Part shown: one piece after another, positions 1 to 64,000 of the stretch
Layout: each line of letters opens with the position of its first letter
Position numbering within the stretch: position 1 is the first letter of the stretch
Origin: Kineococcus sp. TRM81007
GTDB taxonomy: Bacteria; Actinomycetota; Actinomycetes; Actinomycetales; Kineococcaceae
Direction: 5' to 3'
Length of the DNA: 64,000 bases
Assembly: GCF_022669155.1 (NCBI RefSeq)
Contig: NZ_JALBVB010000034.1
Location: 27,890-91,889 of the forward strand
The notes under the pieces: generated by a model
Database searches by the model: none
Told to the model about the DNA's origin: nothing
What the model saw: only the letters and a program-made list of their open reading frames with translations
Made by a program: the position numbers and the translations under genes

Positions 1-17
1 CCCCGCGGGGCGGGGTG

Positions 18-2111
18 TCACTGCAGGCCGGCCAGGCTCTCCTTGGCGGCCGTCACGACCACCTCGTCCGTCAGGCCGAACTCCCGGTACAGGTCCTGGT
101 AGTCCGCCGAGGCGCCGAAGTGCTCGATGCCCACCACGCGGCCGGCGTCGCCGACCAGCTCGTGCCACCCCTGCGCGATGGCGGCCTCGACCGACACGCG
201 CGCCTTCACCTGGGGCAGCAGCACGGTGTCGCGGTACGACTGCGGCTGCTCGTCGAACCACTCGCGGCACGGCATCGAGACCACGCGGGTCGGGATGCCG
301 GCCTCCTCGAGCTTCTCGCGGGCGGCCACGGCGATCTGCACCTCGGAGCCGGTGCCCATGAGGATCACCTGCGGGGTCGCCGCGGAGGCCTCCACCAGGA
401 CGTACCCGCCCTTGGCGACGCCCTCGGCCGCGCCCCAGCCGGGCTGGGAGCGGTCGAAGGTCGGCAGGTTCTGGCGCGACAGCGCCAGGCCCGCCGGGCG
501 GTCGGTGTTCTCCAGGACCGTGCGCCACGCCCACGCGGTCTCGTTGGCGTCTGCCGGGCGGACCACGTCCAGACCCGGGATGGCGCGCAGCGCCGCCAGG
601 TGCTCGATCGGCTGGTGCGTGGGGCCGTCCTCGCCCAGGCCGATGGAGTCGTGCGTCCACACGTACGTCACCGGCAGCTTCATGATCGCCGCCAGGCGCA
701 CCGAGGGGCGCATGTAGTCGCTGAACACCAGGAAGGTGCCGCCGTAGGGGCGGGTGCCGCCGTGCAGGGCGATGCCGTTGAGGATCGCGCCCATCGCGTG
801 CTCGCGGATGCCGAAGTGCAGGGTGCGCCCGTACGGGTTGCCGTCCCACGTCTTCGTCGTGCGGCTGGCGGGCAGGAAGGACGGCTCGCCCTTCATGCTC
901 GTCAGGTTCGACTCCGCCAGGTCGGCCGAGCCGCCCCACAGCTCCGGCAGCACCGGGGCCAGCGCGTTGAGGACCTCGCCGGAGGCCTTGCGGGTGGCGA
1001 TGGCCTTGCCCGGCTCGAACACGGGCAGCGCGTCCTGCCAGCCGTCCGGCAGCGTGCGGGTGCTCATGCGGTCGAGCAGCCCGGCGCGCTCACCGGCGCC
1101 CTCGCGCCACGCGTCCAGCCGGCCCTGCCACTGCTCGCGCAGCGCCTTGCCGCGCTCGCGGGCGGCGCGGGTGTGCGCGAGGACGTCCTCGGGCACCTCG
1201 AAGGTCTGGTCGGGGTCGAAGCCGAGGACCGCCTTGGTGGCCTTGACCTCGTCCTCGCCCAGGGCGGAGCCGTGCGACTTGCCGGTGTTCTGCAGGTTCG
1301 GCGCGGGGTAGGCGATCGTCGTGCGCAGGACGATCATCGACGGCTTGGTGGTCTCCGCCTTCGCCGCCTGCAGCGCGTCCCACAGGCCCTGCACGTCCTC
1401 CGTGTAGGGGCCCTCGCCGCCGTTGGTCCAGTCGAGGGTCTGCACGTGCCAGCCGTACGCCTCGTAGCGCTTGCCGGTGTCCTCGGCCAGCGAGATCGCG
1501 GTGTCGTCCTCGATCGAGATGTGGTTCGCGTCGTAGATCGCGATGAGGTTGCCCAGCTCCTGCACCCCGGCGATGGCCGAGGCCTCCGCCGCCACGCCCT
1601 CCTGGATGTCCCCGTCCGAGGCCAGCACGTAGATGGAGTGGTCGAACGGGCTGGTGCCCGCCGGGGCGTCCGGGTCGAGCAGGCCGCGCTCGCGGCGGGC
1701 CGCCATGGCCATGCCGACGGCGGAGGAGATGCCCTGGCCCAGCGGGCCGGTCGTCATCTCCACGCCCGCGGTGTGGCCGTGCTCGGGGTGCCCCGGCGTC
1801 TTGCTGCCCCACTTGCGCAGCGCCTTCAGGTCGTCCAGCTCCAGGCCGTAGCCGGCCAGGTACAGCTGGATGTAGAGGGTGAGGCTGGAGTGCCCGCAGG
1901 ACAGGACGAAGCGGTCGCGCCCCGTCCAGTCCGGGGCGGCGGGGTCGTGCTGCAGGAGCTTCTGGAACAGCGTGTAGGCGACGGGGGCCAGGCTCATCGC
2001 CGTGCCGGGGTGCCCGTTGCCCGCGCGCTGCACGGCGTCCATCGCCAGGACGCGGACGGTGTCGACCGCCTTGCGATCGAGATCGCTCCACTCGAGGCTC
2101 TGCTGGCTCAC
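18..2111 (-). CDS. tkt: Transketolase
   Basis: Thiamine-diphosphate enzyme of the non-oxidative pentose phosphate pathway, moving two-carbon ketol units between sugar phosphates in the cytosol. The 697-residue protein has normal family length. The N-terminal GNGHPG segment (residues 31-36), the TPP/metal motif around SDGDIQEG (165-172) and the later GIREHAMG segment are all present, so both the pyrimidine and pyrophosphate domains are intact. The GTG start reads MSQQSLEW and follows a strong GGGAGGAG ribosome site a few bases upstream. It is divergent from ctaB, the usual actinobacterial arrangement, in which transaldolase would lie beyond the left edge of the window. A candidate -10 on this strand lies far upstream (2358-2363), implying a leader of about 240 nt. 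Identification is firm. Confidence 0.97.
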
Positions 2112-2497
2112 GTGTCTCCTCCCGTGCGAACCAGCCGACCGTCCAGCGCCGCCGGGGCGGTGGGGGAACCGGCCGTGGTCCGCTCTCTGTCTGCGTCTCG
2201 TTCGTCCCCGGCGCCGTCACCGGTCCCCGGTGCGGCACGGCGCCGCTGCCCGGGGGCTGCGACGGGACCCGGGCCGCCCGCGGTCGTCGTCAGTGGTGCC
2301 GGCCGTGGGCCGTCGCGCGGGGCGACGACGGGCGGGTCGGCGGATCACTGCACAGCGAGCCTACTCGCAGGGGAGCGTGGCGCAGCTCACGGCCGGTCCC
2401 CGGGCTTCTCCCCGCCACGACGCGCCCCGGACAACGACACGACGTAATAGAGGCGTAGCATCGGCTCTGCCCGCTGCCGCCTCGCCCAGAGGATCCT
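2112..2497. promoter_or_regulatory. Divergent tkt/ctaB intergenic region
   Basis: A 386-nt gap with no convincing gene. It must carry the promoters of two divergent genes. Candidate -10 hexamers are TAGGCT on the minus strand (2358-2363) for tkt and TAGCAT on the plus strand (2456-2461) for ctaB. The latter would give a leader of about 30 nt containing an AGAGGA ribosome site just before the ctaB GTG. No convincing -35 boxes were seen. Confidence 0.4.
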
Positions 2498-3520
2498 GTG
2501 ACTGTCGTCGACCCGCGTCCCTCCGACGCCCCTGCGCACTCGCGGCCCCTCGTGGGACGCCGGCGCGGGGCTCCCCGGGGACCCAGCCGGTTCCCGCGCG
2601 CCGCGGCCTACCTCGCCCTGACGAAGCCGCGCATCATCGAGCTGCTGCTCATCACGACGATCCCCGTCATGGTCTTCGCGGCCGGCGGGCTGCCGCCGCT
2701 GGGCCTGGTGCTGGCGACGTTCGTCGGAGGCGCCTTCGCCGCCGGCTGCGCCAACACGCTGAACTGCTACTTCGACCGCGACATCGACGCGCTGATGAAG
2801 CGCACCGCGAAGCGGCCCCTGGTCACCGGCGAGGTCACCCCGCGCCAGGCGCTCGTGTTCGCCGCCGTCCTCGGGCTGGTGTCCGTGGCGCTGTTCGTCG
2901 CGTTCGTCAACGTGCTCTCGGCGGTCCTCGCCGTCACGGCCATCGCGCTGTACATCCTGGGCTACACGCTGCTGCTGAAGCGGCGCACCTCCCAGAACAT
3001 CGTCTGGGGCGGCGTGGCCGGCTGCATGCAGGTGCTCATCGGCTGGACGGCCGTGACCGGCCGCCTCGACTGGGCGCCGTTCGTGCTCTTCGGCGTGATC
3101 TTCCTGTGGACCCCGCCGCACTACTGGCCGCTGTCCGTGCGCTACCGCGAGGACTACGCCAACGCGGGCGTGCCCATGCTGCCCGTCGTCGCCCGCCCCA
3201 CCACCGTCTCGCGCCAGATCATCGCCTACACCGTGGCGATGGTGGTGTGCTCGCTGCTGCTGGTCCCCGTCGGCGGGGCGGGCCTCGTCTACGGCGTCGC
3301 CGCGCTCCTGCTCGGCGCGGGCTTCCTCGCCCAGACCCTGGCGCTGCACGCCCGCGCCCGCCGGTTCGAGCGCGAGACGGGCGGGCGCGACGCCGGCACC
3401 GTCGAGCAGCTCAAGCGCATCAGCCCCATGGGCGTCTTCCACGGCTCCATCACGTACCTGACGCTGCTGTCGATCGCCGTGGCGGTGGACCCGTTCGTGC
3501 GGATCGCCTGGCCCTTCTGA
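2498..3520 (+). CDS. ctaB: Protoheme IX farnesyltransferase (heme O synthase)
   Basis: UbiA-family membrane prenyltransferase that attaches farnesyl diphosphate to heme B to give heme O, the first step to heme A for aa3-type cytochrome oxidase. The 340-residue protein has a roughly 30-residue basic N-terminal extension and then about nine membrane segments. The prenyl-diphosphate binding motif NCYFDRDID (residues 89-97) and the second Asp-containing loop [15 protein letters not shown] are intact. The GTG start is preceded by AGAGGA. The gene is followed directly by a strong hairpin terminator, and the next gene, on the opposite strand, is ctaA, which uses the product. Identification is firm from the motifs and from the ctaA/tkt neighbourhood. 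Confidence 0.96.
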
Positions 3521-3534
3521 GGCCGTTCGGCTCC

Positions 3535-3575
3535 GAGCCCCCGTCGACCTCCCGGTCGGCGGGGGCTCTTCGCGT
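3535..3575 (+). terminator. Rho-independent-type terminator after ctaB
   Basis: A 14-bp stem (3535-3548 paired with 3555-3568, a single G-T wobble) closes a 6-nt loop, starting 15 nt after the ctaB stop codon. The tail is only weakly T-rich, as is usual in GC-rich actinobacteria. Confidence 0.75.
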
Positions 3576-3703
3576 CTCGTCCGCGCGTGGCTCGGCGCAC
3601 TCCCGTGACCTCGTCGAACCGGGAGCCCCGAGCCGTTCCGGCACCACCGGAGGCGCGAGGACGAGGGGTGACCGGGCGGCCCGGTGCGGTCGGAGGGTGG
3701 TGA

Positions 3704-3799
3704 GCAGGTCCGCTCGACGGGCGTCCGGAGCCCGCCCCGTCCGTACCGGTGAGCCGGTGCGGGGGAGCAGCGGGCGGAGAGCTCGACGAGCGGACCTGC
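3704..3799. other. Large nested inverted repeat (structured element) downstream of ctaA
   Basis: Arms 3704-3716 and 3787-3799 are perfect 13-bp complements. Inside them, 3730-3735 pairs with 3770-3775, and an inner ACCGG/CCGGT pair (3745-3749 with 3754-3758) closes a TGAG loop. The whole 96-nt stretch can fold into one long interrupted hairpin on either strand. It lies in the 322-nt gap between convergent ctaB and ctaA, 43 nt past the ctaA stop. It could be an elaborate terminator for ctaA, a structured small RNA or a cruciform repeat. No gene was seen in the gap. Confidence 0.5.
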
Positions 3800-3842
3800 C
3801 CCCCACCCGGCTGCGAAGGCGACCGCGGTGACGAGACCCGGG

Positions 3843-4814
3843 TCAGGCGGTGGCGACCGCGGGGGCCGGGGCGGCGGGGGAGAGGGCCTCGCGGGGGGCG
3901 GTGAGGGCGCACAGCAGTCGGACCTGGAAGACCAGCAGGGCGCAGGCACCGGCCATGTGGACGGCGACGAGGACCCACGGCAGGTCGGTGAAGTACTGCA
4001 CGTAGCCGACGGTGGCCTGGGCGAGCGTCACGAGGAGCAGGTGCACGGAGGCGCGGCGGGCGGGTGCGGGGGCGCCCGTGGCGCGCAGGGCGACGACGAC
4101 GCCCACCAGCAGGCCGGTGTAGGCCATGACGAGGTCGGCGTGCAGCCAGCTGACGGACTGCGGGTCCAGGCCGAAGCGGGCGGGCTCGTCGGCGTCGCCG
4201 GAGTGCGGGCCGGAGCCGGTGACGACGGTGCCGACGACGATCACCGCGTACAGCACGGCGGCGGACAGCCACGCGGCCCCGCGGACCTCCCGGCGCACGA
4301 CGGGCTGCCGGGGTCCCGGCGGCTCCAGCCCCCGGCGCCACAGCACGGTGGAGGCCGTCACGAGCAGCGTCGAGACGAGGAAGTGGGTCATGACGAACCC
4401 GGGGTGCAGGTCCGTGTGCACGGTGATGCCGCCGATGACGGCCTGCGCGAGGATCCCGAAGATCAGCAGCCCCACGTACGGCAGGAGGTCGCGGCGCCGG
4501 TTGCGCCACACCACCACCAGGCAGGCGAGCGCCAGCAGGCCGACCAGGCCGGTGAGGGTGCGGTTGCCGAACTCGATCCACTTGTGGAAGCCCTCCTCCT
4601 GCACCACCACCGGGGTGTAGGAGCCGGGCACGCACTCGGGCCAGGTGGGGCAGCCCAGGCCGGAACCGGTCAGGCGCACCACGCCGCCGGTGACGACGAT
4701 GAGGCACTCCCCGAGCACGTTCAGCAGCAGCACCAGGGCGCCCCAGGTGCCGAGCGCACCGGCGCGCGCGCCGGTGCGGGTCTCTGCGCCCGCGGGGGCG
4801 GAGGTCAGTCCCAC
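3843..4814 (-). CDS. ctaA: Heme A synthase (CtaA/COX15 family)
   Basis: Oxidises the C8 methyl of heme O to a formyl group, producing heme A for cytochrome c oxidase. The 323-residue integral membrane protein has about eight helices. Its heme-ligand and catalytic His residues lie in the FHKWIEFGNR, HTDLHPGFVMTH, WLHADLVMAY and VAVHMAGA segments. The Cys pair of the first extracellular loop is present as GCPTWPEC (C55 and C61). The GTG start gives MGLTSAP and lies just beyond the stop of the upstream ABC permease, which suggests cotranscription with the 5640-6599 exporter genes, although their functions are not obviously linked. Firm call. Confidence 0.94.
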   Translation of the reverse strand: MGLTSAPAGAETRTGARAGALGTWGALVLLLNVLGECLIVVTGGVVRLTGSGLGCPTWPECVPGSYTPVVVQEEGFHKWIEFGNRTLTGLVGLLALACLVVVWRNRRRDLLPYVGLLIFGILAQAVIGGITVHTDLHPGFVMTHFLVSTLLVTASTVLWRRGLEPPGPRQPVVRREVRGAAWLSAAVLYAVIVVGTVVTGSGPHSGDADEPARFGLDPQSVSWLHADLVMAYTGLLVGVVVALRATGAPAPARRASVHLLLVTLAQATVGYVQYFTDLPWVLVAVHMAGACALLVFQVRLLCALTAPREALSPAAPAPAVATA

Positions 4815-4824
4815 GTCGTGCTCA

Positions 4825-5640
4825 CTACTCCCAGGAGAACCATCGGGCGGACGCGGCGGCGGCGGCGACCGCCCACGCGAGGAGGACGAGCAGCGGGCCG
4901 ACGGCCACGGCGTGCTCGGTGAGGGCGCTGCGCAGGGCGGTGCCCAGGGCGCCGGACGGCAGCGCGGACGTGAGCGCCGGCACCGGTGAGGGCAGCACCA
5001 GGCCGCCCCCGGCCAGCAGCAGCACCCACACGAAGTTGGCGGCGGCCAGGGTGGCCTCGGCGCGCACGGTGCCCGCCAGCAGCAGCGCGAGCGCCGTGAA
5101 GGCGGCGCAGCCGAGCACGAGGGCCGGCAGCGCCGCGAGCAGGCCGAGCGGGTCCGGCTGCCAGCCGCAGGCGACGGCGACGGCGCACAGCACGACGACC
5201 TGCACGCCCACGAGCGCGGCGACGGCCCCGGCCTTGCCGGCCAGCAGGCCCGTGCGGCCGAGCGGGCTGGTCGCCAGCAGGCGCAGCACGCCGTTGCGGC
5301 GGTCGAAGCCGGTGGCGATGGCCTGGCCGGTGAAGGCGGTGGAGACGACGGCGACGGCCAGCACCCCGGCCAGCGCGAGGGACGGCCGGTCGCCCTCGCC
5401 CAGGTCGACGGAGGTGGTGCGCGCGGCGGCCACCAGGACGATCACCGGCAGCACCAGGGTGAGCAGCAGCTGCTCGCCGTTGCGCAGGGCCACGCGGGTC
5501 TCCAGGCCCGCCTGGCGCAGGGTGCGCCGCAGGAACGGGGCGGCGGTCCCGCGGGGGGCCAGGTCCAGCGCGGGCCGGGGAGCGCCGGCGTCGGACGGTG
5601 CTCCGGACCCGGGTGAGGCGGCCACGCGCGCGCCGTTCAC
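4825..5640 (-). CDS. ABC-2 type exporter permease
   Basis: A 271-residue membrane protein with six predicted helices of the ABC-2 permease type, the membrane partner of the ATPase immediately upstream. The GTG start (VNGARVAA) overlaps the ATPase stop as GTGA, which fixes the start and argues for translational coupling. The first cytoplasmic stretch of about 50 residues is Ala/Pro rich. In many actinobacteria an ABC pair like this lies next to ctaA or suf genes. The substrate cannot be read from sequence; DrrAB-like drug or lipid exporters are the nearest general class. Confidence 0.85.
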   Translation of the reverse strand: MNGARVAASPGSGAPSDAGAPRPALDLAPRGTAAPFLRRTLRQAGLETRVALRNGEQLLLTLVLPVIVLVAAARTTSVDLGEGDRPSLALAGVLAVAVVSTAFTGQAIATGFDRRNGVLRLLATSPLGRTGLLAGKAGAVAALVGVQVVVLCAVAVACGWQPDPLGLLAALPALVLGCAAFTALALLLAGTVRAEATLAAANFVWVLLLAGGGLVLPSPVPALTSALPSGALGTALRSALTEHAVAVGPLLVLLAWAVAAAAASARWFSWE

Positions 5641-6599
5641 CGCAGGGTCCGGCCGGTGAGGTCGAGGAACACGTCCTCGAGGGTACGGCGAGCGGCCCCC
5701 AGGCCCTGGGGGAGCACGTCGTGGGTGGCGCACCAGGAGGAGACGGTGGCGGCGGTGCGCGGGTCGGCGGGCACGCCGGTGACGGCGTAGCGGCCCGGCT
5801 CGGTCTCGGTCACCACCGCCCCGGCGGGCAGGGCGGACGTCAGGGAGGCGGTGGGCAGCCCGGTGGGTGCGGTGAACGTCAGGGCGGCGGTGCCGCGGGT
5901 GAGGTCGGCGGGGGAGCCGGCGGCCACGACGCGCCCGTGGTCGACGACGACCACCTCGTCGGCCAACCGCTCGGCCTCCTCCATCAGGTGGGTGGTCAGC
6001 AGCACCGCGACGCCGGCGTCGCGCGCCTCGCGCACCACGTCCCAGACCGCCAGGCGCGCCTGCGGGTCGAGCCCGGCGCTGGGCTCGTCGAGGAAGAGCA
6101 GCTCCGGGCGCCCCACGAGGGCGCAGGCGAGGGCGAGGCGCTGGCGCTGGCCGCCGGACAGGCGCCGCACGCGGGTGCGGGCGAAGGACGTCAGCCCGAG
6201 GCGCTCGGCGAGCGGCCCCACGGGCAGCGGGTCGCTGTGCAGGCCGGCGACGTGGCGCAGCACCTCCAGCGCGCCGACTCCGGTGGGCAGGCCGCCGTCC
6301 TGCAGGACCACGCCGACGCGCGGGCGCAGGGAGGCGCCGTCGGTGGCGGGGTCCCGCCCGAGCACGCGCAGGGTGCCGGAGTCGACCCGGCGCAGCCCCT
6401 CGCAGCAGGCCACGGTGGTCGTCTTGCCGGCGCCGTTGGGGCCGAGCAGGGCGGTGACGCGCCCGCGGCGGGCGGTGAAGCTGAGCCCGTCCAGGACGGT
6501 GGTGCCGCCGTAGCTCTTGCGCAGCCCGTGCGCCTCGACCGCGGGGTCCGCGGCGTCGCCCGGCGCGGGGGCGGGGGGTAGGGGGGAGGCGGCGGCCAC
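5637..6599 (-). CDS. ABC exporter ATP-binding protein
   Basis: A 320-residue DrrA-like ATPase driving the adjacent ABC-2 permease. Walker A (GPNGAGKTT), the signature LSGGQRQRL, Walker B LLFLDEPSAGLD and the H-loop TTHLMEE are all intact. The C-terminal roughly 80 residues form the accessory domain common in this subfamily. The start is set at GTG 6599 (VAAASPLP), because a TAGACT hexamer lies 8 nt upstream with no ribosome site; longer in-frame extensions run into the sufR promoter region. It is divergent from sufR across about 110 nt. Confidence 0.88.
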   Translation of the reverse strand: MAAASPLPPAPAPGDAADPAVEAHGLRKSYGGTTVLDGLSFTARRGRVTALLGPNGAGKTTTVACCEGLRRVDSGTLRVLGRDPATDGASLRPRVGVVLQDGGLPTGVGALEVLRHVAGLHSDPLPVGPLAERLGLTSFARTRVRRLSGGQRQRLALACALVGRPELLFLDEPSAGLDPQARLAVWDVVREARDAGVAVLLTTHLMEEAERLADEVVVVDHGRVVAAGSPADLTRGTAALTFTAPTGLPTASLTSALPAGAVVTETEPGRYAVTGVPADPRTAATVSSWCATHDVLPQGLGAARRTLEDVFLDLTGRTLR

Positions 6600-6607
6600 G
6601 GGGCACG

Positions 6608-6613
6608 AGTCTA
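6608..6613 (-). promoter_or_regulatory. -10 element of the ABC exporter operon
   Basis: TAGACT on the minus strand, 8 nt before GTG 6599; no Shine-Dalgarno sequence, so a leaderless transcript is likely. Confidence 0.5.
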
Positions 6614-6702
6614 CGAGTCGCGGTAGTAGCCGCGGTCCGCCGCGGCTGTGTCCCGCCTCACCCCGTCGCCGGGGGACCCCCGGTTCCGACAGCGGGGGCG
6701 AA

Positions 6703-6746
6703 TTAGCTAACATGGACGTTGTGGAATTGGTGAGGGTCACCTCACC
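6703..6746 (+). promoter_or_regulatory. Candidate sufR operator
   Basis: Two palindromes lie at the sufR start: TTAGCTAA (6703-6710), just before the ATG, and GGTGAGG-GTCA-CCTCACC (6729-6746), a perfect 7-bp inverted repeat with a 4-nt spacer inside the first codons. Position and symmetry suit an autoregulatory repressor site. Binding by SufR is inferred. Confidence 0.4.
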
Positions 6747-7512
6747 CCGGGGCGATCTCGCCGGGGGTGAGCCGAACGCCGCGGAGCTGCGCACGCGCAC
6801 CCGGGTGCACGCCGCCGCGGCCGAGCTCGGCCCCGTCAGCGCCGCCCGCATCGCCGAGCTGCTGGGGCTGACCGGCGCCGCCGTGCGCCGGCACCTGGAC
6901 GCGATGGTGGCCGAGGGCGTCCTGGAGGCGCGCGAGCCCGCCCCCGGCCGCCGGCGGGGCCGCGGGCGCCCCGCCCGCGAGTTCGTCGTCTCCAGCGCCG
7001 GCCACGACGCGATGACCTCCGGCTACGACGAGCTGGCGGTGGCCGCGCTGACCCACCTCGCCGCGGTCCAGGGCCCGGACGCGGTCACCGGCTTCGCCGA
7101 GCAGCGCTTCGCGGCGCTGGGTGAGCGGCTGGCCGCCTCCGTCGACCCCGTCGCCCCCGTGCCGGAGCGGGTGCGCGCCCTCGCCGCGGCCCTGGCCGCG
7201 CAGGGCCACTCCGCCTCCGCCCGTCCCGTCGGCCGCGGAACACCGGCCGAGGGGACGCAGTTGTGCCAGGGGCACTGCCCCGTGCGCCGGGTCGCCGAGG
7301 CGTTCCCCGAGCTGTGCGAGGCCGAGCGGCGCGCCTTCGAGCGCGTGCTGGGCACCCGGGTGCAGCGCCTGGCCACGCTCGCGCACGGCGACCACGTGTG
7401 CACCACCTACGTGCCGCACGAACCGGGTGACGGCCCGGTCCCGCGGCCGCACGAACCCCAGAACCGCCTCGCCGCCCCCGCTGCGGGGAACCGGACGCCG
7501 ACGGAAGGATGA
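6712..7512 (+). CDS. sufR: SufR, Fe-S cluster-sensing repressor of the suf operon
   Basis: Transcription factor expected to bind an Fe-S cluster and control the sufBDC genes that follow. The 266-residue protein has an N-terminal winged helix (about 30-80, [20 protein letters not shown]). Its C-terminal half carries Cys at 185, 189, 202 and 230 (CQGHC, ELCEAE, HVCTTY), matching the cluster-ligand pattern of actinobacterial SufR. The ATG at 6712 gives [12 protein letters not shown] 6721 or 6730 are alternatives, and an operator-like inverted repeat overlaps this first stretch. The stop overlaps the sufB start as ATGA, so sufR leads the operon. Autoregulation is expected from the family. Confidence 0.9.
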
Positions 7513-8957
7513 CGACCGTGACCGACACCGTGTCCGACACCACGCAGGAGCTGGCAGGACCCCCCGAGCTGGAGGGCCTGGGCAAGTACCGCTACGGCTG
7601 GGCCGACTCCGACAGCGCGGGCGCGACCGCCCGCCGCGGGCTGTCCGAGGAGGTCGTGCGCGACATCTCCTCGAAGAAGGACGAGCCCGAGTGGATGCTC
7701 GCGCTGCGCCTGAAGGCGCTGAGGATGTTCGACCGCAAGCCCATGCCGAACTGGGGCTCGGACCTCACCGGCATCGACTTCGACAACATCAAGTACTTCG
7801 TGCGCTCCACGGAGAAGCAGGCCACCAGCTGGGACGAGCTGCCCGAGGACATCAAGAACACCTACGACCGCCTCGGCATCCCCGAGGCCGAGAAGCAGCG
7901 GCTCATCGCCGGTGTCGCGGCCCAGTACGAGTCCGAGGTCGTCTACCACCAGATCCGCGAGGACCTGGAGGAGAAGGGTGTCATCTTCGTCGACACCGAC
8001 ACCGGCCTGCGCGAGCACGAGGAGCTCTTCAAGGAGTACTTCGGCACCGTCATCCCGGTCGGCGACAACAAGTTCGCCTCGCTGAACACCGCGGTGTGGT
8101 CGGGCGGCTCCTTCATCTACGTGCCGCCGGGCGTCCACGTCGACATCCCGCTGCAGGCCTACTTCCGGATCAACACCGAGAACATGGGCCAGTTCGAGCG
8201 GACGCTGATCATCGCCGACGAGGGCTCCTACGTGCACTACGTCGAGGGCTGCACCGCGCCGATCTACCAGAGCGACTCGCTGCACTCCGCGGTCGTGGAG
8301 ATCGTCGTGAAGAAGAACGCCCGCGTGCGGTACACGACCATCCAGAACTGGTCGAACAACGTCTACAACCTGGTGACCAAGCGCGCCACGGCCGCCGAGG
8401 GCGCCACCATGGAGTGGATCGACGGCAACATCGGCTCCAAGGTGACGATGAAGTACCCGGCGATCTACCTCATGGGCGAGCACGCCAAGGGCGAGACCCT
8501 GTCGATCGCGATGGCCGGTGAGGGCCAGCACCAGGACGCCGGCGCCAAGATGGTGCACGCCGCGCCGCACACCGCGAGCTCGATCGTGTCCAAGTCGATC
8601 GCCCGTGGCGGCGGCCGGACGTCCTACCGCGGCCTGATCCAGGTCCTGGAGGGTGCGCACCACTCGGCCTCCACGGTGCGTTGCGACGCCCTGCTGGTGG
8701 ACACGATCTCCCGCTCGGACACCTACCCCTACAACGACATCCGCGAGGACGACGTCGTCATGGGGCACGAGGCGACCGTCTCCAAGGTGAGCGACGACCA
8801 GCTCTTCTACCTCATGAGCCGCGGCATGGCCGAGGACGAGGCGATGGCCATGATCGTCCGTGGTTTCATCGAGCCCGTCGCGCGCGAGCTGCCCATGGAG
8901 TACGCGCTGGAACTGAACCGCCTGATCGAGCTGCAGATGGAAGGGGCCGTCGGCTGA
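7509..8957 (+). CDS. sufB: Fe-S cluster assembly scaffold SufB
   Basis: Core scaffold of the SufBCD complex, on which Fe-S clusters are assembled from cysteine-derived sulfur and iron. The 482-residue length matches the family. The beta-helix core is well conserved, with the segments [31 protein letters not shown] and [17 protein letters not shown], plus the RCDALLVD segment and the C-terminal helical domain [15 protein letters not shown]. No intein is inserted, although SufB is a known intein host in mycobacteria. The ATG overlaps the sufR stop (ATGA), and the stop overlaps the sufD start (TGATG). Confidence 0.98.
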
Positions 8958-10183
8958 TGACCGCCGTCGACGAGACGACCACCGACCCGGCGGCGGGCTC
9001 GCCCGCCAACACCGCCCGGGCGCACAGCCACGGCGCCGGCACCGTGCCCGACGCCAGCCGCGCCGAGCGCGTGACGTCCTTCGACGTCGCCGACTTCACG
9101 GTGCCCACCGGCCGCGAGGAGGAGTGGAAGTTCTCGCCGCTGCGCGAGTTCGCCCCCCTGTTCGAGGCCGGCCCGGCGGGCTCCGCCCGGGTGGAGGTCA
9201 CCGCGCCCGACGCGGTGGTGCACCGCACCGGCACGCTGCAGGAGGTGGGCGCCGGCACGGCGTTCACCCCCGGCGATCGGGCCGCGGCCGCCGGGTGGGC
9301 CACCACCACCGAGGCGCACCTGGTCTCCGTCCCGGCCGAGGCCGAGCTGGACGCCCCCGTGGTCGTGACGGTGCGCGGCACCGCCGGCAGCACCACCTCC
9401 GGGCACCTGGTCGTCGAGGCCGGGCACCACGCCAAGGCGCTCGTCGTCCTCGCGCACACCGGCTCCGGCGCTCACCGCGGTGGCGTGGAGGTGCGCGCCG
9501 GCGACGGGGCCGACCTGACGGTGGTGACCCTGCAGGAGTGGGACGCCGACGCCGTGCACGTCGGTCAGCACGACGTCCTGGTCGGGCGCGACGCCCGCGT
9601 GCGGCACATCGCCGTCAGCCTCGGCGGCAAGGCGGTGCGGGTGTCCACCAACGTGCGCTACGCCGCGCCCGGCGGCGACGCGCAGGCCCTGGGCGTGTAC
9701 TTCGCCGACGCCGGACAGCACCTGGAGCACCGCCTGTTCGTGGACCACGAGGCCACGAACTGCAAGAGCTACGTCGAGTACAAGGGCGCCCTGCAGGGTG
9801 ACGACGCGCACGCGGTGTGGATCGGCGACGTCCTCATCCGCGCCGCCGCCGAGGCCACCGAGACCTACGAGCTCAACCGCAACCTCGTCCTCACCGACGG
9901 TGCGCGCGCCGACTCGGTGCCGAACCTGGAGATCGAGACCGGCGAGATCGTCGGGGCGGGTCACGCCTCGGCGACCGGCCGCTTCGACGACGAGCAGCTG
10001 TTCTACCTGCAGGCGCGCGGCATCCCCGAGGACGAGGCCCGCCGGCTGGTGGTGCGCGGCTTCTTCGCCGGCATCGTCGAGCGCATCGGCGTGCCGGAGA
10101 TCTCCGAGCGCCTCATGACCACGATCGAGACCGAGCTCGCCGCCACCGCCCTGGCCGGCGCGAGCAGCACCGAGGAGAACTGA
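8957..10183 (+). CDS. sufD: Fe-S cluster assembly protein SufD
   Basis: Paralogue of SufB forming the SufB-SufC2-SufD complex and needed for iron acquisition in cluster assembly. The 408-residue protein has a variable N-terminus (about 1-60), the EEEWKFSPLREF segment, a beta-helix core with NCKSYVEYKGAL and AVWIGDVLIRAAAEATETYE, and the C-terminal helices ending FDDEQLFYLQARGIPEDEAR. The start is fixed by TGATG overlap with sufB, and the end overlaps sufC in the same way, so the three are translationally coupled. Confidence 0.96.
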   Translation: MTAVDETTTDPAAGSPANTARAHSHGAGTVPDASRAERVTSFDVADFTVPTGREEEWKFSPLREFAPLFEAGPAGSARVEVTAPDAVVHRTGTLQEVGAGTAFTPGDRAAAAGWATTTEAHLVSVPAEAELDAPVVVTVRGTAGSTTSGHLVVEAGHHAKALVVLAHTGSGAHRGGVEVRAGDGADLTVVTLQEWDADAVHVGQHDVLVGRDARVRHIAVSLGGKAVRVSTNVRYAAPGGDAQALGVYFADAGQHLEHRLFVDHEATNCKSYVEYKGALQGDDAHAVWIGDVLIRAAAEATETYELNRNLVLTDGARADSVPNLEIETGEIVGAGHASATGRFDDEQLFYLQARGIPEDEARRLVVRGFFAGIVERIGVPEISERLMTTIETELAATALAGASSTEEN

Positions 10184-10941
10184 TGCCCACGCTGGAGATC
10201 CGCGACCTGCACGTCACGGTCGACGAGGCCGACGGCGGCACCAAGGAGATCCTCCGCGGTGTCGACCTCACCCTGAAGTCGGGCGAGGTGCACGCGGTCA
10301 TGGGCCCGAACGGGTCCGGCAAGTCCACCCTGGCCTACTCCATCGCCGGCCACCCCAAGTACACCGTCACCGGCGGCACGGTGACGCTGGACGGCGAGGA
10401 CGTCCTGGCGATGAGCGTCGACGAGCGCGCCCGCGCCGGGCTGTTCCTCGCCATGCAGTACCCCGTCGAGGTGCCGGGCGTGACGGTGTCGAACTTCCTG
10501 CGCACCGCCAAGACCGCCATCGACGGCGAGGCGCCGAAGCTGCGCACCTGGGTCAAGGACGTCAAGCAGGCCATGGACGACCTGAAGATGGACTCCACCT
10601 TCGCCGAGCGCAACGTCAACGAGCACTTCTCCGGCGGCGAGAAGAAGCGCCACGAGATCCTGCAGATGGAGCTCCTCAAGCCGAAGTTCGCGATCCTCGA
10701 CGAGACCGACTCCGGCCTCGACGTCGACGCGCTGAAGGTCGTCTCCGAGGGCGTCAACCGCGCCCTGGCGAGCACCGGCCCCGGCGTGCTGCTGATCACG
10801 CACTACACGCGGATCCTGCGCTACATCAAGCCGCAGTTCGTCCACGTCTTCGTCGAGGGCCGCGTCGCCGAGCAGGGCGGCCCGGAGCTCGCCGACTCCC
10901 TCGAGGAGACCGGTTACGACCGCTTCCTCACCCGCGCCTGA
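10183..10941 (+). CDS. sufC: Fe-S assembly ATPase SufC
   Basis: ABC-type soluble ATPase of the SufBCD scaffold. The 252-residue protein has Walker A GPNGSGKSTLAYSIAG, the SufC-typical signature FSGGEKKRHEILQ, Walker B FAILDETDSGLDVDALK and the H-loop LLITHYTRILRYI, all of the expected SufC form rather than a transporter ATPase. It is coupled by TGATG to sufD. Only 16 nt separate it from the sufT-like gene. The cysteine desulfurase and sulfur-carrier genes (sufS, sufU) that normally sit at this point in actinobacteria are absent. Confidence 0.97.
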   Translation: MPTLEIRDLHVTVDEADGGTKEILRGVDLTLKSGEVHAVMGPNGSGKSTLAYSIAGHPKYTVTGGTVTLDGEDVLAMSVDERARAGLFLAMQYPVEVPGVTVSNFLRTAKTAIDGEAPKLRTWVKDVKQAMDDLKMDSTFAERNVNEHFSGGEKKRHEILQMELLKPKFAILDETDSGLDVDALKVVSEGVNRALASTGPGVLLITHYTRILRYIKPQFVHVFVEGRVAEQGGPELADSLEETGYDRFLTRA

Positions 10942-12061
10942 GACCCTGGAGGTCGTCGTGAGCGACACCACCACCCGGAGCACCGAGCAGCCCGTCGAGC
11001 AGCCCGCCGCCCCCGCGGCGGCGGGCCCGGCCCCGGCCCCCGTGGAGGAGGTCGAGGAGGCCCTCAAGGACGTCGTCGACCCCGAGCTGGGCATCAACGT
11101 CGTCGACCTCGGCCTGATCTACGGGCTGACGGTCTCCGAGGACAACGTGGCGACCATCGACATGACGCTCACCAGCGCGGCCTGCCCGCTGACCGACGTC
11201 ATCGAGGACCAGGTCCAGCAGACGCTGACCGACGTGGTCGCCGGCCACCGCATCAACTGGGTGTGGATGCCGCCGTGGGGTCCGGAGAAGATCACCGACG
11301 ACGGGCGCGAGCAGCTGCGCGCGCTCGGCTTCAACGTCTGATCCGGCGCCCGACCCGCAGCACCCTCGACCGGGGGCGCGGTCCGGGTCGTCCTCGCCGT
11401 GCTCCAGCCCCCGCGCGGCCAGAGCCTCCGCGACCGCCTCCGCGTGCGCGACGGTGCGCACCACCACCGGCACCAGCACCGCCCCCGGGCTGCGCTGGAC
11501 CCCGCGGGCGGCGGCCGCCTCGCGGGCCCGGGTCAGCAGCCCGGCCACCACCGGGACGGCGGCCACCGCCACCGTGAACGTCAGCGCCACCTGCTCGGGG
11601 TGCACCCCCACCCGCCGCAGCGGCCGCGCCGCCGCGGCGATCGCGTCCAGCAGCACCGGCACCGGGGTGGTGGCGCTCACCGCGCCGGCCGCCCACAGGC
11701 ACGCCAGCAGCCCGGCCAGCACCGCGCCGGCCCGGGCGGGGCCCTGCGCCCACAGCTGGAAGGCACCCAGCGCCACCAGCACCCACGCCAGCGAGCGCAC
11801 CTGACCGGCCAGGTAGCGCACCGCCAGCCCCGCGCTCAGCGCGACGGCCGCGACGGCCGTGCCCAGTGCCACCAGCGCCACGGCCGCCGGCACCGGCGGC
11901 AGCAGCCACCGCGCCAGGCCCGTGCCCAGCCCGACGACGGCCAGGGCGGTCAGCTTGAGGCCTGCCGGTGCCCGGTGCAGCCAGGAGGTGCCCGGCTGCA
12001 GCCGCCCCAGCAGCGGCGGGTCCACCGGAAGCCCGCGCCGGCGCGGGCGGCGCCACCTCAC
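10928..12061 (-). CDS. bioN: ECF transporter T component (BioN/CbiQ family), 3' end uncertain
   Basis: Transmembrane coupling protein of an energy-coupling-factor transporter, linking the ATPase to the BioY substrate-binding component. The GTG start overlaps the ATPase stop (GTGA). About 220-230 residues look like a CbiQ/BioN protein: several helices, a coupling segment around HPEQVALTFTVAVAAVP, and the terminal EALAARG motif. The reading frame does not stop there. It continues for roughly 140 more residues through the entire antisense of sufT to 10928. That tail is probably not functional sequence. A frameshift near 11.36 kb, a sequence error or a real convergent overlap would each explain it. 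Biotin specificity rests on the neighbouring bioY. Confidence 0.75.
   Translation of the reverse strand: MRWRRPRRRGLPVDPPLLGRLQPGTSWLHRAPAGLKLTALAVVGLGTGLARWLLPPVPAAVALVALGTAVAAVALSAGLAVRYLAGQVRSLAWVLVALGAFQLWAQGPARAGAVLAGLLACLWAAGAVSATTPVPVLLDAIAAAARPLRRVGVHPEQVALTFTVAVAAVPVVAGLLTRAREAAAARGVQRSPGAVLVPVVVRTVAHAEAVAEALAARGLEHGEDDPDRAPGRGCCGSGAGSDVEAERAQLLAPVVGDLLRTPRRHPHPVDAVAGDHVGQRLLDLVLDDVGQRAGRAGERHVDGRHVVLGDRQPVDQAEVDDVDAQLGVDDVLEGLLDLLHGGRGRARRRGGGGLLDGLLGAPGGGVAHDDLQGLRRG
10958..11341 (+). CDS. sufT: SufT-like metal-sulfur cluster assembly factor (MIP18/DUF59 family)
   Basis: A 127-residue DUF59 protein, the auxiliary Fe-S maturation factor that closes actinobacterial suf operons. The first 30 residues are an Ala/Pro/Glu-rich leader, followed by the domain motifs DPELGINVVDLGLIYG and MTLTSAACPLTDVIEDQV, the latter with the conserved Cys. 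The GTG start follows a GGAGGTCGTC ribosome site. The gene immediately follows sufC and ends convergently against the bioN-like gene, whose reading frame stays open through the whole antisense of this gene. Confidence 0.9.
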   Translation: MSDTTTRSTEQPVEQPAAPAAAGPAPAPVEEVEEALKDVVDPELGINVVDLGLIYGLTVSEDNVATIDMTLTSAACPLTDVIEDQVQQTLTDVVAGHRINWVWMPPWGPEKITDDGREQLRALGFNV

Positions 12062-12729
12062 GCGCCCACCCGGTAGGCGGCCACCACGTCCGCGGCCGGG
12101 CCGTCGGCGACCAGGCGCCCGCCGTCCAGCCACAGCGCCCGCCGGGTGCGTGCGGCCAGGTCCAGGTCGTGGGTGGCCACGACCAGCTGCGCGCTCGAGC
12201 CCAGCAGCACTTCGGCCACCCGGCGGGCGTTGCGCAGGTCCAGCAGGGTGGTGGGCTCGTCGCAGGCCAGCACCGACGGCTCGGTGGCCAGCACCGCCGT
12301 CAGGGCCAGGAGCTGCCGCTGCCCGGAGGACAGCCGACGCACCTCCGCGTCGGCGCCCTCGGCCAGGCCCTGCTCGGCCAGCAGCCGGCGCGCGCGGGCC
12401 TCGCGCTCGCGGCGGGGCACGCCGGCCCGTCGCAGCGAGAGCACCACGTCCTCCAGGGGCGTGGGCATGACGACCTGCGCGTCCGGGTCGGGGAAGACGA
12501 ACCCCACCCGGCGCCGCACCGCCGCCAGGGCGTGCTCGGGCTGCAGGCCGTCCACCTCCACGGTGCCCGCGGAGGGCAGCACCAGGCCGTTGAGCAGCCG
12601 CAGCAGGGTGGACTTGCCGGAGCCGTTGGGCCCCACCAGCGCCACCGACGGCTCGGCGAGCTCCACGCTCAGCGGGTGCAGCACCGTCCGTTCGCCGGCG
12701 CGCACCTCCGCCCGCACGAGGCGGATCAC
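12058..12729 (-). CDS. bioM: ECF transporter ATP-binding protein (BioM/CbiO family)
   Basis: Energises biotin uptake with BioY and the BioN-like protein. The 223-residue ATPase has Walker A VGPNGSGKSTLLRLLNG, the ECF-typical Q-loop FPDPDAQVVMPTP, signature LSSGQRQLLAL, Walker B VLACDEPTTLLD and H-loop VATHDLDLA. The GTG start reads MIRLVRAEV. It lies 46 nt downstream of bioY and is coupled by GTGA to the T component. A single ATPase gene is typical of bioYMN, as opposed to the paired CbiO genes of group II ECF modules. Confidence 0.88.
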   Translation of the reverse strand: MIRLVRAEVRAGERTVLHPLSVELAEPSVALVGPNGSGKSTLLRLLNGLVLPSAGTVEVDGLQPEHALAAVRRRVGFVFPDPDAQVVMPTPLEDVVLSLRRAGVPRREREARARRLLAEQGLAEGADAEVRRLSSGQRQLLALTAVLATEPSVLACDEPTTLLDLRNARRVAEVLLGSSAQLVVATHDLDLAARTRRALWLDGGRLVADGPAADVVAAYRVGA

Positions 12730-12775
12730 CGCACCCCGCCCGCCACGGGCAGCCCGGCGCGGCCCCGCGCCGCGC

Positions 12776-13417
12776 TCAGCGACCCAGCAGCAGCCGCGGC
12801 GAGGCGCGGTGCACCGCGGCGGCCACCACGACGGCCACGACGAGCTTGACCAGGTCGCCGGGCACGTAGCGCAGCGACGCCCACGCGGCCTCGGTCAGGC
12901 TCAGCCCACCGGCCAGCGCCATGCCGGGGACGCCTCCGGCGTGGACCACGGCGATGCCGCCCAGCAGGCAGCCGGCCGCGCAGCCCAGCCCCGCCGCGCC
13001 GCGCCGCGCGCCGGCGCGCGCCAGGGCGCCGGTGACGAGCGCGCCGGCGGGGTAGGCGAGCAGGAAGCCCGCGCTGGGGCCCGCCAGCACCGCCAGGCCC
13101 GCGGCGCCGCCGGCGAACACCGGCAGCCCGGCCAGCCCCATCAGCAGGTACACCAGCGCCGCCAGCGCACCGCGCCACGGGCCCAGCACCGCCCCGCACA
13201 GCATGAGCCCCAGCGTCTGCAGGGTGATCGGCACCCCCACCGGCCCGGTGGGCAACGCCGGCATCAGCGCCAGGGCGGCGACCAGGGCGGCGAAGACCGC
13301 CACGAGGGCCAGGTCGCCGGTGCGCCCGGCGGGACGGCGGACGCCGTCGGTGGCGGGAGCCGCGGTGGTGCGCAGCGACGAGCGGCGCAGGGGTGAGCGG
13401 TGCAGGGGCGAGGGCAC
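12776..13417 (-). CDS. bioY: Biotin transporter substrate-binding component BioY
   Basis: S component of the ECF biotin transporter in the cytoplasmic membrane. It has 213 residues with six predicted helices. Family segments include GVPITLQTLGLMLCGAVLG (residues about 80-100) and GPSAGFLLAYPAGA, with the C-terminal RYVPGDLVKLVVA. The GTG start (VPSPLHRS) sits 6 nt after a TACCGT hexamer. First gene of bioY-bioM-bioN. No BirA/BioQ operator was recognised. Confidence 0.92.
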   Translation of the reverse strand: MPSPLHRSPLRRSSLRTTAAPATDGVRRPAGRTGDLALVAVFAALVAALALMPALPTGPVGVPITLQTLGLMLCGAVLGPWRGALAALVYLLMGLAGLPVFAGGAAGLAVLAGPSAGFLLAYPAGALVTGALARAGARRGAAGLGCAAGCLLGGIAVVHAGGVPGMALAGGLSLTEAAWASLRYVPGDLVKLVVAVVVAAAVHRASPRLLLGR

Positions 13418-13423
13418 GCCAGG

Positions 13424-13429
13424 ACGGTA
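13424..13429 (-). promoter_or_regulatory. -10 element of the biotin transporter operon
   Basis: TACCGT on the minus strand, 6 nt before the bioY GTG; leaderless start likely. Confidence 0.5.
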
Positions 13430-13504
13430 GCGGACCGGACCCGAGCGCAGGGGGCGCTCACCGATCGGGTCGCCGACCGGGAGGGGGTGGGCGCCCGCAC
13501 GCCC

Positions 13505-13510
13505 TAGGAT
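13505..13510 (+). promoter_or_regulatory. -10 element for the ABC-F gene
   Basis: TAGGAT hexamer 43 nt before the GTG at 13554, implying a leader of about 37 nt. It faces the divergent bioY promoter. Confidence 0.4.
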
Positions 13511-13553
13511 GGGCGCGTCCCCTCGACTCCTCCTGCGCTGAGAGCTGCCCTCC

Positions 13554-15152
13554 GTGATCGTCGCCACCGACCTCGAACTGCGTGCCGGAGCCCGGCTCCT
13601 CATGGAGTCGGTCACCTTCCGCGTCGCCCCCGGCGACCGCATCGGCCTGGTCGGGCGCAACGGCGCCGGCAAGACCACCCTGACGAAGGTCCTGGCCGGG
13701 GAGGGGCAGCCGGCCGCGGGCGCGGTGACCCGCTCCGGGGAGATCGGGTACCTGCCGCAGGACCCCCGCGCCGGTGACCCGGAGATGCTCGCGCGCGACC
13801 GCATCCTGTCCGCGCGCGGCCTGGACGACGTCGTCGCCCGGCTGCGCCGCGCGGAGCAGGAGATGGCCAGCGACGACGCGAAGGTCCGCGACCGCGCGAT
13901 GGACCGCTACACCAAGCTCGACGCCCGCTTCGTCGCCATGGGCGGCTACACCGCCGAGAGCGAGGCGGCGCGCATCTGCGCGAACCTCAACCTGCCCGAG
14001 CGGGTCCTGACGCAGCCGCTGAAGACGCTCTCCGGCGGTCAGCGCCGCCGCGTGGAGCTGGCGCGCATCCTCTTCTCCGCCAGCGAGACGCTGCTGCTGG
14101 ACGAGCCGACCAACCACCTGGACGCGGACTCCATCGCCTGGCTGCGCGAGCACCTGCGCAGCTACGCCGGCGGCCTCATCGTCATCAGCCACGACGTGGA
14201 GCTGCTGGAGGTCGTCGTCAACCGGGTGTTCCACCTGGACGCCAACCGCGCCACGATCGACGTCTACAACGTCGGGTGGAAGAACTACCTCAAGCAGCGC
14301 GACACCGACGAGCAGCGCCGGCGCCGCGAGCGCGCCAACGCCGAGAAGAAGGCGGGCACGCTGCTGGCCCAGGCCGACAAGATGCGCGCGAAGGCCACCA
14401 AGGCGGTCGCGGCGCAGAACATGGCCAAGCGGGCCGAGCGGCTGCTGGGCGGGCTGGAGGAGGTGCGCGTCCAGGACAAGGTGGCCAAGCTGCGCTTCCC
14501 GCAGCCGGCCCCCTGCGGCAAGACCCCGCTGATGGCCGAGGGGCTGTCGAAGTCGTACGGGTCGCTGGAGATCTTCACCTCCGTCGACCTGGCGATCGAC
14601 CGGGGCAGCCGCGTGGTCGTCCTGGGCCTGAACGGCGCCGGCAAGACGACGCTGCTGCGCATGCTCGGCGGGGTGGAGCGGCCCGACTCCGGGCGCATCG
14701 TGCCCGGTCACGGCCTGAAGATCGGCTACTACGCGCAGGAGCACGAGACGCTCGACACCGAGCGGACGGTGCTGGAGAACATGCGCTCGGCCGCCCCCGA
14801 CCTGGACGACACCCGGGTGCGCACGGTGCTGGGGTCGTTCCTCTTCTCCGGCGACGACGTCGGCAAGCCGGCGGGGGTGCTCTCCGGCGGGGAGAAGACG
14901 CGCCTGGCGCTGGCCACGCTCGTCGTCTCCAGCGCCAACGTGCTGCTGCTGGACGAGCCGACCAACAACCTCGACCCCGCCAGCCGCGCGGAGATCCTCG
15001 ACGCGCTGCGGCACTACGAGGGCGCCGTGGTGCTCGTCACCCACGACGAGGGGGCGGTGGAGGCCCTGGACCCGGAGCGGGTGGTGCTGCTGCCCGACGG
15101 CGTGGAGGACCTGTGGAACGCCTCCTACGCGGAGCTGATCTCGCTGGCCTGA
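13554..15152 (+). CDS. ABC-F family ribosome-associated ATPase
   Basis: Soluble twin-ATPase of the ABC-F family. Members bind the ribosomal E site and act in translation quality control or antibiotic protection. The 532-residue protein has two complete domains: Walker A GRNGAGKTTLTK with signature LSGGQRRRVELARI, and Walker A GLNGAGKTTLLR with signature LSGGEKTRLALATL. Both Walker B motifs are LLLDEPTN. The linker (about 245-320) is rich in charged residues, as expected for the P-site tRNA interaction motif. The GTG start reads MIVATDLELRAG. The conserved actinobacterial neighbour downstream is the small HTH protein. Whether it is a housekeeping factor or gives drug resistance cannot be judged; the context favours housekeeping. 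Confidence 0.9.
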   Translation: MIVATDLELRAGARLLMESVTFRVAPGDRIGLVGRNGAGKTTLTKVLAGEGQPAAGAVTRSGEIGYLPQDPRAGDPEMLARDRILSARGLDDVVARLRRAEQEMASDDAKVRDRAMDRYTKLDARFVAMGGYTAESEAARICANLNLPERVLTQPLKTLSGGQRRRVELARILFSASETLLLDEPTNHLDADSIAWLREHLRSYAGGLIVISHDVELLEVVVNRVFHLDANRATIDVYNVGWKNYLKQRDTDEQRRRRERANAEKKAGTLLAQADKMRAKATKAVAAQNMAKRAERLLGGLEEVRVQDKVAKLRFPQPAPCGKTPLMAEGLSKSYGSLEIFTSVDLAIDRGSRVVVLGLNGAGKTTLLRMLGGVERPDSGRIVPGHGLKIGYYAQEHETLDTERTVLENMRSAAPDLDDTRVRTVLGSFLFSGDDVGKPAGVLSGGEKTRLALATLVVSSANVLLLDEPTNNLDPASRAEILDALRHYEGAVVLVTHDEGAVEALDPERVVLLPDGVEDLWNASYAELISLA

Positions 15153-15258
15153 GCCCTTCCCGCCCGGCTGCCGGCACCGGTTCGACGCGTTCGAGTGGCC
15201 GATCCCGCCGCGGGTGGTGACCATGGTGGGCGTCGGCGACGACGTGGAGGAGGTCGGT

Positions 15259-15501
15259 GTGACCGAGGCGGTCAAGCGGGGATCCCGGTTGAGCGGAGCG
15301 GAACGTGCGCAGCTCGCCGAGGAGCTGTCGAAGGGCTACGCGGAAGGCAAGAGCATCCGGGCGCTGGCGGAGGAAGCCGGCCGCTCGTACGGCTTCGTCC
15401 ACCGGCTGCTGAGCGAGAGCGACGTGTCGCTGCGCAGCAGGGGCGGAGCCACCCGGGGGCGTTCCAAGGAGCAGCCCCAGCCGGAGCAGCGAGCCAGCTG
15501 A
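15259..15501 (+). CDS. Small helix-turn-helix protein
   Basis: An 80-residue basic protein of a conserved actinobacterial family usually found near an ABC-F gene. The HTH covers about residues 18-52 (KSIRALAEEAGRSYGFVHRL), followed by the GVTLRGRGGATRG-like tail, here VSLRSRGGATRGR. The GTG start at 15259 is preceded by GGAGGAGG at the right distance; an in-frame ATG at 15223 would add 12 unconserved residues. Function is unknown. DNA binding is inferred from the HTH. It ends just before a strong terminator. Confidence 0.75.
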   Translation: MTEAVKRGSRLSGAERAQLAEELSKGYAEGKSIRALAEEAGRSYGFVHRLLSESDVSLRSRGGATRGRSKEQPQPEQRAS

Positions 15502-15506
15502 GGCGG

Positions 15507-15533
15507 CTCCCCCGGGCGACGAGCCCGGGGGAG
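15507..15533. terminator. Bidirectional hairpin terminator
   Basis: A perfect 11-bp stem (15507-15517 with 15523-15533) and a 5-nt GACGA loop lie between the convergent HTH and SDR genes. The stem can serve both strands. Confidence 0.8.
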
Positions 15534-15571
15534 GGCCTGGTGAGGGGGCCGCGGGCGGGTGTGTCGGCCGC

Positions 15572-16324
15572 TCAGAGCGAGCGGTCGGCACCCCCGTCCA
15601 CGGTCAGCGACGCCCCGCTGACGTAGGACGCCGCCGGCGAGAGCAGGAACACCGCCGCTCGGGCGAACTCGTCCGGCTGCCCCGCCCGGCGCAGCGGGAT
15701 GGACTCCAGGCCGTCCCCGTCCAGGACGACGGGCTCCTCGAACTCCAGCGGCGGGTCGGTCTCGACGCGCCCGACGAGCACGTTGTTGATGCGGATGCCG
15801 CGCGGACCCAGCTCGTCGGCCAGCGCCTTGGCGGCCATGGCCAGCCCGGGCCGCAGGCCGTTGCCGACCCCGGCCTCCTTGTCGGGGCTGCGCACGGTGC
15901 TCGTCAGCAGCATCACCAGCGACGCACCCTCGCCCGTGGCGGCCTTGGCGACGGAGCGCGCCAGGCGCAACGGGCCCAGCACGCTCGTCTCGAACGCCTC
16001 GCGCCAGGAGGCGTCGGTGGCCTCCAGGACGGAGGACGTCGGTGCGGCACCGCAGGAGACGACCGCACCGTCCAGTCGCCCGAAGCGGGCGTTGGCGGCC
16101 GCGACCAGGCGCGTCTCGGTGCCGGGCTCGGAGATGTCTCCGGGCACCAGCAGCATCCGCTCCGGTGAGCCGATGGTCCCCGCGGCCGCGGCCAGCTCCT
16201 CGGGGTCGGCGGCGGACAGCACCAGCAGGGCGCCCTCGTCGGCCAGCAACTGCGCGCACGAGCGCCCCAGGCCGGTCGAGGCGCCGGAGACGATGTACAC
16301 GCGGTCGGTCAGGCCAAGGTCCAT
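15572..16324 (-). CDS. SDR-family protein with degenerate active site
   Basis: A 250-residue Rossmann-fold protein of the short-chain dehydrogenase family. The cofactor loop GASTGLG (14-20) is intact, as are the C-terminal GRVETDPP and SGASLTVDGGAD segments. The catalytic core is not. The YxxxK tyrosine is replaced by Ala (A162, with K166 retained), the NNAG motif reads SCGAAP, and the catalytic Ser region is TSTVRSP. It probably does not act as a classical dehydrogenase. It may bind a nucleotide or use another chemistry. The ATG at 16324 gives MDLGLTDRVYIVSG. Last gene of a minus-strand run with SURF1, ending at a hairpin. Confidence 0.8.
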   Translation of the reverse strand: MDLGLTDRVYIVSGASTGLGRSCAQLLADEGALLVLSAADPEELAAAAGTIGSPERMLLVPGDISEPGTETRLVAAANARFGRLDGAVVSCGAAPTSSVLEATDASWREAFETSVLGPLRLARSVAKAATGEGASLVMLLTSTVRSPDKEAGVGNGLRPGLAMAAKALADELGPRGIRINNVLVGRVETDPPLEFEEPVVLDGDGLESIPLRRAGQPDEFARAAVFLLSPAASYVSGASLTVDGGADRSL

Positions 16325-16402
16325 GAACGCATTGTTGCGCAGAGTGGCAGGTGAGACACGCAGCATCACCCCCGTGGTCCGGTGGGGTGGTGCTGCGGCC
16401 GG

Positions 16403-17482
16403 TCAGCGCGGCGGGCGCGCCGCTTCGTCCCCCGCCCGGGCGATCGCGAGGTCCTCGGCCTCCTCGTCGCTGCCGGGCCGCACCCGTCGCGCACCGCGCG
16501 CCGGGTGCCGTCGCAGCGCCGCCGGGCGGGGCGCGGCGGCCGCCGCCGACAGGCCGTCACCGGGGGAGCCGGCGCCGGAGCGGCTGCCACCGGCGGGGGC
16601 AGCGCCGTCGGGCACGCCACCGTCGGGCACGCCGCCACCCACCGGTGCCGGCACGTCCACGGGCGCCGAGCGCGCCTGCAGCTCCCGGCGGCCGGCGATC
16701 ACCCAGACGACCAGGGCCGTCAGGGCGAAGCCGTACCACTGCACCGTGTACGCCAGGTGCGGGCCCTCGTCGACCTCGGGGCGCTCCGGGGCGGCGGGGG
16801 CCTGTGCCGGGGCGGGCTCCTCCTCGGCCAGCACCGCGTAGGCATCGCGCAGCGGGGGTGCACCGGCCGCGTCGGCGGCGCGCGCCACCGGACCGGCGGC
16901 GATGGAGGCCACCTGCCCCTCGGGCACCGTGCTGTCGCGGGCGGGCTCCCACGGGCGCACGTGCGCCGTCACCGTCACCTCCCCGCCCGGTGGCGCCGGC
17001 ACGGTGTCCGGCGCTCGGCTGCTGCTGCCGGCCGGCACCCAGCCGCGGTCCACCAGGAGCGCGGTGCCGTCGTCCAGGACCAGGGGCACGAGCACGTCGT
17101 AGCCCACCGACTGCCCGTGCTGGCGGTTGCGCGCCAGCACGCTCGCGGACGCGTCGTAGGTCCCCGTCACGCGCACCGGTGTCCAGGCGTCCCGCGCTGC
17201 CAGCGGCGTCCCTCCCGCGGGCAGGACGGAGTCCAGGGCCACCGGCGCGTCGTCGTAGTTCTCCACCAGCGGGGCGTTGGCGGCCAGCCGGGCCTGGCGG
17301 CGGTGCCACTGCCACTGGCCCAGCAGCAGGCACGCCACGGCGACGACGACGGCCAGGGCCAGGCCGCGGCGCCAGCCGGGCTCGCGCAGCAGGCCCAGCA
17401 CGCCGCGCACCCCGGTGCCCGTCGCACGAGTGCCGCCGGCGTCCCCGGCCGTGCCGCCGCCCGCCTGCGCGGTGCCGCTCAC
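16403..17482 (-). CDS. SURF1 family cytochrome oxidase assembly protein
   Basis: Membrane protein assisting heme delivery and assembly of aa3 cytochrome c oxidase. The 359-residue protein has two membrane helices flanking an extracytoplasmic domain: helix 1 near residues 35-55, followed by LLGQWQWHRRQ, and helix 2 at about YGFALTALVVWVIAG. The family segments VRVTGTYD, GYDVLVPLVLDDGTALLVDRG and YTVQWYGFAL are present. The C-terminal roughly 90 residues are a Pro/Gly/Ala-rich cytoplasmic tail. The GTG start overlaps the stop of the upstream small gene (GTGA). Functionally linked to ctaA and ctaB in this window. Confidence 0.88.
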   Translation of the reverse strand: MSGTAQAGGGTAGDAGGTRATGTGVRGVLGLLREPGWRRGLALAVVVAVACLLLGQWQWHRRQARLAANAPLVENYDDAPVALDSVLPAGGTPLAARDAWTPVRVTGTYDASASVLARNRQHGQSVGYDVLVPLVLDDGTALLVDRGWVPAGSSSRAPDTVPAPPGGEVTVTAHVRPWEPARDSTVPEGQVASIAAGPVARAADAAGAPPLRDAYAVLAEEEPAPAQAPAAPERPEVDEGPHLAYTVQWYGFALTALVVWVIAGRRELQARSAPVDVPAPVGGGVPDGGVPDGAAPAGGSRSGAGSPGDGLSAAAAAPRPAALRRHPARGARRVRPGSDEEAEDLAIARAGDEAARPPR

Positions 17483-17748
17483 GAGGGCAGCGCGTCGACC
17501 CCGACGACCTCCCGCAGGAAGCCGCGGGCGCCGAGGAACCGCGCCAGGTGCTCGCGGTGCTGCTCGCACGCCAGCCACGTCTTGCGCCGCTCGGGCGTGT
17601 GCAGGCTGGGGTTGTTCCACAGCAGGCCGAAGTCCGCGGGCGACGTGCAGCCGCGGGCGCTGCACACCAGGTCGGACGGCGGCTCGTGCCCCGGTTCGCC
17701 GGCGGTGCCGCGCGCGTGCGGTCCCGCCGGGACGGCTGGAGTGTCCAC
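17479..17748 (-). CDS. Conserved small Cys-containing protein upstream of SURF1
   Basis: An 89-residue protein of a conserved actinobacterial family often sitting next to SURF1. The conserved part begins at VCSARGCTSPADF and continues LLWNNPSLHTPERRKTW, LACEQHREHLARFLGARGF. The Cys and His residues (CxxxxC and CxxH) suggest a small metal-binding fold. Databases often mislabel such proteins as acetone carboxylase, for which I see no basis. The GTG start (VDTPAVPAG) is a choice; an earlier GTG at 17790 is possible. Coupled by GTGA to SURF1. Confidence 0.7.
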   Translation of the reverse strand: MDTPAVPAGPHARGTAGEPGHEPPSDLVCSARGCTSPADFGLLWNNPSLHTPERRKTWLACEQHREHLARFLGARGFLREVVGVDALPS

Positions 17749-17810
17749 GGCGCCAGTCTCGCACCGCACCGGCGCGCCGGGCGACGGCACCGGGGTGGCC
17801 GGCGGGTTCC

Positions 17811-18227
17811 TCAGGAAGCCCGTCCGGTCCGCTCGTGCGGGGTGCCGCCGTCCGCACCGGGGTGCTCGTCGCCGGGCGAGCGCACCGACGTGACGCGCGC
17901 CTCCAGCGCCGGCAGCTCGTGCACGGGGGCCGTGGGCACGGAGAAGGACTCCGGCGGCGGGCCCTTGGACTCCCGGCCCGCGTTGGCGAGCACGACGGCC
18001 ACGTACGGGAGGAAGACCGCGCCGGCCACGAAGAACCAGCGGGTCCAGTGCTCGATCACCACGAACAGCACGAAGCAGGCCGTGCGCACGAGCATCGAGA
18101 CGACGTACTTGCGGTAGCGCACGCCGAGGTCGTCGGTGTGCGCGGTGGGAGCGGCGGTGATCCGGTAGACGCCGGGCGGTTCCGCGGGAGCGGTGTGCCC
18201 GCCGGTGGGGGTGGGGTGCGAAGGCAC
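17811..18227 (-). CDS. DUF3099 membrane protein
   Basis: A 138-residue protein with a DUF3099-type core: the segment VYRITAAPTAHTDDLGVRYR followed by two helices (VVSMLVRTACFVLFVVIEHW and FFVAGAVFLPYVAVVLANAG) and a charged C-terminal tail. Function unknown. The start is set at GTG 18227 (VPSHPTPT) because a TACCGT hexamer lies 7 nt upstream; the alternative GTG at 18236 falls inside that hexamer. First gene of the run toward SURF1 and the SDR, and divergent from fabG. Confidence 0.78.
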   Translation of the reverse strand: MPSHPTPTGGHTAPAEPPGVYRITAAPTAHTDDLGVRYRKYVVSMLVRTACFVLFVVIEHWTRWFFVAGAVFLPYVAVVLANAGRESKGPPPESFSVPTAPVHELPALEARVTSVRSPGDEHPGADGGTPHERTGRAS

Positions 18228-18234
18228 GTCGTCC

Positions 18235-18240
18235 ACGGTA
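18235..18240 (-). promoter_or_regulatory. -10 element of the DUF3099-SURF1 run
   Basis: TACCGT on the minus strand, 7 nt before GTG 18227; leaderless start likely. Confidence 0.5.
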
Positions 18241-18313
18241 AGCGCTGGGTCCGACACGCGCCCGGGGTCCCGGTCCCGGCGCGGGCGGCGGCCGGGCACC
18301 GGCGGGGATGCGT

Positions 18314-18319
18314 TAGCTT
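18314..18319 (+). promoter_or_regulatory. -10 element of fabG-fabI
   Basis: TAGCTT, 8 nt before GTG 18328; no ribosome site, leaderless start likely. Confidence 0.5.
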
Positions 18320-18327
18320 TCCTCCCC

Positions 18328-19083
18328 GTGCCCGACGCCACGACCGACCCCACGCCCCGGACCCCGGCCGGTGCCCCGCCCACCGCACCGCGCAGCGTGC
18401 TGGTCACCGGCGGCAACCGCGGCATCGGTCTGGCCGTCGCCCGCGCTTTCGCCGCGCGCGGCGACCGCGTGGCGGTGACGCACCGCTCCGGCGAGGTGCC
18501 CGAGGGGCTGCTCGGGGTGCGCGCCGACGTCACCGACGGAGCCTCGCTGGACGCCGCGTTCGCCGAGGTGGAGGCCGCGCACGGGCCCGTGGAGGTCCTG
18601 GTCGCCAACGCCGGCGTGACCCGCGACCAGCTCCTGATGCGCATGGGCGACGACGACTTCGACGCCGTGGTCGACACCAACCTCGCCGGCGCGTGGCGCT
18701 GCGCTCGCCGTGCCGTGCGCGGCATGGTGCGCGCCAAGCGCGGCCGCATCGTCTTCGTCTCCAGCGTCGTGGGCCTGTACGGCTCGCCGGGGCAGACCAA
18801 CTACGCCGCCAGCAAGTCCGGCATGGTGGGCCTGGCCCGCTCCATCGCCCGCGAGCTCGGCGGGCGCGGCATCACCGCCAACGTCGTCGCGCCCGGGTTC
18901 ATCGACACCGACATGACGCGCGAGCTGCCCGAGGCCACCCAGGCCGACTACAAGGGCCGCATCCCCGCCGGCCGCTTCGGCGCCGTCGACGACGTCGCGC
19001 AGGCCGTGCTCTTCCTCGCCGACGCCGGCTACGTCAACGGTGCGGTGCTGCCCGTCGACGGCGGCCTCGGCATGGGCCACTGA
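18328..19083 (+). CDS. fabG: 3-oxoacyl-ACP reductase FabG (MabA-like)
   Basis: NADPH-dependent reduction of 3-oxoacyl-ACP in type II fatty acid synthesis. The 251-residue SDR has cofactor motif TGGNRGIG, NAG motif VANAGVTRD, catalytic Ser in VFVSSVVGLYG and YAASK with Tyr and Lys. The C-terminal signature is APGFIDTDMT and PVDGGLGMGH. The first 22 residues are a Pro/Thr-rich leader. The GTG start is supported by the hexamer just upstream. It is followed after 28 nt by fabI, giving the MabA-InhA gene order known from mycobacteria. Confidence 0.92.
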   Translation: MPDATTDPTPRTPAGAPPTAPRSVLVTGGNRGIGLAVARAFAARGDRVAVTHRSGEVPEGLLGVRADVTDGASLDAAFAEVEAAHGPVEVLVANAGVTRDQLLMRMGDDDFDAVVDTNLAGAWRCARRAVRGMVRAKRGRIVFVSSVVGLYGSPGQTNYAASKSGMVGLARSIARELGGRGITANVVAPGFIDTDMTRELPEATQADYKGRIPAGRFGAVDDVAQAVLFLADAGYVNGAVLPVDGGLGMGH

Positions 19084-19111
19084 CACCGACCGAAGGACTG
19101 AGAGGAACCCC

Positions 19112-19879
19112 ATGGGTCTGCTGGACGGCAAGCGGCTGCTCGTCACCGGAGTGCTCACCGACCGCTCGATCGCGTTCGCGGTCGCCCGCGTGGCGCAGGA
19201 GGAGGGCGCGGAGGTCGTGCTGTCGTCCTTCGGGCGCCAGATGAAGATCACCTCCACGATCGCCAAGCGGCTGCCGAAGCCCGCACCGGTGATCGAGCTG
19301 GACGTCACCAGCGAGGAGGACCTCGCGGCGCTGGAGGGCCGCGTGCGCGAGCACGTCGACGGCCTGGACGGGGTGCTGCACTCCATCGGCTTCGCGCCCA
19401 AGGACGCCATGGGCGGCAACTTCCTGAGCACCGAGTGGTCCAGCGTGGCCACGGCGGTGCAGATCTCGGCGTACTCGCTGAAGTCGCTGTCGGTGGCCGC
19501 GCTGCCGTTGATGAGCGGCGGTGGCTCCGTCGTGGGCCTGACCTTCGACGCCCGCGTGGCGTGGCCGGTCTACGACTGGATGGGCGTGGCCAAGGCCGCG
19601 TTCGAGTCCACCGCCCGCTACCTGGCGCGCGACCTCGGCCCGAAGGGCGTGCGCGTCAACGTCGTCTCCGCCGGCCCGCTGCGCACCACCGCCGCCACCT
19701 CCATCCCCGGCTTCGAGACCCTCGAGGGCACCTGGGGCGAGCGGTCCCCGCTGGGCTGGGACGTGACGAACACCGAGCCGCCGGCGCGCGCGGCCCTGGC
19801 GCTGATGTCCGACTGGTTCCCCGCCACCACCGGCGAGATGATCCACGTCGACGGCGGGTTCCACGCCATGGGGTCCTGA
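19112..19879 (+). CDS. fabI: Enoyl-ACP reductase FabI (InhA-like)
   Basis: NADH-dependent reduction of the trans-2-enoyl-ACP double bond, the last step of each fatty-acid elongation cycle. The 255-residue protein has the atypical SDR start GVLTDRSIAFAVARVAQ and the InhA-type catalytic arrangement YDWMGVAK (Tyr-x6-Lys). The substrate-binding segment SAGPLRTTAATSIPGF and the C-terminal MIHVDGGFHAMG are also present. The ATG is preceded by GAGAGGAA. It is the family targeted by isoniazid and triclosan. Firm call. Confidence 0.95.
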   Translation: MGLLDGKRLLVTGVLTDRSIAFAVARVAQEEGAEVVLSSFGRQMKITSTIAKRLPKPAPVIELDVTSEEDLAALEGRVREHVDGLDGVLHSIGFAPKDAMGGNFLSTEWSSVATAVQISAYSLKSLSVAALPLMSGGGSVVGLTFDARVAWPVYDWMGVAKAAFESTARYLARDLGPKGVRVNVVSAGPLRTTAATSIPGFETLEGTWGERSPLGWDVTNTEPPARAALALMSDWFPATTGEMIHVDGGFHAMGS

Positions 19880-19885
19880 GCGCGC

Positions 19886-20002
19886 GTGGCGCCCGAGCCC
19901 CCGCCCTCCGGGGGCCGCCGCCTGCTGGCGGTGGCCGCCGCGATGCTCCTCGTCGTCGTCGCGCTGATCGCCCTGGCCACCTGGGCCAGCCGCAACGGCT
20001 GA
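19886..20002 (+). CDS. Possible small single-helix membrane protein
   Basis: A 38-codon frame begins 6 nt after the fabI stop at a GTG: a 12-residue Pro/Arg-rich start, then one clear helix (LLAVAAAMLLVVVALIALAT), ending WASRNG. It runs on the fabI strand and stops just before the terminator hairpin. The hydrophobic profile and tight spacing support a real gene. No homologue is recognised, and chance in GC-rich DNA remains possible. Confidence 0.45.
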   Translation: MAPEPPPSGGRRLLAVAAAMLLVVVALIALATWASRNG

Positions 20003-20030
20003 CACCCGTGAGGGCTGACACCCCGCCCGC

Positions 20031-20060
20031 GCCGGCCGGCCCCCTCAGCGGCCGGCCGGC
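20031..20060. terminator. Bidirectional hairpin between fabI run and serB
   Basis: A perfect 10-bp inverted repeat (20031-20040 and 20051-20060) with a 10-nt loop. The serB stop codon lies inside the loop. Confidence 0.65.
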
Positions 20061-21307
20061 ACCTGCCCGGCCAGCGCCTCGTCGGCCAGGTCGGCGTCCT
20101 CGACGTCCTCGCGGGTGATGCCCAGCAGCGGCAGCACCGCGTCCAGGTAGGGCACGTTCAGCGCCGCGTCGGCCTGCTCGCGCACCACGGGCTTGGCGTT
20201 GAAGGCGATGCCGAGGCCGGCCGCGCCGATCATGTCCAGGTCGTTGGCGCCGTCGCCGACGGCCACGGTGCGGTGCATCGGCAGGCCCTCCGCGGCGGCG
20301 AACTCCCGCAGCGCGGTGGCCTTGGCGGCCCGGTCCACCACCGGGCCCAGCAGGCGCCCGGTGAACCGGCCGTGCACCACCTGCAGCCGGTTGGCGCGCA
20401 CGTGCGCGATGCCCAGCTCGGCGGCCAGCGGCCCCACGACCTCCAGGAACCCTCCGGAGACCAGCGCCAGGGTGAACCCGAGGCGGTGCAGGGTGCGGCA
20501 CAGCGTGCGTGCGCCGGGGGTGAGCACCACCGCCTCGCGCACCCGCTCCACGACGGACACGTCCAGGCCCTCCAGGCAGGCGACCCGCTCGCGCAGCGAC
20601 GCGGCGAAGTCGATCTCCCCGCGCATGGCGCGCTCGGTGACCGCGGCCACCTCCGCCTCGCGGCCGGCGTGCGCGGCCAGCAGTTCGATGACCTCCTGGC
20701 GGATCAGCGTGGAGTCCACGTCCATGACGACCAGGCGCCGGCCCAACCGGGCCAGCCCGCCCGGGGAGACCGCCGCGTCCAGGCCGTGCCGGGCCGCCTC
20801 CACCGCCAGGGCGCGGCGCAGGTCCAGGACCTCCTCGGCGCCCGCGTCCACCGAGACGTCGAACTCCACGCTGGTGACCGGGGTGGCCGACATGCGCCGC
20901 ACCCGGTCGACGTTGGCCCCGCGCTCGGCGAGCACCGCGGTGGTGCGGGCGATCGCCGCCGGCCGCAGCGGGGCGCCCAGCAGCGTCACGTGCAGCCGTC
21001 GCGGGCGCACCACCGGCGCCGCGGGCTCGCGCACCGTGCACGTGACGTCCAGCCCGCGCGGGGCGCCCCAGCCGGCCAGGGTGGCGGTGACGGCCGCCGG
21101 GTCCCCGGTGCCCACGAGCACCGCCAGGGTCAGCACCCCGCCGACGACGACCTGCTCGACGTCGAGGACCTCCGCGTCCGTGCCGGCGAGGGCGGTGAAC
21201 AGCGCCGACGTCACCCCGGGGCGGTCGGCGCCGGTGACGGTGACCAGCAGGGCCGGGGCGGTGGTGGGCGCGGAGCCCGGGGCCGTGGCGTCGAGGGTTC
21301 CGGGCAC
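20045..21307 (-). CDS. serB: Phosphoserine phosphatase SerB
   Basis: HAD-superfamily enzyme hydrolysing L-phosphoserine in the final step of serine biosynthesis. The 420-residue protein has an N-terminal ACT-type regulatory region (about residues 15-190: LLVTVTGADRPGVTSALF, then a second unit beginning LHVTLLGAPLRP). The phosphatase domain follows, with motif I VMDVDSTLI, motif II LALVSGGF, the Lys motif RAAKATAL and motif III VGDGANDLDMIGAAG. The GTG at 21307 (VPGTLDAT) lies 7 nt after a TAGCCT hexamer, which fixes the start. The family length with ACT domains is normal. Confidence 0.93.
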   Translation of the reverse strand: MPGTLDATAPGSAPTTAPALLVTVTGADRPGVTSALFTALAGTDAEVLDVEQVVVGGVLTLAVLVGTGDPAAVTATLAGWGAPRGLDVTCTVREPAAPVVRPRRLHVTLLGAPLRPAAIARTTAVLAERGANVDRVRRMSATPVTSVEFDVSVDAGAEEVLDLRRALAVEAARHGLDAAVSPGGLARLGRRLVVMDVDSTLIRQEVIELLAAHAGREAEVAAVTERAMRGEIDFAASLRERVACLEGLDVSVVERVREAVVLTPGARTLCRTLHRLGFTLALVSGGFLEVVGPLAAELGIAHVRANRLQVVHGRFTGRLLGPVVDRAAKATALREFAAAEGLPMHRTVAVGDGANDLDMIGAAGLGIAFNAKPVVREQADAALNVPYLDAVLPLLGITREDVEDADLADEALAGQVPAGR

Positions 21308-21314
21308 GCGCCGA

Positions 21315-21320
21315 AGGCTA
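21315..21320 (-). promoter_or_regulatory. -10 element of serB
   Basis: TAGCCT on the minus strand, 7 nt before the serB GTG, only 5 nt from the stop codon of the upstream oxidoreductase gene. Confidence 0.5.
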
Positions 21321-21324
21321 CCGG

Positions 21325-22152
21325 TCAAGAACCGACGGCGTTCTTCCCGTCGCGCCAGGCCAGCCAGTCCGCCAGCGGCGCCAGGTCGAAGTCCGGGCCG
21401 CCGACGCCGATGGTGAACAGGCGGGTGCCCACCGCGTGCAGCGCCTCGCCCTTGTCGGCGGGGTCGTCGGCGGCGTCCACGCCGGCGGAGCGCTCGATCT
21501 CGCCCGGGTCGCGGCCGAGGGCGGCGCAGTGCCCGTCGAGCACCGCGTGCTTGCGCGCGATGGTCTCCACGTCGCCGAAGCCGTGCCAGATGTCCGCGTG
21601 CCGGGCCACGATGCGCAGGGTCTTCTTCTCCCCGCCGCCGCCGATGAGGACCGGGACCCGCCGGGTGGGGGCCGGGTTGAGCTTCGCCAGGCGCGAGGAG
21701 ATGCGCGGCAGGTCCTCGGCGAGCTTGTCCAGGCGCCCGCCGGCGGTGCCGAACTCGTAGCCGTACTCGTCGTAGTCCTTCTCGAACCAGCCCGAGCCGA
21801 TGCCGAGCACCAGCCGACCGGTGCCCGTGTCGTGGGCCGAGACGTGGTCCACGGTGCGCGCCATGTCCGCCAGCAGCTCCGGGTTGCGGTAGCTGTTGCA
21901 GGTGACCAGGGCGCCGATCTCGATGCGGGTGGTGGCCTCCGCCCACGCCGCGAGCATCGTCCAGCACTCGAAGTGCAACCCGTCGGGGTCGCCGTAGAGC
22001 GGGTAGAAGTGGTCCCAGTTGAACGCCACGTCCAGGCCCATCTCCTCCGCGCGGGCCGCGGCGGCGCGGATCGCGGGGTAGGTGGCGTGCTGGGGCTGCA
22101 GCTGGACGCCGATGCGGACCGGGCGCTCGCCGGCGGGGTCGGGGGAGGTCAT
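21325..22152 (-). CDS. LLM-class F420-dependent oxidoreductase
   Basis: A 275-residue luciferase-like TIM-barrel protein of the actinobacterial F420 type. Motifs: IGVQLQPQHATYPAIR at the start, FNWDHFYPLYGD, IEIGALVTCNSYRNPELLA, LGIGSGWFEKDYDEYGYEFG and VLIGGGGEKKTLRIVARHAD. The coenzyme is inferred from the family; the substrate is unknown. The ATG start reads MTSPDPAG. It lies upstream of serB on the same strand, but serB appears to have its own promoter. Confidence 0.85.
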   Translation of the reverse strand: MTSPDPAGERPVRIGVQLQPQHATYPAIRAAAARAEEMGLDVAFNWDHFYPLYGDPDGLHFECWTMLAAWAEATTRIEIGALVTCNSYRNPELLADMARTVDHVSAHDTGTGRLVLGIGSGWFEKDYDEYGYEFGTAGGRLDKLAEDLPRISSRLAKLNPAPTRRVPVLIGGGGEKKTLRIVARHADIWHGFGDVETIARKHAVLDGHCAALGRDPGEIERSAGVDAADDPADKGEALHAVGTRLFTIGVGGPDFDLAPLADWLAWRDGKNAVGS

Positions 22153-22201
22153 GGCACGGATGCTGCCGCACCCGCCCCGCCCGGCGACAGGGGCGCGCCG
22201 G

Positions 22202-23443
22202 TCAGCCGGGCGGGACGGTCTGCCCCTTGCCGACGACCGTGATGCCGGAGTCGGTGACGGTGAAGCCGCGCGCGCGGTCCTCCTCGGGGTCCACGCCCAC
22301 GCGCGCGTCGTCGGGCACGACGACGTTCTTGTCGAGGATGGCGCGCTGCACCACCGCGTGCCGGCCCACCTGCACGTTGTCCATGAGCACCGACTCGCTG
22401 ACGTGCGCCCACGAGTCCAGCCGCACCTTCGGCGAGACCACCGACTTCTCCACCAGGGCGCCGGAGACGACCGTGCCGGCGGAGATGATCGAGTTCACCG
22501 CGTGCCCGTAGGTGCCCTGCCAGCCGTGCACGAACTTCGCCGGCGGGTAGAAGTCCTGCGCGGCGATGATGGGCCACTCGTAGTTGTAGAGGTTGAACAC
22601 CGGAAGCACCGAGATGAGGTCCATCTGGGCCTCGAAGTAGGAGTCCAGCGTCCCCACGTCGCGCCAGTAGGCGCGGTCGCGGTCGGTGGCCCCGGGCACC
22701 TCGTTGTCCTTGAAGTCGTACACGTTCGCCAGGCCGCGCTCGACGAAGTCGGGCACGATGTCGCCGCCCATGTCGTGCTTGGAGTCCTCCTCCTCGGCGT
22801 CGCGGGTCACCGCGTCCACCAGCGCGTCGGCGTCGAAGACGTAGTTGCCCATCGAGGCCAGGACCTCGTGCGGGGAGTCGGCCAGGCCCTGCGGGTCCTT
22901 CGGCTTCTCCAGGAACTGCGCGATCCGGGACGAGCCGGGCTCGGTCTGGATGACGCCGAACTGGTCGGCCAGCGAGATGGGCTGGCGGATCGCGGCCACC
23001 GAGCACGGCGCGCCGGAGGCGATGTGCGCGTCGACCATCTGGGAGAAGTCCATCCGGTACACGTGGTCGGCGCCGACGACCACGACGATGTCGGGACGCT
23101 CGTCGGAGATGAGGTTCATCGACTGGTAGATCGCGTCGGCGCTGCCGAGGTACCAGCGCTTGCCGACGCGCTGCTGCGCCGGCACGGAGGCGATGTAGCT
23201 GCCGAAGAGGTTCGACATGCGCCAGGACTGGGAGATGTGCCGGTCCAGGCTGTGCGACTTGTACTGGGTCAGGACCACGATCTTGCGGTAGCCGGCGTTG
23301 ACCAGGTTCGAGAGGGCGAAGTCGATGAGCCGGTAGGTGCCGCCGAAGGGCACCGCGGGCTTGGCCCGGTCGGCCGTGAGGGGCATGAGCCGCTTGCCCT
23401 CCCCGCCGGCGAGGACGATCGCGAGGACGTTGGGAGCAGCCAC
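22202..23443 (-). CDS. glgC: Glucose-1-phosphate adenylyltransferase
   Basis: Forms ADP-glucose from glucose-1-phosphate and ATP for glycogen or alpha-glucan synthesis. The 413-residue protein has the nucleotidyltransferase start [13 protein letters not shown] with AKPAVPFGG, the substrate motif [21 protein letters not shown], and the C-terminal left-handed beta-helix. The start is placed at GTG 23443 ([10 protein letters not shown]), because TATCGT lies 7 nt upstream; the longer GTG at 23452 overlaps that hexamer. Divergent from glgA across about 120 nt, the standard actinobacterial layout. Confidence 0.95.
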
Positions 23444-23450
23444 GAGGGGC

Positions 23451-23456
23451 ACGATA
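23451..23456 (-). promoter_or_regulatory. -10 element of glgC
   Basis: TATCGT on the minus strand, 7 nt before GTG 23443; no ribosome site. Confidence 0.5.
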
Positions 23457-23565
23457 GGCCCGCGAACGCCACGATGCCCGGGCGACGCGGGGGAAGATCC
23501 CGCGCGTGGCCGCCGCGGGGCCCCGCGGCGGTGCGGTGGACGAGCTGCGAGGACGAGGAGCGGAC

Positions 23566-24756
23566 ATGCGCGTGGACCTGCTGACGAAGGAGTACCCGCC
23601 GGAGGTGTACGGCGGTGCCGGCGTGCACGTCGCCGAGCTGGTCCGGGCGCTGCGCGGCGCGGACGGCGGCCCCGAGGTGCTCGTGCGCTGCTTCGGCGCC
23701 CCGCGGCAGGAGGAGGGCGTCACCGCCTACGGCGAGGTCGCGGAGCTGGCCGGCGCCAACGCGGCCCTGCGCACCCTGGGCGTCGACCTGCCGATGGTCG
23801 CCGGCGCGGCCGGCGCGGACCTGGTGCACTCGCACACCTGGTACGCCAACACCGCCGGCCACCTGGCCTCGCTGCTGCACGGGGTGCCGCACGTGGTCAC
23901 CGCGCACAGCCTGGAACCGCTGCGGCCGTGGAAGGCGGAGCAGCTCGGCGGCGGCTACGCCCTGTCCAGCTGGGCCGAGCGCACCGCCTTCGAGGCGGCC
24001 GCCGCCGTGATCGCCGTCAGCGCCGGGATGCGCGCGGACATCCTGCGCAGCTACCCGGCCCTGGACCCCGGGCGCGTGCACGTGGTGCACAACGGCATCG
24101 ACGCCACCGAGTGGACGCCCGTCGAGGGCCGCGACCTCGTGCGCGCCAACGGCGTGGACCCGGACCGGCCCAGCGTCGTCTTCGTCGGGCGCATCACCCG
24201 CCAGAAGGGCCTGCCGCACCTGCTGCGCGCCGCCGCGCAGCTGCCGCCGGACGTGCAGCTGGTGCTGTGCGCCGGTGCCCCCGACACCCCCGAGATCGCC
24301 GCGGAGGTCTCCGCGCTGGTCGCCGAGCTGCAGCAGCACCGCTCCGGCGTGGTCTGGCTCGACCGGCACCTCAGCCGCGCCGAACTGCTGCAGCACCTGT
24401 CGCAGGCCACCGTCTTCGTGTGCCCGTCGGTGTACGAGCCGCTCGGCATCGTCAACCTCGAGGCCATGGCGTGCGGCGCCGCGGTCGTCGGCACCGCCAC
24501 CGGCGGCATCCCCGAGGTCGTCGACGACGGCACGACCGGCTGGCTGGTGCCCATCGAACAGGTGCAGGACGGCACGGGCGCCCCGGTGGACCCCGACCGG
24601 TTCGTCGCCGACCTGGCCGCCGCCCTCACCGACGCCGTCTCCGACCCCGACCGCGCCCGCGAGCGCGGCGCTGCCGGCCGGCGCCGCGCCGTGGAGGCGT
24701 TCAGCTGGTCTGCGATCGCCCGCCGCACTCTCGAGGTGTACGAGTCCGTGCTCTGA
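23566..24756 (+). CDS. glgA: GT4 glycogen/maltose-1-phosphate synthase (GlgA/GlgM type)
   Basis: Family GT4 glycosyltransferase using ADP-glucose. In mycobacteria the orthologue (GlgM) mainly makes alpha-maltose-1-phosphate for the GlgE pathway rather than acting as a classical GT5 glycogen synthase. The 396-residue protein has the N-terminal [18 protein letters not shown] glycine-rich loop, [18 protein letters not shown] in the C-domain, and the nucleotide-sugar motif [18 protein letters not shown]. The ATG follows GAGGACGAGGAG. Divergent from glgC and only 14 nt ahead of the type III PKS gene, so these may be cotranscribed. Confidence 0.92.
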
Positions 24757-24770
24757 GACAGCATCGGGCC

Positions 24771-25856
24771 ATGCCCGCCACCCGACCGCCCGCCGCGCCA
24801 CCGCCCCCGCGGGTGGTGGCGGTGGAGCCGGTCCTGCCGCCGCACCGCTACGAGCAGGCGGAGATCACCGCCGAGCTGGCGCCCCTGCTCGTCCCCGAGG
24901 GCGCGCGGCGCCAGCTGCTGCACCGCCTGCACGCGGCCGGTGGCGTGGAGCACCGGCACCTGGCGCTGCCCCTGGAGCGCTACGCGCACCTGGGCTCCTT
25001 CACCGCCGCCAACGCGGCGTTCGCGGAGGTGGGCCTCGACCTGGCCGAGCGCTCCGTGAAGGGGGCGCTCGCGACGGCCGGCGTGGCACCGGAGGAGGTG
25101 GACTTCCTGCTGTTCACCACCGTCACCGGTGTGGCGGCCCCCTCCCTGGACGCGGTGCTCGCCGGACGGGTGGGCCTGCGCCCGGACGTCAAGCGCCTGC
25201 CGAGCTTCGGGCTGGGCTGCGCCGGCGGCGCCGCCGGGCTGGCCCGGGTGGCCGACTACCTCCTGGGCCGCCCCGGCGAGGTGGGGGTGCTGGTCTCGGT
25301 GGAGCTGTGCTCGCTGACCCTGCAGCGCGAGGACCCCTCCACCGCCAACCTCGTCGCCAGCGGCCTGTTCGGCGACGGCGCCGCCGCCGTCGTCCTGGCC
25401 GGTGCCGAGCGCGCCGCGGGCACGCCCGGGTGGGACGTGCTCGACTCGCGCAGCCGGCTGTTCCCCGGCACCGCCGACGCCCTCGGCTGGGACGTGGGCA
25501 GCTCCGGGATGCGCATCGTGCTCTCCCCGGACCTGCCCGGCCTGCTCGCCGACGAGCTCGGCGGCGAGGTGAGCACCCTGCTCACCGGCGCCGACCTGGA
25601 CGTGGAGCAGGTGCGGCGCTGGGTGGTGCACGCCGGCGGGCCGAAGGTGCTGCAGGCCGTGGCCGGTGCCCTGGACCTGCCCGAGGACGCCCTGGCCGCC
25701 AGCTGGGCCTCGCTGCGCGAGGTCGGCAACCTCTCCAGCTCCTCCGTGCTGCACGTGCTCGCCGCCACCGAGCACCACCCCGGCGAGCACGCCGTGGTGC
25801 TGGCCGTCGGGCCCGGGGTGGGCACCGAGCAGGTCCTGCTGCGGGCCGCCGCGTGA
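24771..25856 (+). CDS. Type III polyketide synthase
   Basis: Chalcone synthase-like ketosynthase that extends an acyl-CoA starter with malonyl units and cyclises the product to pyrones, resorcinols or similar. The 361-residue protein carries the complete triad: Cys in FGLGCAGGAAGLARV, His in VVHAGGPKVL and Asn in EVGNLSSSSVL. The bacterial subfamily start VVAVEPVLPPHRYEQ is also present. It overlaps the following methyltransferase gene by GTGA. PKS-methyltransferase pairs of this kind (SrsA-SrsB in Streptomyces, BpsA-BpsB in Bacillus) make methylated alkylresorcinols or alkylpyrones. A lipid product is therefore likely, though inferred. Confidence 0.92.
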   Translation: MPATRPPAAPPPPRVVAVEPVLPPHRYEQAEITAELAPLLVPEGARRQLLHRLHAAGGVEHRHLALPLERYAHLGSFTAANAAFAEVGLDLAERSVKGALATAGVAPEEVDFLLFTTVTGVAAPSLDAVLAGRVGLRPDVKRLPSFGLGCAGGAAGLARVADYLLGRPGEVGVLVSVELCSLTLQREDPSTANLVASGLFGDGAAAVVLAGAERAAGTPGWDVLDSRSRLFPGTADALGWDVGSSGMRIVLSPDLPGLLADELGGEVSTLLTGADLDVEQVRRWVVHAGGPKVLQAVAGALDLPEDALAASWASLREVGNLSSSSVLHVLAATEHHPGEHAVVLAVGPGVGTEQVLLRAAA

Positions 25857-26395
25857 GCTCGCTGGCCTGGTTCACCGCCCTGGTGCTGGCCACCGGTGCC
25901 GAGCGGGTGGCCGAGCTGGTGGTCTCCACCCGCAACGCGCGCTGGTCCTTCGCGCGCGGCGGGATCGAGACCGGCCGCGGTCACTTCGGCCCCATGGTCG
26001 TGCTGCACACCGGTCTGCTCCTGGCCTGCCTGGCCGAGGCGGCGCTCGCCGACCGCCCGTTCCTGCCCGCCCTCGGCTGGCCGATGCTGGCGCTCGCGCT
26101 GCTCAGCCAGGTGCTGCGCTGGTGGTGCATCGGCTCGCTGGGACGGCGGTGGAACACCCGCGTCATCGTGGTGCCGGGCATGCCCCTGGTCACCCGCGGG
26201 CCGTACCGGTTCCTCAAGCACCCCAACTACGTCGTCGTGGTCGTCGAGGGCTTCGCGCTGCCGCTGGTGCACACCTGCTGGGTCACCGCGGCGGCGTTCA
26301 CCGTCCTGAACGCGGTGCTGCTGCTGCGGTTCCGGCTGCCGGCGGAGAACCGGGCGCTGGCCGCGCTGCCGGCCGCGCAGCGCACCGCGGGCTGA
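25853..26395 (+). CDS. Isoprenylcysteine carboxyl methyltransferase-like membrane methyltransferase
   Basis: A 180-residue integral membrane protein with about five helices. It carries the ICMT/phospholipid methyltransferase signature: GPYRFLKHPNYVVVVVEG for SAM binding and the C-terminal RLPAENRAL. In PKS-linked homologues (SrsB, BpsB/YpbQ) it O-methylates the phenolic or pyrone product, not isoprenylcysteine. The GTG start overlaps the PKS stop, so the two are translationally coupled. Product inferred from this pairing. Confidence 0.85.
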   Translation: MSSLAWFTALVLATGAERVAELVVSTRNARWSFARGGIETGRGHFGPMVVLHTGLLLACLAEAALADRPFLPALGWPMLALALLSQVLRWWCIGSLGRRWNTRVIVVPGMPLVTRGPYRFLKHPNYVVVVVEGFALPLVHTCWVTAAAFTVLNAVLLLRFRLPAENRALAALPAAQRTAG

Positions 26396-26401
26396 CGCGG
26401 G

Positions 26402-26439
26402 GCGGCGCCGCGGCGGTCGGGCCCGTCGCGGGGCGCCGC
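26402..26439. terminator. Hairpin between convergent ICMT-like and lysE genes
   Basis: Perfect 8-bp arms (26402-26409 with 26432-26439), with further partial pairing inside, fill the 44-nt gap between the two stop codons. Confidence 0.5.
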
Positions 26440-27057
26440 TCAGGCGGTGGACAGCAGCAGGGACGCGGCCAGGGCGAACATCACCGAGGCGATCACCGCG
26501 TCGAGCACCCGCCAGGCGCGCGGGCGGGCGAACAGGGGGCGCAGCAGCGCCGCGCCGTACCCGAGGGCGGCGAACCACGCGGCGCTGGCGAGGACCGCAC
26601 CGGCGGCGAACCACCACTGGCGCCCCGGGTGGCTCTGGGCGATCGAGCCGAGCAGGACCACGGTGTCCAGGTAGACGTGCGGGTTCAGCCAGGTCAGCGC
26701 CAGGGCGGTGGCCACCGCCGCGAGAGGTGAGGCCGGCGAGGCCGCGCCCGTGGCGTCCAGGGCCTGCGGGCGCAGCGCGCGGCGGGCCGCGAGGAACCCG
26801 TAGGCGGCCAGGAAGGCGGCGCCGGCGATCCGCACGACGTCCAGGAGGCCGGGGTGGTTGCGGACGGCGGCGCCGGCGCCGGCCACGCCCGCGGTGATGA
26901 GCACCGCGTCGGAGAGCAGGCACACCAGCACCACCGCGCCCACGTGCCGGCGGCGCAGGCCCTGGCGCAGGACGAAGGCGTTCTGCGAGCCGATCGCGAC
27001 GATCAGCGACAGGCCGAGGCCGAGGCCGGAGGCGGCGGCGAGGAGACCGGGGAGCAC
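26440..27057 (-). CDS. LysE/ArgO-type amino-acid exporter
   Basis: A 205-residue membrane exporter for basic amino acids with about six helices. It has the family start GLSLIVAIGSQNAFVLRQGL and the segment ALALTWLNPHVYLDTVVLLG. The start is placed at GTG 27057 (VLPGLLAAASG), 6 nt after a TACGGT hexamer; the upstream GTG at 27099 would add 14 residues with no family match. It is divergent from an ArgP/LysG-type regulator, the classic exporter-regulator arrangement in which excess Lys or Arg induces export. Confidence 0.9.
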   Translation of the reverse strand: MLPGLLAAASGLGLGLSLIVAIGSQNAFVLRQGLRRRHVGAVVLVCLLSDAVLITAGVAGAGAAVRNHPGLLDVVRIAGAAFLAAYGFLAARRALRPQALDATGAASPASPLAAVATALALTWLNPHVYLDTVVLLGSIAQSHPGRQWWFAAGAVLASAAWFAALGYGAALLRPLFARPRAWRVLDAVIASVMFALAASLLLSTA

Positions 27058-27063
27058 CCGACG

Positions 27064-27069
27064 ACCGTA
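27064..27069 (-). promoter_or_regulatory. -10 element of lysE
   Basis: TACGGT on the minus strand, 6 nt before GTG 27057. Confidence 0.5.
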
Positions 27070-27115
27070 GGCACCGGAGGTGGCGGGAGAGAAGCTCACG
27101 TTCCTGTCCCACCAT

Positions 27116-27121
27116 TAGCAT
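27116..27121 (+). promoter_or_regulatory. -10 element of argP
   Basis: TAGCAT, 8 nt before GTG 27130. The lysE and argP -10 elements are 46 nt apart, so a regulator bound here could act on both. Confidence 0.5.
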
Positions 27122-27129
27122 CGCTGTTC

Positions 27130-28038
27130 GTGGACCTGGACCTGGGGCAGTTGCGCGCCCTGAGCGCAGCGGTGTCCGGGGGCACCTTCGAGGCCGCCGC
27201 ACGGGCCCTGCACGTGACCCCCTCGGCGATCAGCCAGCGCCTGCGCGCCCTGGAGGTCGCCACCGGCCGGGTGCTGCTGGTGCGCAGCAGACCGGTGCGG
27301 CCCACCGGCTCCGGTGAGGTCCTGCTGCGCCTGGCCCGCCAGGTCGAGCTGCTGGCCGGCGACACCCTCGCCGAGCTGGACGCCGACGGGGCGGGCGGCC
27401 CGGCGCCGCGGGGCGTGCAGACGCTGCCGATCGCCGTCAACGCCGACTCCCTGGCCACCTGGGCGCTGCCCGCGCTGGCCCCGCTGGCCGGCTCCGCGTG
27501 CTTCGAGATCCACCGCGAGGACGAGGGGCGCACCGCGTCCCTGCTGCGCGAGGGCACGGTGGTGGCCGCCGTCACCACCGACGCCGAGCCGGTGTCCGGC
27601 TGCTCGGTCACCCGGCTGGGGGCCATGCGCTACCGGCCGCTGGTGGCCGCCGCCCGCGCCCGCGAGTGGTTCCCCGACGGCCCCACCGCCCAGGCCCTGG
27701 CGCGCGCCCCCGTGGTGGTCTTCGACCGCGAGGACGACCTGCAGCACCGGTACCTGCGGCGGCGCCTGCCCGGGACGCAGCGGGCCGCGCAGCCACCGGT
27801 GCACCACGTGCCCTCCTCGGCGGACTTCCTGACCGCCGTCCGCCTGGGCCTGGGCTGGGGCATGCTGCCGGACCTGCAGAGCCGTCCCGACGAGGCCGAC
27901 GGGTCACTGGTGGACGTCGACCCCTCCGGTGCGGTCGACGTCGTCCTCCACTGGCAGCAGTGGAAGCTGCGCTCGGCCTCGCTGGACCGGGTGGCGGCCG
28001 CCGTCACCGCCGCCGCGCGCCGCCACCTGGTGCAGTGA
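27130..28038 (+). CDS. LysR-type regulator ArgP/LysG family
   Basis: A 302-residue LysR-type activator expected to sense Lys or Arg and induce the divergent exporter. The N-terminal HTH covers residues about 15-60 (ARALHVTPSAISQRLRAL), with the ArgP-type start LDLGQLRALSAAVSGGTFEA. The effector domain includes LPIAVNADSLATWALPAL, the ArgP-family ligand segment. The GTG start (VDLDLGQ) lies 8 nt behind a TAGCAT hexamer. The last codons and the stop lie in a 20-bp perfect tandem duplication. Confidence 0.88.
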   Translation: MDLDLGQLRALSAAVSGGTFEAAARALHVTPSAISQRLRALEVATGRVLLVRSRPVRPTGSGEVLLRLARQVELLAGDTLAELDADGAGGPAPRGVQTLPIAVNADSLATWALPALAPLAGSACFEIHREDEGRTASLLREGTVVAAVTTDAEPVSGCSVTRLGAMRYRPLVAAARAREWFPDGPTAQALARAPVVVFDREDDLQHRYLRRRLPGTQRAAQPPVHHVPSSADFLTAVRLGLGWGMLPDLQSRPDEADGSLVDVDPSGAVDVVLHWQQWKLRSASLDRVAAAVTAAARRHLVQ

Positions 28039-28065
28039 CCCCCGGCCTGGTGCAGTGACCCCCGG
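28026..28065. repeat. 20-bp tandem duplication at the 3' end of argP
   Basis: Two perfect adjacent copies (28026-28045 and 28046-28065). The first contains the last codons and stop of the argP gene; the second repeats them in non-coding DNA. Confidence 0.9.
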
Positions 28066-28083
28066 TGCCCCGGGGCCGGGCAA

Positions 28084-28884
28084 CTAGGCGCGCACCGGCT
28101 CCGCGTGCGCGTTGACCGCTGCGACCACGGCCCGCCGCGCCACCTGCGCGACCTCCCGCAGCGCCTGCGCGCGGGAGGTCGCCTCGAAGCTGGTGACGGC
28201 CGCGCCGTCGTCCTCGGCGGCCAGCTCCACGATGGCCAGCACGCGCGCGGCCGTCTGCAGCACCCGGGCCGCGCGCGGCGCCGTGCCCGGCGGCAGGGCG
28301 TCGCGGGCCAGGCCGCCGTCGCGCACCGCGGCGATGCGGTCGGCGGCGTCCTCGCGCCAGCGCGCCACGTCCAGCGCCGCCAGCGCCCGCGTCGCGGTGG
28401 CCAGCGCCCCGCGCAGCTCCGCCTCCGCCTCCGCCACGCTGGAGGACTCCGGCGCGCGCCGCGGCGCCGCGCCCAGCACCGACCACGTCACGAAGGCGCC
28501 CGGTTCCCACACCGAGCCGAACTCGGTCACCTCCGGCACCAGTGCCCAGCGGCCCCGCGCGCCCGGCGGCTCGGCGACCACGCACTCGCCGGCCTCCAGC
28601 GCCGCCGCGTTGACCGCCGCCGGCCCGGGCAACCCGCGCGGGTCGCCCGGCACCGGCAGCGCCAGCAGCAGCGGGCCGCACCCGGCCGCCGTCAGCGCAC
28701 CCAGCAGGCCGCGCACGTCGGCCGGGTCCGGGCCGGGCGCGTCGGGCGCTCCCTCGGCCCAGCGCACGGCGTGCGGTTCGTCGTCGCGCACGACCGCGGC
28801 GACCGCGGCGTCCAGCCCGGCGGCACCGGTGAGCACACCGGTGCCCCAGGCCGCCAGCCGCGCGGAACGGGGCAGGTCCAGCAC
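28084..28884 (-). CDS. Conserved hypothetical actinobacterial protein
   Basis: A 266-residue protein I do not recognise by function. It is Ala-rich and soluble. Features are a mid-region with EVTEFGSVWEPGAFVTWSVL, a helical stretch around 145-185, and a C-terminal LREVAQVARRAVVAAVNAH. The GTG start (VLDLPRSARLAAWG) lies 7 nt after TAGGCT. It resembles proteins found beside ABC ATPase genes in related genomes, and here it is divergent from one. No catalytic motif is visible. Confidence 0.75.
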   Translation of the reverse strand: MLDLPRSARLAAWGTGVLTGAAGLDAAVAAVVRDDEPHAVRWAEGAPDAPGPDPADVRGLLGALTAAGCGPLLLALPVPGDPRGLPGPAAVNAAALEAGECVVAEPPGARGRWALVPEVTEFGSVWEPGAFVTWSVLGAAPRRAPESSSVAEAEAELRGALATATRALAALDVARWREDAADRIAAVRDGGLARDALPPGTAPRAARVLQTAARVLAIVELAAEDDGAAVTSFEATSRAQALREVAQVARRAVVAAVNAHAEPVRA

Positions 28885-28891
28885 GCGCGGC

Positions 28892-28897
28892 AGCCTA
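28892..28897 (-). promoter_or_regulatory. -10 element of the hypothetical gene at 28084
   Basis: TAGGCT on the minus strand, 7 nt before GTG 28884. Confidence 0.5.
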
Positions 28898-28942
28898 CGA
28901 CGGCGCCGCCCACCCCCGGCGGCGGCGGGGCCCCGCCCTGGC

Positions 28943-28948
28943 TAGGGT
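28943..28948 (+). promoter_or_regulatory. -10 element of the lone ABC ATPase gene
   Basis: TAGGGT, 7 nt before GTG 28956; no ribosome site. Confidence 0.5.
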
Positions 28949-28955
28949 TCCCCCC

Positions 28956-29777
28956 GTGCCCGTCACCCCCGCCGCCGCGCAGACCGCCCCCGACGAGGAC
29001 GAGGTCCTGGGCCTCGACGCCGTCACCGTGCGCCGCGGCACGAGCCTGCTGCTGGACGCGGTGGACCTGCGCGTGCACGAGGGCGAGCGCTGGGTGGTCC
29101 TGGGCCCCAACGGCGCCGGCAAGTCCACGCTGCTGTCGGTGGCCGCCGCACGGCTGTTCCCCACCACCGGCGCCGTGCGCGTCCTCGGCGAGCGGCTCGG
29201 GCGCGTGGACGTCTTCGAGCTGCGCCCGCGCATCGGCCTGGCCAGCACCGCGCTGGCCCGCTCCGTGCCCGGGACGGAGAAGGTCCGCGACGTCGTCGTC
29301 ACCGCCGCCTACGGCGTCACCGGCCGCTGGCGGGAGGCCTACGACCCTGACGACGACGCGCGGGCCCTGCAGCTGCTGGACCTCCTCGGCGTCGCCCACC
29401 TGGCGGAGCGCCCCTTCGGCACCCTCAGCGACGGCGAGCGCAAGCGCACCCAGATCGCGCGCGCCCTCATGACCGACCCGGAGCTGCTGCTGCTCGACGA
29501 ACCCGCCGGCGGACTGGACCTGGGCGGGCGCGAGGACCTGCTGCGCCGCCTGACCGCCCTGGCCGCCGACCCCGCCGCCCCGACCACCGTCACCGTCACC
29601 CACCACGTGGAGGAGATCCCCGTGGGCACGACGCACGCGCTGCTGCTGCGGGCCGGGCGCGCGGTGGCCGCGGGCCCGGTCGACGACGTCCTCACCGGTG
29701 AGCTGCTGACCCGCACGTTCGGCCTGCCGCTGTCGGTCGAGCGGCGCGGCGGGCGGCTGACGGCGCTGGCCGTCTGA
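28956..29777 (+). CDS. Stand-alone ABC ATPase
   Basis: A 273-residue single ATPase domain with Walker A GPNGAGKSTLLSVAAARL, signature LSDGERKRTQIARAL (Gly-to-Asp variation), Walker B LLLLDEPAGGLD and H-loop VTVTHHVEEIP. No permease gene is adjacent, so it may be a cytosolic YlmA/ModF-like ATPase or may pair with an unlinked permease. The first 15 residues are a variable leader. Ends convergently with the PNPOx-family gene. Confidence 0.82.
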   Translation: MPVTPAAAQTAPDEDEVLGLDAVTVRRGTSLLLDAVDLRVHEGERWVVLGPNGAGKSTLLSVAAARLFPTTGAVRVLGERLGRVDVFELRPRIGLASTALARSVPGTEKVRDVVVTAAYGVTGRWREAYDPDDDARALQLLDLLGVAHLAERPFGTLSDGERKRTQIARALMTDPELLLLDEPAGGLDLGGREDLLRRLTALAADPAAPTTVTVTHHVEEIPVGTTHALLLRAGRAVAAGPVDDVLTGELLTRTFGLPLSVERRGGRLTALAV

Positions 29778-29829
29778 GCGCCGCCGGTGCGACCCGCACG
29801 GACGGGGCGCGCCGCACCGCGCGGGTGCC

Positions 29830-30582
29830 TCAGGGGCGCAGGAGCTGCCGGTCGTAGCCGCCGTGCTCGGCGCGCGAGTACCGCAGCCGCACGTGCTGGC
29901 CGTCGGCGGAGGACTGCCAGAACTCCACCCGGGAGGCGTCCACCCCCCACAGCCGCCACGTGGAGGCCACCACCGACGGTTCCAGGTGCACCAGGTCGTC
30001 GACGTCGGCGAACTCGTCGGACAGGTGCGTCTCGTCCAGCGGGCGGCTCTGCCGGTCCAGCAGCGACTCGGCGCGCCCGTGCGCGGGACGGTCCAGGAAG
30101 TCGCGCGCGGCGCGCTCCTCGTCACCCGGGTGCACCCGCCCGCGCACCCGCACCTGCCGGCCCTGCTGCGGCCAGTAGAACACCAGCGCCGCCACCGGCA
30201 CCGACTCCAGCTGACGGCCCTTGGGGCTGCCGGCGCCGGAGGCCACCCACAGCGCCGACTCGGCGACGTCCCGCAGCGCCACCACCCGCGCGTCGGGGCG
30301 CCCGGCGGCGTCGACGGTGGCCAGGGTCAGCGCGTGCGGTTCGGGCACCCCCGCCGCCACCGCTTCCCGCAGCCACGACACCAGCAGCTCCAGCGGCTCG
30401 GCGGGGGCGTCCGCGGGGCTGAACGGCGGCGGGTCGGCCGCCAGCAGCGGCAGCCCGCGCAGCCACTCGCGCAGCGGGCCGCCCTCCGGACCGCCGGGGT
30501 GGCCGGGGGAGGGCTCGCCGGGGGGCTGCTGCGGCGGGGCGTCCGCCGCGCCGGGGGACCAGGACCGGGCCGTGCGCGTCAC
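29830..30582 (-). CDS. Pyridoxamine 5'-phosphate oxidase family protein (PdxH-like)
   Basis: FMN-dependent split-barrel protein related to PdxH, which makes pyridoxal phosphate. The 250-residue protein has a Pro-rich 60-residue lead, then the FMN-binding core (PDARVVALRDV, SPKGRQLESVPVAALVFYWP, QVRVRGRVHPG) and a PdxH-like C-terminal segment VEFWQSSADGQHVRLRYSR. The end differs somewhat from typical PdxH, so a related substrate is possible. The GTG start lies 6 nt after TACGGT. Confidence 0.8.
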   Translation of the reverse strand: MTRTARSWSPGAADAPPQQPPGEPSPGHPGGPEGGPLREWLRGLPLLAADPPPFSPADAPAEPLELLVSWLREAVAAGVPEPHALTLATVDAAGRPDARVVALRDVAESALWVASGAGSPKGRQLESVPVAALVFYWPQQGRQVRVRGRVHPGDEERAARDFLDRPAHGRAESLLDRQSRPLDETHLSDEFADVDDLVHLEPSVVASTWRLWGVDASRVEFWQSSADGQHVRLRYSRAEHGGYDRQLLRP

Positions 30583-30588
30583 GCCCCG

Positions 30589-30594
30589 ACCGTA
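30589..30594 (-). promoter_or_regulatory. -10 element of the PdxH-like gene
   Basis: TACGGT on the minus strand, 6 nt before GTG 30582. It lies just inside the 3' side of the upstream gene boundary (the APH-like stop is at 30604). Confidence 0.45.
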
Positions 30595-30603
30595 CCCGCG
30601 TCC

Positions 30604-31332
30604 TCAGGGGCCGGCGTCCCAGAGCCCGCGGTAGTAGGCGGTGCGCACCGGGTCCGGCTCCACCCCGTAGGCGTCCAGGAAGACGTCCTCCCACCCCGGC
30701 CCGTAGTTCCAGCCCAGGCTCATCGTGGCCACCGCCAGGTCCGCCCAGCGGTCCGCCACGCCCAAGCCCCCCAGGTCCACGTGCGCGACCGGCTCGCCGT
30801 CGGCGCCCAGCAGCGTGTTCGGGGCGCAGGCGTCCCCGTGGCACACCACCAGCCGGTCCACCGGCGGTGCCGGCCCCAGCCGCGCCACGTCCCCCACCGC
30901 CCGCGCCAGCCGGTGCGGCACCGACCAGTCGAACGGGCAGGACGCCACCGGCAGCCGCTCGTGCAGGGCCCGCAGGCCGCGCGCCAGCGCGGGCACCGCC
31001 ACGCCCGGCAGCGCCAGCCACCGCGGGGCGACGGCCGGCTCCCCGGGCAGCGCCTCGGTGAGCAGCCACGAGCCGTCCTCGTCGGCCCCGTGCCCCAGCA
31101 CCCGCGGCACGGCCGTGCGGGCGCCCGCCCACGCCAGCCGCTCCACCTCCGCGGCCAGGTCCAGCGGCGCACCGGCCGGCGCCCACTTGCAGAAGCGGGC
31201 CGTGCCGTCGGCGTCGTCGAGGCGGAAGGTCGTCCCGCCCACCTGGTTGACCCACACCGCGCTCGGGCGCGCTGCGCCGGCGAGGCGGCGGACCGCCGGC
31301 GGCACCGGCAGCGGCACGTCCGGGATGCTCAC
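30604..31332 (-). CDS. Aminoglycoside 3'-phosphotransferase-like kinase
   Basis: A 242-residue protein-kinase-fold phosphotransferase of the APH family. It has the catalytic loop VVCHGDACAPNTLL (HGDxxxxN), the metal motif HVDLGGLGVADRWADLA, and the C-terminal region typical of APH(3') enzymes. A nucleotide-binding lysine is present in FCKWAPAG. Many such chromosomal actinobacterial kinases act on sugars or aminoalcohols rather than antibiotics, so resistance should not be assumed. The GTG start (VSIPDVPL) lies 7 nt after TACGGT. Confidence 0.82.
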   Translation of the reverse strand: MSIPDVPLPVPPAVRRLAGAARPSAVWVNQVGGTTFRLDDADGTARFCKWAPAGAPLDLAAEVERLAWAGARTAVPRVLGHGADEDGSWLLTEALPGEPAVAPRWLALPGVAVPALARGLRALHERLPVASCPFDWSVPHRLARAVGDVARLGPAPPVDRLVVCHGDACAPNTLLGADGEPVAHVDLGGLGVADRWADLAVATMSLGWNYGPGWEDVFLDAYGVEPDPVRTAYYRGLWDAGP

Positions 31333-31339
31333 CCGACCC

Positions 31340-31345
31340 ACCGTA
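31340..31345 (-). promoter_or_regulatory. -10 element of the APH-like gene
   Basis: TACGGT on the minus strand, 7 nt before GTG 31332. Confidence 0.5.
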
Positions 31346-31368
31346 GGGGGCGCCCGGCGCGACCGCGC

Positions 31369-31394
31369 CGAACCGGACGTGCCGCTGCGCCGTT
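31369..31394 (+). promoter_or_regulatory. Candidate ECF-type promoter upstream of the sigma gene
   Basis: CGAACC (31369-31374), 16 nt, then CGTT (31391-31394) resembles the GGAACC-N16-CGTT layout of ECF promoters. It lies 50 nt before the sigma factor GTG, which suggests autoregulation. Confidence 0.3.
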
Positions 31395-31443
31395 CCACCG
31401 GGTGGGCGGGGGCGCGGTGCGGACCGCCGGGAGGGAGGACGCG

Positions 31444-31950
31444 GTGCCCGACGCCGACGAGCAGCTGCTGCGGGGGCTGCACGACGAGCACGCCGGCGCC
31501 CTGTACGGCTACGTCCTGTCGCTGACCGGCGACCGCACCGAGGCGCAGGACGTGGTCCAGGAGACGCTGCTGCGGGCGTGGCGCAACCCCGCCGCCCTGG
31601 ACCCGGCCACCGGCTCGAACCGGGCGTGGCTGTTCACGGTGGCGCGCCGGCTGGTCATCGACCAGCGCCGCTCGGCGCGCGCCCGGCGCGAGAGCGCGCA
31701 CGCGCAGGTGCCGGAGACGTCCGTGCTCGACGAGTCCGAGCAGGTGCTGCAGCAGTGGGTGGTGCAGCAGGCCCTGGAGCGGCTCTCGCCCGAGCACCGC
31801 GCCGTGCTGCGCGAGTGCTACTTCCGGGGCCGGTCCGTCGCCGAGGCCGCCCGCGTCCTGGGCGTGCCGGCGGGCACCGTGAAGTCGCGCACCCACTACG
31901 CGCTGCTGAACCTCAGACTGGCCCTGCAGGAGATGGGGGTGAGCCGCTGA
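31444..31950 (+). CDS. ECF-type RNA polymerase sigma factor
   Basis: A 168-residue sigma-70 family factor with region 2 (YVLSLTGDRTEAQDVVQETL, then RAWLFTVARRLVIDQRR) and region 4 HTH (LSPEHRAVLRECYFRGRSVA, then GVPAGTVKSRTHYALLNLR). The GTG start follows a GGAGGGAGGAC ribosome site. Its stop overlaps the start of the anti-sigma gene (TGATG). SigK/SigL-like in general form; the regulon is unknown. Confidence 0.92.
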   Translation: MPDADEQLLRGLHDEHAGALYGYVLSLTGDRTEAQDVVQETLLRAWRNPAALDPATGSNRAWLFTVARRLVIDQRRSARARRESAHAQVPETSVLDESEQVLQQWVVQQALERLSPEHRAVLRECYFRGRSVAEAARVLGVPAGTVKSRTHYALLNLRLALQEMGVSR

Positions 31951-32678
31951 TGGCCACCGGGACCGAGGACCCGTACGCCGTCGACGCCGGCGCGTACGTG
32001 CTGGGAGCGCTCGCGCCCGCCGAGCGCGCCGACTTCGAGGAGCACCTGACCGGGTGCGCGTCCTGCCGCGCCGCCGTGGAGGAGCTGGCGGGGCTGCCGG
32101 GCCTGCTCGCGCACGCACCGGCCGCTGCGGTCGCCGCCCTCGCCGACGACGCGCCGCCCGAGCCGCCGCTCGCACCGCGGACCCTGCTGCCGCGGCTGCT
32201 GCGCGCCGCCCGCGCCCACCGCCGGCGTCGCCGCCTGGCCCTGTCCGCCGGCGCCGCCGCCGCGTGCCTGGCCGCGGCCGCCGGGGCCGTGGCGCTGCTG
32301 CCGGAGCCCGCCGCCCCGCCCGCGGCCACCCCCGTGCCGGCCGGTCCCTCCGCTCCCGCCGCCCCGTCCGAGGAGGCCGGGCAGCGGATGCAGGAGCTGG
32401 TGCCGGTGCCGCTGACGGCCACAGTGCAGCTCACCGAGGAGGCGTGGGGGACGCAGGTGGACCTGGTGTGCGCCTACGCCGCCGACGACGCCGGGCACGC
32501 CCGCCCGTACGCCCTCGTGGTCGCCGACACCGACGGCAACGCCCAGCGGATCGGGACCTGGACCGCGCAGCCGGGCCGCGACGCCCGCCTGAGCGGCGCC
32601 ACGGCGCTGACCCTGGAGCGGATCGCCGCGGTGGAGGTGCAGACCCTGCAGGGCACGGCGGTGCTGCGGACGCGGTGA
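31950..32678 (+). CDS. Zinc anti-sigma factor, membrane-anchored
   Basis: A 242-residue partner of the adjacent ECF sigma factor. The N-terminal cytoplasmic anti-sigma domain carries the ZAS motif HLTGCASC (H32, C36, C39). One membrane helix spans about 95-117, followed by a Pro/Ala linker and an extracytoplasmic domain of about 110 residues (from LTATVQLTEEAWG). The layout suggests release by stress-induced modification or proteolysis; the site-2 protease gene at 61.9 kb is a possible but unlinked player. Start fixed by TGATG coupling. Confidence 0.88.
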   Translation: MATGTEDPYAVDAGAYVLGALAPAERADFEEHLTGCASCRAAVEELAGLPGLLAHAPAAAVAALADDAPPEPPLAPRTLLPRLLRAARAHRRRRRLALSAGAAAACLAAAAGAVALLPEPAAPPAATPVPAGPSAPAAPSEEAGQRMQELVPVPLTATVQLTEEAWGTQVDLVCAYAADDAGHARPYALVVADTDGNAQRIGTWTAQPGRDARLSGATALTLERIAAVEVQTLQGTAVLRTR

Positions 32679-32709
32679 CGCGTGCTCGCGCGGGCGCGGT
32701 GCGGTGCCC

Positions 32710-33927
32710 TCAGGACCCGGCGTCCAGCTCGTCGGCGATCCGCTGCACCATCGCCACGTACCAGTCGGCGCGGTTGTAGCGGAACAGCGCGCCCGCCTCC
32801 CCGGCGCGCCCGGCACCGGCGCCGTTGGCGCACAGGTACCGGGCGGCGCTGAAGACGGCGTCGGCCGGGTCCCACGCGTCGGTGTCGCCGTCGCCGTCCC
32901 CGTCCACCCCGTAGGCGGCGAACGTGGCGGGCATGAACTGCATCGGGCCGATCGCGCCGGCCGAGGACGGCCCGACGTTCCGCCCGTGCCCGCTCTCGAC
33001 CTGCCCGACGGCCTGCAGCAGCGCCGGGCGCACGCCCGGGCAGGTGGTCGCCGCGCGCGCGTACAGGTCCGCGTAGTCGGCGGGCACACCGCCGGCTCGC
33101 ACGGTGGCGGTGGCGCCGGCGGCCGCGGTCGCGCTCGCGCGCGCAGCCTCCCGCGCGGCGGCCAGCGCCCGCTCGGCCTCCTCGGCGGCCCGCAGCTGCG
33201 CGGCCCGCGCGTCCAGGGCACCGACGCGCTCCTCGGCCTCGCGCAGCGCGCGCTGCAGCTCACCGGAGCGGGCGGCGAGCTCGCGCAGGGCGCCCACGCC
33301 GTCCACCGCGGCCGCGTCCGCGGCAGCCGACGCCGCCTCGGCGCTCGCGGCGCGTGCGGACGCGCGGCCGGCCGCGTCCCCGGCGGCGCGCCCACCGGCC
33401 GCCAGGGCACGCTCGTCGCGCAGCTCCCGCGCGCGCAGCACCGCGGCCGGGTCGGCGCCGGTCAGCAGGGAGCGCACCAGCGCGTACGCACCGGTGCCCG
33501 CCGGGCCGAGGGCCGGGCCCATGTAGAGGGTGCGCGCCCGGCGGGCGCCCTCGTCGCGGGCTCGCACCGCCGCGGACCGCTCGCGCTGGGCCGTCACCTC
33601 GGCGCCGACGGCCGCCGACGCCGCGCGCTGCACGGCGCTGCGCTGCTCGCGCAGGGCCTGCTCCACGAGCTGCGCCTGGGTCGCGGCCCGCTCGGTGGCG
33701 GCGCGGGCCTGCTCGGCCGCGCGCGTCGCGGCCGCGCTGCTCGCCGCACCCGGGGCGAGGGCGGGAGCGGCGTGGGCGGTGGGTGCCGGCAGCGGGCCGG
33801 CCAGGAGCGCGCCGGCCAGGGCCGCTCCCAGCGCGGTGCTCACGGGGGAGCGGCGGCGCGGGACGCGCCTCGCGGCAGGGCCGCCCGCGGGGGCCGCGGG
33901 CCGGTGCGCCGTGCCTGTCACCCCCAC
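32710..33927 (-). CDS. Secreted lytic transglycosylase with coiled-coil region
   Basis: A 405-residue exported peptidoglycan-cleaving protein. The signal peptide ends near residue 53 (PTAHA-AP). A long Ala/Arg/Glu-rich coiled coil spans about 60-270. The transglycosylase (SLT/MltB-like) domain spans about 285-405, with the catalytic-Glu segment AVGQVESGHGRN, then GAIGPMQFMPATFAAYG, DAWDPADAVFSAARYL and YNRADWYVAMV. The fold resembles Rpf- and RipA-neighbour hydrolases of actinobacteria with N-terminal coiled coils. The GTG start is not certain; GTG 33921 is an alternative. Confidence 0.88.
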   Translation of the reverse strand: MGVTGTAHRPAAPAGGPAARRVPRRRSPVSTALGAALAGALLAGPLPAPTAHAAPALAPGAASSAAATRAAEQARAATERAATQAQLVEQALREQRSAVQRAASAAVGAEVTAQRERSAAVRARDEGARRARTLYMGPALGPAGTGAYALVRSLLTGADPAAVLRARELRDERALAAGGRAAGDAAGRASARAASAEAASAAADAAAVDGVGALRELAARSGELQRALREAEERVGALDARAAQLRAAEEAERALAAAREAARASATAAAGATATVRAGGVPADYADLYARAATTCPGVRPALLQAVGQVESGHGRNVGPSSAGAIGPMQFMPATFAAYGVDGDGDGDTDAWDPADAVFSAARYLCANGAGAGRAGEAGALFRYNRADWYVAMVQRIADELDAGS

Positions 33928-33980
33928 CGGGTCGGCACCGCGGCCCCGGTCCTTGAGCCCGCCGCAGGGCCAGCACGAGC

Positions 33981-33996
33981 TGTGACCATGTGGTCA
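33981..33996. promoter_or_regulatory. Perfect palindrome in the transglycosylase/EAL divergent region
   Basis: GTGACCA-TG-TGGTCAC, 7-bp arms with a 2-nt centre, lies 54 nt from the transglycosylase start and 77 nt from the EAL start. It is operator-like; the regulator is unknown. It superficially recalls CRP/GlxR half-sites, but the spacing is wrong. Confidence 0.4.
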
Positions 33997-34072
33997 CGAC
34001 ACTGTGCTCGCCCGAAGCGCCTGCCGGTGGGTGGTCTCGACGCCCGCACGGGAACGACGGGAGGAGGCGGAC

Positions 34073-35178
34073 GTGGCACCAGCGGACGCACCGGACGGCA
34101 CCGGCCGCCTCCCGCGCCACCTCGAGCGCTGGCAGCGGCGGCTGGACGACCTCGCCGCCCACCCCGAGCGGTTGCGCCTGGTCATGCACCCCGTCGTGGA
34201 CGTCGCGGCCGGGCGCGTGGCCGGTTACGAGGTGCTCTCCCGCTTCGCCCCCGGGCGAGGGGAGGCGCACGGGCCCGAGGAGTGGTTCGCGGCCGCCGGC
34301 GCGCTGGGGCGCGCCGCGGAGCTGGACGCGCTCGTGCTGCGCGCAGCGCTGCCCCTGCGCCGGCAGCTGCCGCACGGCACGTTCCTCACCGTCAACGTCG
34401 CCCCCTCCTCGCTGGGCGAGGACCGCGTGCTGGAGCTGCTGGCCGCGCAGGACCTCACGTCGCTGGTCCTGGAGATCACCGAGCACACCGACTGCGACGT
34501 CGCCGCGCTCGCCGGCCCGCTGGCCGTGCCCCGCTCGCGCGGGGCGCGCATCGCCCTCGACGACGTGGGCACGGGGCACTCCGGCCTGCTGCGCATGGCG
34601 GTGGTGCGCCCGGAGGTGCTCGAGGTCGACCCGCAGCTCGTGCGCGGCCTGGACGGCGACCTCGTCAATCGCTCGGTGGTGCGCTTCCTCGGCGAGTGCG
34701 CCGACCGCCTGGACGCCTGGGTGGTCGCCGAGGGGGTGGAGACGCCCGCCGAGCTGGACGTGCTGCGCGCCATGGGCGTCCCGCTCGTGCAGGGCCACCT
34801 GCTGGCCCGCCCCGCGGACCGGTTCGTCCCGCTGTCGCTGGAGGCCCGCCGGCTGCTCCGCGCGGGCTCGGCAGCCCCGCCCGGGGCGCAGGGGCCCCGG
34901 CGGCCAGCGGGCGGCTGGTGCGGCGCACCACGACGTGCCGCACGGTCGTCGGCGCCGTGCGCGCGGCGAGCGAGGACCCCGCGCCCGAGGCCGCGGCCCG
35001 GGCGGTCTCCCGGCCCGCCGCGGTGCGCTTCGACCCGCTGGTGTGCACCGACGCCACCGGCCGCTACGTGGGGGTGGTGGGTGTGGAGGACGTGGTGCTG
35101 GACCTGGTCGCGGCGCACGGGGACGGCGGTGCCGTCCGGGGCACCGGAGCGGTCGCCGGGCGGGGGGTGCCGGCGTGA
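34073..35178 (+). CDS. EAL-domain protein with C-terminal CBS-like segment, apparent frameshift
   Basis: c-di-GMP phosphodiesterase-like protein. GTG 34073 follows GGGAGGAGG. The EAL domain (residues about 15-260) has EVL in place of EAL (E53), N108, EITE (E134-E137), DD at 163-164, EGVE (220-223) and Q240. The catalytic Lys position of the LKID motif is Glu184, so activity may be lost. After about residue 265 this frame becomes non-coding in character. The natural continuation (RRTTTCRTVVGAVRAASED, then RFDPLVCTDATGRYVGVVGV) is in the next frame, ending at 35178. There its stop overlaps the next gene as GTGA. One base appears to be missing between about 34870 and 34915 in G/C runs: either a real mutation or a sequence error. 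Confidence 0.75.
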
Positions 35179-35345
35179 AGGCGTTCCGCTGCGGGGACGT
35201 GGTGCCCGGCTGCCACCGCGAGTTCCTCGGCCAGGACCGCGAGGCGGTGCGGGCGCAGGTAGGGGAGCACGCGCGCCGCGACCACGGCGTGGAGCCGGAC
35301 GAGGACCTGGTGCGCGCGGTGCAGGAGCGGATCCGCGACGCCTGA
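35175..35345 (+). CDS. DUF1059 small protein
   Basis: A 56-residue protein of the DUF1059 family: KAFRCGDVVPGCHREFLGQD followed by a helix with HARRDHGV and a C-terminal LVRAVQERIRDA. The two Cys and the His suggest metal binding; function unknown. The GTG start overlaps the stop of the EAL protein in its second frame, which also supports the frameshift reading of that gene. Confidence 0.82.
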   Translation: MKAFRCGDVVPGCHREFLGQDREAVRAQVGEHARRDHGVEPDEDLVRAVQERIRDA

Positions 35346-35370
35346 GCGCCCGGCGCCGGCCCGGTGCCGG

Positions 35371-35422
35371 CCCGCCGGGTCAGCCCGCCGGGTCAGCCCG
35401 TCGGGTCAGCCCGCCGGGTCAG
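35371..35422. repeat. Tandem repeat, 13-nt unit, four copies
   Basis: Four copies of CCCGCCGGGTCAG (third copy with one change) fill the gap between DUF1059 and the PPOX gene. The last copy contains the stop codon of the minus-strand gene. A 13-nt period shifts that stop through all three frames. Confidence 0.85.
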
Positions 35423-35883
35423 TCCGCCAGGCGTGCCGGGAAGCCGCCGGTGGCTACTGGCCCCCACCGCTCGGGCGTGATGCGCAGCAGGCACTTGCCC
35501 TGCCGCGTCATCGCCGCCCGGTACTCGTCCCAGTCGGGGTGCTCGCCGGAGATGCAGCGGAAGTACTCCACCAGCGGCTCCAGGGCCTCGGGCAGGTCCA
35601 GCACCTCCGCGGTGCCGTCGACCTGCACCCACGCGCCGCCGAAGTCGTCGGAGAGCACCAGCACGCTGGCGCGCGCGTCGCGGCGGGCGTTGGCCGCCTT
35701 GGCGCGCTCGGGGTACGTGGAGATCACGAACCGGCCCGCGTCGTCGACACCGGCGGTCACCGGCGACATCTGCGGCGAGCCGTCGGCGCGGTGGGTGAGC
35801 AGCACGACGTGGTGGCGACCGCGGGCGAACTCCAGCAGGCCGTCGCGGTCGACGCGGGTGGTGGTGGCGACGGTGGCGGGCAC
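35419..35883 (-). CDS. PPOX-class F420/FMN-binding protein
   Basis: A 154-residue split-barrel flavoprotein of the pyridoxamine-oxidase-like (F420-dependent Rv1155-type) class. Segments are LLEFARGRHHVVLLTHRADG, PQMSPVTAGVDDAGRFVIST and PERAKAANARRDARASVLVL. The end has YRAAMTRQGKCLLRITPERW, as in family members annotated as TIGR03618-like. The GTG start (VPATVATTTRVDR) lies 7 nt after TAGCGT. Substrate unknown. Confidence 0.85.
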   Translation of the reverse strand: MPATVATTTRVDRDGLLEFARGRHHVVLLTHRADGSPQMSPVTAGVDDAGRFVISTYPERAKAANARRDARASVLVLSDDFGGAWVQVDGTAEVLDLPEALEPLVEYFRCISGEHPDWDEYRAAMTRQGKCLLRITPERWGPVATGGFPARLAD

Positions 35884-35890
35884 GTGTCGC

Positions 35891-35896
35891 ACGCTA
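35891..35896 (-). promoter_or_regulatory. -10 element of the PPOX gene
   Basis: TAGCGT on the minus strand, 7 nt before GTG 35883. Confidence 0.5.
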
Positions 35897-36021
35897 CCGC
35901 CCGTCGCGCCCGCGTCCACCGCCGCGCCCGCGTCCACGTGCCCGGGGACGCTCAGCGGGTGCGCGGCGGGCCGCCGTGGTGCACTGGCCGCCGGACCGTG
36001 ATCGACGTGGGGAGGGACCGG

Positions 36022-37107
36022 GTGCGCACCGTCGGGGTGGAGGAGGAGTACCTGCTGGCCGACCCCGTCGACGGCACGGCGCGCCCGGACGCCCCGCGGG
36101 TGCTGCAGGTGCTGGCTCCCGGGCACGGCGAGAGCGAGCTGCACCGCGAGCAGGTCGAGACCGGCAGCACACCGCACACCTCGCTGGCGGCGCTGCGCAC
36201 CGACCTGCTGGGGCGGCGCCGCGAACTGGCCGCCGCGGCCCGCGACAGCGGCAGCGCGCTGCTGGCGCTGGGCACCCACCCGGTCGGCGGTGAGCCGACC
36301 CTGTCGCCCGGGCCCCGCTACGAGCGGCTGCGCGAGCGCTTCGGGCTCCTCTCCCGCGAGCAGCTGACCTGCGGCTGCCACGTGCACGTGGGCGTCACCG
36401 ACCGCGACGAGGGTGCGGTGGTGCTGGACCGGCTGCGGCCGTGGGCGCCGGTGCTGCTGGCCCTGAGCGGCAACTCCCCGTACTGGCAGGGCGTGGACAC
36501 CGGCCACGCCAGCTACCGCTCCCGGGTCTGGGACCGCTGGCCCACCGCCGGCCCCGGTTCCGCGGTCGGCGACGCCGCCGGCTACGACGCCCTGGTGCGC
36601 CGGGTGCTCGCCACCGGGGTGCCGCTGGACCCGGGGATGGTCTACTTCGACGTCCGCCTCTCGGCGCGCTACCCCACGGTGGAGGTGCGGGTGGCCGACG
36701 TGTGCCTGCGCGTGGACGACGCCGTGCTCCTGGCCGCCCTGGTGCGCGCCCTGGCGGACACGGCGGTCGCCGAGCACCGCGCCGGCCGGCCGGTCCCGGA
36801 CGTGGGCGTGGAGGTGCTGCGGCTGGCGTCGTGGCGCGCCGCGCGCGACGGCGTGGACGGCGAGCTGGTGCACCCGCTGACGGGCACGCCGCGGCCGGCC
36901 GGGCAGGTCGTCGCCGACCTGCTCGAGCACGTCGCGCCCGCCCTGGCCCGCAACGGCGACGAGGACGCGGTCCGCGCGGGCGCTGCCGCGGTCCTCCAGC
37001 GCGGCACCGGTGCGCGCTGGCAGCGCGCCGCCGTCGCCGCCGGCGGTGTGCCGTCGATGCTGCGCGGCGCGGCGCGGCTGACGCTGGACCGGGCGGGGGA
37101 GGGCTGA
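36022..37107 (+). CDS. YbdK-type carboxylate-amine ligase
   Basis: Glutamate-cysteine ligase type 2 (YbdK/EgtA-related) ATP-dependent ligase. The 361-residue protein has RTVGVEEEYLLADP at the start, the GHGESELHREQVET substrate and metal segment, LTCGCHVHVGV and SGNSPYWQGVDTGHASYRSR. These are all family hallmarks. In a mycothiol-producing organism its role is unclear; YbdK homologues show weak glutamate-cysteine ligase activity. GTG 36022 is chosen because GGGGAGGGA lies just upstream; GTG 35998 is possible. Confidence 0.88.
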   Translation: MRTVGVEEEYLLADPVDGTARPDAPRVLQVLAPGHGESELHREQVETGSTPHTSLAALRTDLLGRRRELAAAARDSGSALLALGTHPVGGEPTLSPGPRYERLRERFGLLSREQLTCGCHVHVGVTDRDEGAVVLDRLRPWAPVLLALSGNSPYWQGVDTGHASYRSRVWDRWPTAGPGSAVGDAAGYDALVRRVLATGVPLDPGMVYFDVRLSARYPTVEVRVADVCLRVDDAVLLAALVRALADTAVAEHRAGRPVPDVGVEVLRLASWRAARDGVDGELVHPLTGTPRPAGQVVADLLEHVAPALARNGDEDAVRAGAAAVLQRGTGARWQRAAVAAGGVPSMLRGAARLTLDRAGEG

Positions 37108-37263
37108 GGGCCGCACCGGGCTCGGCGCCGACCCGGGACGGCCCCGCGCGCCTGCACGTGCGCCCCCGACCGGGGGCGGCGGCCCCGGCGGTGAGCCGGG
37201 GCGGGCCCGCCGCCGGGATCGGTAGTGTCGCCGGGGACCGGGGTGGCTGAGGGGGCGACGGCG

Positions 37264-37756
37264 ATGGCGCGACGACAGCGACCACAGCGAGGGCTGCGGG
37301 GTCTGCTGGTCGTGCCCGCGGCCCTGGTCGCGAGCGGGTGCGCCGCCCCTTCGCCGCAGGAGCTGGTCCCCGCCCTCGACGCCCCGCCGAGCACGCGGGA
37401 CGCGCTGCCCACCATCGAGGGCGAGGTGCTGTTCGAGGGGGCGGTCGCCGACTCGGCCCGCTACCTCGGGCAGACGGACACGGCCCGGTACTGGGTGGCG
37501 CTCGACGAGCACGAGCAGGTCTGCATCGTCCAGGCGCTGCGAGCGGACGCCGAGGACCCCCCCGGCGGTGGGGGCGTCCTGCGCACCGGTGGAGCGCTTC
37601 GCCGAGGCCGGTGTGTGGGCGCGGACCAGCACTCCGAGCGCATCGGCCACGGGGCTCGTCCTGCCCACCGGCTTCGACCTCGCCGACGCCGAGCCGGAGG
37701 AGGACTGGGTCCTGGTCGGCGAGAACCTGGCTGCTCCGGCCGGTGAGGTCGGCTAG
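37264..37756 (+). pseudogene. Small lipoprotein, frameshifted in a C7 run
   Basis: An ATG at 37264 begins a lipoprotein signal (LVASGC lipobox, Cys26). The coding sequence runs through GEVLFEGAVADSARYLGQTD and VALDEHEQVCIVQALRAD to about 37557. There a run of seven C followed by a G5 run puts the rest out of frame. The next frame continues naturally as SCAPVERFAEAGVWARTSTP and LPTGFDLADAEPEEDWVLVG to a TAG at 37756. Removing one base at 37557-37563 restores one protein of about 163 residues. It could be a genuine phase-variable or inactivating change, or a sequencing error. No family recognised. Confidence 0.65.
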
Positions 37757-37845
37757 CGGGACAGCCGGCGGGGAGCAGGGGCACGGCCCCGGGCGGGTGC
37801 CGCCCGGGTCGAAGCGGCTCGTGCCTGTCGAGGGCCGGCAGGAAC

Positions 37846-38307
37846 TCACCGGACCTGGCCGGTGGTGCCGGCGGTGAGGAGCAGGGAGGAGATGAGGAAG
37901 GCCCACGAGCGGATGCCCTGGTAGGCCTCCCAGCGTCGGCGCACGGCGCGCCAGTGGTCCGGGGACGCGGCGGGGTCCCAGCCGGCGGTGCGGCTGTTGA
38001 TCCCCACGTTGACGGCGACGGTGGTGGCCAGTCCGAACGCCCAGGCGCCGACCGCGCCGGCACGCAGGGCGGTGGGCGCGGCCCCCGCGGTGGTGGCCCA
38101 CGCGATCACCAGCAGCAGTGAGACGGTCATGAGCACCGGCATCACGCGTCCGAAGGTGCGGATCAGTCCCTGCTCGACGGTGATGTGGGCGCGGACCTCC
38201 AGGCGCCGCAGGACCGGGTGGACGAAGGCGTAGGAACCGAACTCCGCGCAGGCGGTGAACCCCGTGACGGCCACAGCGGTGAACGCGAGCAGCTGAGCGC
38301 CGCTCAC
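37846..38307 (-). CDS. DUF1772-like membrane protein
   Basis: A 153-residue protein with four predicted helices and the segments LLAFTAVAVTGFTACAEFGS, GRVMPVLMTVSLLLVIAWAT and GWDPAASPDHWRAVRRRWEA. These match the DUF1772 (anthrone oxygenase-like) family. The GTG start at 38307 overlaps the stop of the upstream gene (GTGA), so the pair is coupled. Enzymatic activity is not established for most members. Confidence 0.75.
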   Translation of the reverse strand: MSGAQLLAFTAVAVTGFTACAEFGSYAFVHPVLRRLEVRAHITVEQGLIRTFGRVMPVLMTVSLLLVIAWATTAGAAPTALRAGAVGAWAFGLATTVAVNVGINSRTAGWDPAASPDHWRAVRRRWEAYQGIRSWAFLISSLLLTAGTTGQVR

Positions 38308-38747
38308 CACCGGGGACCCAGGGTGATGACGATGCTGCGGCTTCCGCCGCTGGTGACCGCGCGCAGCAGCTCCTCGCGGGGCACCACCCCGCCGCGCCTG
38401 GACAGGCCCGCGGGGCGCGCGCGGCCCGGGACGGCGCGCACCAGGGTCGCCAGTGCGTCGGCGGCTTCGCCGGCGTCCTCGACGAGGCGCGCGGAGCCGG
38501 TGCGGTCGTCGCCGCGCAGGCGAACCCGGACGGCCGGCTGTTCGCGGAGGTTGCGCCACCACGGGGAATCGGTGGAGACCAGGACGCGGGAACCGTGGCG
38601 CACGTAGGCGACGGGGGTGCGGTGGTGCCGGCCCGTTCGCCGGCCGGTGAACTCCAGCAGGGTGCAGCGCCGGCGCACGACCCGGTGCGCCGGCGAAGCG
38701 AGCAGGAGGGACGGGGCGGCGTTGAGCAGCCGGGAGGTGCGGGACAC
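38304..38747 (-). CDS. Deazaflavin-dependent nitroreductase-like protein
   Basis: A 147-residue split-barrel protein of the F420-dependent nitroreductase (DUF385, Ddn-like) family. Segments are LLEFTGRRTGRHHRTPVAYV, VLVSTDSPWWRNLREQPAVR and VRLRGDDRTGSARLVED. The GTG start (VSRTSRLLN) follows a GAGGGGG site. It is divergent from a TetR regulator 66 nt away, which may control this two-gene unit together with DUF1772. Confidence 0.8.
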   Translation of the reverse strand: MSRTSRLLNAAPSLLLASPAHRVVRRRCTLLEFTGRRTGRHHRTPVAYVRHGSRVLVSTDSPWWRNLREQPAVRVRLRGDDRTGSARLVEDAGEAADALATLVRAVPGRARPAGLSRRGGVVPREELLRAVTSGGSRSIVITLGPRW

Positions 38748-38813
38748 GGGGGACCCCCTCGGGTTGGCATTGTCAACTTGTCGTCGAGACGACCGTACCC
38801 AAAGATGTGAACG

Positions 38814-39395
38814 GTGACAACATCGGTGCAGCCCTACCACCACGGAAACCTGCGCGAGACCCTGCTGCGGGCTGCGGAGCGCATGATCGACGCCGACGCC
38901 TCACGGGGTTTCAGCCTGCGCGAGCTCGCCCGCGAGGCCGACGTCAGCCACGCGGCGCCCTACAAGCACTTCCGCGACCGGGGCGAGCTGGTCCTCGTCC
39001 TGGCCGAGCGGTGGATGGGCGAGTTCGTCGCCGAGCAGTCGGCGGCGGTCGGTTCCGGCGACGCGCGCCAGGACCTGCTGGCCCTGGGAGCGGCCTACGT
39101 CCGGTACGCCAGGACCCGTCCGTCCCGGTTCCTGACGATCTTCGACCCGGCGGTCGCCCGGCCCGGGAACCCGCCGACACCGGAGTTCGCCGAGCTGGTG
39201 CGCGTCCACTCCGCTCTGCTGCACGACACCGTGACCGCCGCGGTGCGGGCCGGAGTGGTCGGTGGGGCCGGGGCCCGTGCCGGTGCAGTCGCCGCCGCGC
39301 TGTGGTCCCAGGCGCACGGCCTGGCCACCCTCGCGCTGCTGGGCTACCTGCCCGGTGCCGACGCGGAAGCCGTGCTCGCCGCCCTGCTGCACTGA
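38814..39395 (+). CDS. TetR-family regulator with WHG-type C-terminal domain
   Basis: A 193-residue TetR protein. The HTH is at residues about 15-60 (LRETLLRAAERMIDADASRG, FSLRELAREADVSHAAPYKH). The C-terminal domain includes YVRYARTRPSRFLTIFDPAV and AAALWSQAHGLATLALLGYL, the WHG-type pattern. GTG start (MTTSVQPYHHGNLRET). Likely represses the divergent nitroreductase/DUF1772 pair. A short direct repeat TTGTC-N3-TTGTC (38770-38782) in the shared gap could be part of its site. Confidence 0.88.
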   Translation: MTTSVQPYHHGNLRETLLRAAERMIDADASRGFSLRELAREADVSHAAPYKHFRDRGELVLVLAERWMGEFVAEQSAAVGSGDARQDLLALGAAYVRYARTRPSRFLTIFDPAVARPGNPPTPEFAELVRVHSALLHDTVTAAVRAGVVGGAGARAGAVAAALWSQAHGLATLALLGYLPGADAEAVLAALLH

Positions 39396-39541
39396 CCCCC
39401 GCCAGGCCCCTGCCGCCGCACAGGTCACCGGTGATCAGCTGCCCCGCCCCGGCCGGGTGGCCGGACCGCCCTGGACCGGACTGCCGTGCGTGCTCACCAC
39501 CCGGGAGCCGGCGCCGGGGGCAGCTCGCCACGGCGCGTCCG

Positions 39542-40552
39542 TCACCCGAGCAGCGCGTCCGCCAGGCGCGCGTCGGACTCCGCCTGCAGGTCCGCGTCGT
39601 GCACGGTGGTGGCGACCATGAGCTCACCGGCCCCGACCCGCCCCAGCAGGTCGCCGACCCGCCGGCGCACCTGGGCCTCGGTGCCGACGACGGTCTGCGC
39701 CAGGACCGCGTCCACCGTGCGGCGCTCGCGGGCCGTGAGGTCGGCCAGCCGGACGTCGCCGGGGGCCGGCAACGGCGGGAACTCCCCGCGGGTGCGGGAG
39801 ACCGCCAGCGACCACGCCTGCGGCAGCAGCTCGCGCCGGGCCGCGGCCTCGTCGTCGGCCACGAGCACGTCGACCAGCACCGTCACGCGCGGGCCGCCGT
39901 GACCTCGGTCCACGAAGCGCTCCCGGTACTGCGCAAGGCGCCCCGGGTCGTCCAGCACCGGGCCGCCCACCACGACGGGCAGTCCCAGGTGCGCGGCGCT
40001 CACCAGGCCGGCACCGGTGGCCAGCACCGCGACCGGCGGCGCCGGCACCTGCGGGCGCACCGTCACCGCCGCGCGCCCGTGCAGCAGGTCCAGCAGTTCG
40101 GACAGCCGGGCGGTGAACTCCTCCGCGTCGGCACCGGGGGCGCGCAGCGCCGCCCGCACCGGGGCCGTGAAACCGGCCGAGCGGCCCACCCCGAGGTCGA
40201 CGCGGCCCGGACGCAGGGCCTGCAGGACGGCGAACTGCTCGGCGACCACCAGCGGGACGTGGTTCGGCAGCATCACCCCGCCGGAGCCGATCCGCAGCGC
40301 CGAGGACGGCTCCAGCGCCGAGGCGACGGCGGCCAGCAGCACCGCCGGCGCCGGGCCGACGACACCGGGGACCCCGTGGTGCTCGGCCACCCAGAAGCGG
40401 TGGTACCCCAGCGCCTGCGCGCGCACCGCGCGAGCGACCGTCGCACGCACCGCGGCGGCGTCGTCGCCCGCACCCCCTCCGGGTGGGGCGGTGGCCCGGG
40501 TGCGGTCCAGCAGCGACAGGGCGGGCCGGTCAGGTGGGGTGGGTGCAGGCAT
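39542..40552 (-). CDS. LLM-class flavin-dependent oxidoreductase
   Basis: A 336-residue luciferase-like monooxygenase family protein of the FMN/alkanal-monooxygenase-like group. Motifs are AQALGYHRFWVAEHHGVPGV, LRIGSGGVMLPNHVPLVVAE, LGVGRSAGF, and a C-terminal AQVRRRVGDLL for the lid region. The substrate is unknown. It is convergent with the TetR gene. A TCACCGGTGA palindrome (39425-39434) sits in the gap between them. Confidence 0.87.
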   Translation of the reverse strand: MPAPTPPDRPALSLLDRTRATAPPGGGAGDDAAAVRATVARAVRAQALGYHRFWVAEHHGVPGVVGPAPAVLLAAVASALEPSSALRIGSGGVMLPNHVPLVVAEQFAVLQALRPGRVDLGVGRSAGFTAPVRAALRAPGADAEEFTARLSELLDLLHGRAAVTVRPQVPAPPVAVLATGAGLVSAAHLGLPVVVGGPVLDDPGRLAQYRERFVDRGHGGPRVTVLVDVLVADDEAAARRELLPQAWSLAVSRTRGEFPPLPAPGDVRLADLTARERRTVDAVLAQTVVGTEAQVRRRVGDLLGRVGAGELMVATTVHDADLQAESDARLADALLG

Positions 40553-40659
40553 GGTGCCGGGTGCAACACCCGGCCCGGGGCGCTGCGTCCCGCCCGGCCC
40601 CCTCGCCGTGCCGCCGCGCCGGCTGGTCGGTGCACCGGCACGGCGGCAGGATCGTGGCC

Positions 40660-41016
40660 GTGAGCTGGCACGCGGGGAACGCGGACGTCGACGGCGCCGA
40701 GGACGGGGGCTGGCTGCTCGGGCACTTCAAGGCCGGGCGCGCACCGGAGCTGGCCAGCGCCGACGTGGAGGTGAAGTGGGCGCGCCTGGCCCCCGGCTCC
40801 CGCGACGACGAGTGGACGACGCCGGAGCCGCAGACGTCGCTGTGCGTGCTGGTCAGCGGCTCCCAGCGGATCAGGTTCCGCACCGGTGAGGTGGTGCTGC
40901 GGACGTCGGGGGACTACGTCGTCTGGTACCCGGGGGAGTCGCACACCTGGGAGTCCTCGCCCACGCAGGAGACGACCACGATCACGGTCCGGTGGCCGTC
41001 CAGCGTGCGGGAGTGA
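40660..41016 (+). CDS. Small cupin-like protein
   Basis: A 118-residue single-domain beta-barrel protein resembling signal-peptidase-independent cupins. Segments are WLLGHFKAGRAPELASADVE, SLCVLVSGSQRIRF and DYVVWYPGESHTWESSPTQE, with the conserved Gly and His of a cupin fold. Function unknown; members of this group often bind small ligands. The start is GTG 40660 or, less likely, GTG 40654. Confidence 0.72.
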   Translation: MSWHAGNADVDGAEDGGWLLGHFKAGRAPELASADVEVKWARLAPGSRDDEWTTPEPQTSLCVLVSGSQRIRFRTGEVVLRTSGDYVVWYPGESHTWESSPTQETTTITVRWPSSVRE

Positions 41017-41075
41017 CTCCCGCTCCCACCGGCCCCGCAGCGGTCCCCGCTCCCGCCCCGTCCACAGGAGCGGCC

Positions 41076-41081
41076 TAGCCT
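41076..41081 (+). promoter_or_regulatory. -10 element of the ABC exporter gene
   Basis: TAGCCT, 6 nt before GTG 41088. Confidence 0.5.
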
Positions 41082-41087
41082 GCGGGG

Positions 41088-42947
41088 GTGTCGATGGAGT
41101 CGGCCGCCAGGCAGTCCCTGTGGAGAGCCACCAGCGCGGAGCAGCAGCAGCGGCCCGTCTCGCGCGCCACCGTGCGCCGGGTCCTGGCCCTGGCGCGGGA
41201 GCGGCGCGCCCGCCTGGCCGTGTTCGTCGTCGGCAGCGTGCTCACCGCGGTGCTGGCGGTGGCCTCGCCGGTGCTGGCCGGGCGCGCCGTGGAAGCCGTC
41301 ACCGCCGGCGACCGCCGCCTCGTGGTGGTGCTGGCGTCGCTCATCGCCCTGGTCGCCGTCGCCGAGGCCGGCCTGGGGCTGTGGGTGCGCTGGCTCTCGT
41401 CCACGCTGGGCGAGGACCTCATCCTCGACCTGCGCACCCGCGTGTTCGACCACGTGCAGCGCATGCCCGTGGCGTTCTTCAACCGCACCCGCACCGGCGC
41501 CCTGGTCAGCCGCCTGAACAGCGACGTGCTCGGCGCGCAGCGGGCGTTCTCCGGCACCCTGTCCGGCGTCGTGGGCAACGCCGTGGCGGTGGTGCTCACG
41601 GCCGGGGTGATGCTCAGCACCTCCTGGCGCGTGACGGTGCTCGCCCTGCTGCTGCTGCCGGTGTTCCTGGTGCCCGCCCAGCGCATGGGCCGGCGGCTGG
41701 CGGCCCTGTCGCGCGACGCCGCGCAGTTGAACGCCGCCATGACCAACCAGTCCACGGAACGCTTCTCCGCCCCCGGCGCCACCCTGGTGAAGCTGTTCGG
41801 CCGCCCCGAGGACGAGTCGCGCGCCTTCGCGCTGGCCGCCCGGCGCGTGCGCGACATCGGGGTGCGCACCGCCGTGCTGAACGCCGTGTTCATCACCGCC
41901 CTCACCCTCGCCTCGGCGCTCGCGCTGGCCCTCGTCTACGGCGTCGGTGGTCTCATCGCCGTCGGCGGGGGCCTGGACGCCGGCAGCATCGTCACCCTGG
42001 CCCTGCTGCTGACGCGCCTGTACGCACCGCTGACCGCGCTCGCCGGTGCACGGGTGGACGTGATGAGCGCCCTCGTCAGCTTCGAGCGGGTCTTCGAGGT
42101 GCTGGACCTGGTGCCGCTGGTGCGCGAGCCGGAGCGCCCGCGACCGGTGCCGGCGGGGCCGCTGACCGTGGAGTTCGACCACGTCGACTTCGCCTACCCG
42201 GCCGCCTCCGAGGTCTCCCTGGCCTCCCTGGAGGACGTCGCCGTCCTCGACGCGCGCGGCGGTGTCCCCGTCGTGCACGACGTGTCCTTCCGCATCGAGC
42301 CCGGCCAGGTCGTCGCCCTCGTCGGCTCCTCCGGGGCGGGCAAGTCCACGCTCGCGCAGCTGCTGGCGCGCCTGTACGACGTCACCGGCGGCGCGGTCCG
42401 CCTGGGCGGTGTGGACGTGCGCGAGGTCAGCGCCGCCTCGCTCCGGCAGGCCGTGGGCGTGGTCACCCAGGACGGGCACCTGTTCCACGAGACGCTGCGC
42501 GCGAACCTGCAGCTGGCCCGGCCCGGTGCGCCCGACGCCGAGCTGCTGGAGGCGCTGGAGCGCGCCCGCCTCGGCGAGCTGGTCGCGTCGCTGCCGGAGG
42601 GCCTGGACACCGTGGTCGGCGAGCGCGGCTACCGCTTCTCCGGCGGGGAGCGCCAGCGCCTGACCATCGCCCGGCTGCTGCTGGCGCAACCGCGCGTCGT
42701 CGTCCTCGACGAGGCCACCGCCTCCCTGGACTCCGCCTCCGAGGCCGCCGTGCAGGCCGCCCTCGACGAGGCGCTGGCCGGCCGGACCGCCCTGGTCATC
42801 GCCCACCGGCTCTCCACCGTCCGCGGCGCCGACCAGATCCTCGTGCTCGAGCACGGCCGGGTCGTCGAGCGCGGCACCCACGCCGAGCTGGTCGCCCTGG
42901 GCGGGCGCTACGCGCACCTGCACGCCACCCAGTTCGCGCTGCCGTGA
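41088..42947 (+). CDS. ABC exporter half-transporter (MsbA/MdlB type)
   Basis: A 619-residue protein fusing a six-helix type I exporter domain (about 35-340) to an ATPase domain (about 350-619). The intracellular loop motif is FFNRTRTGALVSRLNSDVLG. The ATPase has Walker A LVGSSGAGKSTLAQLLARL, signature RFSGGERQRLTIARL, Walker B VVVLDEATASLD and H-loop VIAHRLSTV. Such proteins work as homo- or heterodimers in lipid or drug export; no second half gene is adjacent. The leader residues before the first helix are Gln/Arg rich. Its stop overlaps a small downstream frame. Confidence 0.92.
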   Translation: MSMESAARQSLWRATSAEQQQRPVSRATVRRVLALARERRARLAVFVVGSVLTAVLAVASPVLAGRAVEAVTAGDRRLVVVLASLIALVAVAEAGLGLWVRWLSSTLGEDLILDLRTRVFDHVQRMPVAFFNRTRTGALVSRLNSDVLGAQRAFSGTLSGVVGNAVAVVLTAGVMLSTSWRVTVLALLLLPVFLVPAQRMGRRLAALSRDAAQLNAAMTNQSTERFSAPGATLVKLFGRPEDESRAFALAARRVRDIGVRTAVLNAVFITALTLASALALALVYGVGGLIAVGGGLDAGSIVTLALLLTRLYAPLTALAGARVDVMSALVSFERVFEVLDLVPLVREPERPRPVPAGPLTVEFDHVDFAYPAASEVSLASLEDVAVLDARGGVPVVHDVSFRIEPGQVVALVGSSGAGKSTLAQLLARLYDVTGGAVRLGGVDVREVSAASLRQAVGVVTQDGHLFHETLRANLQLARPGAPDAELLEALERARLGELVASLPEGLDTVVGERGYRFSGGERQRLTIARLLLAQPRVVVLDEATASLDSASEAAVQAALDEALAGRTALVIAHRLSTVRGADQILVLEHGRVVERGTHAELVALGGRYAHLHATQFALP

Positions 42948-43075
42948 CCGTGCCGCGCACCCCACCGGCGCGCACCCCACCGGCGCGCACCCCACCGGCG
43001 CGGCGCGCCGACGAGGTGCGCCTGACCGGAGCGCTGCTGGCCCTGGCCGGCGCCGTCGGCGCGGTCACCGGCTGA
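42944..43075 (+). CDS. Possible small protein with Pro-rich repeat
   Basis: A 43-codon frame coupled by GTGA to the ABC exporter stop. It starts with an ARTPP repeat encoded by three 15-bp DNA repeats and ends with one hydrophobic stretch (GALLALAGAVGAVTG). The coupling and the C-terminal helix are suggestive, but the repeat makes chance more likely than usual. Confidence 0.35.
   Translation: MTVPRTPPARTPPARTPPARRADEVRLTGALLALAGAVGAVTG
42955..42999. repeat. Tandem repeat, 15-nt unit, three copies
   Basis: Three perfect copies of GCGCACCCCACCGGC, in frame, inside the small possible gene after the ABC exporter. Confidence 0.9.
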
Positions 43076-43227
43076 GCCCTCACACCCCGCCCGGCCGCCG
43101 TGAGCGAGATGTGACGCGTCCGACACGCCGGGCTGACCGCGGTGAAACACGCACGCCCCACGCTGGCGCCCGAGCCCACCGCCGCGGACCGCCCGTCCGC
43201 GGCCCGCCGACCCCCGGAGCGAGCGCC

Positions 43228-44082
43228 GTGTCCTACGTGAGCCCCCCCGACTTCGTCACAAAGATGATCGACGCCGGGCAGTCCAAGGTCCTGATGTCGA
43301 CGCGCGACACCCTGGTGCGCGCCTACATGGCCGGGGCGATCCTCGCACTGGCGGCCGCGTTCGCCGTCACCGTCACGGTGCAGACCGGCGACGCCCTGGT
43401 CGGGGCGCTGCTGTTCCCCGTCGGCTTCTGCATCCTCTACCTGCTCGGCTTCGACCTGCTGACGGGCGTGTTCACGCTCGTGCCGCTGGCCCTGATCGAC
43501 CGCCGCCCCGGGGTGACGTGGCGCTCGATGCTGCGCAACTGGGGCCTGGTCTTCACCGGCAACCTCGCCGGGGCGCTGACCGTGGCGCTGATGATGTCGA
43601 TCGTCGTCACCTTCGGCTTCGCGGTGGACCCCAACGAGGTCGGTCAGCGCCTGGGTGAGATCGGGGAGGACCGCACCGTCGGGTACGCCGAGTACGGGGC
43701 CGCCGGCATGCTCACGCTGTTCGTGCGCGGCGTGCTGTGCAACTGGATGGTCTCCACCGGCGTCGTCGGGGCGCTGATGTCCACCAGCGTCTCCGGCAAG
43801 GTCATCGCGATGTGGATGCCCATCATCGTGTTCTTCTACATGGGCTTCGAGCACTCGGTCGTCAACATGTTCCTGTTCCCGACGGGCCTGCTGCTGGGTG
43901 GTTCGTACTCGCTGGGCGACTACCTGGTGTGGAACGAGATCCCCACCGTCCTCGGCAACCTCGTCGGCGGTCTGACGTTCGTCGGCCTGGCCCTCTACAC
44001 CACGCACGTGCGCACCGGGCGCCCGCGCACCGTGCCCGTCCAGGTCGGCGTGCGCGACGAGGTCCCGGCCCCCACCCGCTGA
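43228..44082 (+). CDS. Formate/nitrite transporter (FNT) family channel
   Basis: A 284-residue membrane channel of the FocA/NirC family that moves small monovalent anions such as formate, nitrite or hydrosulfide. Six helices are present. Hallmarks are the start PPDFVTKMIDAGQSKV, GFDLLTGVFTLVPLALID, RNWGLVFTGNLAGA, and the pore-gating segment MGFEHSVVNMFLFPTG with the conserved His. The GTG start (VSYVSPPD) is 28 nt after the end of a GC-rich stretch. It lies 37 nt ahead of cyanase, so it may carry cyanate or a product of its breakdown. Confidence 0.9.
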   Translation: MSYVSPPDFVTKMIDAGQSKVLMSTRDTLVRAYMAGAILALAAAFAVTVTVQTGDALVGALLFPVGFCILYLLGFDLLTGVFTLVPLALIDRRPGVTWRSMLRNWGLVFTGNLAGALTVALMMSIVVTFGFAVDPNEVGQRLGEIGEDRTVGYAEYGAAGMLTLFVRGVLCNWMVSTGVVGALMSTSVSGKVIAMWMPIIVFFYMGFEHSVVNMFLFPTGLLLGGSYSLGDYLVWNEIPTVLGNLVGGLTFVGLALYTTHVRTGRPRTVPVQVGVRDEVPAPTR

Positions 44083-44119
44083 CGGCACCCGCCGCACCCG
44101 CAGACGACGGAGGAACACC

Positions 44120-44608
44120 GTGACCCTGACGACGACGCCCGCGAGCGCGCCCGCCACGACGACGCCGCCGGTGACGAAGGCCGAGGCCGCCGCCCTCGTG
44201 CGCGCCGCCCGCACGCGCACCGGCCTGGGCTGGGCCGAGATCGCCGACCGACTCGGCGCCCCGCTGGTGTGGACGACCGCGGCGCTGCTGGGGCAGCACC
44301 CGATGACCGCCGAGCAGGCACGGCTCGCCGGCGAGCTGCTCGGTCTGGACGAGTCGGTCGTCACCGCGCTGCAGGACCAGCCGTACCGCGGCAGCGACCC
44401 GGCGCTGGCGTCGGACCCGACGATCTACCGCTTCCACGAGGCGCTGTCCGTGTACGGCCCGGCGCTGAAGGAGCTGATCCACGAGGAGTTCGGCGACGGC
44501 ATCATGAGCGCCATCAACTTCAAGGTCGACATCGCCCGCCGGCCGGATCCCGACGGCGACCGCGTCGTCGTCACCTTCGACGGCAAGTTCCTCGACTACC
44601 GCTGGTGA
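44120..44608 (+). CDS. cynS: Cyanate hydratase (cyanase)
   Basis: Decomposes cyanate with bicarbonate to ammonia and CO2, detoxifying cyanate and supplying nitrogen. The 162-residue protein has the N-terminal HTH-like domain (LGWAEIADRLGAPLVWTTAA) and the C-terminal catalytic domain with YRFHEALSVYGPALKELIHE, FGDGIMSAINF and the ending VTFDGKFLDYRW. The Arg/Glu/Ser catalytic residues are retained. The GTG start follows GGAGGAAC. No carbonic anhydrase (cynT) or CynR gene is adjacent; the partner here is the FNT channel. Confidence 0.95.
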   Translation: MTLTTTPASAPATTTPPVTKAEAAALVRAARTRTGLGWAEIADRLGAPLVWTTAALLGQHPMTAEQARLAGELLGLDESVVTALQDQPYRGSDPALASDPTIYRFHEALSVYGPALKELIHEEFGDGIMSAINFKVDIARRPDPDGDRVVVTFDGKFLDYRW

Positions 44609-44645
44609 CCGCCTCCCGCGGAACCCCGCCGCCCCACCACCCCGC

Positions 44646-44687
44646 GGTGATCTTGCACGGGTGAACGTTCAACCGCGCGAGATCACC
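44646..44687. terminator. Bidirectional hairpin between cynS and marR
   Basis: Stem 44646-44656 pairs with 44677-44687 (11 bp, one G-T), with more pairing inside and a TGAACGTTCA palindrome at the tip. It covers the stop codon of the minus-strand MarR gene. It could also act as an operator. Confidence 0.6.
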
Positions 44688-45192
44688 GAGGGGTGGGGGA
44701 GGGAGGGGGGACCGCGTCCGGCGGGAGGGCTCGCGCGGCCAGGCGGGTCAGCTCGCGCAGGTCGCCGGCGTCGACGTGCCCCAGGTGGCGGGCGATGGAG
44801 GCTGCGTGCCGGCCGCCGACCTCCCGCTGCCGCTGGGCGCCGGCGTCGGTGAGGGTGACGACGACGCCGCGCCGGTCGGCCGGGTCGGCCTCGCGCGCGA
44901 GCAGCCCCTGCCGCTGCAGGCGGTCCACCAGCCGGCTCAGCGACGGCTGCGGCAGGTACACCCGCTCGCTGAGCTCGCCCAGCCGGGCCCGGTGCCCGGC
45001 GCACCGCGACAGGGTGTGGAGCACGTCGTACTCGCGCACGCTCAGCCCGCCCCACACGTCGTCGTCGGCGAAGCGGCGCAGCAGGGTGGCCTGCAGGCGG
45101 AAGACCGCCTCCCACGCCTCGACCGCGGTCCGGGTGCGCCCCGGGCCGCGGCCGGCGTCGGCCCGCGCGGGGGCGCCGGCTTCCTCAGGCAC
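44683..45192 (-). CDS. MarR-family regulator
   Basis: A 169-residue winged-helix regulator with VWGGLSVREYDVLHTLSRCA, RVYLPQPSLSRLVDRLQRQG and the wing EADPADRRGVVVTLTDAGAQ. A Cys lies at the position used for oxidation sensing in some MarR proteins (TLSRCAG); sensing is speculative. GTG 45192 overlaps the stop of the upstream luciferase-like gene, so the two are coupled and the regulator may control that operon through the palindrome at 46347. Confidence 0.87.
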   Translation of the reverse strand: MPEEAGAPARADAGRGPGRTRTAVEAWEAVFRLQATLLRRFADDDVWGGLSVREYDVLHTLSRCAGHRARLGELSERVYLPQPSLSRLVDRLQRQGLLAREADPADRRGVVVTLTDAGAQRQREVGGRHAASIARHLGHVDAGDLRELTRLAARALPPDAVPPPSPTPR

Positions 45193-46324
45193 CGGCGACC
45201 CCGCTGCCCGCCGCAGCGCTCCCGGCGTCACCGGTGGTGTTCTTCGCGGCGTCCCGGGCGGCGACCCGGCTCGCGTGGGTGGGCGGGTCGCTGGGCACGT
45301 GCGCGGGGCGGCGCGCCTCGAGCTCGCGGCGCAGCACCGGCACGACCTGCTCGCCGAGCAGGTCGATCTGCTCCAGCACCGTCTTCAGCGGCAGGCCGGC
45401 GTGGTCGACGAGGAACAGCTGGCGCTGGTAGTCGCCGAAGAACTCCTGGAACGTCAGCGTCTTCTCCACCACCTGCTCCGGCGTGCCGACGGTCAGCGGG
45501 GTCTGCGCGGTGAACTCCTCCAGCGAGGGGCCGTGCCCGTACACGGGGGCGTTGTCGAAGTAGGGGCGGAACTCGCGCACCGCGTCCTGGCTGTTCCTCG
45601 CCATGAACACCTGCCCGCCCAGCCCGACGATCGCCTGCTCCGGGGCGCCGTGGCCGTAGTGGGCGTAGCGCTCGCGGTAGAGGGTGATCAGCCGGACGTA
45701 GTGCTCCTTGGGCCAGAAGATGTTGTTCGCGAAGTAGCCGTCGCCGAAGTACGCGGCGATCTCGGCGACCTCCGGGGTGCGGATGGAGCCGTGCCAGACG
45801 AACGGCGGCACGCCGTCCAGCGGCCGGGGCGTGGAGGTGAAGGACTCCAGCGGGGTGCGGAAGCGCCCCGACCAGGTGACGACGTCCTCGTCCCACAGCC
45901 GGCGCAGCAGCTGGTAGTTCTCCACCGTCAGCTCGACGCTCTTGGTGATGTCCTGACCGAACCAGGGGTAGACGGGGGCGGTGTTGCCGCGGCCGAGCAT
46001 CAGGTCGGTGCGCCCGCCCGACAGGTGCTGCAGCATCGCGTAGTCCTCGGCGATCTTCACCGGGTCGTTGGTGGTGATGAGCGTCGTGGACGTCGACAGG
46101 GTGATGCGGCTGGTGCGGCCGGCGACGTAGCCGAGCAGGGTGGTCGGCGAGGACGGCACGAAGGGGCGGTTGTGGTGCTCACCGGTGGCGAAGACGTCGA
46201 GGCCGGCCTGCTCGGCGTGCTCGGCGACGGTCGTCATCGCACGGATGCGCTCGGCCTCGGTCGGGGTCCGGCCCGTGGTGGGGTCGGGCGTGACGTCGCC
46301 GACGGTGAAGATCCCGAACTGCAT
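45185..46324 (-). CDS. LLM-class flavin-dependent oxidoreductase (alkanal monooxygenase-like)
   Basis: A 379-residue luciferase-like monooxygenase with an MQFGIFTVGDVTPDP start. Segments are EQAGLDVFATGEHHNRPFVP, GRTSRITLSTSTTLITTNDP, MLQHLSGGRTDLMLGRGN and PPFVWHGSIRTPEVAEIAAY. The C-terminal 40 residues are a variable charged tail. The ATG 46324 is preceded by GAGGAGCGG. Upstream lies an inverted repeat, downstream the coupled MarR gene. Substrate unknown; such pairs often handle quinones or short-chain oxidised compounds. Confidence 0.88.
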   Translation of the reverse strand: MQFGIFTVGDVTPDPTTGRTPTEAERIRAMTTVAEHAEQAGLDVFATGEHHNRPFVPSSPTTLLGYVAGRTSRITLSTSTTLITTNDPVKIAEDYAMLQHLSGGRTDLMLGRGNTAPVYPWFGQDITKSVELTVENYQLLRRLWDEDVVTWSGRFRTPLESFTSTPRPLDGVPPFVWHGSIRTPEVAEIAAYFGDGYFANNIFWPKEHYVRLITLYRERYAHYGHGAPEQAIVGLGGQVFMARNSQDAVREFRPYFDNAPVYGHGPSLEEFTAQTPLTVGTPEQVVEKTLTFQEFFGDYQRQLFLVDHAGLPLKTVLEQIDLLGEQVVPVLRRELEARRPAHVPSDPPTHASRVAARDAAKNTTGDAGSAAAGSGVAGA

Positions 46325-46346
46325 GGTGACCGCTCCTCGTGTAGTC

Positions 46347-46360
46347 CATGCATCTGCATG
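46347..46360. promoter_or_regulatory. Candidate MarR operator upstream of the LLM gene
   Basis: CATGCA-TC-TGCATG, a perfect 6-bp inverted repeat with a 2-nt spacer, 22 nt upstream of the ATG. Half-sites of this type are common in MarR operators. Regulator assignment inferred from the coupled MarR gene. Confidence 0.4.
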
Positions 46361-46466
46361 TACCTGCCGCAACGCGGCGGAGCGCCCTCGCGTTCCCCGA
46401 CGGCCACGGGTGGGCCAGGGCCCGGCCGCGCACGAGCACCACGGGGGAGGGACGGCGGGCGAGGAG

Positions 46467-46688
46467 TCAGCCGGTGCGGGCGACGCGGATGATCTTCCGG
46501 CGCAACCACACGCGCCGCGCCCCGCCCAGGTACAGCCGCACCCGCGCCAGCTCCCAGTGGCCGTACTCGGCCTGCTCGGTCAGCAGCTGGCGCGCCTCGG
46601 CGCGCGTGGTCTCCCGGGACAGGGTCAGGACCCGGTACTCGTACTGGTCGCCGGGGCGGCGCCCGGTGGAGGAGGTGTCGGCGGACAT
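46467..46688 (-). CDS. DUF5703 small protein
   Basis: A 73-residue protein of the DUF5703 family. Segments are QYEYRVLTLSRETTRAEARQ, LLTEQAEYGHWELARVRLYL and GGARRVWLRRKIIRV. Function unknown; conserved in actinobacteria. ATG 46688 is chosen; ATG 46697 would add three residues and also lies in frame. Confidence 0.75.
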   Translation of the reverse strand: MSADTSSTGRRPGDQYEYRVLTLSRETTRAEARQLLTEQAEYGHWELARVRLYLGGARRVWLRRKIIRVARTG

Positions 46689-46736
46689 CGCACCCATTGT
46701 CCACCCGCGTGCGCGCCGGCGCGTCCCCGCAGCGGC

Positions 46737-46776
46737 GATCCCGCACCGGTGATCCCGCACCGGTGATCCCGCACCG
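46737..46776. repeat. Tandem repeat, 14-nt unit, about three copies
   Basis: Two perfect and one partial copy of GATCCCGCACCGGT in the divergent gap between the DUF5703 gene and the Asp-rich gene. Confidence 0.85.
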
Positions 46777-46799
46777 CGTCACGGAGGCGTGCTCTCCGA

Positions 46800-46805
46800 T
46801 ACGGT
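46800..46805 (+). promoter_or_regulatory. -10 element of the Asp-rich gene
   Basis: TACGGT, 6 nt before ATG 46812. Confidence 0.5.
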
Positions 46806-46811
46806 CGGCAC

Positions 46812-47183
46812 ATGACGCCCGATCCGCGCGCCGCCCTCGCGCGTCTCGTCGAATCCCTCGAGAACCACCTGGCCGCCGCGGCGAACCGGCGGGGGGAGGC
46901 CGACCCCGCCGTCGCCGACGCCTACCAGCGCCTCGCCGACGCCTTCGAGGTGTACGAGGAGGCCATCTACGACGCCTACGACGAGGTCACCCCCTTCGTC
47001 CTCTACGACGACGTGGAGGACGAGCGGGAGGACGGCGACGACGACGCCCTCGACGACGACGAGGACGACGCCCTCGGCGACGACGAGGACGACGAGGACG
47101 ACGAGGACGACGAGGACGACGAGGACGACGAGGACGACGAGGACGAGGACGACGCCCGGCCGGGCTCGGCGCCCCGCCGCTGA
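46812..47183 (+). CDS. Conserved protein with Asp/Glu-rich tail
   Basis: A 123-residue protein. The first 65 residues are a conserved helical domain (ALARLVESLENHLAAAANRR, ADAYQRLADAFEVYEEAIYD, FVLYDDV). The rest is almost entirely Asp and Glu, with the last part encoded by seven 9-bp GACGACGAG repeats. Such proteins occur in other actinobacteria as short acidic hypotheticals. The acidic tail suggests binding of a basic partner or metal, which is inference. ATG start after TACGGT. Confidence 0.72.
   Translation: MTPDPRAALARLVESLENHLAAAANRRGEADPAVADAYQRLADAFEVYEEAIYDAYDEVTPFVLYDDVEDEREDGDDDALDDDEDDALGDDEDDEDDEDDEDDEDDEDDEDEDDARPGSAPRR
47079..47141. repeat. Seven perfect 9-bp repeats inside the Asp-rich gene
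   Basis: GACGACGAG repeated seven times in frame, giving (Asp-Asp-Glu)7. A likely site of copy-number change. Confidence 0.9.
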
Positions 47184-47283
47184 GCCCGGGGCGCTGCACC
47201 GGCCGGTGTGAGGGTTCGGTGATCGCTCCCAGCGGCTGTCGTGGCGCCCCCGCACGCCGCACGGGCGCCGGCGTGCTCCTCGG

Positions 47284-47289
47284 TAGTGT
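47284..47289 (+). promoter_or_regulatory. -10 element upstream of the uppP mini-ORF
   Basis: TAGTGT, 6 nt before GTG 47296, where a 31-codon upstream ORF begins. Confidence 0.5.
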
Positions 47290-47295
47290 CCGACC

Positions 47296-47391
47296 GTGCT
47301 CACAGCCCCTCCCGACCTGACCGCCCCCTGCCCGCCGGAACGGCCCCTCGCACCCGGCACCGGCCGGCGGCCCGCGGGAGCCGCCGCGTGA
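47296..47391 (+). CDS. Possible leaderless upstream ORF coupled to uppP
   Basis: A 31-codon frame ([12 protein letters not shown] at the start) begins 6 nt after TAGTGT. It ends in a TGA that overlaps the GTG of uppP as GTGA. The layout matches the one before the site-2 protease. The peptide is Pro/Arg-rich with no known family, so its translation rather than its product may matter, by coupling expression of the main gene. Confidence 0.4.
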
Positions 47392-48236
47392 GCATGGGTC
47401 TGGGCGAGGGGGTCCTCCTCGGCCTGGTGCAGGGCCTGACGGAGTTCCTGCCGATCTCCTCCAGCGCCCACCTGGCCATCGCCGGCACCCTCATCGGGGC
47501 CGACGACCCCGGCGCGGCGTTCACCGCCATCAGCCAGCTGGGCACCGAGGCGGCGGTGGTCCTGTACTTCCGCCGCGACATCGCCCGCATCGTCAGCCGC
47601 TGGGCGCTGTCGCTAGCCGGGCGGGTGCCGCGCTCGGACCCGGACGCGCGCATGGGCTGGCTGGTCATCCTCGGCTCGATCCCCATCGGCGTGCTGGGCC
47701 TGGCCTTCAAGGACCAGATCGAGACGGTGCTGCGCGGCTTCGTCCTGATCGGCACCACCCTGTGGGTGTTCGCGCTGCTGCTGGGTGCCGCGGACCGCTT
47801 CGGCCGCAAGGAACGCACCCTGGACCGCCTCACCTGGAAGCACGGCCTGCTGTTCGGCCTGGCGCAGGCCCTGGCGCTGGTCCCCGGCGTCTCGCGCTCG
47901 GGCGGCACCATCACGATGGGCCTGCTGCTGGGCTACACCCGTGAGGCGGCGGCCCGGTACTCCTTCCTGCTGGCCATCCCCGCCGTGGTGGCCTCCGGCT
48001 TCTTCCAGCTCTACGACGAGCTCAGCGCGGGGGCGAGCGTGTCCTGGGGCCCCACGGCGGTCGCCACCGTCGTCGCGTTCGTCGTCGGCTACGCCGTCAT
48101 CGCCTGGCTGATGCGCTTCATCACCACGCACAGCTACACCGTGTTCGTCGTGTACCGCATCGTGCTGGCCGTGCTCGTGTACGCCCTGGTCGTCGCCGGT
48201 GTCCTGCCCGCCTGGAACGACGCCGCCGTCGGCTGA
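47388..48236 (+). CDS. uppP: Undecaprenyl-diphosphatase UppP (BacA)
   Basis: Dephosphorylates undecaprenyl diphosphate to recycle the lipid carrier for cell-wall synthesis; it also gives bacitracin tolerance. The protein has about 282 residues and eight helices. The catalytic segments are [20 protein letters not shown] and [20 protein letters not shown]. The GTG at 47388 (VSMGLGEG) overlaps the stop of the upstream mini-ORF; ATG 47394 is two codons later and equally likely. Convergent with corA. Confidence 0.94.
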
Positions 48237-48261
48237 TCGCCCGCCCGCGCACCGCGCCCGT

Positions 48262-48280
48262 GCGCCCCGGACCGGGGCGC
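48262..48280. terminator. Hairpin between uppP and corA
   Basis: A perfect 8-bp stem (48262-48269 with 48273-48280) and a 3-nt loop lie between the convergent stop codons. Confidence 0.6.
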
Positions 48281-48315
48281 GCGGGCGCGAGCCGCACCGG
48301 AGGCGGCGCGGGCCC

Positions 48316-49452
48316 CTACAGCCAGCCGGAACGCTTGAACGCCCGGAACATCCCCAGGCAGATCCCCAGCATCAGCAGCAGGCACGCCGGGTACCCCCAC
48401 CACCAGTCCAGCTCCGGCATGTGCTCGAAGTTCATGCCGTAGATCCCCGCGACGAGCGTGGGCACCGCGAACATCGCCGCGACCGCCGAGATCTTGCGCA
48501 TGTCGTCGTTCTGGCGCACCGACACCTGGGCCAGGTGCGCGTTGAGCACGTCCGTGAGCAGGCGGTCGTAACCCTCCACGTGCTCCACCGTGCGCACCAG
48601 GCCGTCGAGCACGTCGCGCAGCTCCAGCAGCGCCTGCTCACCACCGTCCGTGTCGTCGACCCCGTCGATCCCGTCGATCCCACCGAGCCCCTCGACGCCG
48701 TCGAGGCCGGTGTCACCGTCGAGGCCGGTGTCACCGTCACGGCCGGCGTCACCGTCACGGCCGACGTCACGGCCGACGTCACGGCCGACGTCACGGCCGA
48801 CGTCACGGCCGACGTCACCGCCGCCGGCCAGCAGCTGCTTCAGCGGCGTCACCAGCGGCGCCACCGCCCGCCGCACCTCCAGCACCTCCCGCTTGAGGTT
48901 GTAGATGCGCTCGGCGTCGGAGCTGCGCTCGGGGGAGAAGACCTGCTCCTCCATCTGCGCCACGTCGCGCTCCAGCTCCAGGTCGATGGCCTCGTACTCG
49001 TCGACGAGCCGCTCCAGCACCCCGTGCAGCACCGCGTGCGGCCCCCGCCGCAACCGCTCCGGGTCCTCCTGCAGCGCCTCGCGCACCGCCGCCAGCGACT
49101 GCGACCGGCCGCGGCGCACGCTGACCACGAACCGGTCGTCGACGAACAGCATCACCTCGGCCGTCTCCACCGCCGACCGCTCGTCGAAGTACGACAGCGC
49201 CTTCAGCACCACGAACAGCGTGTCGCCGTAGCGCTCCACCTTGGGGCGCTGGTGGCCCTCGACGGCGTCCTCCACCGCCAGCGGGTGCAGCCCGAGCGCC
49301 TCGGCCACCCGCGCGAACTCGTCCTCGCCCGGGTCCTCCAGCCCCAGCCACAGGAAGCCCTCCAACTGCCGGCGGCAGTGCTGCAGCGCCCCGGAGAGGT
49401 CCTGCACCTCCCCGCGCCGTCCGTCCACGTAGGTCGCCACGTCCACGATCAC
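48316..49452 (-). CDS. corA: CorA-family magnesium transporter with Gly/Asp repeat insertion
   Basis: Homopentameric channel for Mg2+ and Co2+. The 378-residue protein has the N-terminal funnel domain, the long helix (about 150-210) and two C-terminal helices. The GMN selectivity motif is intact (YGMNFEHMPEL, residues about 338-348). A roughly 60-residue insertion (about 210-272) interrupts the cytoplasmic helical stretch ahead of the pore. It starts with five VGRD repeats and continues as DGDTGLDG-type repeats. No such insert is typical of CorA. It may bind divalent ions or simply be a repeat expansion. GTG start (MIVDVATYVD). Confidence 0.9.
   Translation of the reverse strand: MIVDVATYVDGRRGEVQDLSGALQHCRRQLEGFLWLGLEDPGEDEFARVAEALGLHPLAVEDAVEGHQRPKVERYGDTLFVVLKALSYFDERSAVETAEVMLFVDDRFVVSVRRGRSQSLAAVREALQEDPERLRRGPHAVLHGVLERLVDEYEAIDLELERDVAQMEEQVFSPERSSDAERIYNLKREVLEVRRAVAPLVTPLKQLLAGGGDVGRDVGRDVGRDVGRDVGRDGDAGRDGDTGLDGDTGLDGVEGLGGIDGIDGVDDTDGGEQALLELRDVLDGLVRTVEHVEGYDRLLTDVLNAHLAQVSVRQNDDMRKISAVAAMFAVPTLVAGIYGMNFEHMPELDWWWGYPACLLLMLGICLGMFRAFKRSGWL
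48754..48813. repeat. Five perfect 12-bp repeats inside corA
   Basis: GTCACGGCCGAC repeated five times in frame, with further degenerate copies to the left down to about 48637. Encodes the Gly/Asp insertion. Confidence 0.9.
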
Positions 49453-49540
49453 GGCGCCATCGTGCCGTCCGCGCCGGGACGGCGCTCGCGGGGCGGTGCC
49501 CGCGCGGGGCGGTGCCCGCGGGTCGCGGGGGAGCAGCGCC

Positions 49541-49546
49541 TACGCT
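49541..49546 (+). promoter_or_regulatory. -10 element of the histidine phosphatase gene
   Basis: TACGCT, 7 nt before GTG 49554. Confidence 0.5.
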
Positions 49547-49553
49547 GGCGCCC

Positions 49554-50288
49554 GTGCCGACCCTGCTGCTCGTCCGCCACGGCCGCACCACGGCCAACAC
49601 CGCCGGCGTGCTGGCCGGCTGGACGCCCGGGGTCCGCCTGGACGAGCACGGCGAGCAGCAGGCCACCGCCCTCGCGCAGCGCCTGGCGCCGCTGCCGCTG
49701 GCCGCGGTCGTCACCTCCCCGCTGGAGCGCTGCCGGCAGACCGCCGAGCTGCTGCGGGCCGTGCCCGGGCCCGACGGCGAACGGCCCGGCGCGCTCGTGG
49801 AGGAACGCCTGGGCGAGGTGCGCTACGGCGACTGGACCGGCCGGGAGCTGAAGACCCTGGCGAGGGAACCGCTGTGGAAGACGGTGCAGGCGCACCCCTC
49901 CGCGGCCGTCTTCCCCGGCGCCGACGGCGAGGGGCTGGCGCACATGCAGCACCGCGCGGTGGCCGCCGTGCGCGAGCACGACGCCCGCGTCGCCGCCGAG
50001 CACGGCGAGGACGCCGTGTGGATGGCCGTCACCCACGGCGACGTCGTCAAGGCGCTGCTGGCCGACGCCCTGGGCATGCACCTGGACCTCTTCCAGCGCC
50101 TCAGCGCCGACCCCTGCTCCGTCTCCGTCGTGCGCTACGCGCCGCTGCGGCCGTTCGTGCTGCGCACCAACGACTCCGGCGGCGACCTGGCCGCCCTCGC
50201 CCCGCGTCGCAAGGGGCGGCGCCGGGCGGCGGGGGCGCGCGGTGCGGCCTCCTCCGACGCCGTCGTCGGCGGCGCCACCGGCACCTGA
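49554..50288 (+). CDS. Histidine phosphatase (MSMEG_4193-like)
   Basis: A 244-residue histidine phosphatase-superfamily protein of the actinobacterial phosphoglycerate-mutase-like family. The RHG motif is in LLLVRHGRTTANTAGVLAG. The second half has VTSPLERCRQTAELLRA, ERLGEVRYGDWTGRELKTLA and AVTHGDVVKALLADALG. It forms a conserved cluster with DUF3090, the SCO1664-like protein and mshC. The GTG start follows a TACGCT hexamer. Substrate unknown. Confidence 0.88.
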   Translation: MPTLLLVRHGRTTANTAGVLAGWTPGVRLDEHGEQQATALAQRLAPLPLAAVVTSPLERCRQTAELLRAVPGPDGERPGALVEERLGEVRYGDWTGRELKTLAREPLWKTVQAHPSAAVFPGADGEGLAHMQHRAVAAVREHDARVAAEHGEDAVWMAVTHGDVVKALLADALGMHLDLFQRLSADPCSVSVVRYAPLRPFVLRTNDSGGDLAALAPRRKGRRRAAGARGAASSDAVVGGATGT

Positions 50289-50392
50289 GGACGTTCCCGC
50301 CCCACCCCGGCCCACCACCCGGCCGGGGCCCTCGCCGGCCCGGGTCCCACCGGCCCGGCGGCGCCCCACCGGGCACGTCCCGCGCGCGGCGC

Positions 50393-50398
50393 TAGGGT
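50393..50398 (+). promoter_or_regulatory. -10 element of the DUF3090 gene
   Basis: TAGGGT, 6 nt before ATG 50405. Confidence 0.5.
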
Positions 50399-50404
50399 CG
50401 CAGC

Positions 50405-50968
50405 ATGCCCGTCTTCGACTACGACCCGCCCGAGCGGTTCGTCGCCGGCACCGTCGGCGAACCCGGGTCGCGCACCTTCTTCCTGCAGGCGCGCGCCGGT
50501 GGGCGCCTGACGTCGGTGGCGCTGGAGAAGGCCCAGGTGGCCGCCCTGGCCGAGCGCGTCGGTGAGCTGCTCGACGAGATCGTGCGCCGCTCCGGCGGCC
50601 AGGCGCCCGTGCCGGCGCTGCCGCCCTCCGGCACGGAGGACACCGGACCGCTGGAGGTGCCGATCGAGGAGGAGTTCCGGGTCGGCACGATGAGCCTGGC
50701 GTGGGACTCCGACCGTCAGGTCGTCGTCATCGAGTGCTTCGAGGTCGACGACGACGACGTCGAGGCCCTCGAGGACGCCGAGGCGGCGCTGGCTCCCGAC
50801 CCGGCCCGCAACCTGCTGCGCGTCTCCCTCGACGGCGCCAGCGCCCGCGCCTTCTCCCAGCGCGCCACCGCCCTGGTCGCGGCCGGCCGGCCGCCGTGCC
50901 CGTTCTGCGCCGGGCCGCTGGACCCGGCCGGCCACGTGTGCCCGCGCGCGAACGGCTACCGGCGCTGA
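50405..50968 (+). CDS. DUF3090 protein
   Basis: A 187-residue protein of the DUF3090 family, conserved next to mshC in actinobacteria. Segments are FDYDPPERFVAGTVGEPGSR, TFFLQARAGGRLTSVALEKA and VGTMSLAWDSDRQVVVIECF. The C-terminal zinc-finger-like PCPFCAGPLDPAGHVCPRAN has CxxC and HxC. Function unknown. The next gene begins within 20 nt of its stop. Confidence 0.9.
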   Translation: MPVFDYDPPERFVAGTVGEPGSRTFFLQARAGGRLTSVALEKAQVAALAERVGELLDEIVRRSGGQAPVPALPPSGTEDTGPLEVPIEEEFRVGTMSLAWDSDRQVVVIECFEVDDDDVEALEDAEAALAPDPARNLLRVSLDGASARAFSQRATALVAAGRPPCPFCAGPLDPAGHVCPRANGYRR

Positions 50969-50985
50969 GCGGCCCCACCCCGGGC

Positions 50986-51957
50986 GTGTTCGCCGGCGTC
51001 CCCGAGGCCGACGCGCTGGTGCACCTGGCCGCCGGCGAGCTGCGGGTCCGCGGCCGCCTCGCCGACGCCTCCAACGCCACCCTGTACTCCGTGGTCGCCT
51101 CCGGCGGCGCGGAGCTGGCGTGCGTGTACAAGCCGGTGGCCGGCGAGCGCCCGCTGTGGGACTTCCCCGACGACACCCTCGCCCGCCGCGAGGTCGCCTC
51201 CTACGCGGTCTCGGCCGCCACCGGCTGGGACGTGGTGCCCCCCACCGTCCTGCGCGACGGCCCCCTGGGCCCGGGCAGCGTGCAGCTGTGGCTGCAGGCC
51301 CCGCCCGAGGAGGCGGCCGGCCCGGCGGAGCTGGAGGAGCTCGTCGAGGTCGACGGGTTCGACGGTGCCGCCGACGACGGGGCCCTGGACGCCGCGGACG
51401 AGGGCGCCGACGACGACCAGGACGCCGACCACGACGACCGCGACGACCGCGACGACCACGTGGTGGTCCTGCCGCAGCCCGGCGCCGGCCTGGTGGACAT
51501 CACCACCCCCCGCGAGCTCCCCCCCGGCTGGCTGCCGGTGCTGCACGCGGAGGACTACTCCGGGCGCCCCGTCGTCCTCGCGCACGCCGACGACCCGCGC
51601 CTGCGCCGCATCGCCGTCCTGGACGCGGTGCTCAACAACGCCGACCGCAAGGGCGGGCACGTGCTGCCCGGCTGGGGCGGCGCCGTGCACGGCGTGGACC
51701 ACGGCCTGACCTTCCACGCCGAGCCGAAGCTGCGCACCGTGCTGTGGGGCTGGGGCGGCGAGGCGCTGGACGAGCACGAGCGAGACGTGCTGGAACGGCT
51801 GCGCGGCGACCTCGGCGAGCGGCTCGGGGAGGTCCTCACCGACCTGCTGAGCGTCGAGGAGGCCGTGGCCACCCTCGAACGCGTGGAGCGGCTGCTGCGC
51901 ACCGGCCGCCTGCCCCGCCCGCGCGGGCAGCGCACCATCCCCTGGCCGCCGTTCTGA
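50986..51957 (+). CDS. SCO1664-family protein (PI3/4-kinase-like fold)
   Basis: A 323-residue protein of the SCO1664 family, related to lipid-kinase-like folds. Segments are LRVRGRLADASNATLYSVVA, CVYKPVAGERPLWDFPDDTL, REVASYAVSAATGWDVVPPT, NNADRKGGHVLPGW and HGVDHGLTFHAEPKLRTVLW. These contain the catalytic-type Asn/Asp pairs of the fold. An acidic insert (about 125-160, many Asp) is unusual. The start is taken as GTG 50986 (VFAGVPEAD). Part of the mshC-linked cluster; its kinase activity is inferred from the fold. Confidence 0.85.
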   Translation: MFAGVPEADALVHLAAGELRVRGRLADASNATLYSVVASGGAELACVYKPVAGERPLWDFPDDTLARREVASYAVSAATGWDVVPPTVLRDGPLGPGSVQLWLQAPPEEAAGPAELEELVEVDGFDGAADDGALDAADEGADDDQDADHDDRDDRDDHVVVLPQPGAGLVDITTPRELPPGWLPVLHAEDYSGRPVVLAHADDPRLRRIAVLDAVLNNADRKGGHVLPGWGGAVHGVDHGLTFHAEPKLRTVLWGWGGEALDEHERDVLERLRGDLGERLGEVLTDLLSVEEAVATLERVERLLRTGRLPRPRGQRTIPWPPF

Positions 51958-51958
51958 C

Positions 51959-52004
51959 CCCCGCCCGCGCCCCCGCCCGCGCCCCCGCCCGCGCCCCCGC
52001 CCCC
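51959..52004. repeat. Tandem repeat, 12-nt unit, about 3.5 copies
   Basis: CCGCCCGCGCCC repeated directly after the SCO1664-like stop, ahead of the mshC promoter. Confidence 0.85.
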
Positions 52005-52031
52005 AGGCGCGGCGGGACGCGGCGGCGCGGG

Positions 52032-52037
52032 TAGGTT
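52032..52037 (+). promoter_or_regulatory. -10 element of mshC
   Basis: TAGGTT, 6 nt before GTG 52044. Confidence 0.5.
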
Positions 52038-52043
52038 CGGCCC

Positions 52044-53339
52044 GTGCGCTCCTGGCCCGCCCCCGACCCCACCACCCTGCCCGGCGACGGCCCGGGCACC
52101 GCTGCGCTGCCCGGGCGCGGTCCGCGGGTCCACCTGCACGACTCCAGCACCGGCCGCCTCCAGCCCGCCGGCCCCTCCGAGGGCACCGCGACGTTGTACG
52201 TGTGCGGCATCACCCCCTACGACGCCACCCACCTGGGTCACGCCAACACCTACGTCGCCTTCGACCTGCTGCAGCGCGCCTGGCGAGACGCCGGCCTGGC
52301 CGTCGCCTACGTGCAGAACGTCACCGACGTCGACGACCCGCTGCTCGAGCGCGCGACGGCCACCGGCGTGGACTGGACCGAGCTGGCCGCCTCCCAGGTG
52401 GAACTGTTCCGCGAGGACATGGCCGCCCTGTCCGTGATCCCCCCGCAGCAGTACCTCGGCGTCGTCGAGGCCGTCGACCTCGTCTCGGCGGCCGTGCGCG
52501 ACCTCCTCGCCGCCGGCGCCGCCTACCGGGTGCCCGGAACCGACGGCGCCCCCGACGGCGACGTCTACTTCCCCGTCGCCGCCGACCCCGCCTTCGGCGA
52601 CGTCTCCCACCTGGACCGGCAGCAGATGCTCGCCCTGTCCGCCGAGCGCGGCGGCGACCCGGACCGCCCCGGCAAGCGCGACCCGCTGGACCCGCTGCTG
52701 TGGCGGGTGCAGCGCGACGGTGAGCCCGGCTGGGACGCCGGCGAGCTCGGCCGCGGCCGCCCCGGCTGGCACGTGGAGTGCACCGCCATCGCCCTGCAGC
52801 ACCTCGGCACCCCCGTCGACGTGCAGGCCGGCGGCAGCGACCTGCTCTTCCCGCACCACGAGATGGGCGCCTCCCACGCCCACGTGCTGCGCCCGCACGC
52901 CACCCCCTTCGCGCACCTGTACGCGCACTCCGGCATGGTCGCCCTCGACGGCGAGAAGATGAGCAAGTCCAGGGGCAACCTCGAACTCGTCTCCCGGTTG
53001 CGCGCCGCCGGCGAGGACCCCGCCGCCGTGCGCCTGGCGATCGTCGCCCACCACTGGCGCAGTGACTGGGAGTGGACCCCCGCCGTGCTCGCCGAGGCCC
53101 GCGAGCGCCACGCCCGCTGGGCCCGCGCCGTCGCCCTGCCCGCCGGGCCGGACGCCGCACCCGTCCTGGCGCGCGTGCGCGAACGCCTCGCCGACGACCT
53201 CGACGCTCCCGGGGCCGTGGCCGCCGTCGACGCCTGGGCCGACGCGGCGCTCGCCGGCACCGGTGCGGGCGGCCAGGACGGCGCACCGGAGCTGGTGCGC
53301 CGCACCGTCACCGCGCTGCTGGGCGTGCGGCTGCCCTGA
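52044..53339 (+). CDS. mshC: Cysteine-1-D-myo-inosityl glucosaminide ligase MshC
   Basis: ATP-dependent ligase joining cysteine to glucosaminyl-inositol in mycothiol biosynthesis; it evolved from cysteinyl-tRNA synthetase. The 431-residue protein has the HIGH-like HLGHA motif at about residues 60-70 ([20 protein letters not shown]). The zinc-binding Cys/His residues lie in [13 protein letters not shown] and [10 protein letters not shown], and the KMSKS motif is in [13 protein letters not shown]. The C-terminal anticodon-binding domain of CysRS is absent, as expected. The GTG start lies 6 nt after TAGGTT. It confirms that the organism makes mycothiol. Confidence 0.96.
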
Positions 53340-53668
53340 TGCCCCGCCACGACCGCGAGGAGGTGGCCCGCCGGGCCGGGCACGCCACCTGGCGCGAGGC
53401 CGTCGAGGCCACCGCGCACCTGAGCCAGCAGGAGGCCGGCCGGGCCCTGGGCGTCAGCCACCCCACGGTGCGCACCTGGCGCACCGAGCTGGGCCTGGGG
53501 GTGAGCGCGCGACGCTCCGGGCCGCAGGCGGCGGCAGCCTTCCGCGAGGACCCCACCGACCCGCGGCACGGCTCGGCCAACGGGTACCGCAACCTCGGCT
53601 GCCGCTGCCCGGCGTGCACGCGCGCGTGGACGGACTACCAGCGCGCGCGCCGCACCGGCCCGGGCTGA
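53339..53668 (+). CDS. Small HTH protein with C-terminal Cys cluster
   Basis: A 109-residue protein coupled to mshC by TGATG. The N-terminal HTH covers residues about 8-52 (HATWREAVEATAHLSQQEAG, GVSHPTVRTWRTELGL). The C-terminal part, DPRHGSANGYRNLGCRCPAC, is a short Cys-rich module (CxCxxC) frequent in actinobacterial and actinophage small proteins. It may bind zinc. Position suggests a regulator or cofactor of mycothiol genes, but this is inference. Confidence 0.7.
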   Translation: MPRHDREEVARRAGHATWREAVEATAHLSQQEAGRALGVSHPTVRTWRTELGLGVSARRSGPQAAAAFREDPTDPRHGSANGYRNLGCRCPACTRAWTDYQRARRTGPG

Positions 53669-53738
53669 GACGCGATCCCGTGGCCGGCGCCCAGAGCAGG
53701 CACAGGACCACCACAGGAGCCGTGCCGATCCTCTCCGC

Positions 53739-55046
53739 ATGACGTGGAACCCCCTCGCCCCGCTGACCACCGCGGCGCTGCGCCGACGCGCGGCCTCCGG
53801 CGCCGCGCTGCTGCTCGCCGGCAGCCTGGCGCTCGCCGGCTGCTCGGCCACCACCACCGGCACCGCGGCGGCCGGGACGACGACCAGCACCACCACGAGC
53901 AGCACCGCGTCGACCACAGCGATCGACACCTCCTCCTCCGGCAGCGCCGACGCGACCACCACCAGCCGGACCACCACCGACACCGCCGCGGCGGCCGAGG
54001 CGTTCCTGGCGACCCTGTCCGAGGAGCAGCGCGAGGCGGTGCTCTACGCCTACGACGACGAGACGAAGACCACCTCGTGGTCGAACTTCCCCGTCACCTT
54101 CGTCGAGCGCGCCGGGCTGAACCTCGCCGACCTCACCGCCGAGCAGCAGGACGCCGCCACGGCCGTCCTCGAGGCGCTGCTGTCCGAGGAGGGCTACGCC
54201 ACCGTCACCGGCATCATCGGCGGCGACCAGTACCTCGCCGACAGCAGCAGCTCCACCGAGGACTCGCTCGGGCAGTACTACATCGCCTTCTTCGGCGACC
54301 CCTCCGACACCAGCGCCTGGGAGGTCCAGTTCGGTGGCCACCACCTCGGCATCAACGCCACCCTGGACGGCGCCGCCGGCTCGATCACCTTCGCCCCCAC
54401 CCACCTGGGCACCCAGCCCGCGGTCTACACGAACGCCGACGGCGAGGAGGTCCAGCCGCTGGCCGGGATGTACGAGACCGCCTTCGCCTTCTACGACAGC
54501 CTCACCGAGGAGCAGCTCGCCGCGCTCTACCAGGGCGAGGAGGTCTCCGCCATGGTCTGCGCCCCGGGCAGCACCTGCGAGTACCCCACCGGCACCGGCC
54601 TGTCCGGCGCGGACCTGACCGACGAGCAGGAGCAGCTGCTGCTCGACGTCGTCGCCAACTGGGTGGGCCTGGCCGACGAGGAGACGACCGCCGAGGCGCT
54701 CGCCGAGATCGAGGCCACCCTCGACGAGACGTACGTCAACTGGTCCGGCGCGACCGTCTACGACACGACCCAGGGAGACGGGATCTACTTCCAGGTCTCC
54801 GGCCCCGACGTGTACGTCGAGTTCGCCGCCCAGCAGGGTTCCGCCGGCGCCGACGTCGACGGCGTCACCACCTCCGGGTGGGGGCACGTGCACACCATCT
54901 ACCGCGACCCGGGCGAGGACTACGCCGGCAGCGTCACCCAGCAGGAGAGCACCGGCACGGGCGGTGGGCCCGGCGGTGGGGGAGCACCCGCCGGTGCGCC
55001 CGGGAACGGCCAGGTGCCCTCCGGCGCCGCGCCCGCGAGCGCCTGA
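53739..55046 (+). CDS. DUF3500 lipoprotein
   Basis: A 435-residue exported lipoprotein with lipobox LALAGC (Cys35) and a long Thr/Ser/Ala-rich linker (about 38-85). The DUF3500 domain carries VLYAYDDETKTTSWSNFPVT, YYIAFFGDPS, WEVQFGGHHLGINATLDGAA, GMYETAFAFYDSLTEEQLAA and SGWGHVHTIYRDPGEDYAG. The His pair in GGHHLGIN and the HVHTIYR segment are conserved. Function is uncharacterised. A Gly/Pro-rich C-terminal tail follows. ATG start (MTWNPLAP) after a poor ribosome site. Confidence 0.85.
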   Translation: MTWNPLAPLTTAALRRRAASGAALLLAGSLALAGCSATTTGTAAAGTTTSTTTSSTASTTAIDTSSSGSADATTTSRTTTDTAAAAEAFLATLSEEQREAVLYAYDDETKTTSWSNFPVTFVERAGLNLADLTAEQQDAATAVLEALLSEEGYATVTGIIGGDQYLADSSSSTEDSLGQYYIAFFGDPSDTSAWEVQFGGHHLGINATLDGAAGSITFAPTHLGTQPAVYTNADGEEVQPLAGMYETAFAFYDSLTEEQLAALYQGEEVSAMVCAPGSTCEYPTGTGLSGADLTDEQEQLLLDVVANWVGLADEETTAEALAEIEATLDETYVNWSGATVYDTTQGDGIYFQVSGPDVYVEFAAQQGSAGADVDGVTTSGWGHVHTIYRDPGEDYAGSVTQQESTGTGGGPGGGGAPAGAPGNGQVPSGAAPASA

Positions 55047-55047
55047 C

Positions 55048-55074
55048 GGGGGGCGGGCCCCGGGCCCGCCCCCC
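55048..55074. terminator. GC hairpin after the DUF3500 gene
   Basis: Palindromic arms 55048-55060 and 55062-55074 give an 11-bp stem with a 5-nt loop between the convergent DUF3500 and AIM24 genes. Confidence 0.65.
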
Positions 55075-55087
55075 CGCACCCTCGGGT

Positions 55088-55876
55088 TCAGCCCTGCTGG
55101 CGCTGGGCGATCTCCTGCTGCACCACGGAGCCGAGGCGCTGCAGCTGCCCGGTGCCCAGCTGGCGCACCTCGCCCTCCAGGCGCTGCAGCACGTGCGGGT
55201 CCTCCAGGACGCGCTCGGAGCTCTGCAGCAGCACCGTGCCGGCGCCGGTGAAGTCGTACTGGCGCTCCTCGCCGGAACGGGTGCCGAACAGCGCCCCGCG
55301 CGCTGCGCCGAGGAAGTGCCCCATCCAGCCGGCGTCGAAGTGCTGCGCCGGGGCAGGGCAGTCGGCCCACCCCACCAGCGCCTCCGGGTCCACCCGCACC
55401 GGCGGCTCGACGAAGATCACCGGCCCGGAGGAGCTGGCGAGGAACTTCCCCGTGCCCAGCAGGGTCAGGAACCCCGGGATGATCGACTCCTTCAGCTCCA
55501 GCCCCGCGTCGAAGGCCAGCAGGTTCGACGCCCGCACCGTCAGGTTGCCGTCGTCGAGGTCGTAGGAGTTGATGTCGTACCCGCGGTCGCCCAGGATCAC
55601 GTGCCCCTGGCCGTTGGCCACCACCCAGTCGCGGCTGTACAGCGGCGAGGAGAACCGCTCGGCGACCATCGACCCCAGCGACGTCGCCGTCAGCGGCTCG
55701 AAGCGGATCGTGCCGCCACCGGCCGGGTAGTAGGCGATCATCCGGCCGGTCTGCACGAACAGCGGCCCCGTCAGCCGCACGCAGTACGCGTACGCGTTGC
55801 CCGGCAGGTTGTCGTGCTCCGGCAGCGTGGCCGGGTCCAGCGCTTCCACGCCCACGGCTCCTCCAGCAGCGCTCAC
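55088..55876 (-). CDS. AIM24-family protein (paralogue 3)
   Basis: A 262-residue AIM24/DUF124 protein, a trimer-forming beta-prism fold. Segments are YAYCVRLTGPLFVQTGRMIA, YYPAGGG, VVANGQGHVILGDRGYDINS and LAFDAGLELK. The GTG start overlaps the preceding paralogue stop (GTGA). The C-terminal roughly 60 residues are a Gln/Arg-rich helix. Third of three paralogues in one operon; function unknown, with membrane or surface roles proposed for family members. Confidence 0.85.
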   Translation of the reverse strand: MSAAGGAVGVEALDPATLPEHDNLPGNAYAYCVRLTGPLFVQTGRMIAYYPAGGGTIRFEPLTATSLGSMVAERFSSPLYSRDWVVANGQGHVILGDRGYDINSYDLDDGNLTVRASNLLAFDAGLELKESIIPGFLTLLGTGKFLASSSGPVIFVEPPVRVDPEALVGWADCPAPAQHFDAGWMGHFLGAARGALFGTRSGEERQYDFTGAGTVLLQSSERVLEDPHVLQRLEGEVRQLGTGQLQRLGSVVQQEIAQRQQG

Positions 55877-56541
55877 AGCTTCTCCTCGCTGGCCTGCACG
55901 TGCACGGTGCCCTCCCCGGACACCCTCAGCTGCACCGCTTCCCCCGAACCGCGCCCGACCGCGTCGCGCCACGACACGGCCGCGGCGACGTCCACGCGCA
56001 GGTCGCCCTCGTGCGCGACGTACGCCTGCGGGTCCACCACCACCTGGCGGCCGCCGCTGACCGGCAGCGCGAACGTGCCGCCGTGCGAGAGCACCGCCAC
56101 CGAGCCGCGCCCGGACAGCTGGGTGGTGAACATCCCCTGCCCCGTGACGGCGCCGCGCACCGCCCCGCGCAGGCCCCCCTGCTGACCGAGGAACACCACC
56201 GAGCTGGACAGCGACGCGTCGTGCGCCAGCAGTCGGTCCGCCTCCACCGACAGCGGCCGCGAGCCGTCCAGCTCGATGACGGTCACGTGGTGGCCGTGGA
56301 AGCCGTAGTGCACCGCCCCGCTGCCCTCGGCGACCATCAGCGCCACCGCCTCACCCTGCACCCCGCGCGCCAGCGACGCGGCCAGCCCGCCGCCGTAGGC
56401 GCCGCCGCCGGGACCGCCGGCCACGGGGGAGAAGGTGACCCGGCCCGTGACGGCGAGCATCGCGCCGCGCCGCGCCAGCACCTCCCGGCCGGGGGCGACC
56501 TGCGCCAGCACCACCTTTGAGGTGACGGTCGTGAACGTCAT
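55873..56541 (-). CDS. AIM24-family protein (paralogue 2)
   Basis: A 222-residue member of the same family, with MTFTTVTSKVVLAQVAPGRE at the start and GEAVALMVAEGSGAVHYGFH, SGRGSVAVLSHGGTF, VVDPQAYVAHEG and VSGEGTVHVQASEEKL. The ATG overlaps the first paralogue stop as ATGA, and its stop overlaps the third. The shared VDPxAYV segment marks the family. Confidence 0.86.
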   Translation of the reverse strand: MTFTTVTSKVVLAQVAPGREVLARRGAMLAVTGRVTFSPVAGGPGGGAYGGGLAASLARGVQGEAVALMVAEGSGAVHYGFHGHHVTVIELDGSRPLSVEADRLLAHDASLSSSVVFLGQQGGLRGAVRGAVTGQGMFTTQLSGRGSVAVLSHGGTFALPVSGGRQVVVDPQAYVAHEGDLRVDVAAAVSWRDAVGRGSGEAVQLRVSGEGTVHVQASEEKL

Positions 56542-57170
56542 CGGCGCTCCTCCGGCTGGATGAACACGGTGCCCTGCCCCTCGAAGCGCAGCGAGAACGC
56601 CTCCCCGGAGGACTCCCCGAGCAGGTTGCGCCACGACACGTCGGTGACGAACGACTGCCGCACGTCCCCCAGGGCGCCGACGTAGGCGTCCGGGTCCACC
56701 ACCAGCGGCGTGCCCGGGGCCACCCGCAGCGCGATCGGCGGCCCGCCCATCGAGATCAGCGCCACCCGGCCGTGCCCGGTGACGCTCGTGGTGAACAGCC
56801 CCTGACCGCTGGAGGCGCCCTGCAACCCGCTGAACACCACGTCGGTGCGCAACCCCTCCGACAGGCACAGCAGGCTCTCCGACTCCGCCTTGAGCACCTG
56901 GCCGGCCAGGTCCAGCAGCAGCACGTTCCCGGCGTCCACCGCGAAGTGCACGCTGCCGCGGCCGCTGACCTCCACCAGCGGCAGCGACTCACCGGTCAGG
57001 CGCTGCTTGAACGCCGCCCGCAGGCCACCGCCGCCCCCGGAACCGGCGTGCTTGAAGGTCACCTCGCCCTCGTAGGCGACCATCGAGCCGGTGCGCGCCC
57101 GCACCGCGCTCGCCGCGCTGCCGTCCAGGTCCACCACCAGGACCCGCGGCGTCCCCAGCCGCCAGCTCAC
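56538..57170 (-). CDS. AIM24-family protein (paralogue 1)
   Basis: A 210-residue AIM24 protein, first gene of the operon. Segments are VRARTGSMVAYEGEVTFKHA, ESLPLVEVSGRGSVHFAVDA, GLFTTSVTGHGRVALISMGG and VVDPDAYVGALGDVRQSFVT. GTG start (MSWRLGTPRV) after a GGAGGG ribosome site. The three genes are joined by stop-start overlaps, so they are likely produced in fixed ratio and may form a mixed complex. Confidence 0.87.
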   Translation of the reverse strand: MSWRLGTPRVLVVDLDGSAASAVRARTGSMVAYEGEVTFKHAGSGGGGGLRAAFKQRLTGESLPLVEVSGRGSVHFAVDAGNVLLLDLAGQVLKAESESLLCLSEGLRTDVVFSGLQGASSGQGLFTTSVTGHGRVALISMGGPPIALRVAPGTPLVVDPDAYVGALGDVRQSFVTDVSWRNLLGESSGEAFSLRFEGQGTVFIQPEERR

Positions 57171-57291
57171 CCGACCACCCTCCCCGCACGGGCCCGGCCG
57201 GCGGCCGGGCTCCTCACCGCCCCATCATGGCGTGCCGGTGATCGCCGGGGAACCCGCCCGTGCGCCGCCGGGACCGCCCCGCCGCGCGGGG

Positions 57292-58182
57292 TCAGCCCCG
57301 GCGGGGGCCGTCGTCGCGCCGCGGCGGGTCGTCGCGCCGGCGCAGGTACCGCTCGAACTCCCGCGCGATCGCCTCACCGCTGGCCTCGGGCAGCTCCGCG
57401 GTGTCCTTCGCCTCCTCCAGCTGCTGCACGTACTCGGCGATCTCGCTGTCCTCACCGGCCAGCTCGTCCACCCCGCGCTCCCAGGCGCGCGCGTCCTCCG
57501 GCAGCTCACCCAGCGGCACCGGCACGCCCAGCAGCTCCTCCACCCGGTGCAGCAGCGCCAGCGTGCCCTTCGGCGACGGCGGCTGCCCCACGTAGTGCGG
57601 CACCGCCGCCCACAGCGACACCGACGCGATGCCGGCGTTGGCCACCGCGTCCTGCACCACGCCGACGATGCCGGTGGGCCCCTCGTAGCGCGACGGCTCG
57701 ATGTCCAGCTTCTCCACCAGGTCCGGGTCCTCGCTGCTGCTGGTCACCGGCAGCGGCCGCGTGTGCGGCACGTCCGCCAGCAGCGCCCCCAGCGTCAGCA
57801 CCATGCTGGCCCCCACGGCGCGCGCGTGGGCGACGACCTCGGCGGCGTAGGTGCGCCAGCGCATCGACGGCTCGATGCCGCGCACCAGCAGCACGTCGCG
57901 CGAGGAGTCGGGCAGGCGCGCGTACGACACGCGCGTGGTCGGCCACGTCAGCCGGCGCCGGCCGTCGTCGTCGAAGTGCACGGTGGGCCGGTTGACCTGG
58001 AAGTCGTGGTACTCCTCCGGGTCGAACTCGGCGAGCTCGACGCCCCCCCACACCTCGTGCAGGTGCGCGACCGCCTGGCTGGCCGCCTCCCCGGCGTCGT
58101 TCCAGCCCTCGAAGGCCGCGATCACCACGGGGTCGCGCAGCACCGGCGCCGCCGGCCTCACGTCGTCAGGCTGCTCAAGCAC
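57292..58182 (-). CDS. PAC2-family protein
   Basis: A 296-residue PAC2 (proteasome assembly chaperone 2-like) protein conserved in actinobacteria. Segments are VVIAAFEGWNDAGEAASQAV, FDPEEYHDFQVNRPTVHFDD, LLVRGIEPSMRWRTYAAEVV, GALLADVPHTRPLPVTSSS and PSRYEGPTGIVGVVQDAVAN. It often sits beside mshC, as here. A role in proteasome or pupylation biology is unproven. GTG start (VLEQPDDVR) 6 nt after TAGGGT, which overlaps the -10 of the divergent HAD gene. Confidence 0.88.
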   Translation of the reverse strand: MLEQPDDVRPAAPVLRDPVVIAAFEGWNDAGEAASQAVAHLHEVWGGVELAEFDPEEYHDFQVNRPTVHFDDDGRRRLTWPTTRVSYARLPDSSRDVLLVRGIEPSMRWRTYAAEVVAHARAVGASMVLTLGALLADVPHTRPLPVTSSSEDPDLVEKLDIEPSRYEGPTGIVGVVQDAVANAGIASVSLWAAVPHYVGQPPSPKGTLALLHRVEELLGVPVPLGELPEDARAWERGVDELAGEDSEIAEYVQQLEEAKDTAELPEASGEAIAREFERYLRRRDDPPRRDDGPRRG

Positions 58183-58188
58183 CTTCCA

Positions 58189-58198
58189 ACCCTAGACT
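58189..58198. promoter_or_regulatory. Overlapping divergent -10 elements for the PAC2 and HAD genes
   Basis: Minus-strand TAGGGT (58189-58194) and plus-strand TAGACT (58193-58198) share two bases. The genes start 6 and 9 nt away respectively. One polymerase would occlude the other. Confidence 0.5.
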
Positions 58199-58207
58199 CA
58201 CCGGTCG

Positions 58208-58945
58208 ATGCCCACCGACACACCGACCCCCGACGCGCCGACCCCCCAGCCGCCGCGGGCGTTGCCCGCCGCCGTGCTGTGGGACATGGACGGCACGCTC
58301 GTCGACACCGAACCGCACTGGATCGCCGCCGAGCACGCCCTGATGGCCCGGCACGGCGCGAGCTGGTCGCACGAGCAGGCCCTGCAGCTCGTCGGCAGCG
58401 CCCTGCCCGACTCCGGGCGCCTGCTGGCTGCGCACCTGGCTGCCGAGGCCGGGGTGCACCTGGACCCCGGCGCCATCGTCGCCGAGCTGATCGCCGAGGT
58501 GGTGCACCAGGTGTCGGCGAGCGTGGTGTGGCGCCCCGGCGCGCTGCGGCTGCTGCGCGAGCTGGGGGAGCGCGGCGTGCCGTGCGCGCTGGTGACGATG
58601 TCGTACCGCTCCCTGGCCGGCACCGTGGCCGCCCTCGTGCCCGGCGCCTTCGCCGTCGTCGTCGCCGGTGACGAGGTGGAGCGCGGCAAGCCGCACCCCG
58701 ACCCGTACCTGCGCGCCGCCGCGCTGCTGGGCGTGGACCCGGGTGACTGCGTGGTGCTGGAGGACTCCGCCCCCGGCGTGGCCTCCGGCGAGGCCGCCGG
58801 CTGCCGCGTCGTCGCCTGCCCGCACATGGTGCCCATCCCCGCCGCCCCGGGGCGCAGCCGCGTGGCCTCCCTCGCCGAGCTGGACGCCGACGCCCTGGGG
58901 CGCGTGGCCGCCGGCGGGGTCATCGACTCGCTCGCCGGCGCCTGA
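58208..58945 (+). CDS. HAD-superfamily hydrolase (beta-PGM-like)
   Basis: A 245-residue HAD phosphatase of the beta-phosphoglucomutase or sugar-phosphatase type. Motif I is WDMDGTLVDTEPHWIAAEHA, motif II LVTMSYRSLAG and motif III EVERGKPHPDPYLRAAALLG, followed by VVLEDSAPGVASGEAAGCRV. The cap region is helical and large. ATG 58208 lies 9 nt after TAGACT. In actinobacteria a HAD of this type is often next to PAC2 and mshC. Substrate unknown. Confidence 0.88.
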   Translation: MPTDTPTPDAPTPQPPRALPAAVLWDMDGTLVDTEPHWIAAEHALMARHGASWSHEQALQLVGSALPDSGRLLAAHLAAEAGVHLDPGAIVAELIAEVVHQVSASVVWRPGALRLLRELGERGVPCALVTMSYRSLAGTVAALVPGAFAVVVAGDEVERGKPHPDPYLRAAALLGVDPGDCVVLEDSAPGVASGEAAGCRVVACPHMVPIPAAPGRSRVASLAELDADALGRVAAGGVIDSLAGA

Positions 58946-58987
58946 GGCCCTCCCGCGGGCCCTGGGCGGTCTGGGAGGCTGCGCGGC

Positions 58988-59806
58988 GTGCACCTCGACC
59001 AGGTCCTCGACTGGCGCGGCCGGCGGGTCCGCTGGACGCGTCTCGGCACCGGGCCCGCGGTGGTCCTCTGCCACGGCACCCCCTGGTCGTCGTGGCTGTG
59101 GGCCCCCTACGCGCAGGCCCTGGCAGCCGACTTCACGGTCCACCTGTGGGACATGCCCGGCTACGGCGCCTCCTCCAAGGACCCCGAGCACGCCGTCTCC
59201 CTCGACGTCCAGGGGGAACTGCTCACCGACCTGCTGCGGCACTGGGACCTCGACGCGCCGCACGTGGTCGCCCACGACGTCGGCGGCGCCGTCGCCCTGC
59301 GCGCCCACCTGCTGCACGGTGCCCGCTGCGCGTCCCTGGCCCTGGTCGACGCCGTCGCCCTGGCGCCGTGGGGCTCGCCGTTCTTCCGCCTCGTGCGCGA
59401 GCACGCCGCCGTCTTCGCCGCCCTGCCGCCGGCCGTGCACGCCGGGGCGTTGCGCGCCTACGTCGCCGGAGCCAGCCACCGCGGCCTCACCGACGCCCAG
59501 CTCGACGCGCTCCTGGCGCCGTGGGTCACCCCGCAGGGGCAGGAGGCGTTCTACCGCCAGGTCGCCCAGGCCGACGAGGCGTTCACCGACGTCATCGAAC
59601 CGCTCTACCCGTCGCTGGACCTGCCGGTGCACGTCGTCTGGGGTGCCGAGGACACCTGGGTCCCGGTCGAGCGCGCGCACCGCCTGGCCGCACTGATCCC
59701 CGGTGCCGGTCTCACCGTGGTCCCCGACGCCGGGCACCTGGTCCACCTCGACCAGCCCGTGCACCTGGCCACCGCCCTGCGGGCCTGGCTCACCGACCGC
59801 ACCTGA
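58988..59806 (+). CDS. Alpha/beta hydrolase with Asp nucleophile
   Basis: A 272-residue alpha/beta hydrolase. The oxyanion-hole segment is CHGTPWSSWLW, and the nucleophile elbow is AHDVGG (Asp97 in place of Ser). The acid is in WGAEDTWVP and the His in AGHLVHLDQP. An Asp nucleophile points to haloalkane dehalogenase, epoxide hydrolase or related activity rather than an esterase. The GTG start (MHLDQVLDWRGRR) follows GGGAGGC. Same strand as the HAD gene, 42 nt apart. Confidence 0.86.
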   Translation: MHLDQVLDWRGRRVRWTRLGTGPAVVLCHGTPWSSWLWAPYAQALAADFTVHLWDMPGYGASSKDPEHAVSLDVQGELLTDLLRHWDLDAPHVVAHDVGGAVALRAHLLHGARCASLALVDAVALAPWGSPFFRLVREHAAVFAALPPAVHAGALRAYVAGASHRGLTDAQLDALLAPWVTPQGQEAFYRQVAQADEAFTDVIEPLYPSLDLPVHVVWGAEDTWVPVERAHRLAALIPGAGLTVVPDAGHLVHLDQPVHLATALRAWLTDRT

Positions 59807-59843
59807 ACCGCACCTGGAGCGCACCCCGCCGCCGCCCGCGCGC

Positions 59844-60575
59844 TCACAGCGCCCCCGACCCACCCACCAGCACCGCCAGGACGAACGCCCACCCGCCCCG
59901 CAGGCGCCGCGAGCCGGGCGCGTGCTGCCGGCGGCCGGGCAGCGGACCGGACAGCAGCAGGAACGCCGTGGTGCCCAGGGGCAGCGAGAACAGCCAGAAC
60001 CACGCCCACCGCGTCGCCCACCACGGCTCCGCGGCGCCGATCAGCACCAGCAGGGCGCCCAGCGACTGCACCACCAGCAGCACGACCACCCAGCCGCGCA
60101 CGGTGGCGCCCAGCACGCGGGCGGACAGGACGAAGCCCCGGGCGTGCTCGACGCGCTCGACGCGCACGCCCGGATCCCACGCCCGCACCGCCTGCCCGAC
60201 GTCGCGGGTGGTCACCGGCAGCGCCGACGCCTCGCCGACCGCGTCGGAGAGCGCGCCGACGAGGTGCTCGTCGCTGACCAGGCGGACCTCGGCGCTCCGC
60301 ACCTGCCACGCCCCGCGCCAGTCGGCGCGCCAGCGCACCCGCTGCACGACCTCACCCGTGGCCCCCGCCGGCAGGCCGCCGACCACCTGCACGCCGGCGA
60401 CGCGCCCGGCTCGAGCGGCGACCCGCAGGTCCTGCACGTCGGCGGCGCGCTCCCCGAACACGAGCGTCACCAGAAGCACCACGAGCGTCACGGCCAGCAG
60501 GGCGGCACGCACCCCGGCCCACCCGCGCCACGGCGCACGCACCGGCGGCAGCGGGGTGGACGACGCATCGAGCAC
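59844..60575 (-). CDS. Conserved membrane protein
   Basis: A 243-residue protein with an N-terminal helix (ALLAVTLVVLLVTLVFG), a soluble domain of about 110 residues, and two to three C-terminal helices (WVVVLLVVQSLGALLVLIG, WFWLFSLPLGTTAFLLL). No family recognised. GTG start (VLDASSTPLPP) lies 7 nt after TAGCGT. Confidence 0.75.
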   Translation of the reverse strand: MLDASSTPLPPVRAPWRGWAGVRAALLAVTLVVLLVTLVFGERAADVQDLRVAARAGRVAGVQVVGGLPAGATGEVVQRVRWRADWRGAWQVRSAEVRLVSDEHLVGALSDAVGEASALPVTTRDVGQAVRAWDPGVRVERVEHARGFVLSARVLGATVRGWVVVLLVVQSLGALLVLIGAAEPWWATRWAWFWLFSLPLGTTAFLLLSGPLPGRRQHAPGSRRLRGGWAFVLAVLVGGSGAL

Positions 60576-60582
60576 CCCGACG

Positions 60583-60588
60583 ACGCTA
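60583..60588 (-). promoter_or_regulatory. -10 element of the conserved membrane protein gene
   Basis: TAGCGT on the minus strand, 7 nt before GTG 60575. Confidence 0.5.
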
Positions 60589-60718
60589 GCGGCGCACCAC
60601 CCGCCGTCAAGCGCGCCCGCGCCGCACGCGGACCACCCGGGGCGCACCGAGGTCCCCCGCCGACGCCGGTCCCGGGCGCCTCCTCAGCCCCTCGACCGGA
60701 GCCGGCGCCGGAGCTGCC

Positions 60719-60781
60719 TCACGCGAACACCGTCGCCGTCAGGGCCAGCGCCAGGGCCAGCGCCCGGTCGAGCACCGTCAC
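60719..60781 (-). CDS. Possible 20-residue hydrophobic peptide
   Basis: A 20-codon frame (VTVLDRALALALALTATVFA) begins with a GTG overlapping the stop of the RecB-like gene as GTGA and ends 63 nt later. It would form one short helix. The stop-start overlap is the only positive evidence. Confidence 0.3.
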   Translation of the reverse strand: MTVLDRALALALALTATVFA

Positions 60782-61710
60782 GCTCCGCGGGGCGGGTCCT
60801 GGGCGACGTCCCCGCCGGGCAGGGGCGGTGGGGTGCCGCCGAACGCCGGGCACAGCGCCTTGTGGTCGCACCACGAGCACAGCCTCCCCGGGGTGGCCGG
60901 CCACTCGCCGCTGGCGCGGTTGCGCTCGATGGCCTCCCACACGGCCCGCACCTCGCGCTCGGTGGCGCGCAGGTCGTCCTCGTCGGGGCAGTGGCCCAGC
61001 ACCTCGCCCGAACCGAGGTACACCAGCCGCAGCGAGCGCGGCACCACCCCGCGCAGCCGCCACAGCACCAGGGCGTAGAAGCGGATCTGGAACAGGGCGG
61101 CCGCGGCGAAGCGGTCGGACGGCGCCCGGCCCGTCTTGTAGTCGACGACCCGCAGCCGGCCGTCCGGGGCCACGTCCAGGCGGTCCACCACCCCGCGCAG
61201 CACCGGGCCGCCCTCCAGCGGCACCTCCACCCGCACCTCCCGCCCGGCCGGCTCCAGCCGGGTGGGGTCCTCCAGGTCGAAGTAGCGCCGCAGCAGCGAG
61301 CGCGCCTGCGCCAGCCAGCGCTGCAGCGCAGCGCGGCCGTCCTCGTCGTCGCCGAACAGCGCGCCCAGGCGCTCATCGCCGGCCAGCAGCTCCCGCCAGC
61401 GCTCCTCGACCATCCCGCACGCCGCCTCGGGGGTGCGCTCGGCGGCCGGCAGGTCGAAGAGCCGCTCCAGCACCGCGTGCACGAGGGTTCCGCGCGCCGC
61501 CGCCGGCGAAGGCGCCTCCTCCAGCCTGTCGATCGTGCGGAAGCGGTACAGCAGCGGGCACCGCAGGAAGTCCGCCGCCCGGGACGGCGACAGACCCCGC
61601 GCGCGACCCGCAGCCGTCCCCGCAGCCGTGCCGGGCGGGGGACCGCCGTCGGCCACGGGCTCGCCGGGCCGCTCGGGGGAGCCGGGCACGTCGGTGGTGG
61701 TGCTGGACAC
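60778..61710 (-). CDS. RecB-family exonuclease (PD-(D/E)XK, Fe-S type)
   Basis: A 310-residue nuclease-only protein similar to actinobacterial RecB-like exonucleases (Rv2119-type), without helicase motifs. A single Cys (FLRCPLLY, Cys51) and a C-terminal CSWCDHKALCPAF cluster are placed like the AddB/Cas4-type Fe-S cluster ligands. The catalytic segments LRGVVDRLDVAPDGRLRVV and VDYKTGRAPSDRFAAAALFQ are intact. Role likely in DNA repair or end processing. GTG start (MSSTTTDVPG) 6 nt after TAGCCT. Confidence 0.88.
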   Translation of the reverse strand: MSSTTTDVPGSPERPGEPVADGGPPPGTAAGTAAGRARGLSPSRAADFLRCPLLYRFRTIDRLEEAPSPAAARGTLVHAVLERLFDLPAAERTPEAACGMVEERWRELLAGDERLGALFGDDEDGRAALQRWLAQARSLLRRYFDLEDPTRLEPAGREVRVEVPLEGGPVLRGVVDRLDVAPDGRLRVVDYKTGRAPSDRFAAAALFQIRFYALVLWRLRGVVPRSLRLVYLGSGEVLGHCPDEDDLRATEREVRAVWEAIERNRASGEWPATPGRLCSWCDHKALCPAFGGTPPPLPGGDVAQDPPRGA

Positions 61711-61716
61711 GCCGGC

Positions 61717-61722
61717 AGGCTA
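61717..61722 (-). promoter_or_regulatory. -10 element of the RecB-like gene
   Basis: TAGCCT on the minus strand, 6 nt before GTG 61710. Confidence 0.5.
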
Positions 61723-61792
61723 GGTGCCGCCCCCGACACGGGTGCTCGCACGCACCGCCCGCAGGACCACCCCGGCGGCGCGGGCGTCCGCC

Positions 61793-61865
61793 GGGCCGGG
61801 GCGCGGCGGGGCGGGGCACGGCGGGGCGCGGCGGGGCGGGGCGGGGCACGGCGGGGCGGGGCGGA
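61793..61865. repeat. G-rich imperfect repeat upstream of the site-2 protease
   Basis: About 70 nt built from GGGGCGGGGCACGGC-like units with many runs of four G. It ends about 20 nt before the -10 at 61884, so it covers the -35 region. G-quadruplex potential on the plus strand. Confidence 0.7.
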
Positions 61866-61883
61866 CGGTCGCTCACGGCCGCC

Positions 61884-61889
61884 TAGGAT
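61884..61889 (+). promoter_or_regulatory. -10 element upstream of the site-2 protease mini-ORF
   Basis: TAGGAT, 6 nt before GTG 61896. Confidence 0.5.
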
Positions 61890-61895
61890 CGGCGG

Positions 61896-61943
61896 GTGCG
61901 CAGCCCCCGAGTCACCGACCGCCCCGCCGGCGAGGCCCGGTGA
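61896..61943 (+). CDS. Possible leaderless upstream ORF coupled to the site-2 protease
   Basis: A 15-codon frame (VRSPRVTDRPAGEAR) starts 6 nt after the -10 hexamer. Its TGA overlaps the GTG of the protease gene as GTGA. This matches the layout before uppP. The protease itself has no good ribosome site, so ribosomes may reach it only by finishing this mini-ORF. Confidence 0.45.
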   Translation: MRSPRVTDRPAGEAR

Positions 61944-63082
61944 ACGGCGCCGGCATCCGCCTGGGGCGCCCCTTCGGCGTCCCGCTGCTGCTCGCGCCCT
62001 CGTGGTTCCTCTTCGCCGCCGTCATCGTGTGGGTCTTCGCCCCCGTGGTCTCGGTGCGGGTGCCCGGCCCGGCGTCCTACCTGGTGGCCTTCTCCTACGC
62101 GGTGCTGCTGCTGCTGTCCGTGCTCGTGCACGAGGTCGCCCACGCCCTGGCCGCCCGCTGGTCGGGCCTGCGCGTGTCCGGCATCGTCCTGAACGTCTGG
62201 GGCGGGCACACCACCTTCCAGGACGGCGACGTCGGCCCGGGCCGCAGCCTGCTCATCGCCGTGGTCGGGCCGGTCGCCAACGGCGCGCTCGCGCTGGCCG
62301 CCCACCAGGCCGGGGAGGTGGTGCGCGCCCAGCCCGGCCCGGTCGGGGTCGGTGAGCTGCTGCTGGGCGCCCTGACCGTCTCCAACGTGCTGCTGGCCGC
62401 CTTCAACCTGCTGCCGGGCCTGCCCCTGGACGGCGGTCACGCCCTGGAGGCGGTGGTGTGGAAGGTGCGCGGCGACCGCCTGGCCGGCACCGTCGCCGCC
62501 GCCTGGGCCGGCAGGGTGCTCGCCGCGCTCACCCTGGTGGCCGCCGTCGCCGTGCCCCGCCTGCTGGGGTGGCAGGCGACGCTGACGCAGGTGGTGTGGG
62601 CCGGGCTCGTCAGCGCCCTGCTGTGGCAGGGCGCCTCCCAGGCGCTGCAGTTCGCCGCCCAGCGTCGCCGGGTGCCGCTGCTGTCCGCGCGCGCCCTGCA
62701 GCGCCCGGCCATCGCCGTCAGCTCCCGCGCCACCGTCGAGGAGGTGGTGCGCGCGGCCCGCGCCGCCATCGACGCCGGCGCCACCGCCGGCAGCACCCGC
62801 GACCTGGAGGTCGTGCTCGTCACCGACGACGGCGTGCCGGTGGCCGTCGTGGACACCGCCGCCCTGAGCCGGGTGCCGCTGGAGCGGCGCGGCGCGCTCG
62901 GCGCCGGGGCCACCGCCCGCGCGCTGCCGCCCCGCTGCTGGCTGCCGGGCGACCTGACCGGCGAGGCGCTGCTGGACGCGGTCGCCGCCCGCCCCGGCGA
63001 GCACGTCGTCCTCGGCGCCGGCGGGCGCGTGGAGGGCCTGCTGCACACCGGCGACGTCGTCGCCGCCGTCACCGCGCGCTGA
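61940..63082 (+). CDS. Site-2 protease family metalloprotease with CBS-like C-terminus
   Basis: A 380-residue intramembrane zinc protease of the S2P/SpoIVFB class. The active-site HExxH is in VLVHEVAHALAARW, and the second metal motif is LLPGLPLDGGHALEAV. Six helices fill residues about 10-220. A C-terminal CBS-like domain (from ALQRPAIAVSSRATVEEVV) follows. Such proteases can cleave anti-sigma factors or pro-sigma factors inside the membrane; the anti-sigma gene at 31.9 kb is one possible target, unproven. GTG start overlaps the mini-ORF stop. Confidence 0.87.
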   Translation: MNGAGIRLGRPFGVPLLLAPSWFLFAAVIVWVFAPVVSVRVPGPASYLVAFSYAVLLLLSVLVHEVAHALAARWSGLRVSGIVLNVWGGHTTFQDGDVGPGRSLLIAVVGPVANGALALAAHQAGEVVRAQPGPVGVGELLLGALTVSNVLLAAFNLLPGLPLDGGHALEAVVWKVRGDRLAGTVAAAWAGRVLAALTLVAAVAVPRLLGWQATLTQVVWAGLVSALLWQGASQALQFAAQRRRVPLLSARALQRPAIAVSSRATVEEVVRAARAAIDAGATAGSTRDLEVVLVTDDGVPVAVVDTAALSRVPLERRGALGAGATARALPPRCWLPGDLTGEALLDAVAARPGEHVVLGAGGRVEGLLHTGDVVAAVTAR

Positions 63083-63101
63083 ACCGCGCGCCCCACCACC
63101 C

Positions 63102-63262
63102 GCACGAGCACCCCCGCACGAGCACCCCCGCACGAGCACCCCCGCACGAGCACCCCCGCACGAGCACCCCCGCACGAGCACCCCCGCACGACCACCCCCG
63201 CACGACCACCCCGCACGACCACCCCCGCACGACCACCCCGCACGACCACCCCGCACGAGCAC
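63102..63262. repeat. Tandem repeat array, 13-14-nt unit, about 12 copies
   Basis: Six near-perfect GCACGAGCACCCCC units, then about six variants with GACC in place of GAGC and some 13-nt copies. It fills most of the 204-nt gap between the site-2 protease and trmI. There are no spacers, so it is not a CRISPR array. Confidence 0.92.
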
Positions 63263-63286
63263 GCACCACCAGGGAAGGACCCCGCG

Positions 63287-64000
63287 TTGAACGACGCCCC
63301 CACCAGCCAGCCCGCGAACCCGCCCGCGGACCCCGCCGGTGGGCCCGCCCACGGGCCCGACGGCGGGCCCACCGGCGCCGCCACCCGCCGCGGGCCGCTG
63401 CGGGAGGGGGAGCGGGTGCAGCTGACCGACCCGCGCGGGCGCCTGCACACCATCACCCTGACCGCCGGCAAGGAGTTCCACACCCACCGCGGCCGCTTCC
63501 GGCACGACGAGCTCATCGGCCGCCCCGACGGCACCACGATCACCAACTCCGCGGGCGTGGAGTACCTCGTGCTGCGGCCCCTGCTGGCCGACTTCGTGCT
63601 GTCCATGCCGCGCGGCGCCGCGGTGGTCTACCCCAAGGACGCCGGGCAGGTCGTGCAGATGGCCGACGTCTTCCCCGGCGCCACCGTCATCGAGGCCGGC
63701 GTGGGCTCCGGGGCGCTGACGATGTCGCTGCTGCGCGCCGTCGGCGACGCCGGCCGCGTGCACTCCTTCGAGCGGCGCGCCGACTTCGCCGACATCGCCC
63801 GCGGCAACGTGGAGACCTTCTTCGGCGGCTCCCACCCCGCCTGGCGGCTGACCGTCGGCGACCTCGTGGAGTCCCTGCCCGCCTCCGGGCTGGACTCCGC
63901 CGCCGGCACCGGCGCCGACCGCGCGGTGCTGGACATGCTGGCCCCTTGGGAGTGCCTGGACGCCGTCGCCGACGCGATGGCCCCCGGCGGGGTCCTCATC
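63287..64000 (+). CDS. trmI: tRNA (adenine-N1)-methyltransferase TrmI, 3' end beyond the window
   Basis: SAM-dependent enzyme making m1A58 in the T-loop of tRNAs. 238 codons are visible, with no stop before the window end. The N-terminal 30 residues are a Pro/Gly-rich leader. The family segments follow: LREGERVQLTDPRGRLHTIT, GKEFHTHRGRFRHDELIGRP, RPLLADFVLSMPRGAAVVYP and the SAM motif VIEAGVGSGALTMSLLRAVG. The start is a TTG preceded by GGGAAGGA, with no better in-frame start nearby. In actinobacteria trmI is followed by the proteasome ATPase gene, which would lie to the right. Confidence 0.9.
   Translation, partial: MNDAPTSQPANPPADPAGGPAHGPDGGPTGAATRRGPLREGERVQLTDPRGRLHTITLTAGKEFHTHRGRFRHDELIGRPDGTTITNSAGVEYLVLRPLLADFVLSMPRGAAVVYPKDAGQVVQMADVFPGATVIEAGVGSGALTMSLLRAVGDAGRVHSFERRADFADIARGNVETFFGGSHPAWRLTVGDLVESLPASGLDSAAGTGADRAVLDMLAPWECLDAVADAMAPGGVLI

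What the first reader, a model, noticed from the sequence alone, without database searches (positions are those of the whole stretch)
61884..61990. Leaderless 15-codon upstream ORF overlapping the site-2 protease start
The -10 TAGGAT is 6 nt before GTG 61896. That GTG opens a 15-codon ORF whose TGA (61941-61943) overlaps the protease GTG (61940-61942) as GTGA. The protease has no Shine-Dalgarno sequence, so its translation may depend on termination-reinitiation after the mini-ORF. This would be an unusual way to control an intramembrane protease. The geometry is seen directly; the mechanism is inference.
Basis: partly seen in the sequence, partly recalled or inferred. Interest (0 to 1): 0.6.

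Follow-up and report, generated by a model that had tools for sequence, protein, structure and literature searches.

The report
Leaderless mini-ORF delivering ribosomes to protease
In a bacterium of the genus Kineococcus, the mRNA for a membrane-embedded protease appears to begin directly with a tiny 15-codon reading frame whose stop codon overlaps the protease's start codon; relatives keep this arrangement while the tiny peptide changes, so its likely job is to bring ribosomes to the protease start, a mechanism of a kind already described in mycobacteria.

Summary
The geometry is exact: TAGGAT 61884-61889, six bases, GTG 61896, 15 codons, TGA 61941-61943 overlapping the protease GTG 61940 as GTGA. 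The genome is a Kineococcus. In 7 of the 9 genus genomes with the gene (this one included), a TA[GC]GAT-N6-ATG/GTG mini-ORF of 12-25 codons ends in the same GTGA; peptides vary. These seven form one clade. The other two, a sister-genus species and 46 of 64 order-level homologues have the leaderless start in frame with the protease. So an ancestrally leaderless gene was probably converted once into leaderless mini-ORF plus coupled restart, and at least four later length changes all kept the frame. The window holds a second case at uppP, conserved in all 11 species checked; in a trigger-factor leader with a real Shine-Dalgarno, frame and start codon drift. 'No Shine-Dalgarno' is not right: GAGG lies 4 nt before the protease GTG (-6.5 kcal/mol, near the genome median), though two relatives lack any. 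Best explanation: leaderless initiation, then termination-reinitiation at GTGA. This is the 'coupled leaderless small ORF' class of Shell et al. 2015: a new, conserved member, not a new kind. Regulation of the protease is not shown.

The parts
61884..61889 (+). -10 element TAGGAT (TANNNT), no -35 recognisable
   Evidence: Sequence; TA[GC]GAT with a 6-nt spacer kept in all seven mini-ORF species; TANNNT at spacing 6-7 is this genome's leaderless signature
61896..61943 (+). Leaderless mini-ORF, 15 codons plus TGA; GTG 61896 is the predicted 5' end of the mRNA
   Evidence: start, frame and GTGA conserved in seven species with 12-25 codons and variable peptide
61932..61935 (+). GAGG, weak Shine-Dalgarno-like motif 4 nt before the protease GTG
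   Evidence: -6.5 kcal/mol; spacer used in this genome; GGAG at the same spacer in four relatives, none in two
61940..61943 (+). GTGA, overlap of mini-ORF stop and protease start
   Evidence: identical overlap in seven species
61940..63082 (+). Site-2 protease family (M50) membrane metalloprotease, 380 aa, HEVAH and LDGGH motifs
   Evidence: PF02163 above the gathering score; motifs in the translation; start supported by codon usage

Best explanation
RNA polymerase starts at or within a base of 61896, so the mRNA begins with GUG. A ribosome binds the bare 5' end, translates 15 codons and terminates at UGA 61941. Without leaving the mRNA it shifts back one base and restarts on the overlapping GUG at 61940, probably helped by the weak GAGG just upstream, and makes the protease. 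The peptide itself is probably disposable; what is kept is the leaderless start, the frame and the GTGA. The arrangement arose once within Kineococcus, when the leader changed frame relative to an ancestrally leaderless, in-frame protease start. Shown here: geometry, conservation, phylogenetic polarity, frame retention, variable peptide. Inferred: the transcription start, translation of the mini-ORF, reinitiation, and the absence of a peptide function.
For: Exact geometry. Same -10, 6-nt spacer, start codon and GTGA in 7 of 9 genus genomes with 12, 12, 13, 13, 15, 17 and 25 codons and different peptides. The seven are one clade (97/93) nested among species with an in-frame leaderless start; 46 of 64 order-level homologues are in-frame leaderless. 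At least 4 length changes all kept the frame. A parallel case at uppP kept start, frame and RTGA in 11 species. In the trigger-factor control with a real SD, frame and start drift. Genome-wide leaderless signature at exactly this spacing. Published precedents: RTG at the 5' end is necessary and sufficient for leaderless initiation in M. smegmatis, and RTGA-coupled leaderless small ORFs occur (PMC4633059); reinitiation at an AUGA overlap shown for ppe2 (PMC11260477).
Against: No transcription-start or ribosome data for this genome. A weak SD in this species and four relatives could allow direct initiation. The seven species share one origin, so conservation is partly inheritance. The absence of stops in the mini-ORF is uninformative at this GC content. 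The frame-retention null (one third per change) is simple.
Confidence: 0.75

Rival explanations
1. The protease is initiated directly on its own GUG by free 30S subunits using the GAGG/GGAG at a 4-nt spacer. The mini-ORF is a relic of the ancestral in-frame leaderless start and does not matter for expression.
For: GAGG at 61932-61935, -6.5 kcal/mol, at a spacer used by 3.7% of starts in this genome; GGAG in four relatives.
Against: Two relatives keep the GTGA mini-ORF without any SD-like motif. Frame and start codon are retained here and at uppP but drift in the SD-led trigger-factor leader. The protease start is predicted to be largely paired in the folded leader.
Confidence: 0.15
2. The mini-ORF is a regulatory attenuator or encodes a functional peptide that senses a condition and adjusts protease synthesis.
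For: A translated leader ORF is a common regulatory device (established knowledge); regulation by a small ORF was shown for other mycobacterial uORFs (PMC11260477).
Against: Peptide sequence and length vary between species, with no shared codon run across the clade. The C-terminal similarity among four relatives (VGGVS/VGGAS) coincides with the GGAG motif.
Confidence: 0.05
3. Ribosomes shift frame in the overlap, so that a leaderless mini-ORF-protease fusion is the main product, keeping the ancestral N-terminal extension.
For: The protease frame is -1 relative to the mini-ORF and the sister species make an in-frame extension; a minor frameshifted fusion was seen at the ppe2 AUGA overlap (PMC11260477).
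Against: I see no slippery heptamer at the overlap in this sequence, the mini-ORF sequences are not conserved, and published coupling at such overlaps is mainly reinitiation (PMC11260477).
Confidence: 0.04
4. Chance arrangement with no meaning: a GC-rich leader that happens to hold an open frame.
For: Open frames are cheap at this GC content, and 298 of 732 modelled genes start with RTGA.
Against: Conservation in seven species with exact spacing and frame; spacing-specific excess; drift in the control leader.
Confidence: 0.01

Closest known systems
'Coupled' leaderless small ORFs of mycobacteria (Shell et al. 2015, PMC4633059)
   Same: Leaderless RTG start, small ORF under 50 codons, RTGA overlap with the downstream gene, linkage kept while the peptide diverges.
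   Different: Different genus and gene. Here the comparison shows an ancestral in-frame leaderless state and a single conversion, which I did not find described in the sections of that paper I read. No TSS or ribosome data here.
uPPE2-ppe2 AUGA overlap in M. tuberculosis (PMC11260477)
   Same: Out-of-frame uORF with a 4-nt stop/start overlap; the downstream gene depends on it, mostly by termination-reinitiation.
   Different: uPPE2 has its own SD in a riboswitch leader; the Kineococcus mini-ORF is predicted leaderless and has no leader for a riboswitch.
Termination-reinitiation at overlapping gene pairs (PMC6728339)
   Same: Stop/start overlap, often with an SD-like motif inside the upstream frame.
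   Different: Those are full gene pairs in operons; here the upstream frame is a 12-25-codon leader.
Leaderless genes with TANNNT in Actinobacteria (PMC3160421)
   Same: Same promoter signature and spacing; this is also the ancestral state of the protease gene.
   Different: There the leaderless start belongs to the gene itself, not to a mini-ORF.

Membership tests
Coupled leaderless small ORF (Shell et al. 2015) | RTG codon at the mRNA 5' end | tested here: inconclusive
   Promoter geometry matches the genome's leaderless signature and is conserved; the transcription start itself was not mapped.
Coupled leaderless small ORF (Shell et al. 2015) | Stop TGA overlaps the downstream RTG as RTGA | tested here: met
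   GTGA at 61940-61943 and in six relatives.
Coupled leaderless small ORF (Shell et al. 2015) | ORF of 5-50 codons | tested here: met
   15 codons here, 12-25 in relatives.
Coupled leaderless small ORF (Shell et al. 2015) | Linkage conserved more than the peptide sequence (reported for some members) | tested here: met
Coupled leaderless small ORF (Shell et al. 2015) | Ribosome occupancy of the small ORF | not testable with these tools
   No ribosome profiling for this genome.
Termination-reinitiation | Downstream translation depends on upstream translation and on the overlap | not testable with these tools
   Needs reporter mutants.
Peptide-dependent attenuator uORF | Conserved peptide or codon run | tested here: not met
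   Peptides vary in sequence and length.
Site-2 protease family (M50) | M50 profile, HExxH and C-terminal DG motif | tested here: met
   PF02163, 56.7 bits against a cut-off of 27.2; HEVAH and LDGGH.

The most novel reading that the evidence does not exclude
Leaderless mini-ORFs serve Kineococcus as a peptide-independent adapter under selection for frame alone: a leaderless 5' end loads a ribosome and hands it to a start codon downstream, so that two membrane proteins (the site-2 protease and UppP) are translated by leaderless-type ribosomes and thereby respond together to conditions that favour leaderless over Shine-Dalgarno-led initiation.
Probability: 0.12. Interest if true: 0.75.

Novelty: new member of a known kind. 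Interest (0 to 1): 0.5.

Why it matters
Whether the many leaderless small ORFs of actinobacteria make useful peptides or merely deliver ribosomes is open. This locus is a natural experiment: close relatives share the promoter and the gene, some with the start directly in frame and some through a mini-ORF with a kept frame and a free peptide sequence. That makes the ribosome-delivery idea directly testable. It also suggests how a frame change in a leaderless gene can be rescued by a GTGA, and it fixes the likely N-terminus of the protease in these species.

Tried and rejected
An upstream in-frame start of the protease (GTG 61724 or 61742, in an open 72-codon extension) was rejected: codon usage places the start at 61940 and no protease-frame start lies between the predicted transcription start and 61940. 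The absence of stop codons was tested as evidence for the mini-ORF and found uninformative at this GC content. The generic sigma-70 scan found nothing; the genome's own leaderless genes also show no conserved -35. A candidate at 5672 (minus strand) was rejected as an ordinary operon overlap. The trigger-factor candidate was rejected as a conserved case and kept as a negative control. Two order-level hits that looked coupled (L035, L036) have upstream frames open for 172 and 45 codons and were not counted. NCBIfam gave no family for the protease. The named-genome scan returned only three loci. No structure prediction was run, as the question is about the leader.

Full report
Observation. The sequence is exactly as described: TAGGAT 61884-61889, six bases, GTG 61896, 15 codons (VRSPRVTDRPAGEAR), TGA 61941-61943 sharing GTGA with GTG 61940 of a 380-residue M50 membrane metalloprotease. 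The window lies in a 4.2-Mb genome. The protease lies between a divergent PD-(D/E)XK nuclease gene and a TrmI-type tRNA methyltransferase gene.

Is it more than chance? I modelled 732 genes in 864 kb of this genome; the model puts the protease start at 61940 without being told. TANNNT followed by an in-frame ATG/GTG peaks at spacings 6 (61 cases) and 7 (49), against about two at most other spacings. About 15% of genes therefore carry the leaderless signature, in line with the actinobacterial average in PMC3160421. Those promoters show no conserved -35, so the lack of one here is expected. Mini-ORFs that end in the RTGA of a gene start and are not operon overlaps number 3 at spacing 6, against 10 spread over the other 40 spacings from 0 to 40.

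Comparative test. In 7 of the 9 genus genomes with the gene (this one included), TA[GC]GAT-N6-ATG/GTG opens a mini-ORF of 12, 12, 13, 13, 15, 17 or 25 codons that ends exactly at GTGA on the protease start; peptides differ. In K. rubinsiae, K. siccus and K. xinjiangensis a TANNNT-N6 promoter stands before a start codon in frame with the protease, and 46 of 64 homologues across the order are leaderless in the same way with a 6- or 7-base spacer. The protein tree makes the seven mini-ORF species one clade (97/93), with the in-frame species outside. A directly leaderless protease is thus the likely ancestral state, and the mini-ORF arose once by a frame change in the leader. K. siccus has an in-frame GTGACC at the same distance from the conserved core as the GTGA of this genome, which suggests (inference) that a small indel could have created the arrangement.

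Constraint. Five different lengths on that tree need at least four length changes, all in steps of three bases (about 0.012 under a one-in-three null). The uppP mini-ORF of the same window (47296-47391) adds four more (joint 1.5e-4). It is present in all ten genus genomes with the gene (20-35 codons, RTGA in all) and in K. xinjiangensis with an 8-base spacer. The trigger-factor gene, found by the same scan, is a control: it has a clear AGGAG, and in nine species its leader length falls in all three frames and the leaderless start codon is lost in three. Indels in Kineococcus leaders are therefore not always multiples of three. Codon 2 of the protease starts with A in all seven; six of them use AGG, which is 3.8% of Arg codons here. 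Limits: these species share ancestry, A is common after start codons anyway, absence of stops is uninformative, and the null is simple.

Shine-Dalgarno. GAGG at 61932-61935 gives -6.5 kcal/mol, near the median of non-leaderless genes, at a spacer this genome uses. Four relatives have GGAG at the same spacer; two have nothing. The predicted fold of the 5' region pairs much of the protease start. So restart is probably helped by a weak internal SD, as reported for many overlapping pairs (PMC6728339), and direct initiation remains the main rival.

Mechanism. From the literature: in M. [quoted passage not shown]). Dependence of a downstream gene on a uORF through an AUGA overlap, mostly by termination-reinitiation, was shown for ppe2 (PMC11260477). 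A 2025 review states the idea that a short ORF may serve only to deliver a ribosome (PMC12548453). The present locus fits that scheme. Shown here: geometry, conservation, polarity, frame retention, variable peptide. Inferred: transcription start, translation of the mini-ORF, reinitiation, lack of peptide function. Nothing shows regulation of the protease.

Novelty. The class is known; the member is new as far as the held library goes: searches for Kineococcus with leaderless, and for site-2 protease with leaderless, returned papers whose titles and abstracts do not concern this arrangement. The visible conversion series, with in-frame sister species on one side and frame-keeping mini-ORFs on the other, is the most useful part.

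Noticed in passing
window 47284-47391 (+), uppP gene 47388-48236: A second leaderless coupled mini-ORF: TAGTGT-N6-GTG 47296, 31 codons, GTGA overlap with uppP/bacA (PF02673). Conserved in all 10 genus genomes with the gene and in K. xinjiangensis, with 20-35 codons and a variable peptide apart from a VLT/VPT-like start.
   Followed up: partly
L108:6372-6455 (G000:C55:446372-446455): The trigger-factor gene has a conserved TANNNT promoter about 80 bases upstream, a conserved leader stretch (GCACGCCTGACCACGACCTCCGC) and an AGGAG site; its leaderless mini-ORF is not conserved. The conserved leader stretch itself is unexplained.
   Followed up: partly
window 61708-61722 (-): The divergent PD-(D/E)XK nuclease gene (60778-61710) also looks leaderless: TAGCCT, 6 bases, GTG on the minus strand.
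   Followed up: no
window 63095-63262: About 14-base tandem units (CACGAGCACCCCCG and variants) fill the gap between the protease and the TrmI-type gene.
   Followed up: no
window 61795-61865: G-rich tandem repeats (GGCGGGGCGGGGCAC-like) lie just upstream of the -10 element; the relatives' upstream regions shown do not have them.
   Followed up: no
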